Positions 1 to 52,152 of a stretch of 52,152 nt of DNA are shown in pieces (position 1 is the first letter of the stretch; each line of letters begins with the position of its first letter). Position numbers and translations under genes: made by a program. The stretch spans positions 893,369-945,520 of the forward strand of contig MKRX01000006.1 in assembly GCA_001898035.1 (NCBI GenBank), read 5' to 3'. The notes beneath the pieces are model-generated. The model saw only the letters and a program-made list of their open reading frames with translations, was not told the origin of the DNA and ran no database searches. This DNA comes from Armatimonadetes bacterium 55-13 (lineage in GTDB: Bacteria > Armatimonadota > Fimbriimonadia > Fimbriimonadales > Fimbriimonadaceae).

Positions 1-1475
1 TTGGCCACATCACCGCCGATCAAGTAACGGCTGCCGTCAAAGAACAAGCGTTGGCGCTTGAAGAAGGCGGTGTAGACGGATTTATCCTCGAGACCTACAT
101 CGACATGGATGAGTTGATCATCGCGGTCGAGGCGATCCACGAAGTCAGTCAGCTCCCCATCATCGTCAGCAAGGCGTACATCGAAGATGGCGAAATGCTG
201 GCCGAGGGCCTTCCTGTCCGCTGCACGTCTCAAATGAATGACCTCGGCGTAGTGGCGGTGGGCGCGAACTGCATCGTAGGTCCCCAACGCATGCTGGACC
301 TCGTCCGCATGATTGCCGAGACGACGGATCTCCCCATCCTCGCCTTCCCAACCCCGGGCATGCCGCAGTTGGTGAAGGGGCAAGTCACCTATGACACCCA
401 GCCGGAGTACTTCGCCAAAGCGGCGCTTCGCTTAGTGGAAGAGGGGGCAAAGATCATCGGCGGCTGTTGTGGTACCACGCCCGCTCACATTAGGGCGTTA
501 AGAACTCTTGTGAGTGCCAAAGGCGTTAAAGCCAAGGCCCGAACGTCTGTCAGCACGACCGCTAAAGAAAAAGCTCCCCTCCCCAACTCCGAACCCAGCG
601 AACTCGCACAGAAACTTGGTCACAAGTTTGTGGTTGCTGTTGAGATGGACGTACCTCGGGGCCTGAAGATCGACAAACTGCTGAGTGCGTGCAAGTCACT
701 CAAGATCTCCGGCGCAGACGTGATCAACATTTCTGATGGTGCTCGAGCACGCCTTCGCATGAATCCGTCCTCGGTCGCGTCGCTCATTCAAAGCAAGGTG
801 GGAATTGAAGCCACTATGCACTTCTCCTGTCGCGACCGCAATCTCCTGGCGATCCAGGCCGATCTTTTGGGATGCCACGCTATCGGTGTGCGAAACATTC
901 TTGCCGTAACCGGAGACCCGGCGAATATTGGCGATTACCCCAGCGCCACCAGCGTCTTTGATATCGATGCCATCGGTCTAGTGAGAATCCTCTCGCGCTT
1001 CAATGAGGGTATCGACTTGGCGGGCTACAGCGTCGGCGTCAAATGCGCCTTCACCATCGCTTGTGCCTACAACCCCTTGGCCATGGATACGGAGCTTGAG
1101 CTTGACCGACTGAAGCGCAAGGTGGACGCCGGGGCGCATGTCGTTTACACGCAACCGGTGTTCGATGCGAAGATCGCCGAACAAGCCGCCGAGACCTGCT
1201 TTGGCTTGGGAGTGCCCGTCTTTGTTGGAGTCCTTCCGCTCAAGAGCCAACGTCACGCCGAGTTCATGCATAACGAGGTCCCGGGAGTCGAAATACCCGA
1301 TTGGCTTCGCCAACGAATGGCTGATGCGGAAGACGATGAATCGGCTCTCGCCGTCGGAATCGAAGAGGCCCAGCGTCTCTCTCAAGCCATTCGAAAGTGT
1401 GCCCAGGGACTGTATCTTATGCCGCCGTTTGGGAGTCCGCAGATTGCTCAGCAGGTCATGGAGGCCGTTCTCTAG
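1..1475 (+). CDS. Bifunctional homocysteine S-methyltransferase / methylenetetrahydrofolate reductase, 5'-truncated
   Basis: The reading frame is open from position 3, so the start lies outside the window; an internal TTG at 51 is not the start. The N-terminal part is the end of a homocysteine S-methyltransferase barrel, with the zinc-binding GGCCG motif encoded near 460-475 and an upstream NCIVGP segment holding another candidate zinc Cys. After a linker (about 510-620), the second half matches the MTHFR barrel, with EMDVPRG at its start and an AVTGDP motif in the middle. The arrangement is that of the YitJ-type fusions, which reduce methylene-THF and methylate homocysteine to make methionine. 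The family is clear; whether the methyltransferase uses methyl-THF or S-methylmethionine cannot be told from this fragment. The next gene starts 47 bases downstream. Confidence 0.9.
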   Translation, partial: GHITADQVTAAVKEQALALEEGGVDGFILETYIDMDELIIAVEAIHEVSQLPIIVSKAYIEDGEMLAEGLPVRCTSQMNDLGVVAVGANCIVGPQRMLDLVRMIAETTDLPILAFPTPGMPQLVKGQVTYDTQPEYFAKAALRLVEEGAKIIGGCCGTTPAHIRALRTLVSAKGVKAKARTSVSTTAKEKAPLPNSEPSELAQKLGHKFVVAVEMDVPRGLKIDKLLSACKSLKISGADVINISDGARARLRMNPSSVASLIQSKVGIEATMHFSCRDRNLLAIQADLLGCHAIGVRNILAVTGDPANIGDYPSATSVFDIDAIGLVRILSRFNEGIDLAGYSVGVKCAFTIACAYNPLAMDTELELDRLKRKVDAGAHVVYTQPVFDAKIAEQAAETCFGLGVPVFVGVLPLKSQRHAEFMHNEVPGVEIPDWLRQRMADAEDDESALAVGIEEAQRLSQAIRKCAQGLYLMPPFGSPQIAQQVMEAVL

Positions 1476-1522
1476 GACCGGGAACGTCTCCCGTTGAGCG
1501 AAGGTTGAAACAGGTGTAGACC

Positions 1523-2347
1523 ATGACTCCAGAGCGCCAAATATCCCGCAGACGGTTCTTGAAATCTGCGGGACTTGGCGCGGTCGGCGCTATAGGGACC
1601 TTCGCCTACGGCGACCTCACTAGCAGCAAGGTGCGCCTTGAACAAAAGGAACTGAAGCTTCCCAGATGGGACGCTGACGGGTTCAAGGTCGCGGTGATCA
1701 CTGACCTTCACTTGGATTACCCCGAAGCCGTCCTCAGGACTCAGTGGGCCATCTCCCAACTCGCCGCGCTCCAGCCTGACGTCTTTGTGATCGTGGGGGA
1801 TTTTCTTACTTCCGCTGCTCCCCAGAATCTCGAAAACGTGCGCACCGCACTCCGATACTTGGATCAAGTGAAGTGCCCCGTCTTCGCCACTCTCGGAAAC
1901 CACGACTATTGGGTCGGATACTTCGACTTGGTCACGCAAGCTATCACCAGCGCCAATCTACGTCTCCTGCGAAACGAAGTGGTCGACTTGAATGGCGTGG
2001 CTATCGCCGGTATCGACGATGACATCGCCTATAAAGCGCGCCCTGAACTCATCGCGGAGGCCAAGAAACCTAAATCCACCATCGCCCTCTTTCATGAGCC
2101 AGACAGCGTCAAGGACGTGAGTACGGACCTCAGTCTTCAGATCAGCGGTCATAGTCACGGGGGCCAAATCTGTATGCCGGGAGGTATCTCCGTTCACACT
2201 CCTCGAGGCGCCAAGAAATACATCGCGGGGTTCTATCCAGATGCCAAGGTTCCGCTCTACGTCTCGCGCGGAGTCGGTACTACCGGCCCCAATTGGCGCC
2301 TCTTTTGCCCTCCGGAGGCAACTCTCCTGACCCTCCGCGGGTCATAA
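1523..2347 (+). CDS. Metallophosphoesterase, Tat-exported, YkuE/YaeI-like
   Basis: This 274-residue protein opens with a twin-arginine signal (SRRRFLKSAG, about residues 8-17) and a hydrophobic stretch, so it is probably exported folded. The calcineurin-like phosphoesterase motifs are complete and in order: DLHLD, GDF, GNHDYW, FHEPD and GHSHGGQ. These supply the two metal sites and the catalytic His of GNHD. YkuE/YaeI relatives act on phosphoester substrates at the membrane; some, such as LpxG and YaeI, act on UDP-linked or lipid substrates, but the substrate here is not evident. It sits 7 bases upstream of a second member of the same family and is probably co-transcribed with it. ATG at 1523 is chosen because it directly precedes the Tat signal. 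Confidence 0.88.
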   Translation: MTPERQISRRRFLKSAGLGAVGAIGTFAYGDLTSSKVRLEQKELKLPRWDADGFKVAVITDLHLDYPEAVLRTQWAISQLAALQPDVFVIVGDFLTSAAPQNLENVRTALRYLDQVKCPVFATLGNHDYWVGYFDLVTQAITSANLRLLRNEVVDLNGVAIAGIDDDIAYKARPELIAEAKKPKSTIALFHEPDSVKDVSTDLSLQISGHSHGGQICMPGGISVHTPRGAKKYIAGFYPDAKVPLYVSRGVGTTGPNWRLFCPPEATLLTLRGS

Positions 2348-2354
2348 CAAGGAT

Positions 2355-3161
2355 ATGAAGTTAAGGAACTGGGCATTTTTGCTCGCGGGAGCTGGCGCCG
2401 CCATGTTGACATATGGCGTCCTCTACGAATCAAACCACCTGGTTCTGGAGCGTCGTCGCCTGAAGCTGCCCGGTTGGAAAAAGTCTCTCGATGGCTTCAC
2501 GATCGCCTTGGTCACAGACCTCCACCTCAAAGATCACTACTCCATCGAATTGGCCAAACAAGCTATCGCCATGGCCTTGGATCAAGAGCCCGACATGGTC
2601 GTCTTAGGGGGTGATCTGGTTGCCTATTGGCAAGAAGGCAGCGAAGACATGCTTGCCGAGGTTCTTGAGCCCTTGCTCCTGATGAACGGAAACGTCGTCG
2701 CGATTCCTGGAAATCGTGAGTATTGGTGTGGCGTTGCCGAGCGAATGCGTCCCGTAATGGATGCGCTCAATATCCGATTCCTTCGCAACGAGTCCTGGCG
2801 ACATGCCGGAATTGAATGGATCGGGATCGACTCTGCCAATGCGGGGATGTCCGACCCTTATGAAGCCGTTAGGGGGACCGAAGAGGGCCCGGCCATCGTT
2901 CTCTGGCACGAGCCAGACATGGTGGATTCACTCCCCTTCAGCGCCGACCTCATGCTCAGCGGCCACAGCCACGGCGGACAGTTCCGTTTTCCTGGCGGAT
3001 TTACTCCCATGCACTCCAAGAACGGTCGCAAGTACGTTTCGGGATTCTTTGAGGAGACGCCGGTTCCACTTTATGTGTCTAGGGGTATCGGCACCACTGG
3101 CCCCCCCAGCCGCTTTCTCTGCCCCCCGGAAGTCTCCCTCCTGACCCTTGAGTCCGCCTAA
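2355..3161 (+). CDS. Metallophosphoesterase paralogue with altered GNHD motif
   Basis: This 268-residue protein resembles the preceding gene along its whole length. It begins with an uncleaved-looking hydrophobic anchor (residues 5-24) instead of a Tat signal. It has DLHLK, GGDLV, WHEPD and GHSHGGQ, so the metal ligands appear intact. The third motif, normally GNHD or GNHE, reads GNREYW. The Asn ligand is kept, but the His that usually protonates the leaving group is replaced by Arg. It may therefore be a slower enzyme, use another proton donor, or have become non-catalytic. The product is probably anchored to the outer face of the inner membrane. It ends 32 bases before the tRNA-Arg gene. 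Confidence 0.87.
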   Translation: MKLRNWAFLLAGAGAAMLTYGVLYESNHLVLERRRLKLPGWKKSLDGFTIALVTDLHLKDHYSIELAKQAIAMALDQEPDMVVLGGDLVAYWQEGSEDMLAEVLEPLLLMNGNVVAIPGNREYWCGVAERMRPVMDALNIRFLRNESWRHAGIEWIGIDSANAGMSDPYEAVRGTEEGPAIVLWHEPDMVDSLPFSADLMLSGHSHGGQFRFPGGFTPMHSKNGRKYVSGFFEETPVPLYVSRGIGTTGPPSRFLCPPEVSLLTLESA

Positions 3162-3178
3162 GGCCATCTTGTGCCGAA

Positions 3179-3184
3179 TATAAT
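3179..3184 (+). promoter_or_regulatory. -10 element of the tRNA-Arg gene
   Basis: A perfect TATAAT lies 9 bases before the 5' end of the tRNA. No convincing -35 is seen 16-18 bases upstream. Confidence 0.5.
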
Positions 3185-3193
3185 AGAGATCAC

Positions 3194-3269
<76 letters not shown>

Positions 3270-3319
3270 CTTCTTCTCTTGTACGTTTTCAAGCGGATTC
3301 CACCAGACCATTCCGGGCC

Positions 3320-3712
3320 ACCTCCGGAACGTTTTGCACGGGCGGTGATGGCTCTTCCTGCACGGCGGGAAGCAGTTGCACCAGTGGTGCTGGCTGTACG
3401 AGCGGAAAGACATGCACCTTGTCTTCCACGGGGGTTTGTACGTCGGGCGAAAACTATACGAAGGGGTCAGACTTGTACCAACATTGTCGCGGGATCTCTG
3501 TGCACCACCGGGCAATGCACGTCAGGGGCAACCTGTACGTCGGGTACCAACTGTAGCTCGAAGAGTGGCCGCACTGCTTGTGACCCTCGTTTAACGCCGG
3601 TTGATCCCCCACCTGTCGATCCCAGCGGAACGAGTCAATCCCCGTCAATGCTTGAGCGTCTGTCACAGTTGTCGACATTGATCTTCGCTTGGCAGAAGAA
3701 CCCCATTTGGCT
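3320..3712 (+). pseudogene. Frameshifted remnant of a Cys-Thr repeat lipoprotein gene
   Basis: Two reading frames encode pieces that align with the middle and 3' end of the intact gene at 3915. From 3320 to 3466, one frame gives CT-G repeats including CTGGDGSSCTAGS, matching the intact gene's CTGGDGSSCTAGS. After 3467 the match continues in another frame (from CAG at 3468), through TCTNIV-GSLCTTGQCTS and CSSKSG-TACT-like residues, into a related Pro-rich tail and an ending similar to the intact C-terminus (LERLSQLSTLIF versus LNRLAHLSTAIF). A single base separates the two frames where three would be expected. No start codon, signal peptide or first half is present. It is best read as a truncated, frameshifted tandem duplicate next to tRNA-Arg. 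A programmed frameshift is unlikely, since the 5' half is missing. Confidence 0.75.
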
Positions 3713-3812
3713 CATGTTGACAAAAGTGATGATCGATCATAGGTTTGCTAGATACTTAGAGCAAAGTTAAGCGCTTTAGTGACCTAAGAGACTAAATAAC
3801 GCATTACTTTTA

Positions 3813-3838
3813 TGTTTCATTTCCTTGTATGTGAAACA
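3813..3838. repeat. Inverted repeat overlapping the -35 region of the Cys-Thr repeat gene
   Basis: TGTTTCA (3813-3819) and TGAAACA (3832-3838) are perfect 7-base inverted arms with a 12-base spacer. The spacer and right arm cover the -35 hexamer at 3825-3830, a typical position for a repressor operator. No known regulator is identified in the window. Confidence 0.45.
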
Positions 3839-3853
3839 GAGTTGCCATATAGT
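3825..3853 (+). promoter_or_regulatory. Sigma-70-type promoter of the Cys-Thr repeat operon
   Basis: TTGTAT (3825-3830) and TATAGT (3848-3853) are separated by exactly 17 bases. Transcription would start near 3860 and leave a leader of about 55 bases before the ATG at 3915. This position rules out the in-frame TTG at 3825 as the translation start. Confidence 0.6.
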
Positions 3854-3914
3854 AGGGTTGTCGCCCGGGGACCTTACTGCTCGGGCTTCAAATATTTGGT
3901 GGAGGGAATTCCGT

Positions 3915-4769
3915 ATGAAGCGGATGCTCTTTTGTCTGACATCGCTTGTTCTAACGGCGTGTTCATTTGCCGGGACGACTAGCCAAGACCTACCTGTTCA
4001 GCGCCACATCGCTCACCTGTCCTCAGCGGGCATGGCTGAGGGCGTATCCAACGTCGTTGATTCGTGGAACGACATCGTCTATGCGGAGATCGAGGCCCCG
4101 CCTGTCGTTCACAGTTCGACCGGAAGCGATTGCACATCCGTGATCAACTGTACAAACCAAACTAATTGCACCAACAGCGCTTGCACGGACGGCGCTTGCA
4201 CTTCTGATTCTAACTGTACTGCTGGTAATTACTGCACGAACGGCGGTCAGTGCACCACGGGTATCTACTGCACCGGCGGAGATGGGTCTTCCTGTACGGC
4301 AGGCAGCAAGTGTACTAATGGCGATGCCTGTACGCTTGGCACGGCATGCACAAGCGGAACATCCAACGTGTGTACGGCAGGTCAAAAGTGTACAGGTGGA
4401 ACGGACTCAGGCTGCACCTCGGGCACAAACTGCACCGCATCCAACGGTGGCGGTCCAGGCTGTACGAAAGACAAAGTCTGCACGAGCGGCGCGTGTACGA
4501 GCGGCGACCAGTGCACGACCGGCACTTATTGCACCAAGGGAGGACAAACCTGTACGAACATCGTTGTGGGTTCTCTCTGTACAACGGGGCAGTGTACGTC
4601 CAATACCGCCTGTACGTCGGGAGACAACTGTAGTTCAAAGAGCGGCACGACGGCGTGTACTCGGCGGCCAACCCCCGCTGAACCGGCTCCAGACCCAGGG
4701 GTGCCGGCAGGAACGTTCGCAAGTCTGCTCAATCGACTTGCCCATCTCTCAACCGCTATCTTTGGGTAG
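3915..4769 (+). CDS. Lipoprotein with about 28 Cys-Thr hexapeptide-like repeats, function unknown
   Basis: Start chosen at ATG 3915, preceded by GGAGGGAA (3901-3908) and located downstream of the promoter; an in-frame TTG at 3825 is inside that promoter. The 284-residue product has a lipoprotein signal ending in LTAC, with lipidated Cys16. After a linker comes a Cys-rich region (about residues 73-248) with 28 cysteines, 27 of them followed by Thr. The commonest spacing is 6 residues, in the pattern C-T-x-G-x-x. A Pro-rich stretch and a short helical tail (LLNRLAHLSTAIF) follow. No family is recognised. The regularity suggests a small disulphide-stabilised solenoid displayed on the periplasmic or outer surface. 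It is first in a probable operon with the next three genes (48-base gap, then overlaps), and a decayed copy lies just upstream. Confidence 0.75.
   Translation: MKRMLFCLTSLVLTACSFAGTTSQDLPVQRHIAHLSSAGMAEGVSNVVDSWNDIVYAEIEAPPVVHSSTGSDCTSVINCTNQTNCTNSACTDGACTSDSNCTAGNYCTNGGQCTTGIYCTGGDGSSCTAGSKCTNGDACTLGTACTSGTSNVCTAGQKCTGGTDSGCTSGTNCTASNGGGPGCTKDKVCTSGACTSGDQCTTGTYCTKGGQTCTNIVVGSLCTTGQCTSNTACTSGDNCSSKSGTTACTRRPTPAEPAPDPGVPAGTFASLLNRLAHLSTAIFG
4131..4658 (+). repeat. Degenerate tandem repeat encoding Cys-Thr-x-Gly units
   Basis: Of the 27 Cys-to-Cys intervals, 16 are 6 residues, 4 are 5, and the rest are 7 to 10. Cys codons alternate between TGC and TGT and Thr between ACG, ACC, ACA and ACT. 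The repeat is therefore kept at protein level rather than being a recent DNA-level expansion. Confidence 0.85.
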
Positions 4770-4780
4770 CCATCTCCTTG

Positions 4781-4801
4781 CCCTGCCAGCCATTGGCAGG
4801 G
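4781..4801. repeat. Perfect 8-bp hairpin between the Cys-Thr repeat gene and the next gene
   Basis: CCCTGCCA (4781-4788) pairs with TGGCAGGG (4794-4801) around a 5-base loop. There is no T tract after it, so it is not a typical intrinsic terminator. It lies just before the GTG start at 4818 and could tune read-through, mRNA stability or translation of the downstream genes. Confidence 0.5.
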
Positions 4802-4817
4802 CAACCGTGAGGATCTC

Positions 4818-6584
4818 GTGTTAGCAACGTTAGTTTTGCCTTTCATCTTGTTCGCCCCATTGGAGACTAAGGATCGCCCTCTTCGGAACGATTCCACGGT
4901 GAGTTTTCCGGTTGGCATCTATACGTTCGAAGAAATCGCGAGACGGCTGAGCACATCTGAATTCACGATCACTTCGGGGGTTCCACTCAAGCTCCGTGCC
5001 GCGCTTGTTTCTCTACGAGACCGGCCGCGTTCAGAAGCGATCGAACTCCTTGAGAAATCGTTGGATGTCAAAGTAAAGCCCCAATCTGACCATGGGGGGG
5101 TCTTAACGCCAGATGACACGACTGCCGCAAGGGAGAAGCAGTGGAGAGCGGGCGTTAATGGACAGCTCATCGCAAGGTTTCAAAAGCTTTCTCGAAGCGT
5201 TTATGAGAATCTGGTCCAATATCAGTCGCTCAACCAAGAAGACCTTCGGCAAGCGGTTACTCTCACTGGGTCCGAATTGGATGAGGCAAATGAGGAGCTG
5301 AGTATCGCTCTGAATCCTTCCCAGAGCCTAATGGATCGACGGGATCGACTCGTGGCTCAATCGATTGCGGCGCAGGCCATGGACGACAAGCGGTCCTCCG
5401 CTGCCCTGCATCTCTTGAACGCATACTTGGCGAACAGCCCCAAACTGCTGGCCAGTTTTACACTGGGTCCCCAGATCGTGACGCTCAGTCCGCGCGATAG
5501 AGAACTCTTGCTCAAGGCCTTCAGCGATGGCTATCCACTCGACCAAAGCGATGGCAAACAAATCGTATCGGTGTGGAATGCGGCTCGCGAACCAGACCGA
5601 ATTCAATTCTCGCTGGATCTGATTTTCGGGCATTCCAATGGACTCACGTATCCTCTCGGCCCATCGCTCACCACGACTATCCCCTCGATCGTCACGAAGA
5701 GAAATCAATCTCTTGCCGCCCAACTCCTGGGGCCTGAATCGCAGAGGTGGGGACTTCGACTGGGAGAAGAAGCCAAGTCCTTCTTTGAAAGTGCGAAGCG
5801 AGATACGGAATCAGCTTTGCGGTCCGAGAGTCTCGCTACGGAAGTGAAACTTGAGCCTACGAAATCTGCCACGACCTACTCCGAATTAGTCGAGGCCTGG
5901 GCGAGGGAGACGAAGGCTGATGTGGTGATGGAACTGCAGCCTCTAGCCGACAGGCTCCGAGGACCCGTCCAGGGCATCTTCTATCTCACAAAACTCCCTT
6001 GGATCGAGGACTCAATGAGCTTGTCCTACAGCGGCGAAGTTTTGATGGTAAAGAATCTTCTTTCCTTCTATGACCGCCAGTACAAGTATCCGACTGCACC
6101 GCTCTTCTCCCTCTATCGAGGACTGACAGGCCCCCGGGGAAAGAAGGCAGATCAGATTCCAACGTGGCAAGAGCTCTCCCGGTATTTCGCAAACTCGGAC
6201 GGTGGGGCTTGGCTCGCCTACGGTACGCCCAGAATCGACAACTACCGCGGTATGAACCCGGCTCCGATCGAGACAGCGGCCCTGACGTTTCAGGTTCTCA
6301 GATACACCTCTTCGGCTAAGGCCATTCCCTCTCGACCGGGAAGCGTAGTTCGGATAGACCTCGGCGGAGTGTCATCCGGAGCACTGCGAAGTGCCGTCGC
6401 CGCCGCCCAACACTTGGCGTACGATCCCCAGCTATTTGATCCTCGTTTGGCTAATTTTTTGACCCGGCAAAGCTTGTTACTGTCCCGAAATGGCGATGGA
6501 ATCTGCACCGCTGTTATCGAGCGGAACGACGCCCAAGATCCTTACCTCACCTGCGCGCAAAGGCTGGAGTTTAGATCGGAATGA
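4818..6584 (+). CDS. Exported protein of unknown function with possible STN-like segments
   Basis: A 588-residue protein starting at GTG 4818, with a GTGAGGA stretch just upstream as the possible ribosome site. The first 14 or so residues form a short hydrophobic signal, so the protein is probably periplasmic. I recognise no family with confidence. Residues about 28-90 and about 345-410 each resemble the secretin/TonB short N-terminal (STN) pattern: a predicted strand, an amphipathic helix (YTFEEIARRL; TYSELVEAWA), then a strand with a plural-helix tail. The centre is helical and charged. Its stop overlaps the next gene's start as ATGA (6581-6584), so translation is probably coupled to the membrane protein downstream. 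The role inferred from position is a periplasmic partner of the two large membrane proteins. Confidence 0.7.
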   Translation: MLATLVLPFILFAPLETKDRPLRNDSTVSFPVGIYTFEEIARRLSTSEFTITSGVPLKLRAALVSLRDRPRSEAIELLEKSLDVKVKPQSDHGGVLTPDDTTAAREKQWRAGVNGQLIARFQKLSRSVYENLVQYQSLNQEDLRQAVTLTGSELDEANEELSIALNPSQSLMDRRDRLVAQSIAAQAMDDKRSSAALHLLNAYLANSPKLLASFTLGPQIVTLSPRDRELLLKAFSDGYPLDQSDGKQIVSVWNAAREPDRIQFSLDLIFGHSNGLTYPLGPSLTTTIPSIVTKRNQSLAAQLLGPESQRWGLRLGEEAKSFFESAKRDTESALRSESLATEVKLEPTKSATTYSELVEAWARETKADVVMELQPLADRLRGPVQGIFYLTKLPWIEDSMSLSYSGEVLMVKNLLSFYDRQYKYPTAPLFSLYRGLTGPRGKKADQIPTWQELSRYFANSDGGAWLAYGTPRIDNYRGMNPAPIETAALTFQVLRYTSSAKAIPSRPGSVVRIDLGGVSSGALRSAVAAAQHLAYDPQLFDPRLANFLTRQSLLLSRNGDGICTAVIERNDAQDPYLTCAQRLEFRSE

Positions 6585-9034
6585 AAACACTTGATCGACC
6601 AAGGCACATTGATCTGCCGCTTGAAAATCCGCCTTTAGAAGCAAAGGATCCGACACCGGTTGCCGCCAGTCACAGGATTACGCTTCTTGAACGAGGGTAT
6701 TGGGCATTTGCCTCACTCTTTGCCATCCTCGCCTTGGATGGTTATTTCCCGGTTGCGATGAAAAGTGCCGGATTTGTGGGGGTACTCGCGGTGGTTGCCC
6801 TCTCCATCTTTTGCTTCAAGTTCGAGCGATCATCCTTGGCGCGGGACTTGTCGATCACCGTCGCCGCTGCGGTGTGCGCGAGCCTTCCCATCCCATTGTG
6901 GTCCTGTGCCACCGCCGTTTGTCTCATCTTTCTTGCTTCGAACATCTCTGCAGAGTTGAGACGTTGTTACGAATTGTTGTCCGCCTCGGTTGTTCTGACG
7001 GCTCTAGTCTCCTACGGGCTCTTGGTCGGTCTCTCCTATGGCCCGATCAACGAGACCTCGGCAAAATTCATTCAAGGCTTTCCCCGTCTTTCTGGGTACG
7101 GGCTTCTTGCCGGACTGAGCTCCCTGTCCATTACGCCCATCGTTTTTGCCTTCGCTTGGTTGATGGTGGTGATTGCAAGGCGAAAGCTTTCGATCAAACA
7201 GGCCCTCGGATTGACGGGAGCCGTCTTGGTGATAACCCTTCTTTGCCTCTATCTCGATAGTCTCGTGCCGATCCTTCTGTCGATCCCATTTCTGCTTGGG
7301 CTCAGCTTACGGGGCATGCCTGAAGACCGTAAGTTGGTGCATGGAAAGAAAGTTGGGATCGCCATGGGCGCGGGCGTTCTCGCTGCGATTACCTTTTGTC
7401 TGCTGATGATGGGTCGCCCAACGGTCGTCGCCGCCGTTCCTCACATCGCCTTTGTTGGCGGCGGGATGAAGACGTTTGAAGCGACGAAGGCTGACGATTT
7501 CACCGAGCATACGGAGGCCGACTTTGCTGCCTTGCCTCAGTTGCTCAACGAAAATGGCTTTCGGGCCAGCATCATTCCGGAGAAGTTTGCGGCAAAGGAT
7601 CTGGCCGGAATGGATGCGGTAGCAGTCATCAATCCGGATAAAGAGTTTACGGAAGACCAACTTCTGGCTCTTGAAGACTTTGTAAAGTCCGGCAAGGCGA
7701 TGTTGGTTCTAGGAGACCACACCAACATCGGCGGTGTCATGGGACCCGTCAATCAAGTGTTGCGGAAAACGGACATTCGTTTGAAGTTCGACAGCGCCAT
7801 TCCAATGGACGATCCGTATCGGTGGACGAATTCACTGGTGGTGCGACCGTTTCAGGGATACGCACCGGACAATGGCCAGTTGGGTATTAGCGTTGGCGCT
7901 TCTCTTGAGGCGGGACCGCGGGCGGAACCCACGGTTATGGCGCAATATGGATTTTCCGACAAAGGGAATCCAAACTACGGACTCTCAAGGCTCGGAAACA
8001 GAATCGCCGATCCCGATGAGCGGGTAGGTGGCCTTGTTCTTGCCGCTCGCCAGCGTCTCGGCAGCGGTGTCGTCGTCGCGTTTGGCGATACGTCAGGCTT
8101 TCAAACGAATCCGTTGGCAATGGATCACGAGCAGATCCTTAAGGAATTCCGGTCTCTGCTTCGTATTCGACCGTGGCCAATCGATAGTGACGTCGCTGGT
8201 TGGCTGCTGCTTGCGGCGCTTGCCTCGGTCGTCCTATTTGTGCGTTCGAGGTGGGCGGCAATGGTGACGGCCCTGTCAATGACCGTCTGCTGGGCGGCCG
8301 CCAACAGTTACAGCGAGAATCTCGTGCATGTCCCCCTGAGTCGGGCGCGGGCGATTGTGGATATGTCTCATTTCCCGGCCTATCCAAATAGCAACTCCGA
8401 CTTCTCTTTGCTCCGTTTCTCGGACATGTTTATCCGATTTGGCGATGTCCTTCAATCGAGGCGCACCTTGGACGACGTGTTGGGGAGCCATCCTCAGGTG
8501 ATCAGCATCAATGGCCCTCGGCAGTCCTATTCTCTCGATGAGTCCAAAAAGATTCTTGACTATGTCGCTGAAGGACATGGACTTCTCATCGCGTGCGGAC
8601 ATAAAGAAAGCGAGAACGTCAAGAACCTGCTGGCGCCCCTGAAAATCGAAGTTACGAGTGTCCTAACGGGGGCCGCTCACCGAGCCCGGGTGTGGTCGGT
8701 ATGGCGACCTTGGGTCCTGACAAGGCCCGATGGCAAGCCCGCCACTGAAGCACCCCAGATCGATAAGTTCCTTAAAGATGAGTCTTACGATGCTGACATC
8801 CGGTTCGGCGAATCCTACGCTCTGAAGGCTCCAGACGCCGAAGTTCTGGCGTCTACCTGGGACTACCCACTCGCCGTCGCCAAGAGCTATGGAAAGGGTC
8901 ACATCGTGGTGATCAGTGATTCGCAATTCTTTACCGCTCGATGCTTGGGCAAGGAGTACATGAACGTTGCAAACAATCGCTTCCTTTACAAGGTCTTGGA
9001 ACACCTTTACCAAGACCCTGGGACTCTTCGATAG
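6581..9034 (+). CDS. Polytopic membrane protein with amidotransferase-like (DUF4350-type) domains, paralogue A
   Basis: 817 residues. Residues about 35-270 contain six to eight hydrophobic segments. A large soluble region follows with a Rossmann/GATase1-like pattern: a partner strand (AVAVINPD), a helix, then MLVLGDHTNIGG. This resembles the DUF4350 or GldG-like domains found in membrane complexes. Two more hydrophobic segments lie near residues 535-570. A second GATase-like domain follows, with LLIACGHKES and, near the end, HIVVISDSQF. No catalytic Cys/His nucleophile set is visible in the GATase-like domains, so they may bind ligands or protein partners rather than hydrolyse glutamine. The next protein has the same plan, including GDHT at the same place, so the two are paralogues and may form a heteromer. 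Function unknown. Confidence 0.75.
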   Translation: MKTLDRPRHIDLPLENPPLEAKDPTPVAASHRITLLERGYWAFASLFAILALDGYFPVAMKSAGFVGVLAVVALSIFCFKFERSSLARDLSITVAAAVCASLPIPLWSCATAVCLIFLASNISAELRRCYELLSASVVLTALVSYGLLVGLSYGPINETSAKFIQGFPRLSGYGLLAGLSSLSITPIVFAFAWLMVVIARRKLSIKQALGLTGAVLVITLLCLYLDSLVPILLSIPFLLGLSLRGMPEDRKLVHGKKVGIAMGAGVLAAITFCLLMMGRPTVVAAVPHIAFVGGGMKTFEATKADDFTEHTEADFAALPQLLNENGFRASIIPEKFAAKDLAGMDAVAVINPDKEFTEDQLLALEDFVKSGKAMLVLGDHTNIGGVMGPVNQVLRKTDIRLKFDSAIPMDDPYRWTNSLVVRPFQGYAPDNGQLGISVGASLEAGPRAEPTVMAQYGFSDKGNPNYGLSRLGNRIADPDERVGGLVLAARQRLGSGVVVAFGDTSGFQTNPLAMDHEQILKEFRSLLRIRPWPIDSDVAGWLLLAALASVVLFVRSRWAAMVTALSMTVCWAAANSYSENLVHVPLSRARAIVDMSHFPAYPNSNSDFSLLRFSDMFIRFGDVLQSRRTLDDVLGSHPQVISINGPRQSYSLDESKKILDYVAEGHGLLIACGHKESENVKNLLAPLKIEVTSVLTGAAHRARVWSVWRPWVLTRPDGKPATEAPQIDKFLKDESYDADIRFGESYALKAPDAEVLASTWDYPLAVAKSYGKGHIVVISDSQFFTARCLGKEYMNVANNRFLYKVLEHLYQDPGTLR

Positions 9035-11471
9035 CGCTCTAACGGTCTTACTCTGTGCCTGGCTTGCCAGCATTGCCCTGCCGAGATCCGCTTTTGGAAT
9101 TGGCCAAGTGCCCGGCGATAGTCTCTTGCTGGGTGTCTTGGTCGTCATCGTTTGGAAGCTCGCGGCAAATTCGGGGGAGACGCCCTTCCCGCGAGATCGC
9201 GCTTGGCTATTCCTCGCCGTCCCTCTCCTTGCCACTCCGTGGATGCCTCCGAGTATTCGCTTGGGGCTGATCTTCCTTGCATTGACGGGCGTTTCTTTGA
9301 TCTGGAACACACTCTGGCTCCGTGGGTTCGGAACTCAGATGCTTAGACTTTCGCTGGTTTGGATGGGAGCTATCGGAGCCCTGGAGTTATTCGGTTTCCT
9401 CCAACCTCGGCTCGGCGCCATCATCTTTCCGGGCGGTGCGGTGTCAGGATTGCTCAAGCTAACGGGGCTCCCCGCCCAATTCGCAGGATCAGGTTTTGAT
9501 CTGGTGTCGAATGGTGAAGCATCCCGGGTTTTGCTGAGTAGCGACAAATTCGGAGGTGCGTTTGCCGTTGCCCTCGTGGGCGCCGTTGTTGGTGAGTATT
9601 TGCTGCGGGGACGTTGGGTTGGACTTGCAAAGGCTCTCACGTTAACTTTGGCTTACATTGCCACCAGGGGTATTTGGCTGGCCGTCTCCATCGGCACGAA
9701 TGGCTCCAAGTTCTATTGGTTGGACGAGAAATTCCTGTTCCTGACGTTTGCCCCATTGGCAATTTTGCTTCCCCTCATCGCTATCAAGCCGTCCGCATCC
9801 CCAGATGGCTCCGTTACCGGCAGAGGCAATTTCTTAGGTCTCGTTTCAAGCACCCTGGGCCTTGCGCTGATCGTTTTTGCCTGGCTATTCGTAGACCCAG
9901 GCCACCCAAAGGCCGGAAAGGTTGTAATCGACGAACACTACAGTCGATGGGAGTGGAGCGAAGATCCTCTCAGTACCGAGCGATATGGAGTGAAAACCGT
10001 ATACAGCTATTCCGATTGGGCCAAGGAGATGGGCCGGAGCAAAAAGGTTGAGCAAAACTTCGAGGAGATCACGGACAAGACCCTCGAAAACGTCTCCGTA
10101 TTGATTCTCAAGACGCCGACGAAGCCTTATTCACAAGACACCATTCAGGCGATTGATCGCTTCGTGAGGCGAGGCGGAGGGCTATGGTTGATCGGTGACC
10201 ATACAGACATATTTGGGATGGACACTTACTTGAACTCAGTAGGCAGTCAGTATGGGCTCACCTTGGAATCGAATGCGGTGATTGATCCCTATACAACCCG
10301 TCAAATCATTCGACCGCGACCGTATTCGCATCCAGTCGTTCGGGAGATGGGCAATTTCCTGATGTACACAGGGTGCTCCATCAAACCCAGTTGGACCAGC
10401 GTAGACGCCTATTCCGCGGATCAAGCGTTCATCGATGATCCCGATTTCTCAAGCAACACCTTCTTCGGAAACTTCCAACTCGATCCCTCCGAGTCTGTAG
10501 GACCCGTAGTGCAGGCCGCCGTCGTGAACGTGGATAAGGGACGAGTTGCTATCTGGAGCGATTCCACCCTCTTCTCGAATTTCTCCATCTACATGCCCGG
10601 AAAGTTGGAGTTGACCCACGGCTATCTCAATTGGTTGGACCGAGAGAACTCCTACTCGTCTTGGCGTTGGATCCTAGGTGCGCTTGGTCTGGGCGTCTTG
10701 CTCGTAGGTCTATCGAGGCAGCCTCGCGGAGTCGCGTTTTTTGCCATCGCCGGTTGGACGGGAATCGCGCTCGGATTAGTCGGAAGCACGTTCTGGGTGA
10801 GCAAGATCTATCCCGATCTGAAGCCAGATCCGGAACAAAGACTTGCATTCGTTCCTTCGGCAGACCAAAGGTGCTTGCCGGTTCTGTACCCTCCGGTGGA
10901 TAAACGCGACCTTGCGAGCTACCTGACGACAGTTGTCGGAGCCCAGCGAATCAACAAACGCCCTCGGGTTGTTTCTTCCATTGAGGAAGCAATCGCTTCG
11001 CCTGCCGCCGTCATTCTGCGGCCCATGAGCGAATGGCAGCAGTCTGAAGTCGATAAGGCAATCCAATGGCTTAAAGGAGGAGGAAAACTCACGATCTTGG
11101 ATGGCCGACTGATTCCAAAGACCGTCCACGCTCTCTCACAAGAGATTAGCTTCATCAATCTTCCTCAACCCAAATCGGAAGAGGAGAACGGAATTCCGGT
11201 CCTCCTTGAGGACAACTCAAAAATGGTGACAACCACGCAGGGAGTTCGGCTTGGGAGCCAACCGTTACAAACCCACATCCTCGGCGGTTCCGCTCTGTTG
11301 AGAAGCGATGGGAAAACGGTAGGAGCCCAAGTGAAAGTGGGCCAAGGCGACATGATAGTGACTTCGACCGACTTCCTCTTCAGTGATCTCAGTCTCGGAA
11401 CGAACTCTGAGGTCCCCGATCTTCGGCAGCGGGATGTCCTGAATGTGCTTTACGGGTGGTTTACAAGATAG
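8967..11471 (+). CDS. Polytopic membrane protein with exosortase-like N-terminus and amidotransferase-like domains, paralogue B
   Basis: 834 residues if started at TTG 8967, which overlaps the upstream gene by 68 bases. No other usual start codon precedes the first membrane segment, so the exact start is uncertain. Residues about 20-275 hold several membrane segments whose spacing recalls exosortases, with a G-x-G-F-D-L strand, a VLLSSDKFGG turn and an ATRGIW segment like the conserved N-x-x-R. The position where exosortases have the catalytic Cys reads S-S-D. A GATase-like domain follows (GGLWLIGDHTDIFG), then two membrane segments (about residues 565-620) and a second GATase-like domain (KLTILDG near residue 710). 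It is the last gene of the probable operon and ends 16 bases before a convergent gene. Function unknown. Confidence 0.72.
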   Translation: MQTIASFTRSWNTFTKTLGLFDSALTVLLCAWLASIALPRSAFGIGQVPGDSLLLGVLVVIVWKLAANSGETPFPRDRAWLFLAVPLLATPWMPPSIRLGLIFLALTGVSLIWNTLWLRGFGTQMLRLSLVWMGAIGALELFGFLQPRLGAIIFPGGAVSGLLKLTGLPAQFAGSGFDLVSNGEASRVLLSSDKFGGAFAVALVGAVVGEYLLRGRWVGLAKALTLTLAYIATRGIWLAVSIGTNGSKFYWLDEKFLFLTFAPLAILLPLIAIKPSASPDGSVTGRGNFLGLVSSTLGLALIVFAWLFVDPGHPKAGKVVIDEHYSRWEWSEDPLSTERYGVKTVYSYSDWAKEMGRSKKVEQNFEEITDKTLENVSVLILKTPTKPYSQDTIQAIDRFVRRGGGLWLIGDHTDIFGMDTYLNSVGSQYGLTLESNAVIDPYTTRQIIRPRPYSHPVVREMGNFLMYTGCSIKPSWTSVDAYSADQAFIDDPDFSSNTFFGNFQLDPSESVGPVVQAAVVNVDKGRVAIWSDSTLFSNFSIYMPGKLELTHGYLNWLDRENSYSSWRWILGALGLGVLLVGLSRQPRGVAFFAIAGWTGIALGLVGSTFWVSKIYPDLKPDPEQRLAFVPSADQRCLPVLYPPVDKRDLASYLTTVVGAQRINKRPRVVSSIEEAIASPAAVILRPMSEWQQSEVDKAIQWLKGGGKLTILDGRLIPKTVHALSQEISFINLPQPKSEEENGIPVLLEDNSKMVTTTQGVRLGSQPLQTHILGGSALLRSDGKTVGAQVKVGQGDMIVTSTDFLFSDLSLGTNSEVPDLRQRDVLNVLYGWFTR

Positions 11472-11487
11472 CAATGTCCCACAAGAT

Positions 11488-13827
11488 CTATCGAATAGGG
11501 AGGGTCAAGATAACCGCGCTTGCCGAAGGAAGCCGGACGCTACCGCCGGAGAGGTCCACCATCTTCGTCCATCGGACAACGTTGGTGGGCTTTTCCGGCG
11601 AGTTGTAAGCCATGGGGTCGACCCCACCTACCCCTGTCATCTCGACCTTTCCCAACTTAATGCCAGGAACCGTCAGATCGAAAGCTAGTTCGTCCTCGGT
11701 AGGATTCACCACACCAATCGTTATCGACTTCTTATCCTTCGACCATGCTGCCACCACATCGAGTGGACGGTGATCACTCGTGATCTCGATGGGTGTGACG
11801 CCGAACTTCTGTCGGTACATTTCGAGCATTAACCCGGTTGTCTCCATATCGGCCGCGACTCGATTGGTCTTGATCGCGCCGATCACGTTTACCGTCTGCG
11901 CATAGTTCGCCATAAAGACCATGTCGCTCTGCCGGAAATACTCATGGAGTCCCGCCGCCACTCCCAAGGCGTCTTTCATGAAGTAGCGGGTGCCCAGTTC
12001 GCCGTAGATGTGCGGCCCGTACCAGAAATTCCACTCATCCATCGCTATCTTGATCTTTCGACTCGCCAAGCCAGGAATCTCTTTCCTATACTGGCGGTGA
12101 GCTTCCACACGACGCCGAATCTCTTGGGGGATTTGCTGCACATGAGTCATTAGCCCGCCAGAGTGCCAGTCTTGACGATAGAAGTGCTCACTGATTAAGT
12201 CCATCGTCGGCGCGCAGTCCTTCAGCATTCGTTCGGTCCAGAATCCCACCTCGCCCACGCCAACCAAGACCGCATCGGGATCGGCCTTTCGCATCGCCTC
12301 GGCCACTTCGGTGTGCTTCGTAACATATTGATTCAGGGGCATATAGCCTTTCTGCCAATCGCCGAACATTTCATTGCCTACCGCCCAGAACTTCACATTG
12401 AACGGTTGAGGATGGCCATTCTTTGCCCTCCACTTTCCCATTTCGGTCGTCTGAGGATCGTTGCAGTAACGAACCTCGTCCGCCGCTAACTGAGCTGTTC
12501 CAGGCCCCGTATCGACACAAATGTAGGGTTCGGCCTTTAAGATCTGGCAGAGATTCATGAATTCATGCATGCCAAAGTCGTTCGCTTCTAATCCCGCCCA
12601 ATGCGTGTTAGGGAAGGGAGCTCGCTTGTCGCGATCGCCCAATCCCACCCGCCAATCGTAACCTCCCACGAAGCAGCCGCCTGGCCATCGGTAGACCGGC
12701 GAGTCCAGACGTTTGAGCAGGGTTACTACGTCCTTCCGCATTCCGTCGACGTTGTCGCCCGGCATCAGCGAGATGGCCCCTACACGAAAGGTCCCTGGGC
12801 CCGACCCCAAAATTTCGACAACGCCTTGCTCGGTCGTCTTCTTAGCGCGATACTTCAAGGGATATTTCTTGAATCCAGCTTCCGGTTTCTCGATCCGAAC
12901 GCTTTGGCTGTCGCCTTTGTCCGGTCCCCACTGGATACGAACATCCACTGGCTGCCCTGATGCTCCATCGAGCCAAATGTATCCCACGGTGTCTACATTG
13001 GACCGGAATCCCACATGCTCTTGTCGAACACCGCCTTCCGTCTCGACCTCGACGGCTGGCGACCACCGACCGACGAAAGGCATATCGGTGGATTGCCGGA
13101 CTCTCGCATCTCCGATCACCGACCACGGAGACTTCGCTTTGAACGGTTTGCCGTCCGCTGCCAAGTGTTCCCCTTTCTCAATCGGGTAGTAAAACTTTCG
13201 GTCCTCAATCAATTCCGACCAAATCCCCCCACCATTGACGCAGCGCCCCATCTGCTCGATGAACTGACCGTAAATGTAAGGCGAAATTGGTTCTCGAGTC
13301 CGGCCAGGCGCCAGTGTGACCGATGGCTTGAGCGTGTCGGCGCTGAGGAGTTCCACGTCCATGTCGTCAAACCAGGCCGTGCCTGTCGCCTCATCGCCCA
13401 GTCCAAAGAAACAGCAGACACGGGCGCTATCGAACGCCTTCGTTTCAAAGTCGATTGAAATCTTCTGCCAGTCGTTCGAGCCCTTCAATCCGCTTTGTGG
13501 CGGGGCTGCCCCATCAACCAGGTCGAATCCTGCCCCTCCACGGGCCATACCCGCCGTCTTGATCCAACCCGTGAGTCGATACTTCGCGTACGGCTTTAAT
13601 CCACGCACGTTTTGCATCCATTGAGATCGTCTCGGCGTGCCATCCACTTGAATCTTCACGCACCAAGATCCACCGCGGCCTTCCCTCGCATAGTCCATCT
13701 TCACGTTCTCACCCCATTTCTCGGCGATCCATCCAAGAGGGCGGCCATTGTCGGCGGATTCGAGAGAACCGTTGATAAGAAGAGGGGTAGCGCGCATACA
13801 GAGGAGGGGGAGAAAGAGTGTGATCAT
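11488..13827 (-). CDS. GH51 alpha-L-arabinofuranosidase with N-terminal carbohydrate-binding domain
   Basis: 779 residues with a signal peptide at the extreme N-terminus. Residues about 20-155 form a jelly-roll domain of the CBM4/9 type. The GH51 TIM barrel follows, with PYIYGQFIEQMGR near residue 185. The presumed acid/base Glu is in VGNEMFGDW (near residue 485) and the nucleophile Glu in MDEWNFWYG (near residue 598). A C-terminal beta-sandwich closes the protein. The family removes alpha-L-arabinofuranosyl groups from arabinoxylan, arabinan or related plant polysaccharides. Export suggests it acts on polymer outside the cytoplasm, unlike many cytoplasmic GH51 enzymes. It stands alone, with no transporter or other glycosidase near. 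The start ATG at 13827 has no clear ribosome site. Confidence 0.9.
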   Translation of the reverse strand: MITLFLPLLCMRATPLLINGSLESADNGRPLGWIAEKWGENVKMDYAREGRGGSWCVKIQVDGTPRRSQWMQNVRGLKPYAKYRLTGWIKTAGMARGGAGFDLVDGAAPPQSGLKGSNDWQKISIDFETKAFDSARVCCFFGLGDEATGTAWFDDMDVELLSADTLKPSVTLAPGRTREPISPYIYGQFIEQMGRCVNGGGIWSELIEDRKFYYPIEKGEHLAADGKPFKAKSPWSVIGDARVRQSTDMPFVGRWSPAVEVETEGGVRQEHVGFRSNVDTVGYIWLDGASGQPVDVRIQWGPDKGDSQSVRIEKPEAGFKKYPLKYRAKKTTEQGVVEILGSGPGTFRVGAISLMPGDNVDGMRKDVVTLLKRLDSPVYRWPGGCFVGGYDWRVGLGDRDKRAPFPNTHWAGLEANDFGMHEFMNLCQILKAEPYICVDTGPGTAQLAADEVRYCNDPQTTEMGKWRAKNGHPQPFNVKFWAVGNEMFGDWQKGYMPLNQYVTKHTEVAEAMRKADPDAVLVGVGEVGFWTERMLKDCAPTMDLISEHFYRQDWHSGGLMTHVQQIPQEIRRRVEAHRQYRKEIPGLASRKIKIAMDEWNFWYGPHIYGELGTRYFMKDALGVAAGLHEYFRQSDMVFMANYAQTVNVIGAIKTNRVAADMETTGLMLEMYRQKFGVTPIEITSDHRPLDVVAAWSKDKKSITIGVVNPTEDELAFDLTVPGIKLGKVEMTGVGGVDPMAYNSPEKPTNVVRWTKMVDLSGGSVRLPSASAVILTLPIR

Positions 13828-14042
13828 AACTTAGGATTCTTAAATAAATATCATAACTCAGATATGACTGACCGGGGATGCCAACTAATCTGAATTCGCG
13901 CTGAATGCCAAATGAACAGTGGCCATGTGCTGCCGACGGAGGGAAGGTTTCTGCGTAGATCGTTCATAGAGTCAGCTACGCTCAAGTGTTGACTTAGTAA
14001 AGATTTTGGCAATTTCTTATCCATAACCGACGGAGATTATCG
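13828..14042. other. Divergent intergenic region between the GH51 and fasciclin genes
   Basis: This 215-base, AT-rich stretch must hold both promoters. A TTGACT at 13989-13994 is a good -35 for the fasciclin gene, but the matching -10 (ATTTCT near 14012) is weak. CGGAGATT at 14031-14038 is a usable ribosome site for ATG 14043. No small gene is evident. Confidence 0.4.
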
Positions 14043-14606
14043 ATGAAATTAGTAACAACCCTACTCGGACTCGCCGCCCTCGCTCTTGGCAATGCATCTC
14101 CCACCATTCGTCAGGACAGCAATCCCATGGTGGGAGGAATGGCCATGATGAAGATGAAAAACATCGTCGAAAACGCGGTGAATTCACCCGATCACACCAC
14201 CCTCGTTGCCGCCGTGAAAGCCGCGGGTTTAGTCGATGCCCTGAGTGGCAAAGGCCCCCTCACCGTCTTTGCACCCACAAACGCAGCGTTTAAGCTCTTG
14301 CCCGATGGCGCCGTGGAATCGCTTCTTAAGCCAGAAAACAAGGCGGCTTTGACCAAGGTTCTCACCTACCATGTGGTGGCCGGAAAGGTGGATTCTCATG
14401 CTCTTAAAGAGATGATCAAGAAGGGAGGAGGAACCGCCGAGCTTAAAACACTTGCCGGGGGCAAGTTGTGGGCGATGATGAATGGTCCCGCCAACATTGT
14501 GCTCAAAGATGAGAAAGGCACGATTGCTTCGATCTCAACTTACGACGTCTACCAGTCGAACGGCGTGATCCACGTAATTGACAAAGTGCTCATGCCAGGC
14601 ATGTAG
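14043..14606 (+). CDS. Secreted fasciclin (FAS1) domain protein
   Basis: 187 residues: a signal peptide (about 1-18), a short Met-rich linker (MAMMKMK) and one FAS1 domain. Both FAS1 signature blocks are present: H1 as LTVFAPTNAAF and H2 as NGVIHVIDKVLMP, with the YHVV motif between them. Bacterial single-domain FAS1 proteins are exported and act in adhesion or matrix binding; the ligand is not known. The gene has a recognisable ribosome site (CGGAG) and is followed by an intrinsic terminator at 14629-14658. It is therefore probably a single-gene transcript, convergent with the lpxC end of the large minus-strand cluster. Confidence 0.92.
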   Translation: MKLVTTLLGLAALALGNASPTIRQDSNPMVGGMAMMKMKNIVENAVNSPDHTTLVAAVKAAGLVDALSGKGPLTVFAPTNAAFKLLPDGAVESLLKPENKAALTKVLTYHVVAGKVDSHALKEMIKKGGGTAELKTLAGGKLWAMMNGPANIVLKDEKGTIASISTYDVYQSNGVIHVIDKVLMPGM

Positions 14607-14628
14607 AGACTTATCTCTCCTCACAAAT

Positions 14629-14658
14629 GGGCCCGGTTCCTCCCGGGTCCTTATTCTT
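14629..14658 (+). terminator. Intrinsic terminator after the fasciclin gene
   Basis: GGGCCCGG (14629-14636) pairs with CCGGGTCC (14643-14650), with one G-T pair, around a 6-base loop. The T-rich run TTATTCTT follows. It separates the fasciclin gene from the convergent lpxC. Confidence 0.75.
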
Positions 14659-15451
14659 CCACGAACTCTAGCAGTAGCCTGGCCGCCTCGATATTGGTCC
14701 GATGCCCACTTCGCTGAGCTGAAACGTTGAGGTATCGAATGGGGATACCCGCCAAATAAAGGTCGCCAATCAAGTCCAAGAGCTTGTGTCGAGACGGTTC
14801 GTCGGAAAATCGAACGGGCGTTTCGTATGCGGATGCTCCCAGAACCACCACGGACGCCTCATCCAAACCTTTGCCTAGACCATATTGACGAACCATCGGC
14901 ATTTCCTCAGCAAGAACCAAAGTTCGAGCCGGGGCCACTTGTTCGGCGTAAGAGCTAACGACATCGAGAACCTCAAATGTTTGTTCGCCTGGCCAGCGAG
15001 GGCTGACATCGTAAGTGTATTGCCAATGTCCGGTCCCTTTTCCAATGGCGACTTTGACTTCCTTTTCCTGGAAAAACACGCGCTTAAACGGCACATGCAA
15101 AGGCGCTTCTCCCAAGACCTCGATTCCTGCTGCCAGGAGACCTTCAACGTAAGGAAGCGCCGAACCGTCCAATCCCGGCAACTCTCCACCCTCGACTTCC
15201 ACCTCCGCGTCCGTGATTTCGAGCCCCGCGAGGGCGCTCATCACATGCTCGATGGTAGAGATTTCACCAAGGGTCGTGCATCGACTTGTGTCCGTAACAT
15301 GAACCGGTCTCGCCTCCCAACGCTGGCTGCCAGCCCGAAAGAATATTCCGCCGGAGCTGGGGTGGACCCGGACCTTGACGGGATGCCCACCATGAAGGGC
15401 CTTTCCTTCGAACTCTGCGATGGTCCGAATGGTGCGTCGGGTGAACGTCAC
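14651..15451 (-). CDS. lpxC: UDP-3-O-acyl-N-acetylglucosamine deacetylase
   Basis: LpxC catalyses the committed step of lipid A synthesis, a zinc-dependent deacetylation. All hallmark residues are visible: the HGG motif near the N-terminus, STIEHVMSAL with the first zinc His, the ELPGLDGSA loop, and RHKLLDLIGDL with the second zinc His and the Asp ligand. The active-site His is in SGHRTN. The start is taken as GTG (15451-15449), which overlaps the lpxD stop as GTGA. The frame stays open upstream to 15673, but that extension is inside lpxD and has no LpxC character. The product is 266 residues, shorter than the roughly 305 of E. coli LpxC. It is the last gene of the envelope cluster. Confidence 0.93.
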   Translation of the reverse strand: MTFTRRTIRTIAEFEGKALHGGHPVKVRVHPSSGGIFFRAGSQRWEARPVHVTDTSRCTTLGEISTIEHVMSALAGLEITDAEVEVEGGELPGLDGSALPYVEGLLAAGIEVLGEAPLHVPFKRVFFQEKEVKVAIGKGTGHWQYTYDVSPRWPGEQTFEVLDVVSSYAEQVAPARTLVLAEEMPMVRQYGLGKGLDEASVVVLGASAYETPVRFSDEPSRHKLLDLIGDLYLAGIPIRYLNVSAQRSGHRTNIEAARLLLEFVEE

Positions 15452-16491
15452 TCCTCCCCCTTCTCTAATTGGGCAAGTCGTTTTTCCAGGGCTCGAACGC
15501 GAGAAAGAATTTCTGGCAAACGCGGTTGAATCAAGAACGACTTCATCCCTTCCGCCGCTGGCTTGGCTGGCATTCCAAAATAGGCGCCCTTCTCCAAAAT
15601 GTCCTGACTGGTTCCGGTGTGCCCGCCAAGAACGACGTCGTCTACGATTCGAACATGGTCCCCAATGGCGCATTGGCCTCCCATCATCGTCCGCGCGCCA
15701 ATGCTCGTACTGCCACTGATGCCGGTCTGAGAGGCAATGACTCCGTCTTCTCCGATACTGACGTTGTGGCCAACTTGGACCAGGTTATCTAGCTTCGTTC
15801 CCCGTCCTACCACCGTTTCCCCCGAGGTTGCACGGTCGATCGTAGTATTCGCGCCGACCTCTGCGTCTTCGCCAATGATCACTTTGCCCACCTGCGGCAC
15901 CTTGAAGTGTTTGGTTCCATCCCAAATGAATCCAAACCCGTCCGCGCCGATGACCGCTCCACTATGGACGATGGCCCGCGACCCAATTTCCACTTCTTGG
16001 TAGAGAGTCACCCGGGGGTAGAGAATCGCGCCCGCTCCGATCTTGCAGTATTCGCCCACGTAGCTAAAGGAAAATATCTGCGCACCCGCGCCAACTTCGG
16101 CGCCACGTTCGATTACAGTATGGGCGCCAATGCAGGCCGTCGGGTCGATTTCGGCCGTTGGGTCAACCACTGCGGTCGGGTGAATACCTGGCTCAATGGG
16201 GAGCGGACGCCGCGCCATCATCAAAAGCTTGCCAAATGCAAATCTCGGATTCTCGACATGGATGGCTGGCTTGAGGGTGGAACGCAGGGTATGGGGAAGA
16301 ATGAGGGCGCCCACGCCATGCTGATTTGCCTTTTCCAGGTAGACCTCCGACTCGCAAAACGCGATCCCTTCAGGATCGTCGGAGTCGGCAGGGACGGGTC
16401 GGCGAATCAAATAGTGAGCGTGGCCGGTAATCGCCCCGCCCAACAAATCGGCAAGCTGGCTTAGGGTCCAAGCCTGTGTGTCTTTCTCCAT
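15448..16491 (-). CDS. lpxD: UDP-3-O-acylglucosamine N-acyltransferase
   Basis: 347 residues. The N-terminal uridine-binding domain (about 1-100) is followed by a left-handed beta-helix made of hexapeptide repeats (about 103-310) and a C-terminal coiled helix (LSRVRALEKRLAQLE). The conserved GADGFGF and the catalytic His region LVQVGHNVSIG are present. LpxD adds the second acyl chain to the product of LpxC, the gene immediately downstream. Its start overlaps the end of the upstream lipoprotein gene by 31 bases and its stop overlaps the lpxC start, so the three are probably translationally coupled. fabZ and lpxA, often found beside lpxD, are not here. Confidence 0.95.
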   Translation of the reverse strand: MEKDTQAWTLSQLADLLGGAITGHAHYLIRRPVPADSDDPEGIAFCESEVYLEKANQHGVGALILPHTLRSTLKPAIHVENPRFAFGKLLMMARRPLPIEPGIHPTAVVDPTAEIDPTACIGAHTVIERGAEVGAGAQIFSFSYVGEYCKIGAGAILYPRVTLYQEVEIGSRAIVHSGAVIGADGFGFIWDGTKHFKVPQVGKVIIGEDAEVGANTTIDRATSGETVVGRGTKLDNLVQVGHNVSIGEDGVIASQTGISGSTSIGARTMMGGQCAIGDHVRIVDDVVLGGHTGTSQDILEKGAYFGMPAKPAAEGMKSFLIQPRLPEILSRVRALEKRLAQLEKGEE

Positions 16492-17474
16492 GCGTCAAAC
16501 TCGTTCGTAGCATCGGCGCCGCCGCTACGGCTTTTCGCGAGAACGTAGCCCTTGGTCTTCAGCCAGATTTCGAGCTGCTGCTCGATAAGCTGACGTCGTT
16601 CCGCTCTGTCGACTACCCTCTCGGTACTCTGCGCCGGCAAGATCGGCTTCGTCGGAGGCGTCGATCCTGTCACCGTAACGGTGCGACTGTTAACACTGTC
16701 AACAGTTACCGAACTATTCTGCCCTAGATCGAGGTCCAAGTGACTGGTTGCTTGGTCGATTGCTCGACTTGCTTCGTTTTCTGACTGGTCCAGTGCCTTT
16801 ACACGCTTAATCTCAAACTCCGCTTGCACTTTTCCTTGTTCCTGACTTAGCTTGAATTCCGCTTCTGTCAGGAGCCGCTGGGCTTCGTTGTCGTAATCTT
16901 CCTCCAGCTCGTTGATGGCCTCTCGCAACGCTCGAAGTTCGGCGCGGCGATCGTCTTCTGCTTTGATCGATCGGTTTCGCGACGAGAAAATGGAAGTACG
17001 TTTGGCGCGCAACAGGCTGGCTCGCACCGCCTTCGGCCCGCGCTGATCCGCATACTTTTGAAAAATTGCGAAGAGTTGATCGAAGACTTCATCCAAGTAA
17101 GCGTCTTGTTGCTTCTGAAGCGCCTCCAATGCCAACCGCTTTTCGTTGTCCACATTCGAATTAGCGATGGAAGCCAATCGACGGGCAAGTCGTTTTTTGG
17201 CGGCTTCCCGGTCCTCAGCGATCAACTTCTTGGCAACGTCGATCTTGCCCTCTGCACGGTCAAAGAATCTAACGCTGGGAGAGTAAGGAAGGATTGCCTG
17301 CTGGGTAGGGATGCTAACCGTGGGGACGGCGCCCAATTTGGGCATCTCCGGTTCAGGACCTGAATCTCGTGCCAGAATGCCCGGCAAATCGACGAAAACG
17401 GCCTCCGGAGCGTGAGAGCATCCAGAGGCCGCACAAAGGGCAATCAGACCGTAGCAGTAACTAGGAACCCGCAT
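16461..17474 (-). CDS. Coiled-coil lipoprotein of unknown function in the envelope cluster
   Basis: 337 residues with a lipoprotein signal ending AASGC, so the product is anchored by Cys19 to a membrane. Residues about 75-235 are strongly charged and helical, rich in Ala, Glu, Arg and Lys with heptad-like spacing, and should form long coiled coils. A Ser/Thr/Val-rich linker (SSVTVDSVNSRTVTVTG) follows, then a second helical segment near the C-terminus. I recognise no family. Its start overlaps the skp-like gene upstream by 14 bases and its end overlaps lpxD by 31, so it is firmly embedded in the cluster. A role as a periplasmic tether or chaperone partner in outer-membrane assembly is an inference from position and shape. 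Confidence 0.75.
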   Translation of the reverse strand: MRVPSYCYGLIALCAASGCSHAPEAVFVDLPGILARDSGPEPEMPKLGAVPTVSIPTQQAILPYSPSVRFFDRAEGKIDVAKKLIAEDREAAKKRLARRLASIANSNVDNEKRLALEALQKQQDAYLDEVFDQLFAIFQKYADQRGPKAVRASLLRAKRTSIFSSRNRSIKAEDDRRAELRALREAINELEEDYDNEAQRLLTEAEFKLSQEQGKVQAEFEIKRVKALDQSENEASRAIDQATSHLDLDLGQNSSVTVDSVNSRTVTVTGSTPPTKPILPAQSTERVVDRAERRQLIEQQLEIWLKTKGYVLAKSRSGGADATNEFDAWRKTHRLGP

Positions 17475-18093
17475 TCATTGCTTGCAGGGAGGCATCGGTC
17501 AAATCGTTCGCGCCGTAGGGAGCGATACCCACTTCGAATACGATGGTGTATCCCTGAGCTTTAGCTACCTTTTGAATGGCGACGCGTGCCTTGCTGATGC
17601 TATCCGCCTTTTGCTTGTCTGCCCACGCCTGCATTTCGTTCGTGAAGTCGTTGAACCAGCGTCGCGCTACCGCTTCCATGTTCTGTCCGCGTCGAGCGTA
17701 GTCGTCCAATAATGTTCGGTCTTCAGGCGTGAGAGTGGCCTTCGTGCTGAGTTCGTTCCACTTCTTGTTGGAGGCGATGACGTCCGCTTTGATCCGGTCG
17801 ACCTTCGCCTTGTCTTCTGCCGTCGGATTATCCTTCAGGGAGAGATCCTTAAGATCCTGGGCCTGCTCGGCATTGAGAACGCGGTAGTCGTCGATGAATT
17901 GCAGCAAGTCTTCACGAGCCTTCTTCATCTTTGCAAACGTATCCTGGTTCGTCTTGCCGTAGTTGCTCTTCTCAACGACGTCCGAGATGTCGACCACCGC
18001 GATCTTGTTCGCCGAGTCTTGGAAGCCACTTGCTAGCCAGATGCCTCCAAGAGCAGCCGCTACAATCCAACCCAATTTAGAAAATTTGTTCAT
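17461..18093 (-). CDS. Skp/OmpH-like periplasmic chaperone, copy 1
   Basis: 210 residues: a signal peptide or anchor (about 1-26), then IAVVDISDVV, the beta-strand that opens the OmpH/Skp core, a long charged helical hairpin, and a returning strand (GYTIVFEVG). This is the jellyfish-tentacle layout of Skp, which holds unfolded outer-membrane proteins on their way to BamA. It is about 40 residues longer than E. coli Skp. It lies 12 bases after a paralogous copy with the same N-terminal signature (LGW-AAALGGI). Two BamA-like genes are upstream in the same transcript, which supports the role. Confidence 0.85.
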   Translation of the reverse strand: MNKFSKLGWIVAAALGGIWLASGFQDSANKIAVVDISDVVEKSNYGKTNQDTFAKMKKAREDLLQFIDDYRVLNAEQAQDLKDLSLKDNPTAEDKAKVDRIKADVIASNKKWNELSTKATLTPEDRTLLDDYARRGQNMEAVARRWFNDFTNEMQAWADKQKADSISKARVAIQKVAKAQGYTIVFEVGIAPYGANDLTDASLQAMNAGS

Positions 18094-18105
18094 GTTCTTG
18101 ATTGC

Positions 18106-18735
18106 CTATTTCTTCGAGTTCATTGCCTTCAAGGCGTCGGCGGTGATGTTGTTGGCCGCGTAGGGAACCACATCCTGCATGTAGACCACGGAATACCCCT
18201 GCTTCTGCCCGACCTCTTTCACCGCATCAGTAGCCCGGTTCATCGTTTCTTGGCGAAGTTTGTCTTGAAGCGTCTGGATTTCGTCTGAAAACTCGCGAGC
18301 CCATCGATCAAGCGTTTTGACCATGGTCTGAGAGCGCTCGTTGTAGTCGCGCAGAAGAGTCACCTGTTCTGTCGTCGGGTTCGCTTTCAATTGAAGGTCT
18401 TGAAACTTCTTATGCGTAGCGATCACGTCGTTCTTCAGCTTTTCCAACTCTGCTTTGTCCGCCGCCGTGGGCTGAGGCTTGATGCTGAGATCGCGAAACT
18501 TCTGCGCTTGCTCGGGGGTGAACAGCGGGTAAGTGTTCGCAAATTGCAGCAGGTCTTGCCGAGTCTGCCCGACGGTTCGGAGGTTTTCCTTTTGGTTCTT
18601 CGCAAAGTCGCTGGAGGTAATCACTTCCGAAATGTCGACGACGCCGTACTTTTCAGACTTGGTCTGAAAGCCGCTGCCGACCATGATCCCTCCGAGTGCT
18701 GCTGCGCAGACCCAACCTAAGTGTTGAAATTTCAT
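18106..18735 (-). CDS. Skp/OmpH-like periplasmic chaperone, copy 2
   Basis: 209 residues from ATG 18735. The frame is open further upstream to 18918, but that part lies inside the BamA-like gene and is not credible as protein. The signal segment (LGWVCAAALGGIMVGSGF) is followed by the YGVVDISEVI core strand, a long helical pair rich in Lys, Glu and Gln, and the closing strand GYSVVYMQD. It is clearly a paralogue of the gene at 17461-18093. Presumably both escort barrel proteins across the periplasm; they could be specialised for different clients or form mixed trimers. It starts 8 bases after the bamA-like stop. Confidence 0.86.
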   Translation of the reverse strand: MKFQHLGWVCAAALGGIMVGSGFQTKSEKYGVVDISEVITSSDFAKNQKENLRTVGQTRQDLLQFANTYPLFTPEQAQKFRDLSIKPQPTAADKAELEKLKNDVIATHKKFQDLQLKANPTTEQVTLLRDYNERSQTMVKTLDRWAREFSDEIQTLQDKLRQETMNRATDAVKEVGQKQGYSVVYMQDVVPYAANNITADALKAMNSKK

Positions 18736-18743
18736 GTGTCTCA

Positions 18744-20528
18744 CTAGAATGACGTTGCGATTTGGAAGTGCGTGCGGCTCTTTCCGTCCTTGTTGAAGCC
18801 AATGTCGAGTCGGAGAGGACCCAAAGGCGAACGGAAACTTACGCCCAGTCCGTAGCCCAGATTCATCTGGAGGCTGTTGGATTGCGTGAACTTTTCCACA
18901 CTGCCATAGCCGCCCCACGCGCCGCCGTAATCGACAAATGCGATGAGCGAAAGCGCTTTTTGAAGCGGATGACGATACTCCAAGGTGGTGAGGAGCGATG
19001 TCTTGCCCCAGTAACGGTCTTCCTCATAGCCCCGAACCGTCGCCGCGCCCCCGGCAAAGAATTGCTCGGAGAACGGAACCGTTCCGGAAATCGTGCCCGC
19101 GCGGGCGCGGAAGGCGAAGACGCGTCGGGGGGCGTCCGGTTCGTTGCGGCCACGCGGCTTTTGTGGGCTGTAATAGAACCGATACTCGGCGGTCGTCTTC
19201 AAGTAGTTGTGCTGGCCGGTAACTCGTGTGACCGCATCGTTGCCGCCGGACTTTGTAATGTTGCTAAAGCCGGGCTCAACTTCGATTCGGAACCAGTCGC
19301 CCCGAGCGGGATCGATATCCACATCGCGTCGATTTTGGGTCAAACCGAGGGTGACGGTTGCCAGCGTTCCATCCTGCTGGATAAAGCCCGTGGAGTCGTT
19401 CTTGATATCGTTCGTCTTGATGCCTTCGTAGCGAAAACCGATCGATGCCGAAACGTTGTCGTTCAGAGGGCGACCGAAAGCTAAGGTGGCGCCAGTGCGT
19501 CGCTCGGTATAGAGGTCGTCTTCCGTAGGCGAATTGCCGCTGCCAAATCCAACTCCAGAGAATCGGTAGATCAGTCGACTATAGAGAGAGACGTTAAGCG
19601 CCGTGTTGTGGTTGTCGATGAACGGATTGCCGTAATCGAGGTCCACGCTGGGACCGCCGCCTCGGGTGCCTTGGAGGAAGTTGATACCCACGGATTGGCC
19701 CGAACCACGGAAGTTGCTATCGGAAAGTCGAAGTGTTCCCGCAAAGGAACTGCGCGGATCTACCTGGAGACCTACGCCAAAGTTACCGGTACGGCCTTCC
19801 TTAACGTCGGCAATCAGGTCGATCTTGCCCGGTTCTGGCTGATTTTCGACGCTTCGCACATTCTCAAACCACTGGGTTGAATAGAGGCGGCGAAGGTCGG
19901 CGCCCCATCGATCCTCTCGGAATGGTTCTCCCGCTCGGGTCTTGATAAGTCGCTTCATCACGTTCAGCTTGGTTCGCGTGTTGCCGGTTACGGACACGTT
20001 GTTAACCGTCAATTCGATGATCGTGATGCTGATCGTGCCGGGGGATTCCAGCATGGGCTTAAAGTCGGAAACGTCGCCGAATAAGCCTTTCTTTTTGTAA
20101 AGTTCGCGGATGTTGTTGACGCTGGGCTGAATGCTCCGCGTATTAAAAACTTTGCCGACGACAATCTCAGATCCAACCGCTTTCAGAATCTCGTCGGTTG
20201 CAATGCCGTTGTTGCCAACCACGCGAATCTCTTTGACCACCGGCCACTCAGAAACCTGAACGATGACCTCGCGGTTCGTGTCGTCGATTGCCTGAGCCCG
20301 GACGTCAACCGCCTGAAAGAAGCCCATGTTTTCAAGGGTCTCCTTATCGGCGTCCAAGGTCGCCTGAAGGTACGGTTGGCCGACCTTGGTTCGCATTGCC
20401 GCCAAGATCGCCTCGGTGCTGACTTCTGAGTTGCCCTTGACGGTGATGGTCTTAATGACTGCCGTCTGGCTGGATGCGAACGCCGCCAAAAAAGTCAGCA
20501 GCGCAATAAAGCAAATCCTTATGTTCAA
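18744..20528 (-). CDS. BamA-like Omp85 outer-membrane assembly protein, copy 1
   Basis: 594 residues from a TTG start with a strong AGGAGGAGAA ribosome site directly upstream. After a signal peptide (about 1-20) come three POTRA domains (about 22-95, 96-172, 173-247), each with the beta-alpha-alpha-beta-beta pattern and a GFF, GLF or WFE turn. The 16-stranded Omp85 barrel fills the rest. The lid-loop motif VRGY (the VRGF of the family) and a C-terminal beta-signal ending in Phe (HFQIATSF) are present. E. coli BamA has five POTRAs and about 810 residues, so this is a short form. It should insert beta-barrel proteins into the outer membrane. A second copy is upstream and an skp-like gene is 8 bases downstream. 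Confidence 0.92.
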   Translation of the reverse strand: MNIRICFIALLTFLAAFASSQTAVIKTITVKGNSEVSTEAILAAMRTKVGQPYLQATLDADKETLENMGFFQAVDVRAQAIDDTNREVIVQVSEWPVVKEIRVVGNNGIATDEILKAVGSEIVVGKVFNTRSIQPSVNNIRELYKKKGLFGDVSDFKPMLESPGTISITIIELTVNNVSVTGNTRTKLNVMKRLIKTRAGEPFREDRWGADLRRLYSTQWFENVRSVENQPEPGKIDLIADVKEGRTGNFGVGLQVDPRSSFAGTLRLSDSNFRGSGQSVGINFLQGTRGGGPSVDLDYGNPFIDNHNTALNVSLYSRLIYRFSGVGFGSGNSPTEDDLYTERRTGATLAFGRPLNDNVSASIGFRYEGIKTNDIKNDSTGFIQQDGTLATVTLGLTQNRRDVDIDPARGDWFRIEVEPGFSNITKSGGNDAVTRVTGQHNYLKTTAEYRFYYSPQKPRGRNEPDAPRRVFAFRARAGTISGTVPFSEQFFAGGAATVRGYEEDRYWGKTSLLTTLEYRHPLQKALSLIAFVDYGGAWGGYGSVEKFTQSNSLQMNLGYGLGVSFRSPLGPLRLDIGFNKDGKSRTHFQIATSF

Positions 20529-20750
20529 TTCTCCTCCTGGCTCCTCCGTCCATTCCTAGAACGCAGGACAGCCCCGCGGATGTTCCAGTCTCGAAACTTT
20601 ACCCGCCATGGGCTGGAGCAATCCTTAAATGATGCTGCTCAAGGTTTAGAAGCCCCAGCAATCTTCCCGTTATCAAGAAGCCTCAGCCCAACTCAGATTC
20701 GGGTTGCAGCGTTGAGAAAATTTGGACCAAACGGCCCATCGACCTTCGTT
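20529..20750. other. 222-base gap between the two bamA-like genes
   Basis: This is the longest gap inside the minus-strand cluster. It contains the AGGAGG ribosome site of the downstream gene at its left edge. I see no gene, no clear terminator hairpin and no convincing promoter. A hidden promoter or a processing site for the downstream half of the cluster is possible. Confidence 0.35.
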
Positions 20751-22529
20751 CTAGAACGAGGTCGCAATTTGGAAGTGCGTTCGGCTGCGCCCTTTCGAGT
20801 CGAACCCCAGATCCACACGAATCGGGCCCAGCTTGGGAACGTTGTACTTGAATCCCAATCCATAGCCCAGGTTCATGCGGATCGAATCGGATTGACTGAA
20901 GCGATTGATCCCACTGTATCCGCCCCACGCTCCCCCGTAATCCACAAAGCCAATCAAACTGAAATCCCGATTGAAAGGATGACGATATTCCAGCGTGGTA
21001 AGCAGACTCTGTTTGCCCCAGAAACGCTCCTCTTGGTATCCCCGAACGGAGTTTGCTCCCCCTGCGAAGAACTGCTCGAAGAACGGCGTATCGCCATAGA
21101 TCATTCCCAACCGCGCTCGGAAGGCAAAGACGCTCCTCGGGGCCGAGAGCTCGCTCAGCAGTCTCGGTCCTTGCGGGCTGTAGTAGGTGCGATACTCGGC
21201 GCTCGTCTTCACAAAGCCGTGAGTGCCGGTCGATGATTCATTGGTCAAGTCTCCGCCAATCTTGGAGATATGGCTCACGCTAGGCTGAACTTCCAAGTGA
21301 AGCCAGTCTCCTCGGGATGGATCGGGATCGTAGTCTCGTCGATTTCGGGTAATCCCGACGGAAAGCTTGGTTAGGTCTCCGTCCTGCTGGACGAATCCGG
21401 TGGCACCCAGATCGCTCACATCGTTCGTCTTCACCTGCTCTGCAGTGATGGAAACTGTCCCTACCAAGTCCTTGCCGACTTCCCGTCCCAGCGAAAGTGA
21501 TCCGCCAACGCGGCGTTCGGTATAAACGTCGTCTGGAGTTGGCGCAACGTTGTTTCCAAAGCTCGTACCCGCGAATCGATAGGTGAGCAACGTAAATACC
21601 GCCACCTTGAGTGACGTGTTGTTCTTATCGAAGAACGGGTTCGTGTAGTCGAATCCCAGACTGGGGCCCGGCCCTCTCGTACCTTGACTGAAATCGAGGC
21701 CAACCCCTTGTCCGGTCCCACGCCAATTCGTTTCGGAGACGCGCAAAGTGCCCGCCCAAGGAGACCCGGCATCTGCCTGAAGTCCCCAAATCAGGTTGCG
21801 AGTCTTCGCCTCTTTGAACTTAAAGTTAAGATTGACCTTTCCCGTTTCCTGAAATCCCTCTGTGATCGACAGATCTTCGAACCATCCGGTGTTCTCCAAC
21901 CGACGGTTGTCCGAAATGACCCGATCGCGTCGATAAGGATCTCCTGAACGAGTTCTAATCAGCCGATCCAGCGTCGTGCCTTTGGTGCGTTGGTTCCCTT
22001 CGTAATGAACAGAACCGACTTCCATTTCCATCACCTGAACGAGCAAGACCCCAGGCTCGTTGGGCAGAATCTGAAACTCGGATACGTCTCCGAAAAATCC
22101 AGATTTCTTGTACAAATCACGAACTCTTTCGACGGCTGGCTTCACGAGGCGGCTATTAAACGGCTTATCCGTATCAATTTCCAAAGCCTTGAGAATCGCC
22201 TCCTTCCCAACAGCACGATTTCCCACCACGCGAATCTCTTTGATCAAGGGCCATTCGACGACTCGCACAATGATATGGCGATCTTGTTTGTCGTCGAGCA
22301 CCACTTCGGTCTCGACGGACTGAAAGAAACCCATTCCTTCGATCGCTTCTTTGTCGGCGATCAACGCATCGATCAGAAACGGCTGGCCAACATGAGTTCG
22401 CATCGCCGCCCGAATCGCCTCGGTGTTAACGTGAACGTTGCCCTTGATCTCGATCGCCGCGACGTTCTGGGCAAAAGCGACCGCCGCCCAGATGGCTCCT
22501 ACGCACGTAAAAACGAATCTCGATTTCAA
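20751..22529 (-). CDS. BamA-like Omp85 outer-membrane assembly protein, copy 2
   Basis: 592 residues from TTG 22529, with GTGAAG a few bases upstream as the likely ribosome site. The layout is the same as the next gene in the transcript: signal peptide ending near AFAQ, three POTRA domains, and an Omp85 barrel with SVRGYQEE in the lid loop. The C-terminus ends in the same SRTHFQIATSF as copy 1. Similarity extends along the whole length, so this is a tandem duplication that has diverged. The TamB-like gene is 62 bases upstream. One copy may serve as general BamA and the other as the Omp85 partner of the TamB-like protein (a TamA role), but the sequence alone does not decide this. Confidence 0.92.
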   Translation of the reverse strand: MKSRFVFTCVGAIWAAVAFAQNVAAIEIKGNVHVNTEAIRAAMRTHVGQPFLIDALIADKEAIEGMGFFQSVETEVVLDDKQDRHIIVRVVEWPLIKEIRVVGNRAVGKEAILKALEIDTDKPFNSRLVKPAVERVRDLYKKSGFFGDVSEFQILPNEPGVLLVQVMEMEVGSVHYEGNQRTKGTTLDRLIRTRSGDPYRRDRVISDNRRLENTGWFEDLSITEGFQETGKVNLNFKFKEAKTRNLIWGLQADAGSPWAGTLRVSETNWRGTGQGVGLDFSQGTRGPGPSLGFDYTNPFFDKNNTSLKVAVFTLLTYRFAGTSFGNNVAPTPDDVYTERRVGGSLSLGREVGKDLVGTVSITAEQVKTNDVSDLGATGFVQQDGDLTKLSVGITRNRRDYDPDPSRGDWLHLEVQPSVSHISKIGGDLTNESSTGTHGFVKTSAEYRTYYSPQGPRLLSELSAPRSVFAFRARLGMIYGDTPFFEQFFAGGANSVRGYQEERFWGKQSLLTTLEYRHPFNRDFSLIGFVDYGGAWGGYSGINRFSQSDSIRMNLGYGLGFKYNVPKLGPIRVDLGFDSKGRSRTHFQIATSF

Positions 22530-22591
22530 TCTTCACCCAACCGGTCCTGACGGACTCCTTGAAATTAGATGAACGGACATGCCTTTGGTTA

Positions 22592-25500
22592 TCAGAATCG
22601 GAACCCGAATTCTATGCCAAGCTTCCACGGGCGCACTTCGTCGGTGCCAATGCTGAAGTTAAGTCGCCGTCTTTCCATTCCACGGCCGAACCGTAGCTGA
22701 TAGATCAACTTCAGGTCGTATTTCACGGGTATGCCCACGTCGATTTGGCTGATCTGCCGACTTCCTTGAACCACGAAGTTCTTGCCGAGGGTTCGGGCGA
22801 AGTAAACGGTGGCGCCCTCCAACGGGTTGATGTCCAAGGTCAAGTAATCCAAACCGATGACGCCCGCAATCTTGGAGGTCAAAGGATCCAGAAGGTACGG
22901 GACAGCCACGCCAAAGAATGCGTTGCGAAGCTGTTTCTCTGCGTTTCCACCCTGCACGCCACTTGCCAAGCCCTCAATCAAGTTAACCTGGCCCAAGAGC
23001 GCCAGAATCTTTTCTTGGCTTAATTCTGGAGGATCGCTCGTTGCCGTCAGCACCAGGCCGCCGTCCTCCAAAAAGTCGCCGGTAATGCCCAAACTTACGT
23101 CATATCGCTGTGCCGACTGGCCAAATTCTGCCGCCACCACTCGGGTGCGCCCTTCCATGTTCACATCTAAACGGGCCTCGGATTGTCCGTTCTTGATTTG
23201 GAACAAGGGACGGATGGTTCCTCCTGGCTCAAGGGTGACCCTCGCCGTAGGCAACTTGAGGAGTCCCTGCGTGACTTGGAGTTGAGCGTTCACGTCGAGG
23301 TCCTGGAAGTTTCCAACGATGGTGCCATTCCCCGTTAGGTCAATTTCTGCGGAAGAACTCTTAAACTTGGCTGGCCCTTTGGTGGAAACGGAGATGTTCA
23401 TGGTGGGGCTGTAACTCGGCAACGTTCCTTGAGAACCTGCCTCCAACTCGCTTGGCATCTTGATATATGCGTCAGCCAGCGTAAGCGGACCTGAAAGACT
23501 TGGATCGCGTAAGGTGCCTCCCACCGCGAGCTTGCCATCGATCTCCCCACTCACTCGCCCGTCCTCGCCAATCGGAATCTCAGCAGCTAGGCGCTGCGCG
23601 GTGAACTGCCCGGATAAATCTGAACCAAGCAGATTCTCGGTTTGGCCCCGACTGATGCGGGAGAGGACGTTCATAAAGGAGGGCAGTTGAGCGGAAATAT
23701 CCCCTTGGAAAGAGCCTCCACGGTCGCTCTTGCCATGTGTTGCAACCCGCAGAAGCGTTCCATCCACTTGGTCCCCTTTGGAGAGATCCGCTGTAAACCT
23801 GACGTCGCTAAACTGCGCCCCACTGTCTTTCAAAGCCAGCTTCTCCGCCGTCAGTCCAAATCCACCGAACAAATGAAGATCGCTCTTCGTACCGGAAATC
23901 GACAGGGAACCCGACACCTCGCCCTTTGACTTTGCGGGATCGAAAATGGATGCCAACTGATCGATGCTGCCTACGGACCGATTCACAAGCTGAACGTCCG
24001 CCCGGATGGGTTCCCCATCCAAGATGGTGAAAGGATAGGAGAACGGCACATCTGCGCTGACTCGCCCGACGTAGCCCCCAATATTCACATCGCCAAAAAC
24101 GGACAATCCGCCAGAACTTCCCGTCCACTCGGAAAGCGTGATTTCTGGCAAGTTCACGTTCAGCTGTCCAAACTCCCCACTTCCATCTTCTGATAGTCGG
24201 AGCCCATTCCCCGGGGTCGTCAGCGCACTCGCCCGAATCACCGGACTTTTCGTCTCGCCACTAACGTCGATCAGGGGCAGACTGATCAAACCATGAATTC
24301 CTGCCAACTCCGGATCGAAGAGGGAAGCGAAATTCACGTCGAATTGATCGACGCGCCCCGTTATCGCGATAGGGCCCGATTCCTCGACGGCGCCGCTGAA
24401 CTCCAGCAGCCCCGGTCCGCCCTCCCATTTCAAGGACTCCAGATTCCAAGTCTTGCCCTGGCGCGAAAACTGACCATTAATCTGTCCGGCCGGAACAATG
24501 TTGTCTTCACTGGTGGCCCCCGCAACGCGAGACATGGTCATGGAGTCCAGCGCCAGATAGCCATTGGCGAACTCGGGCATATCCAGCGTTCCGCCTAGGT
24601 CGACCGCCAATCCAATCTTCATCGAAGTTCGGGCCAGGATATCCTTAACTTCCTCGCTTAATGAAGGCAGGTATGGCTTGGAAACATTATATAAATCCTG
24701 AAACTGGGCATTGCGAACCAGGACCTCGCCGGAGATTCCTCGGGTGTCCGGCTGGTACCCAAAGTTGTTCACCTCGATTGATCGCTCCAATAAACCGACT
24801 TGAAGCGAGCCCTTCACGTTAGCGTCGGTGCCGCTCACCTTCCAGATCCCATTCCCAAATGGCGTCGCATTGACCTCCACCTCGTTCAGCTTGCCTTCGC
24901 CAGAACCCTGAACCAGGCCTTTGCCATCAAAGGTAAGGCCAAACTCTCCGCTGACGGTGCCCGTCATCGTCGCCCCCAGGTCGGGTGGAATCACATCGCC
25001 GAGATCGATATTCTGAGCGGTAAGACTTGCCTGCCCAGTTTTCTTATCGACTTCGTAACTGAGATACGCCTGAACGTCGCCGGTTCCAACCGTCGCATTG
25101 AAGTCGTCGACTTCCAAAAGCCCATTGGCATAAGTGATCTGGGCTTGAGCAGAATCAATCCGTGTACCCTTGATCACGATGTCCCCCGCGCTGGCGCTGG
25201 AAGTGAACTTGGGATTGCCCAATGTGCCGGAAACGGTTGCATCCGGGAGAGAAATGGAGGCGAGATAATCGTCACCCAAGAAATCGCTTAGTTGAACGCC
25301 CAGAGCTTGAAAAGAGCCGTCCAGCCCCATATTCTTAAACGTCAGAGCCAACGATCCCTGAGCTTGCGAAGCCCCCTTCACGACTTTGATGTTCTCGGCC
25401 CGAACTTGCTTGAAATTTCCGGAAAAGTCGGTGGTCAGGATAGGCACCGGCTCTTCTTGAATCCGTAACCCAAAGAGCTCAGCCGAACCGGAATAGTGAG

Positions 25501-27193
25501 GTTCGCGAAGCGTGCCGCCGACCTTCGCCTGCATCCGCCCAATGCCTTCCAATTGGGGATCGATACGGTAGAGGTCGATCCCCGAAGCCACCACTTTCCC
25601 GTCCAGAAGTTTCTTGTCGAGATCGTAGGTTCCGGTGGCAGAGATACTTCCCGCACGAGAGATCAAATAAGCCTGATCCAGATCGACCACCCGGTTCTTC
25701 AGGGTCCCCGCCAAATGGAGTCGCCCCGAAGTCCCCGGCAAATCCTTGCGGACAGCGTAAATCGCCTCGGTATCTGTACGGAAATATGCGGTCGGATTAT
25801 CGACCGTGCCCTCAACCGCTGCCACCAGATCGCCGCGTCCAGAGAATCGTTCGATCCCAAATCTTTTAGCGATGTCGCCTAAATTGACTTGCTTAACCTG
25901 AACTTTTCCGCGAATGGTCTTCGCTTTTGTATCCAGGGCGAGCGATCCATTGATCGCCGAGCCCCGCCAAGTTCCATCTCGAGTGATCAGCGTGAGATTG
26001 TCCCGTGCGTAAGAAAAGTCGATTCGAGGTTGTTTCAGCGTCTCTTCGTAAGCCGAAAGCGAACCGGCGGAAGCTTTCCCGTTAAGCTGCACTCCGTTCT
26101 CGGGGCTATAGGCCAGGGCGCCGTAGTATTCGATGGGCCCGTTGGCGTGAACTTCCTTCGGCAAGGCCTTCGAAAGCAATGGCGGCAAGGAATCCACGCC
26201 AACCGCCTTTGCCTTCAAAGCGCCCTTGAGCCGCGTTCCATCGTCCCATCGCACAAATCCGTCGTAAGTCGCAGAAAGCCCCCGGTTTTCGGCCACCAGG
26301 GTGCCGGATGCCCCTTGAGCGTCGATCAATCCGTCGAACTTTGCCGTTTCCGCCCGATAGTCCGTTCCGTAGCGAAATCCTTTTGCCTCTGCGACCAATC
26401 GCGTCTTCAATCGTGCCGATTGATCGGTGGGGATCAGAAGCTCGAAGGGGCCCTGAACGATAAGAGACTCTGCATCAAAGTCCTGAAGCAAAGGTTCCTT
26501 CTGTCCCTCGGGCATTGCTCGGAATGCGCGAAACGCGGGCGCAAGCTCCAACCGTCCGGTGTCTCCCTTGACCCACAGCCCCTCGCCTGGCACATTCTGG
26601 AGTGAGGCGCGGAGCTTCCCAACGTTGGCGAGAAAAGCGTTGGCCGAGCCGATCCACTTGTCCCCCACTCCATCCACATTCAAGTCGGTGACTTCGACTT
26701 GCTGGACATATTTCTCCGGACCGCTCGTATCCACATACTTCAGTTGAGCCCGATCCAGATCGACGGCAAACGGAAACTCGCTTGTAGATTCCTTCTTCTC
26801 TGGCAGATAACTTAGAAGCTCGAGCTTGCCATCGCGACCTCGTTGGATCGTTGCAAAGGCGTCTCGAACGTGAACCACCGCTCGCCGAGATTCGTTGTTG
26901 AGCAACGGAAGCCCCATTGCGTCGACTCGCGCTGCATAAACCAACACATTCCCATGAGGATCGACCACTCGTGGTCGCAGGACCATCAGGTCACCCGTCT
27001 TGGTATTGATGGAATAGGATTCGGCAGTGATGGTCAGCACGCCCCCGGGCGTCTGATATTCGAATCTAAGTGGAGCGCCGGGGTTGGCCAGCACTTGAGC
27101 GCAGGCAAGCAAATACGAACCGCCCCAGAACAGTAATAGTGCAACAGGAGCGACAAGGGTTACAAATCGTATCAGCCCTGTCCAAGTTCGTAT
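22592..27193 (-). CDS. TamB-like translocation/assembly protein (AsmA-like, DUF490 C-terminus)
   Basis: The frame is open from 27217. Its first usual start codon, TTG at 27112, would remove the only membrane anchor. Upstream of it the frame encodes IRTWTG followed by a hydrophobic segment ending near YLLACAQ, a typical TamB N-terminal anchor. There is a GGAGG at 27205-27201 seven bases before ATA (27193-27191). I therefore place the start at this ATA, about 1533 residues; translation from a non-ATG codon is inferred, not proven. The body is long repeated beta-strands, as in the hydrophobic-groove TamB/AsmA family. The last roughly 300 residues match DUF490 (ALLGQVNL; SRQISQIDVG), ending in a barrel-like FGFRF. 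The family carries lipids or barrel proteins between membranes with an Omp85 partner, encoded next door. Confidence 0.88.
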   Translation of the reverse strand: MRTWTGLIRFVTLVAPVALLLFWGGSYLLACAQVLANPGAPLRFEYQTPGGVLTITAESYSINTKTGDLMVLRPRVVDPHGNVLVYAARVDAMGLPLLNNESRRAVVHVRDAFATIQRGRDGKLELLSYLPEKKESTSEFPFAVDLDRAQLKYVDTSGPEKYVQQVEVTDLNVDGVGDKWIGSANAFLANVGKLRASLQNVPGEGLWVKGDTGRLELAPAFRAFRAMPEGQKEPLLQDFDAESLIVQGPFELLIPTDQSARLKTRLVAEAKGFRYGTDYRAETAKFDGLIDAQGASGTLVAENRGLSATYDGFVRWDDGTRLKGALKAKAVGVDSLPPLLSKALPKEVHANGPIEYYGALAYSPENGVQLNGKASAGSLSAYEETLKQPRIDFSYARDNLTLITRDGTWRGSAINGSLALDTKAKTIRGKVQVKQVNLGDIAKRFGIERFSGRGDLVAAVEGTVDNPTAYFRTDTEAIYAVRKDLPGTSGRLHLAGTLKNRVVDLDQAYLISRAGSISATGTYDLDKKLLDGKVVASGIDLYRIDPQLEGIGRMQAKVGGTLREPHYSGSAELFGLRIQEEPVPILTTDFSGNFKQVRAENIKVVKGASQAQGSLALTFKNMGLDGSFQALGVQLSDFLGDDYLASISLPDATVSGTLGNPKFTSSASAGDIVIKGTRIDSAQAQITYANGLLEVDDFNATVGTGDVQAYLSYEVDKKTGQASLTAQNIDLGDVIPPDLGATMTGTVSGEFGLTFDGKGLVQGSGEGKLNEVEVNATPFGNGIWKVSGTDANVKGSLQVGLLERSIEVNNFGYQPDTRGISGEVLVRNAQFQDLYNVSKPYLPSLSEEVKDILARTSMKIGLAVDLGGTLDMPEFANGYLALDSMTMSRVAGATSEDNIVPAGQINGQFSRQGKTWNLESLKWEGGPGLLEFSGAVEESGPIAITGRVDQFDVNFASLFDPELAGIHGLISLPLIDVSGETKSPVIRASALTTPGNGLRLSEDGSGEFGQLNVNLPEITLSEWTGSSGGLSVFGDVNIGGYVGRVSADVPFSYPFTILDGEPIRADVQLVNRSVGSIDQLASIFDPAKSKGEVSGSLSISGTKSDLHLFGGFGLTAEKLALKDSGAQFSDVRFTADLSKGDQVDGTLLRVATHGKSDRGGSFQGDISAQLPSFMNVLSRISRGQTENLLGSDLSGQFTAQRLAAEIPIGEDGRVSGEIDGKLAVGGTLRDPSLSGPLTLADAYIKMPSELEAGSQGTLPSYSPTMNISVSTKGPAKFKSSSAEIDLTGNGTIVGNFQDLDVNAQLQVTQGLLKLPTARVTLEPGGTIRPLFQIKNGQSEARLDVNMEGRTRVVAAEFGQSAQRYDVSLGITGDFLEDGGLVLTATSDPPELSQEKILALLGQVNLIEGLASGVQGGNAEKQLRNAFFGVAVPYLLDPLTSKIAGVIGLDYLTLDINPLEGATVYFARTLGKNFVVQGSRQISQIDVGIPVKYDLKLIYQLRFGRGMERRRLNFSIGTDEVRPWKLGIEFGFRF

Positions 27194-27220
27194 GACGCAG
27201 CCTCCGCTAAATCCAGCTTA

Positions 27221-28135
27221 CTACTGGATTAGACGCAGTTGCGGCAGCTTGGGTGCGTCCATTCGCTCCAACCGCTCCGCCATCACCTTTTTGCTGAATT
27301 CAATGGCGTTGTAGGAACTGCGAATAAACGGACCGCTGGCCACAAAGGCGAATCCCAGTTCATCGCCGATTCCTTCGTATTCCTTGAACACGTCGGGATG
27401 AATGTATTCGGCCACGGGTAAGTGCCGCATCGTGGGCCGCAGATACTGGCCGATCGTCACCGCATCCACACCAATCGCTCGCAGATCTTTCAGCGTCTTG
27501 ACCACTTCATCCTTCGTCTCGCCCAGACCCAACATCAAGCCTGACTTCGTGTAAATCGAAGGATCGATTTCCTTAACCTGCTTCAAGACGCTCAGCGTGC
27601 GATCGTACTTGGCCTGCGGACGAACGATGGTGTGCAGCCGTTCGATGGTCTCGATGTTATGGTTATAAATCTCGGGATGTGCATCGCAAACGATCTTGAT
27701 CAGATGCCGCTTGCCTTTGAAGTCGGGAGTCAGCACTTCCACGATCGTCATCGGGTTGGCCTTGTGCAGTTCGGTGATCGTGGCCGCAAACTGCCCTGCG
27801 CCCTCATCGGGAAGATCGTCTCGCGCCACAGAAGTCACAACTACGTGCTTCAGACCCAACTCGGTGGTGACCTTGGCGACGTCGGCGGGCTCTTCAGGAT
27901 TGACAGAAAGACCTCGTCCAACCTTGATCGCACAAAAGCCACAGCTTCGGGTGCAGGTGTCACCCAGAATCATGAACGTCGCCGTCTTCTTGCTCCAGCA
28001 TTCGGGCAAGTTGGGACAGCGTGCGCTTTCGCAGACCGTATGGAGACTTTTCGCCCGCATCATCCCTTCCACTTCTTTGATCGTGTCGGGGCGAGGGAGT
28101 CGGATGGTCAGCCATTCGGGAAGGCGCTGATTCAT
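27221..28135 (-). CDS. lipA: Lipoyl synthase
   Basis: 304 residues, the usual length. It inserts two sulfur atoms into protein-bound octanoyl groups to make lipoyl cofactor. The auxiliary cluster motif is present as C-x4-C-x5-C (CESARCPNLPEC), the radical-SAM motif as CTRSCGFC, and the C-terminal RSSY that ligates the auxiliary cluster. The ATG at 28135 gives the expected N-terminus (LPEWL). There is no ribosome site; instead a TATAAT sits five bases upstream, suggesting a leaderless mRNA. It is first in the envelope cluster, with 27 bases to the TamB-like start. Its metabolic role seems unrelated to the genes behind it, so the linkage may only be transcriptional. Confidence 0.96.
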   Translation of the reverse strand: MNQRLPEWLTIRLPRPDTIKEVEGMMRAKSLHTVCESARCPNLPECWSKKTATFMILGDTCTRSCGFCAIKVGRGLSVNPEEPADVAKVTTELGLKHVVVTSVARDDLPDEGAGQFAATITELHKANPMTIVEVLTPDFKGKRHLIKIVCDAHPEIYNHNIETIERLHTIVRPQAKYDRTLSVLKQVKEIDPSIYTKSGLMLGLGETKDEVVKTLKDLRAIGVDAVTIGQYLRPTMRHLPVAEYIHPDVFKEYEGIGDELGFAFVASGPFIRSSYNAIEFSKKVMAERLERMDAPKLPQLRLIQ

Positions 28136-28140
28136 GCCCG

Positions 28141-28146
28141 ATTATA
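28141..28146 (-). promoter_or_regulatory. -10 element of lipA, giving a leaderless transcript
   Basis: TATAAT (reading on the minus strand) ends five bases before the lipA ATG. Transcription would begin at or next to the A of ATG. No good -35 is seen and no Shine-Dalgarno site fits in the gap. Confidence 0.55.
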
Positions 28147-28258
28147 GCTGATTCAGGTTCGACGACACTGGGCCGAATTATGTACAGACGACCACTGAAC
28201 CCTAAGCGATTCTCAACGTCGGAACTATCCACTTATACTCGCGAGGTATTTGATTTCT

Positions 28259-29545
28259 ATGAGACTCCATCGGTCGCTCCTCGGGGCCGCATTCCTGCTG
28301 GTCATCGCCTTTGCCCAGGGCCAAACCACCCCAACAAAGGCCCCTCCCGCCCAAACAAATCCTTTCCTCACCGGACCCGAAAAGCGTGCATCGGAAACGC
28401 TGTCCAAAGAGGACAAAGAAGAGGTTCTCAAGGCTCTCGCCGACGTGATCGCCAATCGCGCCTTCGTGCCCGGCGTAGACCTGTCGAAATGGCAGGAGTA
28501 CATCGATAAAGAGAAGGAAGATATCGACAAGGCTGAGAGCGATGGCGCCTTAGCTCGTGCGGTGAACAACGCTCTGAAAGACTTCGGTGTCAGCCACATC
28601 CGCCTCCTGACTCCACGAGCCGCTGAAACCCGAAGCCGAACCTCGATCGTCAGCATCGGGGTTACGTCGAGAGTCGAAAACAAAACGCTCGTGATCACTA
28701 GCGTCATGCCGCAGAGCCCCGCGGAAGCCCAGGGAATTAAAGTCGGCGATGTCATCACGTCGGTCGATGGAAAAGCGCCAGAGAACCAACAGGTCCTTGG
28801 CGGCGATGAAGGTTCCGAAGTCAAACTGAAAGTCAAATCAGGCGATGTCGAGAAAGACTTCACCGTCAAGCGAGCCCGCGTCTCGACTGCCCGACCGGAG
28901 ACCCTGGTCTGGGCCAATGACGATACCGCCGTTCTACGAATTTGGACGTTTAGTCGGGGTTACAGCCGCGACAACATCGAAGCCTTGATGAAGCAGGTGA
29001 ACGGCAAAGCCAAGAACCTGATCGTTGACCTTCGCAGCAATGGCGGAGGCTCCGTAGCAAACCTGCAGCACCTCCTCAGCTTGCTCCTTCCCCCGGATAC
29101 CGTCATCGGCACCTTTGTGGGCAAAGACACCGTCAAGGAGTACGAGAAGGAGCACACCCCCACCACCGATCCTGTCCAGATTGCCAAAGACGCCACCGAT
29201 CGCTACAAGACGCGTAAGTTGGAGATGACCCCCTTCAAAGGCAAGGTCGCTGTTTTGATCAACCGAGGATCGGCCAGCGCGTCCGAAATCTTCACTGCCG
29301 CCATGCGCGAAGTCTCCGGTTCTCCGGTCGTAGGCTCAGCTTCCATGGGCGCCGTTCTCGCCTCTATCTTCCGACCCCTTCCCCAAGGGTTCCAGATCCA
29401 GTACCCGGTCAGCGACTATGTCACGATAAAGGGAAATCGCCTTGAAGCGAACCCCATTAAGCCTGACGCAGAGGCGGCGGGCGCAGGTCAGGACGGCAAA
29501 GACGCTGCTGTCGAAAAGGCCATCGAGCTACTTAAAAGTAAGTAA
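28259..29545 (+). CDS. S41-family (tail-specific/tricorn-type) protease with PDZ domain
   Basis: 428 residues from ATG 28259; an in-frame TTG at 28250 is also possible, and GAGG at 28243-28246 could serve either. A signal peptide (about 1-21) is followed by a helical N-terminal region, a DFGVSHIRLL segment, a PDZ domain (about 125-200, with SPAEAQGIKVGDVI), and the S41 core. The nucleophile region NRGSASASEIF carries the catalytic Ser. The usual CtpA lysine motif (G-K-G after the next strand) is not present: the equivalent stretch reads SASMGAVLAS. The His in GVSHIR fits the tricorn-like S41B branch, which lacks that Lys. It is probably a periplasmic processing protease, divergent from lipA; the client proteins are unknown. 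Confidence 0.85.
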   Translation: MRLHRSLLGAAFLLVIAFAQGQTTPTKAPPAQTNPFLTGPEKRASETLSKEDKEEVLKALADVIANRAFVPGVDLSKWQEYIDKEKEDIDKAESDGALARAVNNALKDFGVSHIRLLTPRAAETRSRTSIVSIGVTSRVENKTLVITSVMPQSPAEAQGIKVGDVITSVDGKAPENQQVLGGDEGSEVKLKVKSGDVEKDFTVKRARVSTARPETLVWANDDTAVLRIWTFSRGYSRDNIEALMKQVNGKAKNLIVDLRSNGGGSVANLQHLLSLLLPPDTVIGTFVGKDTVKEYEKEHTPTTDPVQIAKDATDRYKTRKLEMTPFKGKVAVLINRGSASASEIFTAAMREVSGSPVVGSASMGAVLASIFRPLPQGFQIQYPVSDYVTIKGNRLEANPIKPDAEAAGAGQDGKDAAVEKAIELLKSK

Positions 29546-29557
29546 CCATCCAACGAC

Positions 29558-29577
29558 CCCCGGCCCTCGGGCCGGGG
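29558..29577. terminator. GC-rich hairpin between the convergent S41 and crtI-like genes
   Basis: CCCCGGCC (29558-29565) pairs with GGCCGGGG (29570-29577) around CTCG. It lacks a T run on either side, but its place between two convergent stop codons suggests a bidirectional terminator or transcript-end stabiliser. Confidence 0.5.
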
Positions 29578-31023
29578 CTAAATCCTGCCGTCACGTGCCA
29601 TCCGCTGAACGGCCAGATCGGCGGAAATCAGAACCATCGGCATCCCATTTCCCGGCGCGGTACTTGCTCCTACGTAATAGACCCCGGGGTGCGCTTTGGA
29701 ATAGTTGGCGGGTCTAAAGTAGGCGCTCTGGAGAAAGTGATGGCTAATCCCAAAGGCCGCTCCCCGATCGAGGTTCAGCGTGTCCCGCCAGTCAGAAGGC
29801 GTAAACCTTTGAATTCCGCGTAGGTTCGCTTGCTCAAATCCGACCTCGCGGTGAAGACGCCCAAAAACCTTATCCTCTATCGCCTTCGTATCCGCTTCGG
29901 TCCATGGACGCTCGAGGTTTGGACATGGAACCAGCACGTAAAGGTTCTCATGCCCGTCCGGGGCGCGCCCGGAATCGCTTCTTGCCGAGACCGCAGCGTA
30001 AAAAGCTGGGTCGTCGGGAATATCCAATTGGTGAAAGATTTGATTGAGATTCTTATTGAAATCGGATCCAAAGAAGACGTTGTGATGGAGAAGGTCGGGC
30101 AAGCTTCCCTCATAGTCCAAATAGAACATGGTGGTAGAGCAGGAGTATTTCAGCTTGCGCCCGTGGCTTTGCCCTTCGAGTTCTCGTTGAGCGTAAGGGA
30201 GATCGGCGCCGCAAACCACCGCGTCGAACGATAAAACCTCACCCGAAACCAACCGAACCTGACCGCCCTCGAATGAAGCAACGGGAGCCTCCAGCCGAAT
30301 CGTCGCCCCCCTGGCTTCCGCAAGCTGGGCAATCACCCGAGCAATCTCGACGATCCCGCCTTTCGGATACCAAATCCCTTCGCCGTACTCCATGTAGGTC
30401 AAAGTCGCGTAAACCCAAGGAGCGTCAAAGGGCGAGAGCCCAAGGTACATCGCTTGAAACGTGAACAACATTTGAAGTCGGGGATCTTTCACATAACGCG
30501 CGATTCGCTTCGCCATATTGGACAGCATCCCGTGCTTAGCCACCAGCCCGAGTTGCCGAGGTCCGAAGAAGTCAAGTGGAGAATAGAAGTTCTTTTCCAC
30601 GAAGTTTGGAATTGCATCCTGATACAAATCGCGCAAGTCTCGCAGGAGATGAGGATATCGATCTGCGTCGTCCCCCGCACCCAGCTCGACCATCTGGGAA
30701 ATCATTCGATCTACATCCGTCGTCCCATCCAGACGTTCTCCTCCAGAATAGAAGACCCGGTAGCTAGGATCGCACAACTGAAGTTGAAGGCATTCTTCCA
30801 GTCGTTCGCCCACATCTGAAAAGAGCTTCCTGAATGGATCCAACATCATGAGTAGAGTTGGCCCGCCATCGAACTCGCAGTCGTTCACGGTAACTCGCCG
30901 ATTCCTGCCACCCACTTGATCGGTCTTCTCGAACACGGTGACGTCGTGCCCCAAGTGGGAAAGCCGCAGAGCCGTCGCCAAGCCGCCCAGTCCCGCTCCT
31001 ACGATTGCGATCTTCGATCTCAC
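29578..31023 (-). CDS. CrtI-type carotenoid desaturase/oxidoreductase (FAD-dependent)
   Basis: 481 residues from a GTG start. The N-terminus is a clear FAD-binding dinucleotide fold, with IAIVGAGLGGLATALRL, an acidic strand end (VFEK) and VGGRNR. GGPTLL follows, as in phytoene desaturases. The C-terminal CrtI signature region is GAST-PGNGMPMVL. Family members desaturate or isomerise carotenoids such as phytoene, lycopene or zeta-carotene at the membrane; the exact substrate cannot be read from the sequence. It follows a CruF-like gene with a 9-base gap, so the two probably form a carotenoid operon. Phytoene synthase is not in the window. Confidence 0.87.
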   Translation of the reverse strand: MRSKIAIVGAGLGGLATALRLSHLGHDVTVFEKTDQVGGRNRRVTVNDCEFDGGPTLLMMLDPFRKLFSDVGERLEECLQLQLCDPSYRVFYSGGERLDGTTDVDRMISQMVELGAGDDADRYPHLLRDLRDLYQDAIPNFVEKNFYSPLDFFGPRQLGLVAKHGMLSNMAKRIARYVKDPRLQMLFTFQAMYLGLSPFDAPWVYATLTYMEYGEGIWYPKGGIVEIARVIAQLAEARGATIRLEAPVASFEGGQVRLVSGEVLSFDAVVCGADLPYAQRELEGQSHGRKLKYSCSTTMFYLDYEGSLPDLLHHNVFFGSDFNKNLNQIFHQLDIPDDPAFYAAVSARSDSGRAPDGHENLYVLVPCPNLERPWTEADTKAIEDKVFGRLHREVGFEQANLRGIQRFTPSDWRDTLNLDRGAAFGISHHFLQSAYFRPANYSKAHPGVYYVGASTAPGNGMPMVLISADLAVQRMARDGRI

Positions 31024-31032
31024 GGATTAAAT

Positions 31033-31701
31033 CTACTGCGCCACCTTCGAGACCGTTTGCCCAATCGCGCCGATCGCCAAGGTGAGAATTAGATGGCCAT
31101 AGAAAACGACGACGGCATCTCGATGGATTCGCTTTGATGCTCCTAAACCAGACATCGCCGCCGCCGCCAGAAGCGAAACCACAAACCAACCAATAGAGTT
31201 AAGAACGGGAGCTCCCCCCGGAAGAGGTCCCGCCTCCAGCCAATTCCAATACCTGAGTCGGCCCGTCATGACCGGTTCCATGACAAAGTCCATGAGCGTG
31301 GCCAAGATTGCCGCCATCCACACGCCCTTGCCGTGCGCGTAAGCGCCTCCAACGACCAGAGCCCAAGCAAATGGCAGCAAAGCGGGGAAGAAATGTCCTC
31401 CCGGCAGGGTGAAGGTGGGCCACCAGACCGATGAATAGGCATACCGACCAAAGGGCCATCCTGTGTAGATTCCGCAGACCTCGCTCATCGCCCCGATAGC
31501 CACAACGGCGCCGCACAGGAGAACGCCCCGCTTTTCAAAAGGGGCAAACACTGCAAGCGTGCCAAAGAGTAGCGTAAGGAGAGCCGCCGCCGGTTTGATC
31601 GGACCGGGATCAAGTCCTGTAAGGGCAGTGAGCCCCGACCCCAGAATCGAAAACGCCACCAAACCGACATAGATTCGGCACCAGATGGAGAGGTGGCGCA
31701 T
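31033..31701 (-). CDS. CruF-like carotenoid biosynthesis membrane protein (DUF422)
   Basis: 222 residues with about seven membrane segments. The family pattern is visible: E-V-x-G near residue 70 (SEVCGIYTGWPFGRYAY), a Pro-rich loop (PFAW), and DFVMEPV with acidic residues in a helix. A loop with YWNWLEAG follows. CruF-type proteins are carotenoid 1',2'-hydratases that add water to the psi ends of acyclic carotenoids. Together with the CrtI-like gene downstream, this points to an acyclic, hydroxylated or glycosylated pigment. The ATG has no Shine-Dalgarno site, but TAATCT lies seven bases before it (31714-31709), as expected for a leaderless mRNA. Confidence 0.85.
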   Translation of the reverse strand: MRHLSIWCRIYVGLVAFSILGSGLTALTGLDPGPIKPAAALLTLLFGTLAVFAPFEKRGVLLCGAVVAIGAMSEVCGIYTGWPFGRYAYSSVWWPTFTLPGGHFFPALLPFAWALVVGGAYAHGKGVWMAAILATLMDFVMEPVMTGRLRYWNWLEAGPLPGGAPVLNSIGWFVVSLLAAAAMSGLGASKRIHRDAVVVFYGHLILTLAIGAIGQTVSKVAQ

Positions 31702-31708
31702 AGAAGAA

Positions 31709-31714
31709 AGATTA
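31709..31714 (-). promoter_or_regulatory. -10-like hexamer of the carotenoid operon, probably leaderless
   Basis: TAATCT on the minus strand ends seven bases before the ATG at 31701. No ribosome site is present in the gap or just upstream. Confidence 0.4.
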
Positions 31715-31761
31715 CCGGCGAAACCCTAGGCTACAGGTCTGTTTCTTTCCCATGGAGGTGC

Positions 31762-31767
31762 TATACT
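31762..31767 (+). promoter_or_regulatory. -10 element of the tRNA-Ser gene
   Basis: TATACT lies 13 bases before the tRNA 5' end. The -35 region is weak (CTGTTT at 31739-31744). Confidence 0.4.
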
Positions 31768-31780
31768 TCAGCGTTAGCGC

Positions 31781-31872
31781 GGAGAGATGGCTGAGTGGAC
31801 GAAAGCGCCCGCCTGCTAAGTGGGTAAGGGGCTAATACCTCTTCTCGGGTTCGAATCCCGATCTCTCCGCCA
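31781..31872 (+). tRNA. tRNA-Ser (anticodon GCU)
   Basis: The acceptor stem pairs GGAGAGA (31781-31787) with TCTCTCC (31862-31868). Discriminator G is followed by an encoded CCA. The D arm starts GCTGAGTGG. The anticodon loop contains GCT. A long variable arm typical of serine tRNAs lies before the T arm (TCGGG/CCCGA with loop TTCGAAT). It reads AGC/AGU codons. Confidence 0.96.
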
Positions 31873-31941
31873 GAAGTTTTGCCTTCACGGCCCGTCTCAC
31901 ATTTGTTGGCAAATGCCAATCATGGAATAGTGGTTTTGAGC

Positions 31942-32934
31942 ATGAGACGCATATTCGCTCCTTTGGTCATGGGGCTGGTGGCAATCGCCCCCGCTCAATC
32001 GCTGCAACAGTATCTTGCCCTGCGCAAGCAATACAAAATCAGCCAAGCCGTTGGCGTCCCCACCCTAGAAACCTTAATTGGCACTCGAATCATTGAAGTT
32101 CAGGGGGTGGTCAAAGGCACCTTTCGGGTGGGCGATCGCACTGCCGTCATGCTGGAACGCACCGATGGAGATACCGAGATTATCGACGCAGATGCAGTGC
32201 CAAAGTGGCTGCAAGGCAATGAAATTGCCGCCCGTCTGATCGTTAAGGCTTCTCGCACTCAAGAATACGCATCGCTGAAGTCGCAACTGATCGCCGCCGC
32301 CCCGGAGCAGTCCATCAAAGCCGTCGAGGATGAAGCCGCTGCCAAAGTGGAGGCTCGTCGCCGCTTAGAGGGCTCCAAAGTTTCGCGTGGAGAGATTCGC
32401 GCGACGGTCGCGCAGCCGCCCAAGGGTAGACCGGCTCGAGACTGGAGCCTTCCCGCCAGCGAAGTGACGCCGATTTACGCCAGTTTCATCAAGAAGCAGA
32501 ATCGCAAGCTTACAAATGGCGAGGCGCTCCGAATTGCCCAGGGCGTCATCGGATTTAGCATTCAATATGGCGTCGACGCTCGGCTCATCATGGCCATGGT
32601 TATGGTCGAAAGCGGGTTTGATCCTTCATCCACCAGCAGCGCAGGAGCCATGGGATTAGGGCAACTTATGCCAGGCACAGCGGCTGGAATGGGGGTGGGG
32701 AACCCTTACGACTCCATCGATAATCTCAATGGCTGCGTTCGCCTGGTTCGGGGACACCTCGATAAGTACCGGAAGAAAACGGGGGATGACTACCAATCGC
32801 TCATCCTCATGCTCGCCGCCTACAATGCGGGAAGCGGCGCCGTGCGCAAATACGGCGGCGTGCCACCTTATAAGCAGACCCAGCGTTATGTCCAAAAGGT
32901 TATCGGCTGGTATAAGGCCCTCAGCGGAGCATAA
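31942..32934 (+). CDS. Lytic transglycosylase (SLT domain), exported
   Basis: 330 residues from ATG 31942, chosen because a signal peptide (MRRIFAPLVMGLVAIAPAQ) starts there; the upstream frame to 31879 runs to the end of the tRNA. Residues about 30-110 form a small beta-rich domain of unknown type (RIIEVQGVVKGTF). A charged linker follows, then a C-terminal SLT (Slt70-like) domain with catalytic Glu in MVESGFDP, then GLGQLMPGT and AAYNAGSGAV. Such enzymes cleave the peptidoglycan glycan strand to form anhydro-muropeptides, usually for wall remodelling. It ends in a strong terminator shared with the convergent TPR gene. Confidence 0.92.
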   Translation: MRRIFAPLVMGLVAIAPAQSLQQYLALRKQYKISQAVGVPTLETLIGTRIIEVQGVVKGTFRVGDRTAVMLERTDGDTEIIDADAVPKWLQGNEIAARLIVKASRTQEYASLKSQLIAAAPEQSIKAVEDEAAAKVEARRRLEGSKVSRGEIRATVAQPPKGRPARDWSLPASEVTPIYASFIKKQNRKLTNGEALRIAQGVIGFSIQYGVDARLIMAMVMVESGFDPSSTSSAGAMGLGQLMPGTAAGMGVGNPYDSIDNLNGCVRLVRGHLDKYRKKTGDDYQSLILMLAAYNAGSGAVRKYGGVPPYKQTQRYVQKVIGWYKALSGA

Positions 32935-32935
32935 A

Positions 32936-32962
32936 AAAACCGGGCTCCAGCCCGGTTTTAAT
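32936..32962. terminator. Bidirectional intrinsic terminator
   Basis: AAAACCGGGC (32936-32945) and GCCCGGTTTT (32950-32959) form a perfect 10-bp stem with a TCCA loop. The A and T runs at the base make it work in either direction, for the transglycosylase (+) and the TPR protein (-). Confidence 0.88.
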
Positions 32963-32967
32963 ATTTC

Positions 32968-33561
32968 TTAGGATGGTCGAACAAAGACTGCGGCGCGGGA
33001 TTCACGCTCGCGGATAATGTGTTCGGTAGTTTCCGGCGGAATCGCGAAGTTGAACCCTCGCTCCCGACAGGCCCGGGCCGGGTCCTGTTCATAGCTCGCT
33101 TTAAACACCGGATCGGTGCTAAGGAGCGAGGTGACTAAGCCACCTTGCCATCGACGCAGATCTTCGATCATTGCATCCATTTCCACCGACTTCGGCATGC
33201 CCAAATCCACTGCCCGCATGTAGCTCTCCACTGCCGAACCACAAAGGCCCATGCTTTGATAAGCCCCCGCTTGTAGTGAGTGATAACCTGGCTCGTAAGG
33301 ATTGAGTTCGATGAGTGTTCGAAGCGTCGAAAGCAACTCGTCACATTGACCGGCCTGCCATTGAGCCTTTGCCAGCAACTCCAGTGCTCCAACGTGAAGG
33401 GCATCCGCCTGAAGGGCTTCTTTGGCGAACTTAATCGCAGCTTCCGCGTTACCCGCGGCTAATCCCAACTCGGCATGAATCATAGCTAAATGTAAATTGA
33501 CTCGACGATTCTTGTCTCGCCGAGAATCCCTGTCGACCGAAAGATGCGCATTACTCCCCAT
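32968..33561 (-). CDS. TPR-repeat protein, cytoplasmic, function unknown
   Basis: 197 residues from ATG 33561, with AGGTCAAATT just upstream as the ribosome site; the frame continues to 33657 but without a better signal. There is no signal peptide. Residues about 20-130 contain about three tetratricopeptide repeats, with the A-G, A-A and P spacing of the family (HLAMIHAELGLAAGN; LLAKAQWQAGQ; AGAYQSMGL). The C-terminus (ERGFNFAIPPETTEHIIRERE) is distinct and not recognised. TPRs bind partner proteins. The neighbour upstream is a membrane GAF protein encoded in the same direction with a 116-base gap, so the two might act together, but nothing in the sequence proves it. Confidence 0.75.
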   Translation of the reverse strand: MGSNAHLSVDRDSRRDKNRRVNLHLAMIHAELGLAAGNAEAAIKFAKEALQADALHVGALELLAKAQWQAGQCDELLSTLRTLIELNPYEPGYHSLQAGAYQSMGLCGSAVESYMRAVDLGMPKSVEMDAMIEDLRRWQGGLVTSLLSTDPVFKASYEQDPARACRERGFNFAIPPETTEHIIRERESRAAVFVRPS

Positions 33562-33677
33562 AATTTGACCTCTGTTCGCACGCGAGCGTGCAGATCTTTG
33601 CGCTATCCGGTTCGCACCGTTAATGTATCGCGTCTTTCGCGAATCTGAAACGCGCAAATGTACCTGTCCAACCGTGC

Positions 33678-35591
33678 CTATGCTGATATCTCCTGGAAAA
33701 CCTCGCTTTCTTGCCTATCAAGTTCTGCTGCCTTGGCCCTAAGGGCCAGGGGGATCTTGGCGGAGCCATCCGGGGTCTTCACCGCTATCATCGAAGCCGA
33801 GGCCGCCGCATCGTTCGCCCAACTCGTAGCTGCGGATAGCGTCGATCCCGGAAGAAAAACGATATAGTCGCCTTCATCGCGTCGGCAAACGCACCCACCC
33901 TGGGGAAGCCGACGACGAATCTGCGACACAAACTTTCGGAGGGCCAAGTTGAGGGCGGGACGACCAAACGTCTCTGCCAATTGCTCTCGCTTGAGAGGCT
34001 CCAGATAAACCAGACTGCCATTTGCCCCTTTGACCCGGGCTGCGAACTCGGAGGGAGTCATCACACCTTCCGCGGCGTGGGCGCCGCCCTTCAATCGCCG
34101 AATCGCTTGCGCCAACTCCACCGATGCTACGCGCAGCGCCTCCAATTCGGGAATGTCGAGACCGCCTCGGCTGTGGCTCGCCGCCGTTATGTAACCGATC
34201 GGTTCCATGGCTCCCGGCAAAGGAAGCACCGCAAACGATCCCACTCGCTTCTTCAGAGCCTCTTGAGCATCAATGCGATGATCCTCACGCGCATCGAAGA
34301 TCACCAGTTCCGGAGCGTCGGTGTTGATCCAACCCTGGACGCCCTCGCCTCCTGCGAACTGCATCGAGTCCAGCATTCGAACCCGTACGCCTTGATTGGC
34401 GAGCATCAGCGATTCGCTTCCTTCCAAGAGGTAGATGCCGACGTGGTCCACCTGAATCGTCTCAAAGAGTTCCCGAGCGACTCGAGCCGCAAGGTTGGTC
34501 GGGTTCGTCGATCCGCTGGTAACGGTCGCGACTTCATACAACATTTCGGTCTCGCGAAGTCGGCGGCGCTCGGTCTCACGGCGTGACTCCATCTGAATCA
34601 TCGAAGCCACATAGCCCGCCATCTCTTCTGCTTTCGCCTGGGCATCGGCCAACTTATCGAGTTCGGTGTGTCCCAACGTCAGCATTCCTACAATCTTTCC
34701 GCTTTCGATCAAGATCACGTTCGCCACCCGAGACCGATCGGCATCGGACTTGACCGCGGCCAGAGCGCGCTCCATCTTATGCTTGATTTGACCAGGAGCT
34801 AAGTTCAGATCGGTTTGGAGAGAAGCCTCCTCATATTCCGTGGGAAATCCTGCCGTCGCCCCTTTGACCACGAATTGATCGGCGAACTGGGCCACGGTAT
34901 AGAGGGCCGCGCTGTCGGCTCCGGTCAATTCCTTGAGCTTGTTTACAAGCCGGTAATAGAATTTCTCGTCCGCGCCGGTTCGAGCCTCGTCAAGCTGGGT
35001 CAACAACCGACCCTTGCGGCTCTTGAATTCCAGGTCGCGGTAGGCATCCCGAAGCTTTCGGAAGTTCTCCCGCATCTCGAAGTAGTCTTCTTTTTCCAGC
35101 ACGATGGCATCATCGCTCAAGGCCTCCGTCTGAGGAGCCGTCACCGTAACCACCTTCGTGTGACTCAACAAGAGCCCAACCGCCAGAACGCAGGCAGCTT
35201 GGGCTAGGAGGAAGGGGCCAGGAACCTGCCCCTGATGAAATGCTGAGTGGGCCACAAGCAGAGAACTTCCTGCTAAGGGAGCCATGAAATTGGGTTGGGA
35301 CCCATGCCGGGCTGCGGCGAAGGCACAGGGGGCCAAGACCAGAAACCCAAAATTTCCAAGCTGATCCGCCGAGCCCAAGAGCAACGCAATGGTGAAGGCG
35401 TCTGCCACCGCGATGAAGCCGGCGACTCCGGGGTTCTTCAACCCTTTCACCTCCAATCTCCACCCAAAGAAGGCGATAGAGGCCGTAGCCAACGCCGCCT
35501 TCCAAGCGAAGTCGAAGCCAAGGGCGCCGAACATGCCCGCCACAAAGAGGACGGCGCCGGCGATCAAAAGTCTAATTCCGAGCTCAACCAT
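33678..35591 (-). CDS. Membrane sensor with two GAF domains and a diverged GGDEF-like tail
   Basis: 637 residues. About six membrane segments fill residues 1-150. A coiled coil (about 165-200), a first GAF domain (about 205-330), a linking helix rich in Arg and Glu (about 335-355), and a second GAF domain (about 360-500) follow. The last roughly 120 residues resemble a diguanylate cyclase in outline, but the GGDEF position reads RRDEGDYIVFLPG. The metal- and GTP-binding Gly-Gly-Asp/Glu signature is thus lost, and cyclase activity is unlikely. No kinase domain is present. It may sense a ligand or light and pass the signal by protein contact. The ATG has no Shine-Dalgarno site; TAAAGT lies eight bases upstream (35605-35600). 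Confidence 0.78.
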   Translation of the reverse strand: MVELGIRLLIAGAVLFVAGMFGALGFDFAWKAALATASIAFFGWRLEVKGLKNPGVAGFIAVADAFTIALLLGSADQLGNFGFLVLAPCAFAAARHGSQPNFMAPLAGSSLLVAHSAFHQGQVPGPFLLAQAACVLAVGLLLSHTKVVTVTAPQTEALSDDAIVLEKEDYFEMRENFRKLRDAYRDLEFKSRKGRLLTQLDEARTGADEKFYYRLVNKLKELTGADSAALYTVAQFADQFVVKGATAGFPTEYEEASLQTDLNLAPGQIKHKMERALAAVKSDADRSRVANVILIESGKIVGMLTLGHTELDKLADAQAKAEEMAGYVASMIQMESRRETERRRLRETEMLYEVATVTSGSTNPTNLAARVARELFETIQVDHVGIYLLEGSESLMLANQGVRVRMLDSMQFAGGEGVQGWINTDAPELVIFDAREDHRIDAQEALKKRVGSFAVLPLPGAMEPIGYITAASHSRGGLDIPELEALRVASVELAQAIRRLKGGAHAAEGVMTPSEFAARVKGANGSLVYLEPLKREQLAETFGRPALNLALRKFVSQIRRRLPQGGCVCRRDEGDYIVFLPGSTLSAATSWANDAAASASMIAVKTPDGSAKIPLALRAKAAELDRQESEVFQEISA

Positions 35592-35665
35592 AAAGCGTTA
35601 CTTTAGGTTTCGGAGCCTGGAAAGCTAATGTTTAGGGTGAATTTTTGCGCTCTACTTGAACGTGC

Positions 35666-36016
35666 CTACTTTTGATACGTTTCTGGATCCATCTCCCGCA
35701 GCTCCAACGTGAGGCTGACCTCGTTTTGCTCCCGCGACATTTCAAAGTGACTCTTGAGCACGGCGTACATCTCTTGAGAAATCTTCTTCCGAAGTTCAAG
35801 GGGACGCCCTGCCAAGATCATCACCGTGCAGTGAGCAATCCCCGCGGGCGCTCCTTCTCCCATAACCCAGTTGGACCGAAGCGAGTGATAAGCCTTCACA
35901 GATGCTGAATTCACCGTCTCGTACTGAGACAACTGATGCACCAGGGCCTCCAAAATGTCCGGGATATTCGCATTTTCCGGTAGATCGGCTGTGGTTTCAA
36001 GGTGGATATGTGGCAT
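35666..36016 (-). CDS. 5-carboxymethyl-2-hydroxymuconate delta-isomerase-like tautomerase
   Basis: 116 residues. The N-terminus MPHIHLE exposes Pro as residue 2, the catalytic base of the tautomerase superfamily once Met is removed. The rest fits the CHMI (HpcD) branch: VKAYHSLRSNWVMGEG in place of the usual K-x-R and GxG region, then MILAGRPLELRKKIS. HpcD acts in homoprotocatechuate breakdown, but no other gene of that pathway is here, so the true substrate may differ. A strong AGGAGA ribosome site lies nine bases before the ATG. A divergent promoter region (36017-36128) is shared with the next gene. Confidence 0.8.
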   Translation of the reverse strand: MPHIHLETTADLPENANIPDILEALVHQLSQYETVNSASVKAYHSLRSNWVMGEGAPAGIAHCTVMILAGRPLELRKKISQEMYAVLKSHFEMSREQNEVSLTLELREMDPETYQK

Positions 36017-36128
36017 GTCTTCTTTCTCCTATTGTCGCTCAGGTCACGCCAACCCAGCAACGTTGCTTGGATGACCAACCGGTGTCAATGGAATGACCCT
36101 TGCGGGCAAATCCCAAGAGGGTTCGAAT

Positions 36129-36779
36129 ATGAAAATTGGATTTAAGCTGCCATTGGCGATGGCGACGTTGGCTCTTGCTGGAGCTGCGAGTGCGTCGGTA
36201 ACCGCGCTCACTGTGATTCCTATCGCGGACATTTTGAAGCACCGCGAAGCGGTCGTTGGCTACGGATTGACCGGCAACGAGCGAAACATCGACAAAGGCT
36301 ACTCGCACTACGCATGGACCACTATCGGCATCGGGGATGGAGTCGAGGTGGCCTACGGGCATGATCTTCAAAGCGGCGGCGTTCTGAGCGGAACAAGCTA
36401 CACGCTTCACATCAAAGCTCAGCTGTACGAAGGAAAGAACTCGGCGTTGAGCATTGGAGCATCTAACTACACCGGCGACGGACTGAAATGCGATACCTTT
36501 GCCGTGGGCCGCTACGATCTACCGTTCTGCCGACTCCACGTTGGATACATGCACGATGACGAGCATCGCATGATCTTTGGCACCGACTTCGCCTTGTTTG
36601 GCGACTGCACCGGAATGCTTGAGTGGATATCTGGCCCTCACGCAAATGGCTGGGTGGGCTTCAATATGCCGATCAAGCAGGTTCCCGGATTGAATCTGCA
36701 ACTGGGAGTCGGTGTGCCGGCTGATCGAAAAGACGGCTACCAGCACACCGCGATTGTTTGGTACGGCTTTAAGTTTTAG
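36129..36779 (+). CDS. Small exported beta-rich protein, unknown function
   Basis: 216 residues from ATG 36129, where a signal peptide (about 1-22, ending ASAS) begins. The mature part alternates polar and hydrophobic residues in short strands, has many Gly and aromatic residues, and ends in IVWYGFKF. A C-terminal Phe after such strands suggests a small outer-membrane beta-barrel. No family is recognised. Three Cys occur in the centre. Its stop codon overlaps the stop of the convergent gene by three bases. Confidence 0.65.
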   Translation: MKIGFKLPLAMATLALAGAASASVTALTVIPIADILKHREAVVGYGLTGNERNIDKGYSHYAWTTIGIGDGVEVAYGHDLQSGGVLSGTSYTLHIKAQLYEGKNSALSIGASNYTGDGLKCDTFAVGRYDLPFCRLHVGYMHDDEHRMIFGTDFALFGDCTGMLEWISGPHANGWVGFNMPIKQVPGLNLQLGVGVPADRKDGYQHTAIVWYGFKF

Positions 36780-37045
36780 CGCGCGTCGATCTGGTTGTCG
36801 TGGATGCTCCCACGCAACCGGATCGAATCTCCTTCTCGATAGGTGTGATGGCCATGGATGGCGGTATGTCGGCCATTCAGCTTCACAGTGTACGTGGCTC
36901 CATCGCGCTCGACCGTCAAGGTTTCATTGACCAGTCGACCGAGCTTTCCTGCAAAAACTTCCGTTCGCTCTACACGAACGATCTTGTACTCCGCATCGAC
37001 ATTCTGGGCCAAGGGTGCTGTAAGAAGAGGAACGAGATAAATCAT
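36776..37045 (-). CDS. Small exported beta-rich protein, unknown function
   Basis: 89 residues from ATG 37045, chosen because the signal peptide (MIYLVPLLTAPLAQ) starts there; the frame extends upstream to 37084 without a better start. The mature part of about 75 residues is rich in short beta-strands (YKIVRVERTEVFAGK; TYTVKLNG; DSIRLRGSI), like a small OB-fold or SH3-like barrel. No family recognised. The only gene close by in the same direction is the CHMI-like one, beyond a convergent gene. Confidence 0.55.
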   Translation of the reverse strand: MIYLVPLLTAPLAQNVDAEYKIVRVERTEVFAGKLGRLVNETLTVERDGATYTVKLNGRHTAIHGHHTYREGDSIRLRGSIHDNQIDAR

Positions 37046-37198
37046 CTTGTCTGATCCTACGGCATGCCCTGGGCCACTGTGCATCTTCCATCGATATTCC
37101 CATACATTTGCGGATGGCCATATCGTTATTTCTGTTCAAAAGCCGTTAGGTTTTTAAAACGGTATGCCAACAATTTTGCCTGTTGAGGATCAAGTCAC

Positions 37199-39118
37199 AT
37201 GAAGATTAACTTTCGGGGGATTGGGGCTAAGCTGGCGCTCGCTTTCGGGTTGCTGATGGTTATGTCCACGGTCTCCTTTCTATTAGCGCGAGGCGCTTTT
37301 GAGACCTACAAACACCAAAACGAGACGTTCATTCCAAAGATTCGAAAGACAATCGATGAAGCCACACTGGCTTCGTCTGACTCGAAGACGATGGCCGTCG
37401 AGTGTCTTAACTACATCGTAACCAAGGATGAAGCGCATGCCGAAGCCAAGCTCAAAGCTGACGAAGAGGCAGGGGCCCATTTTGAAACGGTCGCCAATCT
37501 CGTCAAAGAGTTGCCAAACAACGAAACGCTCGTAAAACTAAACGACTCTTTCGCGGGACTAGACGAAAAAGTCTGTAATCCCCTCGAAAACAAGATCATC
37601 GCTCAGGCTCGAAAGGGCGACCTAAAGGGTGCGCAGGATGTTTTTGAAAAGGAATACATTCCGCAACGAGCGGAACTGGAAAAGCGAATTCAAGCTTTCC
37701 AGGATGAACTGCTGCAGTACTCCAAGAATGCCGTGGCCGCCACGAACAAAGCGGCTGGCGATCGCTTCTTCTTGACGACGGTGCTCCAGATCGTATTCTC
37801 CATCGTTCCAGCGCTCATCGCCTTCTTCATCGTTCGCGGCATTCTCACCTCGGTGAATAAGCTGAAGTACGCGAATGAAAAGATGGCCGAAGGAGATCTG
37901 ACCGCTCGAGTCGAGGTCTCCAGTAAGGATGAGCTTGGCGAGATGGCTCGCATCTACAACGCTTCTGTCGCAAAGGTCGGAGACTTGGTAAGCAAATCTC
38001 TCGAAGCGCTTTCCATGGCCCAAAGCATGGCCAAGACCATTGCCACCGGAGTAGACACCTCGGCAAATGGCGTCACTCGAGTGAGTGATTTGGCGACCGA
38101 AGTGGGACAAAACGTTCAACAAGGAAACGATATCCTTGAGTCCGCAGACGACAGCCTGCGTTCCGTCCTCGTCGGCGCCCACGAAGTCGCGCGCAGTGCG
38201 GAAGAAACCGCTCACGCGGCCAGCCGCGGCGCGGAGCAGGTGAATCGAGTCGCCTCCAGCGGAACGGAAATGGCTGAGCAGATCCAGACCGTCGATAAGG
38301 TTGCTGCCGATGCCGCCGAATCCAGCGCGCACAGCGGAGAACTGCTCAAGACCTCACGAGAAGCCCTAACGACGATCAAGACGGAAATGACGAGTGCCGC
38401 CCGAGAAGTCGCGTCGCTCGCCGAAATGTCCACGACCATCGGCAACATCGTCAGCACGATTGAAGAAATCGCGCAGCAGACCAACCTCCTGGCCCTCAAT
38501 GCCGCCATCGAAGCGGCGCGAGCAGGTGAACACGGTCGAGGCTTTGCCGTCGTCGCCGACGAAGTCCGCAAGCTTGCTGAGCGCAGCGCGGCCGCGACGA
38601 ACGAGATTCAATCGATCATCGCTCAAACGCAAGCCCGAACGGAAGCGGTCACCCGGGTCATCGAAACGACCGGCGCGGCCGTCGATCACGGCGCGCAACT
38701 TTCGGAAGATGCTTTCGTCAGCGTCGGCAATATCGTTGCCCTCGTCCAAAACATCGCCGATCTCGCGAAGACCACTTCGACGCGAGCCGAAGCGATCCAG
38801 GGCCTGATCCAAGAGGCGTCCTTCGAAATCGAAAAGATCGCCGCCGCTGCTCAAGAAAGTGCTGCGTCAAGCGAAGAAATGTGCGCCGGGACCGAGAGCG
38901 CTCAAACCGCCCTCAGCAACGCCACCAGCTTGGCCAAGGACAATGGCTCCGCAATCCAAGAGGTCGAGCGAACCCTATCCGAACAGGCAACGCAGATCAA
39001 CGTCCTTCGCGACGCCGGTCAGCAACTCGTGGACACCATGAATGAACTTGAAGAAGCTCTCTCACAGTTCCGTGTCTCCGAAGCCGAGCCGCAGTCCAAG
39101 CTCCGCCTGGCTGCCTAG
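37199..39118 (+). CDS. Methyl-accepting chemotaxis protein
   Basis: 639 residues: membrane segment 1 (about 9-30), a periplasmic four-helix-bundle sensor (about 33-190), membrane segment 2 (about 191-212), a HAMP domain (about 213-265), and a long cytoplasmic coiled coil. The highly conserved hairpin tip, [20 protein letters not shown], lies near residue 421, with [18 protein letters not shown] after it. It would control a CheA kinase through CheW. No other chemotaxis gene is in the window and there is no C-terminal NWETF-like tether, so adaptation enzymes must bind directly. A very strong terminator follows, so it is a single-gene transcript at its 3' end. Confidence 0.95.
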
Positions 39119-39127
39119 GTAACCCAT

Positions 39128-39172
39128 AAATGCCCGGTGGGTCCAGACCCACCGGGCATTTGGTGTTTTAAC
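39128..39172 (+). terminator. Strong intrinsic terminator after the chemoreceptor gene
   Basis: A perfect 15-bp stem (39128-39142 with 39147-39161) with loop CCAG. The 3' arm ends in TTT and is followed by a T-rich GGTGTTTTAA. Confidence 0.88.
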
Positions 39173-39222
39173 CCACCCCGGCGGTACCCTTATAGGCTCC
39201 GAAACAACAAAGGAGCCAACAA

Positions 39223-39636
39223 ATGGAAACCACACTCGTACTCATCAAGCCAGGGGGTGTTCAGCGCAATCTGATCGGCGAAATCACCCGCCGAATCGAA
39301 GCTCGAAACCTCAAAGTCGTCGGCCTGAAACTCGTAAACGCCAAGCGCGAGACCGTCGAGGAGCATTACGGCGAGCATCGAGGAAAGGGCTTCTTCGAGG
39401 ACGTCGTTAACTACCTTTGCTCCGGTCCCGTGGTCGCCATGGCCGTGCAGGGAGTTAACGCCACCAAGGCAATCCGAACCATGATGGGCGCCACCAATCC
39501 GCTCGAAGCTACCCCCGGTACGGTGCGCGGAGATCTCGCCCTCACCATCGATGACAACCTCACTCACTCCAGCAGCGACCCTGAAGCAGCCGAGCGTGAG
39601 CTCAAGCTCTGGTTCCCCGAAGGAACCGTAGCCTAA
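39223..39636 (+). CDS. ndk: Nucleoside diphosphate kinase
   Basis: 137 residues, normal length. It transfers phosphate between nucleoside tri- and diphosphates through a phospho-His. The catalytic His is His115 in NLTHSSSD, and the MGATNP and PGTVRGD motifs are intact. The N-terminal motif reads KPGGVQR instead of KPDGVQR, and the region after the His reads SSSD instead of GSD. These are unusual but do not touch the nucleophile. A good AAAGGAG ribosome site is nine bases before the ATG. It lies between two strong terminators and is probably transcribed alone. Confidence 0.96.
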   Translation: METTLVLIKPGGVQRNLIGEITRRIEARNLKVVGLKLVNAKRETVEEHYGEHRGKGFFEDVVNYLCSGPVVAMAVQGVNATKAIRTMMGATNPLEATPGTVRGDLALTIDDNLTHSSSDPEAAERELKLWFPEGTVA

Positions 39637-39644
39637 ACGCGAAA

Positions 39645-39678
39645 TTTTGGGGGCGAGTCGTTCGCCCCCAAAAAATAA
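39645..39678 (+). terminator. Intrinsic terminator after ndk
   Basis: TTTTGGGGGCGA (39645-39656) pairs with TCGCCCCCAAAA (39662-39673) around GTCGT. The base of the stem is A/T, so it may also act on minus-strand transcripts. Confidence 0.82.
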
Positions 39679-39719
39679 AGGAATCGCCTCCCTATCCGTC
39701 GAAACAAGCCATCGTAGCG

Positions 39720-41684
39720 ATGGCAGCGACGACGCCCCCCACCGAACCCGAGGCGCTGTCTCCCAAATTCCCAAAGCTTCAGTCCGTCCGACTAAGGGCG
39801 ATTATCACCGGGTTTATCCTCTGCTTCTTCGTCTGCTACGTCCCGGCAAACCAGGTCTATTCCGTCATCTTCTCGTTGATGGTCCCTCCGGTGAGCGCCC
39901 TCCTTTTCATGGTGGGCCTGAACTTCTTTCTCCGAAAGATCAGTCCTCGACTCGCTTACAACCAGACCGATCTTCTCGTCATTTTCGGAATCTGTGCGGT
40001 GGCCTGCGCCTGCGCAGCCGAGTGGATCAACGTGACCAACATGGCCACGTGGTCATATCCCCTGCGGGATACGGACGGCACGGTGAGGGATTACCTTACC
40101 AAGTACATGCCGGACTGGCTGGTTTTCAAAGACCTCAAGACGGTTCAAGACTTTCGAGGTGGCGGTCACGAGATCGGCTATGCCATCGGAAAGATTCCAC
40201 TCTTCCTGCCAAAGTGGATCGCTTGGGGCTCGCTCTTTTTCTCCATCTGCTTTGCCACCCTCTGCATCAACTCCCTTATGCGTGGAGCCTGGTGCGAAAG
40301 GGAGCGACTCTCGTTCCCCCTCATCCAATTACCCGTCGCGCTCGCGGAGAATGGTGGCAATGGCCCCATCTGGCGGAGCCGTTATATGTGGATCGCGTTC
40401 GGAGTCATGTTCGCCATCGACATGCTGAACGGATTCAACTACCTTTATCCCAACGTACCCTCCATCCCGATGAAGACGATCTTCGACATCCGAGCCGTCT
40501 TCAAAGACCCCCCGCTGAGCAACATCGGCGATTTCAGAATCTCCATCTATCCGTACATGGCCGCCATCGGACTCTTCATGCCGAGCGACCTGCTGCTGAG
40601 TTTCGTCGTCTTCTTTCTCTTGAGAAAGGCCACCCACGTGGTCCTTGCCAGCTACGGCATCCCCCAAGACACCTTCAGTGGCACCGGTCTCACTCCCGGA
40701 CCGCCCTACTTCGATGAGCAAACTTGGGGAGCGGTCTTCGCTATGTTCCTCGGTTCGATTTGGGTATCGAAAAACTATCTGAAAGAGGTTTGGCGAGATA
40801 TTCGAAAGGGGGCCAAGCCGGAAGATGGCGGCGTCACCCACCGTTGGGCGTTCGTGGGTCTCATCGTTTCCTTCTGCGTATGCGTCGGCTTTGGGTTAGT
40901 CGGAGGCCTCCCCCTCTGGTACATGGTCCCGTACGTGGCCGCCTTCCTCATCTTTAGCATCGTGCTCACCCGCATAAGGGCACAGCTCGGCCCGCCGACG
41001 CATGAATTCGCCTTCTTCGGCCCAACATCGCTCATGAGCCGATTTGTCGGCACCCGTTGGATCACCGACGCTCAAGCCGCCTATGTCGGACAGGTGTTCA
41101 TGTACATGAACCGCCTATTCCGAACCCATCCCATGCCGTTCCAATTGGAAACCATGAAGATGGGCCAACTCAACCAGACCCGGCAGCGCCCCATCTTCAT
41201 CCTCATTGCCTGCGCCGTCATCGTTGGTTTCTTTCTCGGCAGCTTTTACCAAACCGCAAACAGCTATCGAACCGGAAACGTCGGCTGGAGTGGGGTTGAA
41301 AATTACGTTCAGAACCTGGTGAAGGATCGCCACGGCCCCGACGTCATGGGCATCACCATGACCATCTTTGGCTTCATCATGGTGATGCTGCTGGACGCCA
41401 TACGTTTCAAGTTTCCTGGATTTCCACTGCACCCTGCCGGTTATGTGCTCTCCATGAACTTCGGCGTCGATTACTATTGGTTTGGGCTTTTGGTCGCCCT
41501 CTTGGTGAAGAACTTTGTCCAGCGTTATTACGGTCTGCGTGGCTATGATAAACTCCGAGCCGTAGCTTTGGGCATCCTCATAGCTGAGTACCTCGCTGAG
41601 ACCATTTGGATGATCATGGCGATGGCGACCCACCAAAGCACGTATACCATCTCATTCAACGACCGTTCCTTGGGCGTCCAGTGA
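39720..41684 (+). CDS. DUF6785-type polytopic membrane protein (oligopeptide-transporter-like)
   Basis: 654 residues with about 14 hydrophobic segments spread over the whole length and no signal peptide. The pattern, with a long first loop after segment 3 (WATWSYPLR-like) and an acidic ERERLSFPLIQLPVAL motif, matches the DUF6785/DUF6784 proteins that are common in Armatimonadota and Planctomycetes. They look like members of the oligopeptide-transporter fold, but their substrates are unknown. No ribosome site is seen, and the ndk terminator lies just upstream, so the promoter must be in a 46-base gap. The stop codon overlaps the next gene's start (GTGA, 41681-41684). Confidence 0.75.
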   Translation: MAATTPPTEPEALSPKFPKLQSVRLRAIITGFILCFFVCYVPANQVYSVIFSLMVPPVSALLFMVGLNFFLRKISPRLAYNQTDLLVIFGICAVACACAAEWINVTNMATWSYPLRDTDGTVRDYLTKYMPDWLVFKDLKTVQDFRGGGHEIGYAIGKIPLFLPKWIAWGSLFFSICFATLCINSLMRGAWCERERLSFPLIQLPVALAENGGNGPIWRSRYMWIAFGVMFAIDMLNGFNYLYPNVPSIPMKTIFDIRAVFKDPPLSNIGDFRISIYPYMAAIGLFMPSDLLLSFVVFFLLRKATHVVLASYGIPQDTFSGTGLTPGPPYFDEQTWGAVFAMFLGSIWVSKNYLKEVWRDIRKGAKPEDGGVTHRWAFVGLIVSFCVCVGFGLVGGLPLWYMVPYVAAFLIFSIVLTRIRAQLGPPTHEFAFFGPTSLMSRFVGTRWITDAQAAYVGQVFMYMNRLFRTHPMPFQLETMKMGQLNQTRQRPIFILIACAVIVGFFLGSFYQTANSYRTGNVGWSGVENYVQNLVKDRHGPDVMGITMTIFGFIMVMLLDAIRFKFPGFPLHPAGYVLSMNFGVDYYWFGLLVALLVKNFVQRYYGLRGYDKLRAVALGILIAEYLAETIWMIMAMATHQSTYTISFNDRSLGVQ

Positions 41685-43111
41685 CCGTTCCTCCCATTAC
41701 CAATCCATCCTTCGAATTGCCTCCAATCGAGCCTCCAAGACCGATTGAAGATCGGCCGCGTAACCCACTCGGCTGGATCGTGCTAGGCGTGCTGCTTTTC
41801 CTGATTTTTGCAAGTCAGCTTGCCAGCTATCTGACCCGCGACCAGACTCCCGAGGGGAAATACCTGGATGCTTATACCAAGCTTCAAGTAGCTGTGCGCC
41901 TAAAAGATGGAGTCAAGTCCACCCTTGGAACGGACGATGGAGGTGCGACACTCAGCAAGATTGCAGATGATGTAAAGGCGGATGCGGAAAAGAATGCCAC
42001 GGCGGCTCGTATCTACTCGGCGGCGCTCAGTGAGCAAGGAAAGGTCATCCCCGAAAAGGTAATCGCCACCCTCAAAGAGAGCGCCGAAAAACGAGATCAG
42101 ACATTCGCCGAGGTCTTCTCCGCTAAAGAGATCACTCCCGCCCGAGCCAAAGAAATCGAGCAAAAGCTAAAGGGGGGCGGTTTTATCAGCCAGTTGGCCA
42201 CCGTCCAAGCTTATGAAAAGGCTGGAGACAAGACCAAACGCAAGTCGCTGGACCAAGGAATCCCCTTTGAGGTTCGCATGGCGATTCTAGCCATGGTCAG
42301 CCTCGCCTTCATGCTCGGTATATTCCTTTGGATTGGCTACATCGTCCTGCGCACTCGGGGGCTATTCCAACCCCTTGGGTTCCCCCTAGCCCGGATTAGC
42401 TTGATCGATTCTGATCGTCTCGCGCTGCGTTGCGCTCAGATCTTCTGCATCTTCGTTGTGGCTCCAATCGGGATCGCCGTCTTGGGCGCCCCACTTAAAT
42501 CCCTGGGAACGACGGGACAAAACCTTGTCAGCCTTGTCACGTACGCCAGCATCATCTGCGGGACCCTGCTGCTTTTCCGAACAAAACTGTTCGGCAAACG
42601 GTTCACGCTTAAAGACATCGGCATTTCTCTTGATGCCAATTTGCCTAAGCACGTCCTCTGGGGACTCTGCACCGCCTGCGCAAATCTGCCCTTAGTGGTA
42701 ATTGCCAGCCTGATCGGCCAGAAAGTTTTCTCGTGGCTCCCCAATGCCGAACACCCAGTTACCGTCCAACTCCAAACTCAGAACGACTGGTTCACCACGT
42801 TGACCCTGATCCTGGTTGCCTCGGTGGGTGCACCCATTATTGAGGAGATCATGTTCCGTGGCACGCTGCTTCCCGCCCTTAACGGCCTGCTGGGCAAGCC
42901 TTGGCTTGCAATCGTTCTTCAAGGATTCATCTTCGCCATCATCCATCCTACGGGCGTTCCCGCATGGCTCCCCCTCGCCACCATTGGCGCCATGAGCGGA
43001 GTCCTAACACGCCAAACGGGCTCTTTGGTACCTTCCATCGCCATGCACGCCTTCCACAATTTCGGTACGTTGCTGATGGCAAAGGCCGCCCTGGGCTTTC
43101 TTGGATTCTAG
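41681..43111 (+). CDS. CPBP-family intramembrane metalloprotease with soluble N-terminal insert
   Basis: 476 residues from GTG 41681, which overlaps the upstream stop as GTGA; the frame is open upstream to 41606 inside the previous gene. One membrane segment (about 25-45) is followed by a charged, helical, non-membrane segment of roughly 130 residues. A further seven or so membrane segments follow. CPBP (Abi) motifs are visible: EEIMFRG near residue 387, a His in FAIIHP near 419, and the HAFHNF motif near 455. The CPBP family includes CAAX-type prenyl-protein proteases and bacterial members with roles in peptide processing and immunity. The substrate is unknown, as is the reason for the insert. 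It may work with the coupled DUF6785 permease. Confidence 0.86.
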   Translation: MTVPPITNPSFELPPIEPPRPIEDRPRNPLGWIVLGVLLFLIFASQLASYLTRDQTPEGKYLDAYTKLQVAVRLKDGVKSTLGTDDGGATLSKIADDVKADAEKNATAARIYSAALSEQGKVIPEKVIATLKESAEKRDQTFAEVFSAKEITPARAKEIEQKLKGGGFISQLATVQAYEKAGDKTKRKSLDQGIPFEVRMAILAMVSLAFMLGIFLWIGYIVLRTRGLFQPLGFPLARISLIDSDRLALRCAQIFCIFVVAPIGIAVLGAPLKSLGTTGQNLVSLVTYASIICGTLLLFRTKLFGKRFTLKDIGISLDANLPKHVLWGLCTACANLPLVVIASLIGQKVFSWLPNAEHPVTVQLQTQNDWFTTLTLILVASVGAPIIEEIMFRGTLLPALNGLLGKPWLAIVLQGFIFAIIHPTGVPAWLPLATIGAMSGVLTRQTGSLVPSIAMHAFHNFGTLLMAKAALGFLGF

Positions 43112-43142
43112 GCAGGGTAGCCCCATCGCGCATACTCACTCT

Positions 43143-45587
43143 GTGTCCGTCGTCCGTGTAGCCGATGTCGCCCTGGACCCTCGCTCTGGCGGGGCCGAGG
43201 CGGTGTACACGTACCGGGCCGATGACGATACGCAAATCGGTCAGGCTTATTTCGTACCCCTGGGAGCCAGGCCCGCGTTAGGCTACGTCACGGCAGTCTA
43301 CGATGCCACCGAGTCTGAGCTCGGCTTTTCCCTCGATTCGCTCCGTTCCCTGGAAGGGCGTATCGATAACCTCGCCCTCCCTGCTCAACTCATTGCTCTC
43401 GCAAAATTCGTCTCGGAGGAATACCTCTGCCCCCTGTCCGTAGCTCTTTCCGCGGCGACGCCTCCCAGCGTGCGCGAGCGGATCGTAACCGCTTGGAAAT
43501 TGATCGAAGTCCCTCTCAAACCCGAGGAGTTCAAGCTCACTCCGAACGACGATCAACCCTCCCTAACCACCGCCCAGCAAGAGACGCTCAGAACCCTGCA
43601 AGATTTGGGCGGACACCTCGTCGAATCGCCCACCAAGAAGATCCCCGCCAGCACCCTCAGAGTGCTCAAGCTCTTGCAAGCCAAGGGTTTGGTGACCCGG
43701 TCGCTACGTATCCAGCCATTCCAGGAGCGGAGAAAAGGCAAAGAGTTTCTCGCCCTTACTCCGGACGCGAACAAGCTCGAAGCCTTTCTCAAGAAAGAGG
43801 GCAAGCGAAAACCGGCTCAAGCGCTTACGCTCATGCGCCTTCAGGGAACGGACCACGCTTACCTCAGCCCATCCGAAATCAAAGCATTGGCCGGAGTGAC
43901 CGAGACCACCATCCGGGCATTGGTCGATTCAGGACTCCTCACTCCGGTCGATGAAGAGCACGTCAAACTTTCCAAGCCGCCAAAGCCAAGTCGTTACCAG
44001 CAACTCGCCATCGACGCCGTCGCCGAATCGGTGCGGAGCGGCGAGCCCAATTCTTACCTCCTCTTTGGGGTAACGGGCTCCGGCAAAACCGAGGTCTATC
44101 TGCGCCTGGCGGCGGAGGCTCTGAAAATGGGTCGCCGCGTCCTCTACCTCGTTCCCGAAATCGCCCTCGCTACTCAATCCATCGCCCAGTTGCGGGAGCG
44201 ATTCGGAAAAGGTGTGGCCATCCTGCACTCGGAACTCTCCCCGAGCGAACGCCTCCAGAATTGGATGAAGGTCCGCGAAGGGGATATCTCGATCGTTCTT
44301 GGTGCTCGCTCCGCTCTCTTTGCCCCCCTTAGCAATCTCGGTCTGATCGTGGTGGATGAGGAACACGAAGCAAGCTACAAACAAGAATCCGCACCACGCT
44401 ACCACGCCAAACGGTTGGCAACCTTTCTCGCCGAGCAGCATGGATGCCCGGTTGTCTTTGGATCGGCAACCCCTTCCATCGAGAGTTTCTATGAAGCCGA
44501 CCATGAGAAACTGACGCTCCTCAGCCTCCCTGAGCGCGCCGCTAGTGCCACCCTGCCCGTTGTTGATATTGAGAATTTGGCCGATGGTTACCGAGCTGGC
44601 AAGCCATCGATTCTGTCAGAAGATCTCCACATCCGGCTCGAACAAACGCTGGAAAAAGGCGAACAAGCCATCCTCTTCCTGAATCGCCGTGCCTATGCTC
44701 CTTTCATCATTTGCCGAGACTGCGGCCATCAGATGCTTTGCCCGCGCTGCTCGGTATCCCTCTCGTTCCACCGTAGGGACGTCATGTTGCGTTGTCATCA
44801 TTGCGGTTTCCAGACTCGGCCCCCGGAGGTCTGTCCCGCCTGTCATGGAATCCGCCTCAAACCCTTCGGCGTGGGAACGGAGAAAGTGGAAGAAGGGGTC
44901 AAAGAACTCTTCCCGGAGGCAAGAGTTGCTCGACTAGATCGAGACGTTGCCCGAAAGAAGGGCGCACTGGAGTCCATCCTCGCCGGATTCCGCGCCGGGG
45001 ACCTAGACATCTTGGTGGGAACCCAAATGGTGGCAAAGGGGCTAGACTTCCCGAATGTCACCCTGGTCGGAGTCATTGCGGCCGATGTCTCCCTGAACAT
45101 TCCCGATTTCCGCTCATCGGAGAGAACCTTCCAACTCCTCTCCCAAGTCGCCGGCCGCGCCGGCAGGGGAAGTCGCCCGGGCCAAGTCGTGGTCCAGACG
45201 TTTAATCCTGATCATATTGCCGTCGAAACCTCGAAGTCGCACAACTTTCTCGCCTTCTATGAATCTCTCAAACAGGAAAGAGAACAGGCTGGCTATCCAC
45301 CCTTCCGTCGACTGATAAACGTCGTCCTGAGTGGCGAAAACCGCAATGATGTAGTCGAAGCCTCTCATGAAGTTCGCGAGAGGATCGAAAAAGAAAATAA
45401 CCCCGATTTAGAAATTCTTGGCCCTGCCGATTGCCCGCTCGAACGTTTGCACAATCGCTGGCGGCGACATGTCCTCATCAAGCTCGACCCAGAAATCCCT
45501 ACCCAAGTCGTAGGCAATGCCCTCCTCGGATTTCAGCCAAAAGGAATCCAGACGGTGGTCGATGTCGATCCCTACAGCTTGATGTAG
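43143..45587 (+). CDS. priA: Primosomal protein N' (replication restart helicase PriA)
   Basis: 814 residues from GTG 43143; the frame is open from a TTG at 43101 that overlaps the previous gene, but the family usually begins close to the VALDP segment. The 3'-DNA-binding domain is at the N-terminus (ADVALDP), followed by a winged helix. The helicase core has Walker A GVTGSGKTEVYLR and motif II DEEHEASYKQE, followed by the zinc-binding region with eight Cys (C-x2-C, C-x2-C, C-x2-C, C-x2-C) near residues 526-570. PriA recognises stalled forks and loads the replicative helicase. The stop codon lies in a palindrome shared with the convergent gene. The preceding two genes are membrane proteins, so the operon link is unlikely to be functional. 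Confidence 0.94.
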   Translation: MSVVRVADVALDPRSGGAEAVYTYRADDDTQIGQAYFVPLGARPALGYVTAVYDATESELGFSLDSLRSLEGRIDNLALPAQLIALAKFVSEEYLCPLSVALSAATPPSVRERIVTAWKLIEVPLKPEEFKLTPNDDQPSLTTAQQETLRTLQDLGGHLVESPTKKIPASTLRVLKLLQAKGLVTRSLRIQPFQERRKGKEFLALTPDANKLEAFLKKEGKRKPAQALTLMRLQGTDHAYLSPSEIKALAGVTETTIRALVDSGLLTPVDEEHVKLSKPPKPSRYQQLAIDAVAESVRSGEPNSYLLFGVTGSGKTEVYLRLAAEALKMGRRVLYLVPEIALATQSIAQLRERFGKGVAILHSELSPSERLQNWMKVREGDISIVLGARSALFAPLSNLGLIVVDEEHEASYKQESAPRYHAKRLATFLAEQHGCPVVFGSATPSIESFYEADHEKLTLLSLPERAASATLPVVDIENLADGYRAGKPSILSEDLHIRLEQTLEKGEQAILFLNRRAYAPFIICRDCGHQMLCPRCSVSLSFHRRDVMLRCHHCGFQTRPPEVCPACHGIRLKPFGVGTEKVEEGVKELFPEARVARLDRDVARKKGALESILAGFRAGDLDILVGTQMVAKGLDFPNVTLVGVIAADVSLNIPDFRSSERTFQLLSQVAGRAGRGSRPGQVVVQTFNPDHIAVETSKSHNFLAFYESLKQEREQAGYPPFRRLINVVLSGENRNDVVEASHEVRERIEKENNPDLEILGPADCPLERLHNRWRRHVLIKLDPEIPTQVVGNALLGFQPKGIQTVVDVDPYSLM

Positions 45588-45594
45588 GGCCCTA
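45585..45594. repeat. Palindrome containing both convergent stop codons
   Basis: TAGGGCCCTA is self-complementary. The first three bases are the priA stop (TAG) and the last three are the reverse complement of the outer-membrane gene's stop (TAG). Confidence 0.6.
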
Positions 45595-48159
45595 GCCGCC
45601 GAAGTTGAAGTTAAGTTCGAGGTCGAACCCGTTAGAACGATAGGCCCCGCTCAACGAGGAGTCGTTGTTCAAAACCCGTCGCATCTTGTAGCTGCCTACC
45701 AGCGCGACGTTTCGATAAAGCTGATACTCGTAGAACATGCCCACAAAGCTCTCGGACTGAGGCAGATATCCAGAGGTGCGCCCGACATTGAATTGAAAAC
45801 TGGCGTTGGACCGAGGATTGATCTTGAACCGCAGGAATCCATCGACGCCGTAGCTGTCTTGAGAGTACGTCGTCTGCTGCCCGGAGATCAGACTTGTTAA
45901 ACCCAGACGGTAAGACCAAGGTCCACGTGGATTGCCCATCAATCCAAAGTCGAGAGAAGTTGCTTCGGACCGCGCGGTCGCGCCATAAAACTTCGTCGAA
46001 GTTCGATCGACGCTCGAGGTCAAAAGGGTGTTCCCCCCCAGATCCCAAGTAAATCCAAGTCCAAACGCGTTCGTCTCAGAATTTGAGTTGTAACCGCCGG
46101 AGGAACTGGACTGATAATAGCGACCGTTAAGAGAGAGCTTGGAGCTGAGCCGATAGTTGGGATTGAACGTCAAAAGCCGGTAGTCGCTGGCCCCGGAAAT
46201 GTAAGAAGAACTGCTCGCCGAGCTAGAAAATCCGCTTCCGTTATAGCCAATTCCCGTTCCGTTGTTAAAGCTTCCAGCCGTTGAAAGGGAACCGCTGTCG
46301 CTCATCGTATAGCTGGCGTCGAAATCGAACGGCCCCGACCCCGGCTTGTAACTGGTGGAGAGAGTGATGTCGTTTCCCTTACCTGACTCAGATCCAAGCT
46401 TCGTAGAACTCAAACTCGTTCGGGTTCCGAAGAACCACCCGCTCGATGTTGTGTAATCGGCAATCAGGCGAATCGCGTTAAGCTCCAAGCTCTCTTGAGA
46501 CACCGAAGTACCGTCGATAACGGGTCCGACTCCACTTTGTCGTTCCAGCGCCAGACGGGTATTTAGGTGACCAAACGATTTTGACATCGAAAGGGTCGTT
46601 GAATCCAGGCGAGTGTCGTTGGAAGCGTAGTTAGATTGCGATCGATTGTGTTCCAGCGACCACGTGATTCCTTTGCTGGTGGGAGGCGTAAAGGTCACAT
46701 ACGCCCGCTGGTTCGCGTACTTGGATTCATTAACCACCATTTCGTTGTTGCTGCTTACCGTTCGATAGGTGATCTCGCTGGTCGTGGAACTCAGACCCCA
46801 GGTGTAATTCTTCTTCTTGTAGTCCAGCCCCAGATCAAGTGCCTTCTCGTTTCGGTTAAAACTACGGCTCTCAACCGTTACAAAGTCATCGGGCACGTTT
46901 CGAAGGTTGCCTCGCAGCTTGAAATCGCCGAACGAGTATTCGCCTTTAACTCCTCGGGCGGTGCCTTTGAGCGGATTGATCCCATTGCTGAGTTCGCCGG
47001 TGGCTTGGCTGTACTGTAGAAATCCCTTCTTGCCCAATGGCAATCGGTAATCCACACCGATCACCCTGCGGTCGCCGTCAATGGTCTGAACCGGCTTGGG
47101 AGTGTAAGTGATCTGAACTTCCAGGGTCGAAGGGATCGCCCGGGTCATGTAGATCAACGCGTAGATGGGATTTCCCTTGCTGTCCTGTCCAAAAATGTAA
47201 TCAACGTTGGGGACCTGAATCACCCCGTTGACCTTCACGATGATCGGTCGGGTCGTTAAAGGCTCGAAATCGAGCAGGTATGGAGAATCGGGAGAGCCCT
47301 GTCCCTGAAAGAGTTGGGTCGTGCTATTGAGGCCAGTGCCGCCACCCGTCTTCTGTTCGATGGCCGTGAATCCTACGCGACCGTATTGACCCATGTCGTA
47401 AGACATCCCCGCACCCTGCACCGTGCCCGAACTGTGATTAAAGCCAAGTGTCTCGTATGAGACGACGATGGTGCTCGTGGGCGCGATCATTTTGGAAACG
47501 AAGTTGATCGTTCCGATCTGGTAGTTGATCGTATAGTCCAACCCCTGCTTCATGTCGATCCCGTCGACCTTCACTTCTTCGGAGTCGTTGACGATTTGGG
47601 AGTCGCCGATATAATACGGTCCCACCGAGTTGGAACCCTGAATACTTCGGGTGCGTGCAGAACTCTTCGCCTCGGTGCGAAGAGCCTTGATCGCAAATCG
47701 GCCCTTCTTGTATCCAGCCGTTGCGCCGCTAAGCGTTTTCGTATAACGGGCAAAGTCGTTGGTATTTAAGAGTGAAACACTCGTCAGGTCGCCGTAGCCC
47801 AGCTCAAATCCACTCTTCGCATAGCTAAGCCAGATTCTTTTCGATTGGGGGTCGTTGTACCGGTTGTCGGTCAACGTCATATTGAAGTTAAAGATCCCCA
47901 GCACCTTGTTGCCAACCAAAGTGACTTGCCCGGTGTCGGTGAAGGTTTTCCCTCCCTCCCCGTAGTAGTTATAGGACTCAAAGGCGTCGCGATCACCCGT
48001 GACGGCGTGGCGGTGATAGCCCAGAGATCGGCGTCCCGTAATGTCGATGCGTCGCCATATCTCTTTGTCGAACCAGTCGAAGATGGGAGGCATCGTGGCG
48101 TGGGCGGCGCTTGCGCCAGCCAGCAAAAACCCAACCACAGCTCCTTTGCCTATGACCAT
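45592..48159 (-). CDS. Large outer-membrane beta-barrel protein, unknown function
   Basis: 855 residues with a signal peptide (about 1-22). Most of the rest alternates polar and hydrophobic residues, with Tyr/Ser/Gly-rich strands typical of barrels. Two segments near residues 200-240 and 315-345 have the pattern G-x-DYtInY-x-x-GtI and D-Y-I-F, followed by a strand with YET or YTP. These are common in SprA-like and other large outer-membrane assembly or adhesion proteins. The C-terminus (GFDLELNFNFGG) is strand-like but lacks a terminal Phe. I do not recognise a named family. It lies upstream of no related gene, but the CsaB and DUF5693 genes in the same direction suggest surface biogenesis. 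A Ser-rich stretch occurs near residues 620-660. Confidence 0.72.
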   Translation of the reverse strand: MVIGKGAVVGFLLAGASAAHATMPPIFDWFDKEIWRRIDITGRRSLGYHRHAVTGDRDAFESYNYYGEGGKTFTDTGQVTLVGNKVLGIFNFNMTLTDNRYNDPQSKRIWLSYAKSGFELGYGDLTSVSLLNTNDFARYTKTLSGATAGYKKGRFAIKALRTEAKSSARTRSIQGSNSVGPYYIGDSQIVNDSEEVKVDGIDMKQGLDYTINYQIGTINFVSKMIAPTSTIVVSYETLGFNHSSGTVQGAGMSYDMGQYGRVGFTAIEQKTGGGTGLNSTTQLFQGQGSPDSPYLLDFEPLTTRPIIVKVNGVIQVPNVDYIFGQDSKGNPIYALIYMTRAIPSTLEVQITYTPKPVQTIDGDRRVIGVDYRLPLGKKGFLQYSQATGELSNGINPLKGTARGVKGEYSFGDFKLRGNLRNVPDDFVTVESRSFNRNEKALDLGLDYKKKNYTWGLSSTTSEITYRTVSSNNEMVVNESKYANQRAYVTFTPPTSKGITWSLEHNRSQSNYASNDTRLDSTTLSMSKSFGHLNTRLALERQSGVGPVIDGTSVSQESLELNAIRLIADYTTSSGWFFGTRTSLSSTKLGSESGKGNDITLSTSYKPGSGPFDFDASYTMSDSGSLSTAGSFNNGTGIGYNGSGFSSSASSSSYISGASDYRLLTFNPNYRLSSKLSLNGRYYQSSSSGGYNSNSETNAFGLGFTWDLGGNTLLTSSVDRTSTKFYGATARSEATSLDFGLMGNPRGPWSYRLGLTSLISGQQTTYSQDSYGVDGFLRFKINPRSNASFQFNVGRTSGYLPQSESFVGMFYEYQLYRNVALVGSYKMRRVLNNDSSLSGAYRSNGFDLELNFNFGG

Positions 48160-48231
48160 CGACTTGATTTAGTAAGTTTGACGCGCCGAAACGCAGTTCG
48201 CGTTCGTCTTCGGGAATTCACCGAAGCTTCA

Positions 48232-49308
48232 CTATATTCTAGCGGAGCCTGGAACAAGCCCTTCGAGAATCTCGATGTTTTGCTGGGCAAGCTGTCTCAT
48301 TTCCTCTTGTTTGCGCCGCATGATCGCCTCATTCTTTTCACGATCCTTCATGAAAGCCATGAACGACTCGAAGAGCCGCTGAGCCGAGAGTCCGGTGACG
48401 TTGGGAGCCGCTTGGATGCCCAAAAGCTTGGCAAAGGCCGTCACCTTTGGATCGTAACTAACCATAAAAGGCGGTACGCCCATGGTTGCCGCCAAGATGC
48501 CGGCATGCAGCCGCATCGCAATCACCGACTCAAGGCGGCCCATGCGCTGCTGCAGTTGCATGGGGGTAGCCACCTTTCGCATATCCGGGATCTTGCCGCC
48601 TTGCGCTTTGCTAATCTCAGAAATCAGGGGGCCATCGTGCATTCGATCCATTTCGATAAACACCGGCATTATCTGCGCCTGAAAGAGGAGCCTGGCCAAC
48701 TCTCCGAAGAGGTTCTTGATTTCGTCCTTCTTGCCGTGTGGCCGAACCGAGATGCCGACCGCTTTCATCCCGCCCACATTAAATCCTTGGACGTCAGACT
48801 CGGCAGGCTGAGGTAGAAGAAAGGCATTGTCGGCCGTTACTCGGATCGGACGGTTCACGCCCAGCGCCTTCAGCGTGCTCATGGAATCGGGGTCGCGAAC
48901 GCAAATCGCGTCTGCCATGCCGAATGCCGAAGCTGCCCACCGCTTGCCGAGAAAGGTTGTAAGCGGACCAACGCCCTGACCTAAGAAAACGACCTTCTTA
49001 CCCTTACTCTTCGCAATCTTGACGAGCTGCCCGTAGTAGGCGACGCTCTTCACGCTGCTGGCATCCTGAAAGATGCTGCCACCAGGAAAAACCAAGACGT
49101 CATGGCTTTCGATCGCGGTTTTGTACGCGTTAAGGTCGCGCCTGTCGAATGATCGAAGTCCATAGTTGCGGTTGGTTTCTTCAGGGCTTCCACTCATCAC
49201 GGTGACGTTGTGAGAGGTGTTCCCGAGCCCATGGATAAACCCCAGGAGAATTGCGTCGTCTCCTAGGTTTCCTGCACCAAAATATCCTGCTAGCAGTAGG
49301 TTAGCCAC
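48232..49308 (-). CDS. csaB: Polysaccharide pyruvyl transferase (CsaB-like)
   Basis: 358 residues. The N-terminus has the typical GYFGAGNLGDDAILLG nucleotide-sugar-like start. FPGGSIFQD and GQGVGPL follow, and later RLHAGILAATMG-PPF, the signature of CsaB. The family transfers a pyruvyl group from phosphoenolpyruvate to a wall polymer, which then binds SLH domains of surface-layer or outer-membrane proteins. Its start overlaps the end of the DUF5693 gene by eight bases, a pairing also known in Firmicutes. This suggests that a pyruvylated secondary wall polymer is present here. No SLH-domain protein is in this window. Confidence 0.9.
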   Translation of the reverse strand: MANLLLAGYFGAGNLGDDAILLGFIHGLGNTSHNVTVMSGSPEETNRNYGLRSFDRRDLNAYKTAIESHDVLVFPGGSIFQDASSVKSVAYYGQLVKIAKSKGKKVVFLGQGVGPLTTFLGKRWAASAFGMADAICVRDPDSMSTLKALGVNRPIRVTADNAFLLPQPAESDVQGFNVGGMKAVGISVRPHGKKDEIKNLFGELARLLFQAQIMPVFIEMDRMHDGPLISEISKAQGGKIPDMRKVATPMQLQQRMGRLESVIAMRLHAGILAATMGVPPFMVSYDPKVTAFAKLLGIQAAPNVTGLSAQRLFESFMAFMKDREKNEAIMRRKQEEMRQLAQQNIEILEGLVPGSARI

Positions 49309-51178
49309 GTTGTAAAGCTTCTCCCTCGCCCTTTGCTAGAGATCGTCGGACCAATCCCCAAGCCAAAAACCCGATAATACACCCCGGAACAAGAGCGACA
49401 CAGTTTCGTAACAGACTTAGCGCGACCGGGGTGTGGATGTGGCAAAGCGTATTCACAATATCCGTCTGACCGATCGCTCCAATTGTAAGCACCAGCGCCG
49501 TCCAAGGCGCGAGCTTAACCACGTTCTTCTTACGCTGCCAGAGCAGCATTCCGATCCCAACGATGAGCATTGGGTGTCCAATTAGGAAGGATTTTGTCCG
49601 TGGTCGCACGAAAAGAACCGCGTCGAGAATGTTTCGGAACTTCAATTCCAAATCACTCACCCCCGCCGGATTATCGTTGCCCGTTCGGCTATTCATGAAC
49701 ATCAGGGCTACCAGGACAGCGATCGAGAGGAGGGCCGCACCCCACGTGATCGGATTTCGCATCGCCGCTTTTAAGTCCACGTATCGAGCCGCTAGGTAGT
49801 AACCAACCACGAAGATAGGCGCGAATACCGCCACCTTGATTCCCTTGAACTCGCTCGCTTTCACGAAATAGGGCAATCCGTTGAGCATTCCGGCCACCGC
49901 AAGGCCGCCCACCAGACTCACCGCGCAAACGAGGAGAAACTCCGGCAAGATATGTTTGCCGTCCCGACCGTCCAAGATGAGAAACGACGCGATCGGAAAC
50001 ACCATCGCCGCCGCCAGAGCCGCAAAGGGACGCCCGGAATTCGTGAAAGATGCCAAGCAAACCAGCGCGAACAAGCCGGTCAACACATAGGCCGGCGTTC
50101 GGAAGCCAAAGAGTGAGGTAATGACGAAGTAAGCAGTGGGAATGACGGTGAGCGCGATAACGAGCTTGAGAATTGAGGGCACTTCCGAATCTTCGAAAGG
50201 CCGTGCCACCCCCATATCACCCCCCTCCTTTCGAATTTCGTCGTTAATGGACTTGATAAATTCGGCAAAGTCGTTGAGGGGATTTGGAGAAGCGTTGGTG
50301 ACCGGACGAACGAGCAGAATCCGCATGTTCCGTTCCCGGGCCGCCTTGGCGTAACGGTCGATGGCATCCGCCAAGGGCAATTTGTCCAATTCTGCGGTCT
50401 GAGCAGAATGGAGCCGGACCACAATCTCGGGGGCTTCCGCCAACACGTTCGCGTCGCCGCCGATCTTCGTGAACTCGGGCGAGGCGTAAAGCATTCCGTT
50501 CGCTTGCAACGCCTTCACGGTAGCGTCCAGGGAGTTCCGCCGTCCCAAAACCTGATCGCCCTGAGGGAGAAACACCGATGCGCCCAGAGATTTCGCCCAC
50601 TTAAGCGACTCGGTCACGTAAGTTGAGGTCACCCCGGTCGGATTGGAAAGACGGCAGATGATTCCGAGATTCGCCTTTTGCGCGAGCTGAGCGACGCTCG
50701 GATTTAAGCCAATCGCCGTTTGGCGAATCAAACTCGGGCTCGCAAATTCGACTCGAACGACGCTTTCCTCGCCCTCTTGGCCGGTAACGACCTTCATGTC
50801 GTTGAATCGCGTCTTTAAACCTTGCTTGACTCGATCTGCAAGAGCTTCGACCGCCTTGGTGGAACTCACCACGCGGTCTTGCCGAAGCGTGAGTTCATTG
50901 CCGGTGAGATTCGCATACCCTTCCGCGATCAGGTCGTAAACAGTCTCTTCGCCAAGCACCAGCGCCCCAAGCCCCTGTTCCTTGAGATTGAGAAGCGCCT
51001 TATCTACGGACTCACCCTGGCTCGCCGCCAACGCTTCCACCGTTTCATATTCCACCGCGATCGTAACCGCTTTGTTCTTGGACTCGACTTGGTGTCGCTT
51101 CAAGATCGAGTAGCCGGAAGCAAGGGCCGTGAGGGCGATACAAGGCAGAAGCCAAATGGGGATGGCGGGTCGGTTCAT
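49301..51178 (-). CDS. DUF5693-family membrane protein
   Basis: 625 residues. An N-terminal membrane segment (about 9-26) is followed by a soluble region (about 40-330) with beta-alpha alternation reminiscent of a barrel or sugar-active domain (GALVLGEETVYDL; ASVFLPQGDQVLGRRN). About nine membrane segments follow (about 340-610). DUF5693 proteins are typically encoded beside csaB, as here, with an 8-base overlap. They are thought to take part in making or exporting the wall polymer that CsaB modifies, but the exact reaction is not known. TACAAT, 16 bases before the ATG, may be a -10 element giving a short leader. Confidence 0.85.
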   Translation of the reverse strand: MNRPAIPIWLLPCIALTALASGYSILKRHQVESKNKAVTIAVEYETVEALAASQGESVDKALLNLKEQGLGALVLGEETVYDLIAEGYANLTGNELTLRQDRVVSSTKAVEALADRVKQGLKTRFNDMKVVTGQEGEESVVRVEFASPSLIRQTAIGLNPSVAQLAQKANLGIICRLSNPTGVTSTYVTESLKWAKSLGASVFLPQGDQVLGRRNSLDATVKALQANGMLYASPEFTKIGGDANVLAEAPEIVVRLHSAQTAELDKLPLADAIDRYAKAARERNMRILLVRPVTNASPNPLNDFAEFIKSINDEIRKEGGDMGVARPFEDSEVPSILKLVIALTVIPTAYFVITSLFGFRTPAYVLTGLFALVCLASFTNSGRPFAALAAAMVFPIASFLILDGRDGKHILPEFLLVCAVSLVGGLAVAGMLNGLPYFVKASEFKGIKVAVFAPIFVVGYYLAARYVDLKAAMRNPITWGAALLSIAVLVALMFMNSRTGNDNPAGVSDLELKFRNILDAVLFVRPRTKSFLIGHPMLIVGIGMLLWQRKKNVVKLAPWTALVLTIGAIGQTDIVNTLCHIHTPVALSLLRNCVALVPGCIIGFLAWGLVRRSLAKGEGEALQRG

Positions 51179-51245
51179 AGGAAATGCCAGTGGGATTGTA
51201 GCCCCAACGCTCGCGTGTTCATCGCTCGGCCTAGGGCAGATTCAG

Positions 51246-51926
51246 TTAGTCGAACTCGAAATCGGTCCCCGCATTGCTGCTCGCCAGCACCTTGGTTCGT
51301 CCGCCCGCGACGAGAACGGTGAGCATTCCGGCCAAAAATCCTCCCGCGTGCGCCCAGTTGGCAACCCCTGCCTGAGGAATGAATATTTGGTAAAGAAACC
51401 AAATTCCCAGCAAGACCCACGCGCTCACCACCGCGAAGCTGAAAAGGAAAGGAATCCAGATTTCGATCTTTTGGGCCGGGAAGAGAAGAAAATAACACCC
51501 CAAAACTCCGCCGATCGCCCCCGATGCCCCCAAAGTCGGAGTCATGGAATGTGGATCGACAAAAATGTGCGTCGCCGAAGCCGCCAATCCCCAGAAAAGG
51601 TAGTACAGCATGAATCGAATCGGTCCGAACGCCGATTCCACCGCCCCTCCGAAAACCAACAAGAAAATCATGTTTCCCAAGAGGTGAACGAGATTTCCGT
51701 GCAAAAACAAACTGGTAAACACGGTTACCAACGGAAACGAGTTGCTGGGCTCCCGTAGGGCTTGAACGACCTCTTGGGGCCGCATCATCAAGTCGCCAAA
51801 GACCACGTTGGTTCCAAAAACATGACCCTGTCGATCCCAAATAAAAAGGATGCAGTTCAACGCGATGAGGGTCCACGTGACGATGGGCACGTAGCGGTCA
51901 AGCCGGTTATCGCGAATTGGGATCAT
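51246..51926 (-). CDS. Rhomboid-family intramembrane serine protease
   Basis: 226 residues with about six membrane segments. The catalytic Ser is in GASGA near residue 134 and the partner His in WAHAGGF near residue 192. HGNLVHLLGNMIFL, with the conserved HxxxN-like motif in the second segment, is present. Rhomboids cut membrane-anchored substrates within the bilayer; the substrate is unknown here. AGCAGG five bases before the ATG could be the ribosome site. It is the first gene of the minus-strand set ending at the outer-membrane protein, with 67 bases to the DUF5693 start. Confidence 0.94.
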   Translation of the reverse strand: MIPIRDNRLDRYVPIVTWTLIALNCILFIWDRQGHVFGTNVVFGDLMMRPQEVVQALREPSNSFPLVTVFTSLFLHGNLVHLLGNMIFLLVFGGAVESAFGPIRFMLYYLFWGLAASATHIFVDPHSMTPTLGASGAIGGVLGCYFLLFPAQKIEIWIPFLFSFAVVSAWVLLGIWFLYQIFIPQAGVANWAHAGGFLAGMLTVLVAGGRTKVLASSNAGTDFEFD

Positions 51927-52006
51927 CCTGCTGGGGGCGAGTGTACCGGCACGAAAGGTCTGACGTTAAGTCCCCGCTTGGGCTCTTCGCGGTGTAAAAC
52001 GTAAAG

Positions 52007-52152
52007 GTGAATTTTCTGACACGGGCTCAATCTCGTTGGGTGCGGTGTGGCATCTGCCTCATTGGGCTCGCTGCTTTTCTTGTTCAACCGGCGAGAGCAC
52101 AGGCGGGTTCCCCTCCTGACCTGTGGAGCCCCCTCCCCTCCATTTCCTTTTA
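52007..52152 (+). CDS. Start of a secreted protein, 3'-truncated by the window
   Basis: GTG at 52007 opens a frame that stays open to the end of the window (48 codons). The N-terminus is basic (TRAQSRWVR) and then hydrophobic (CGICLIGLAAFLV), ending in PARAQA, a good signal-peptidase I site near residue 32. This is a convincing exported precursor, but too little is visible to name a family. It is divergent from the rhomboid gene. Confidence 0.55.
   Translation, partial: MNFLTRAQSRWVRCGICLIGLAAFLVQPARAQAGSPPDLWSPLPSISF

Follow-up and report, generated by a model that had tools for sequence, protein, structure and literature searches.

A secreted Cys-Thr hexapeptide-repeat protein heading a predicted four-gene membrane operon in an Armatimonadota genome

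The window analysed here, a stretch of 52,152 nucleotides from the genome of Armatimonadetes bacterium 55-13, carries a gene, named here gene C, whose product represents an unnamed, predicted secreted protein family defined by a very simple code, C-T-x-small-x-x. Judging from its neighbours and from related genomes, this gene heads a conserved four-gene operon of membrane and exported proteins, in the order C-X-A-B, and therefore its function becomes testable by genetics instead of resemblance. The product is tentatively regarded as a Sec-exported and oxidised protein, forming a disulphide-stapled solenoid that would serve at the cell surface as a rod or coat, with X, A and B exporting or anchoring it. 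To the sequence-only reading that had pointed out the repeat, the present analysis adds a decayed upstream copy, relatives and the conserved operon. The features of the region are listed in Table 1.

Table 1. Features of the gene C region, with positions in the window and the basis of each assignment
Feature	Position	Strand	Basis and remarks
tRNA-Arg(TCT), immediately before the decayed copy	3194..3269	+	context
Decayed tandem copy of gene C	3302..3686	+	lacks a start and a signal peptide; frameshifted once; pieces 54% and 68% identical, in two frames
Gene C, secreted Cys-Thr hexapeptide-repeat protein, 284 aa	3915..4769	+	ORF and repeat counts; no Pfam/NCBIfam/PHROGs family above cut-off
Signal peptide	3915..3974	+	hydrophobic segment at residues 4-22 and N-termini of relatives; exact cleavage site deduced
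Short conserved N-terminal segment VQRHIAHLSSAGMAEG (relatives LYRHIATLSANGMREG)	3996..4043	+	alignment with relatives
Array of 28 Cys-Thr units, 16 of 27 intervals of six residues	4131..4658	+	repeat counts, permutation test
Linker rich in Pro, then a weakly hydrophobic C-terminal tail	4659..4766	+	hydropathy; no transmembrane segment in the window copy
Perfect hairpin of 11 bp in the C-X spacer, lacking a T-run	4778..4804	+	fold -23.3 kcal/mol, z=-2.84
Gene X, exported, 588 aa, N-terminal domain FPxGxYTxEEIAxxLS	4818..6584	+	domain common to paralogues in the order; no Pfam family above cut-off
Gene A, multi-pass membrane protein, DUF4350 / ABC_transp_aux (GldG-like) domains	6581..9034	+	
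Gene B, multi-pass membrane protein, DUF4350 / IFT52-GIFT domains	8967..11471	+	exact start codon uncertain

The repeat and the export signal of gene C

Gene C is preceded by a ribosome-binding site judged good by direct reading (GGAGGGAATTCCGT-ATG). Its product has 30 cysteines, of which 28, an even number, lie within residues 73-248, a span of 176 residues; the next residue is Thr in 27 cases and Ser in one, and 16 of the 27 Cys-Cys intervals are exactly six residues long, figures that reproduce on recount those of the sequence-only reading. The form C-T-x-G is found by manual count in 18 of the 28 units. When the mature protein was shuffled 20,000 times with its composition preserved, at most 13 C-T pairs and 7 six-residue gaps were obtained, compared to the observed 27 and 16, and gaps shorter than five residues, of which the protein has none, reached a mean of 9.8. 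Likewise, CC, CxC and CxxC do not occur in the mature protein. Gaps of 5, 7, 8, 9 and 10 residues break up the array, and the content of Thr, Gly, Ser and Asn is high.

Regarding export, two candidate cleavage sites can be read, a lipobox LTAC with its cysteine at position 16 and a signal-peptidase-I site between SFA and G at 19/20. The protein had at first been called a lipoprotein, and the LTAC string is indeed present in the window copy, but the lipobox is not conserved among the relatives, most of which carry AxA-type, signal-peptidase-I-like sites instead; the label is thus weak, and the signal-peptidase-I site is favoured for gene C, judging from these relatives. The dense alternation of Cys and Thr could also recall the core of a modified peptide, with thioether links between Cys and dehydrated Thr, an explanation made extremely improbable by the Sec-type signal peptide, by the membrane anchor of relatives and by the named domains of the operon, none of which is a modification enzyme.

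Relatives and selection

Used as a single query, the gene C protein reached no family cut-off in Pfam or NCBIfam and found no match in PHROGs or among PDB sequences, in agreement with the earlier statement that no named family was known. In its own GTDB family (85 genomes) no match was found outside its own genome, nor was any found among viral contigs, plasmids and phages. Across 291 genomes of the phylum, scanned with a DNA pattern for four CT units spaced six residues, real Cys-Thr arrays occur only in the own genome and in two others, G172 and G175, belonging to another family within the same order; with the same repeat in these relatives, gene C is not an orphan. The phylum-scan matches in G135, G139 and G260 are pure tandem repeats and were discarded. 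Among 84,980 other species the DNA pattern retrieved at least 119 stretches, and nearly all of those screened proved to be tandem arrays of low complexity.

In G172 two CT genes lie in tandem, encoding 314 and 395 aa (likelier starts) with 34 and 48 Cys, while G175 has a single one of 233 aa, with 25 Cys. Diverse spacers, the same CT grammar and a common N-terminal motif are signs of true kinship, and in the alignment of the relatives H31, I32, A33, L35, S36, G39, M40 and G43 are invariant after the signal peptide (H-I-A-x-L-S-x-x-G-M). Among 93 clean six-residue units from four proteins, Cys is present in all, followed by Thr in 85 or Ser in 7, with Gly at position 4 in 50. The relatives carry 12-15 uninterrupted six-residue units, the longest run being the 15 consecutive units of L154 (G175), and four of the five relatives have a C-terminal transmembrane segment. 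Taken together, these proteins are, as far as sequence comparison goes, an undescribed family of secreted proteins. The G175 gene (L154:7650-8363) stands alone, without a C-terminal membrane segment and with methyltransferase/nuclease-like genes downstream, and may be a relic. A secreted protein on the minus strand of L081, from a Bacteroidetes MAG, was also observed, having a six-residue repeat of another kind, CTHxxx, then HAYDxx repeats, and no Pfam family above cut-off.

The decayed copy, located between the tRNA-Arg gene and the intact gene C, allowed a comparison of 41 aligned codons, with a pS of 0.74 (saturated), a pN of 0.16 and a dN/dS of about 0.05, a ratio that is approximate because dS is near its ceiling. 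The low pN at saturated pS indicates that both copies were long under selection before one decayed. The Cys codons are mixed (15 TGT, 13 TGC), all four Thr codons are in use, and a tandem-repeat finder returned a single 36-base array only. Mixed codons and synonymous saturation, together with the conservation of the amino acids, therefore show the gene C repeat to be conserved at the level of the predicted protein and exclude recent DNA slippage as its origin, as had been proposed from the variation of the codons. Upstream of the tRNA gene, positions 1523-3161 of the window are occupied by two adjacent paralogous genes that look metallophosphoesterase-like by eye (GDHTH-type motifs).

The C-X-A-B operon

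Within the order, four out of 113 genomes have gene B (the own genome, G172, G048 and G022), and in all four a Cys-rich secreted gene stands first, followed by X, A and B, which in G172 come directly after the CT genes. The first gene encodes 26 Cys in 318 aa in G048 and 40 Cys in 464 aa in G022, both products being secreted with a C-terminal transmembrane segment. The Cys gaps in these two proteins are irregular, ranging from 6 to 13, and therefore a strict hexapeptide is not needed by the operon. When non-overlapping ORFs of at least 150 aa were surveyed over 420 kb (311 ORFs, from the window and the loci retrieved), a Cys-rich composition, defined by at least 15 Cys and more than 5%, was restricted to the operon C genes and the lone G175 copy, beside which no operon was found.

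Overlaps of a few bases between gene ends, at C/X in G172 and G022 and at X/A in the window and G048, suggest translational coupling. The hairpin between C and X is possibly an mRNA-stability or attenuation element, and it might protect the C message, so that the level of C would exceed that of X-A-B.

Between 5 and 10 transmembrane segments are predicted in A and B, together with soluble domains of the DUF4350, ABC_transp_aux and IFT52-GIFT-like types. Both proteins exceed the Pfam cut-off of 30.4 for DUF4350 (PF14258), with 51.3 bits for A and 32.5 bits for B, while the GldG model (TIGR03521; cut-off 389.85) is not reached by either (12.6 and 16.2 bits, respectively). In addition, B matches the eukaryotic IFT52 GIFT domain above the Pfam cut-off, and the best PDB matches of its profile are to IFT52 (E=2.7e-4). 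In archaea, membership of a secretion system with S-layer-type neighbours has been predicted for DUF4350/GldG-like proteins (PMC5898192).

X-type proteins, with the FPxGxYTxEEIA domain and a length of about 560-780 aa, are found throughout the order as a family of paralogues that usually stand alone, such as the one at about 7969-9966 of L188; in the order loci inspected, no Cys-rich neighbour accompanies the other X paralogues. The N-terminal domain is reminiscent of a short N-terminal domain of the secretin/TonB type, a likeness that Pfam does not detect. Outside the order, B-like genes were seen in G259, G147 and G247, with no Cys-rich gene on their short contigs. In L212 (G259:C491), which belongs to a different family of the phylum, the gene preceding two B/A-like membrane proteins is pseudopilin-like and not Cys-rich.

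Fold of the repeat

The AlphaFold models, for the full gene C protein (pLDDT 40) and for the run of 15 units, with eight repeats aligned (pLDDT 39), are of low confidence and have no regular coil, and the structure prediction is uninformative on the solenoid envisaged in the sequence-only reading. The profile built from the clean repeats fared differently and gave a single significant PDB match, at E=2.4e-5, to 1EZG, the antifreeze protein of Tenebrio, whose Cys are in register and which is the nearest solved analogue; with the full-length profile the match has E=0.0079. Composition-shuffled control rows retrieved no PDB match, whereas rows keeping the Cys positions only retrieved 1EZG again (E=1.5e-4), and thus the match rests mainly on the spacing of the cysteines. 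It reflects, at the level of sequence, a common Cys-every-six feature, being no proof of homology, and its value as proof of fold is weakened by this control.

A further feature of the repeat is the residue three positions after Cys, which in 80 units is Gly, Ala or Ser in 61 and bulky in 9, compared to 34, 19 and 32 small residues at the other positions (p=3e-8). In a left-handed hexapeptide helix, the small residue occupies i+4. That fold fits gene C less well, as its pattern ([LIV]-[GAED]-x2-[STAV]-x) is not found, Cys being at i and the small residue at i+3 instead of i+4, and LpxD and hexapeptide-transferase models gave only sub-threshold matches to the relatives. In the Tenebrio coil, a right-handed 12-residue solenoid with i/i+6 disulphides, Cys points inwards and so does the small residue at C+3 (S5 and A11; PMC8038014), and the bias seen here fits a similar half-coil per unit. 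No sign of a superperiod of 12 or 18 residues was seen (P=0.58 at lag 2 and P=0.75 at lag 3), and the value at lag 4 (P=0.04) is not significant given that several lags were considered.

The analogy with the beetle solenoid is consequently upheld in part, by the top match to 1EZG and by the small residue at C+3, and qualified by the dependence of the match on Cys spacing and by the absence of the TxT motif, as Thr precedes Cys in only 2 of 127 units. The spacing of the insect antifreeze family PF02420, with two Cys in 12 residues, six apart, is found in 16 of the 27 gaps of the window protein and in the 15 consecutive units of L154. This common Cys register, with one outward Thr per unit forming Thr ladders, would allow gene C to be an ice-, mineral- or polysaccharide-binding solenoid using these ladders as a flat face, as in the beetle protein. 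Such a role seems improbable, as TxT, considered key for ice binding (PMC8038014), is missing, the clean runs of the relatives score only 15.2 and 15.9 bits against the PF02420 cut-off of 36.5, the family being unlisted for the window protein, and the interruptions of the array would break a flat lattice match.

The low-confidence coil of the models, the broken array rich in Thr, Gly, Ser and Asn and the irregular Cys spacing of the G022 and G048 proteins are also what would be expected from the main rival, in which gene C encodes an irregular and mostly unfolded Cys-rich matrix protein, joined into a coat by intermolecular disulphides, much like spore coats or chlamydial envelopes, with no solenoid and with X-A-B handling export. 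This is held to be rather unlikely, as random cross-linking needs neither a strict C-T-x-small-x-x order, in which C+3 and no other site takes the small residue, nor 12-15 unbroken units.

Proposed function

In the stapled solenoid that is tentatively preferred, the gene C protein would be exported by Sec beyond the cytoplasmic membrane, where its 28 Cys would be oxidised by VKOR and DsbA, of which the genome has two each, one frame, at C27:125 kb, being a VKOR-DsbA fusion. Each C-T-x-small-x-x unit would then form half of a 12-residue coil in a narrow beta-solenoid, with Cys and the small C+3 residue facing inwards, Thr and the remaining positions outwards, and neighbouring Cys (i, i+6) bonded across the coil. 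The product would be a stiff, hydrophilic rod or coat subunit in which a hydrophobic core is unnecessary, and X, A and B would export, anchor or assemble it. Weighing against this picture are the low pLDDT of both models, the dependence of the 1EZG match on Cys spacing, the missing two-unit superperiod, the breaks in the array, the irregular gaps in G022 and G048, the window copy's tail with no transmembrane segment and the G175 gene standing outside an operon.

The same 28 Cys in 176 residues might instead be kept reduced, making gene C a periplasmic thiol or metal sponge, or a redox buffer, whose Cys bind metal or absorb oxidants, and ZnuA/ZnuC-like genes do follow the operon of G172, and a metal-efflux-like RND gene precedes C in G048. 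This appears quite unlikely, because the CxC and CxxC typical of metallothioneins are lacking, no metal gene is conserved next to the operon in the window or in G022, and an oxidising pathway is present.

A broader proposal, and a doubtful one, extends the stapled solenoid to the whole of C-X-A-B, which would be an undescribed bacterial system for the export and assembly of a solenoid fibre or coat at the cell surface through paired GldG/IFT52-GIFT-like membrane proteins, the Tenebrio-type coil having arisen independently in bacteria, for structure and not for ice. If real, the solenoid would mean that bacteria evolved the coil of beetle antifreeze separately and without the ice face, and it would offer both a natural template on which disulphide rods could be designed and a way into the role of DUF4350/GldG-like membrane proteins.

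Comparison with known systems

Cys-rich, cross-linked envelope or coat proteins are known from chlamydiae (OmcA and OmcB) and from the coat and exosporium of Bacillus. Gene C resembles OmcA/OmcB and the Bacillus coat proteins in being exported, very rich in Cys and probably oxidised for a structural role; it differs in having a regular six-residue unit and an operon of its own with GldG/GIFT-like membrane proteins, and no sequence relation to them was found.

Compared to complexes of the DUF4350/GldG type, namely GldG, an ABC component of gliding motility, and the archaeal arCOG01314 neighbourhoods (PMC5898192), the likeness lies in the DUF4350 and ABC_transp_aux domains placed beside an exported, surface-type protein. 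Besides this similarity, C-X-A-B has no recognisable GldF-like permease, ATPase or vWA/MoxR pair, and A and B each carry several transmembrane segments at the N-terminus along with two soluble stretches.

With the hyperactive antifreeze proteins of Tenebrio and Dendroides (PF02420, 1EZG), built as a 12-residue beta-solenoid of the form TCTxSxNCxxAx, gene C has in common a Cys every six residues, Thr after Cys, a small residue at C+3 and secretion. However, Thr follows every Cys in gene C and every second one in the antifreeze proteins, the array is interrupted, and the lack of Thr before Cys leaves no TxT ice face; moreover, the bacterial protein is distinguished by its additional N-terminal motif, its membrane-anchored relatives and its setting in an operon.
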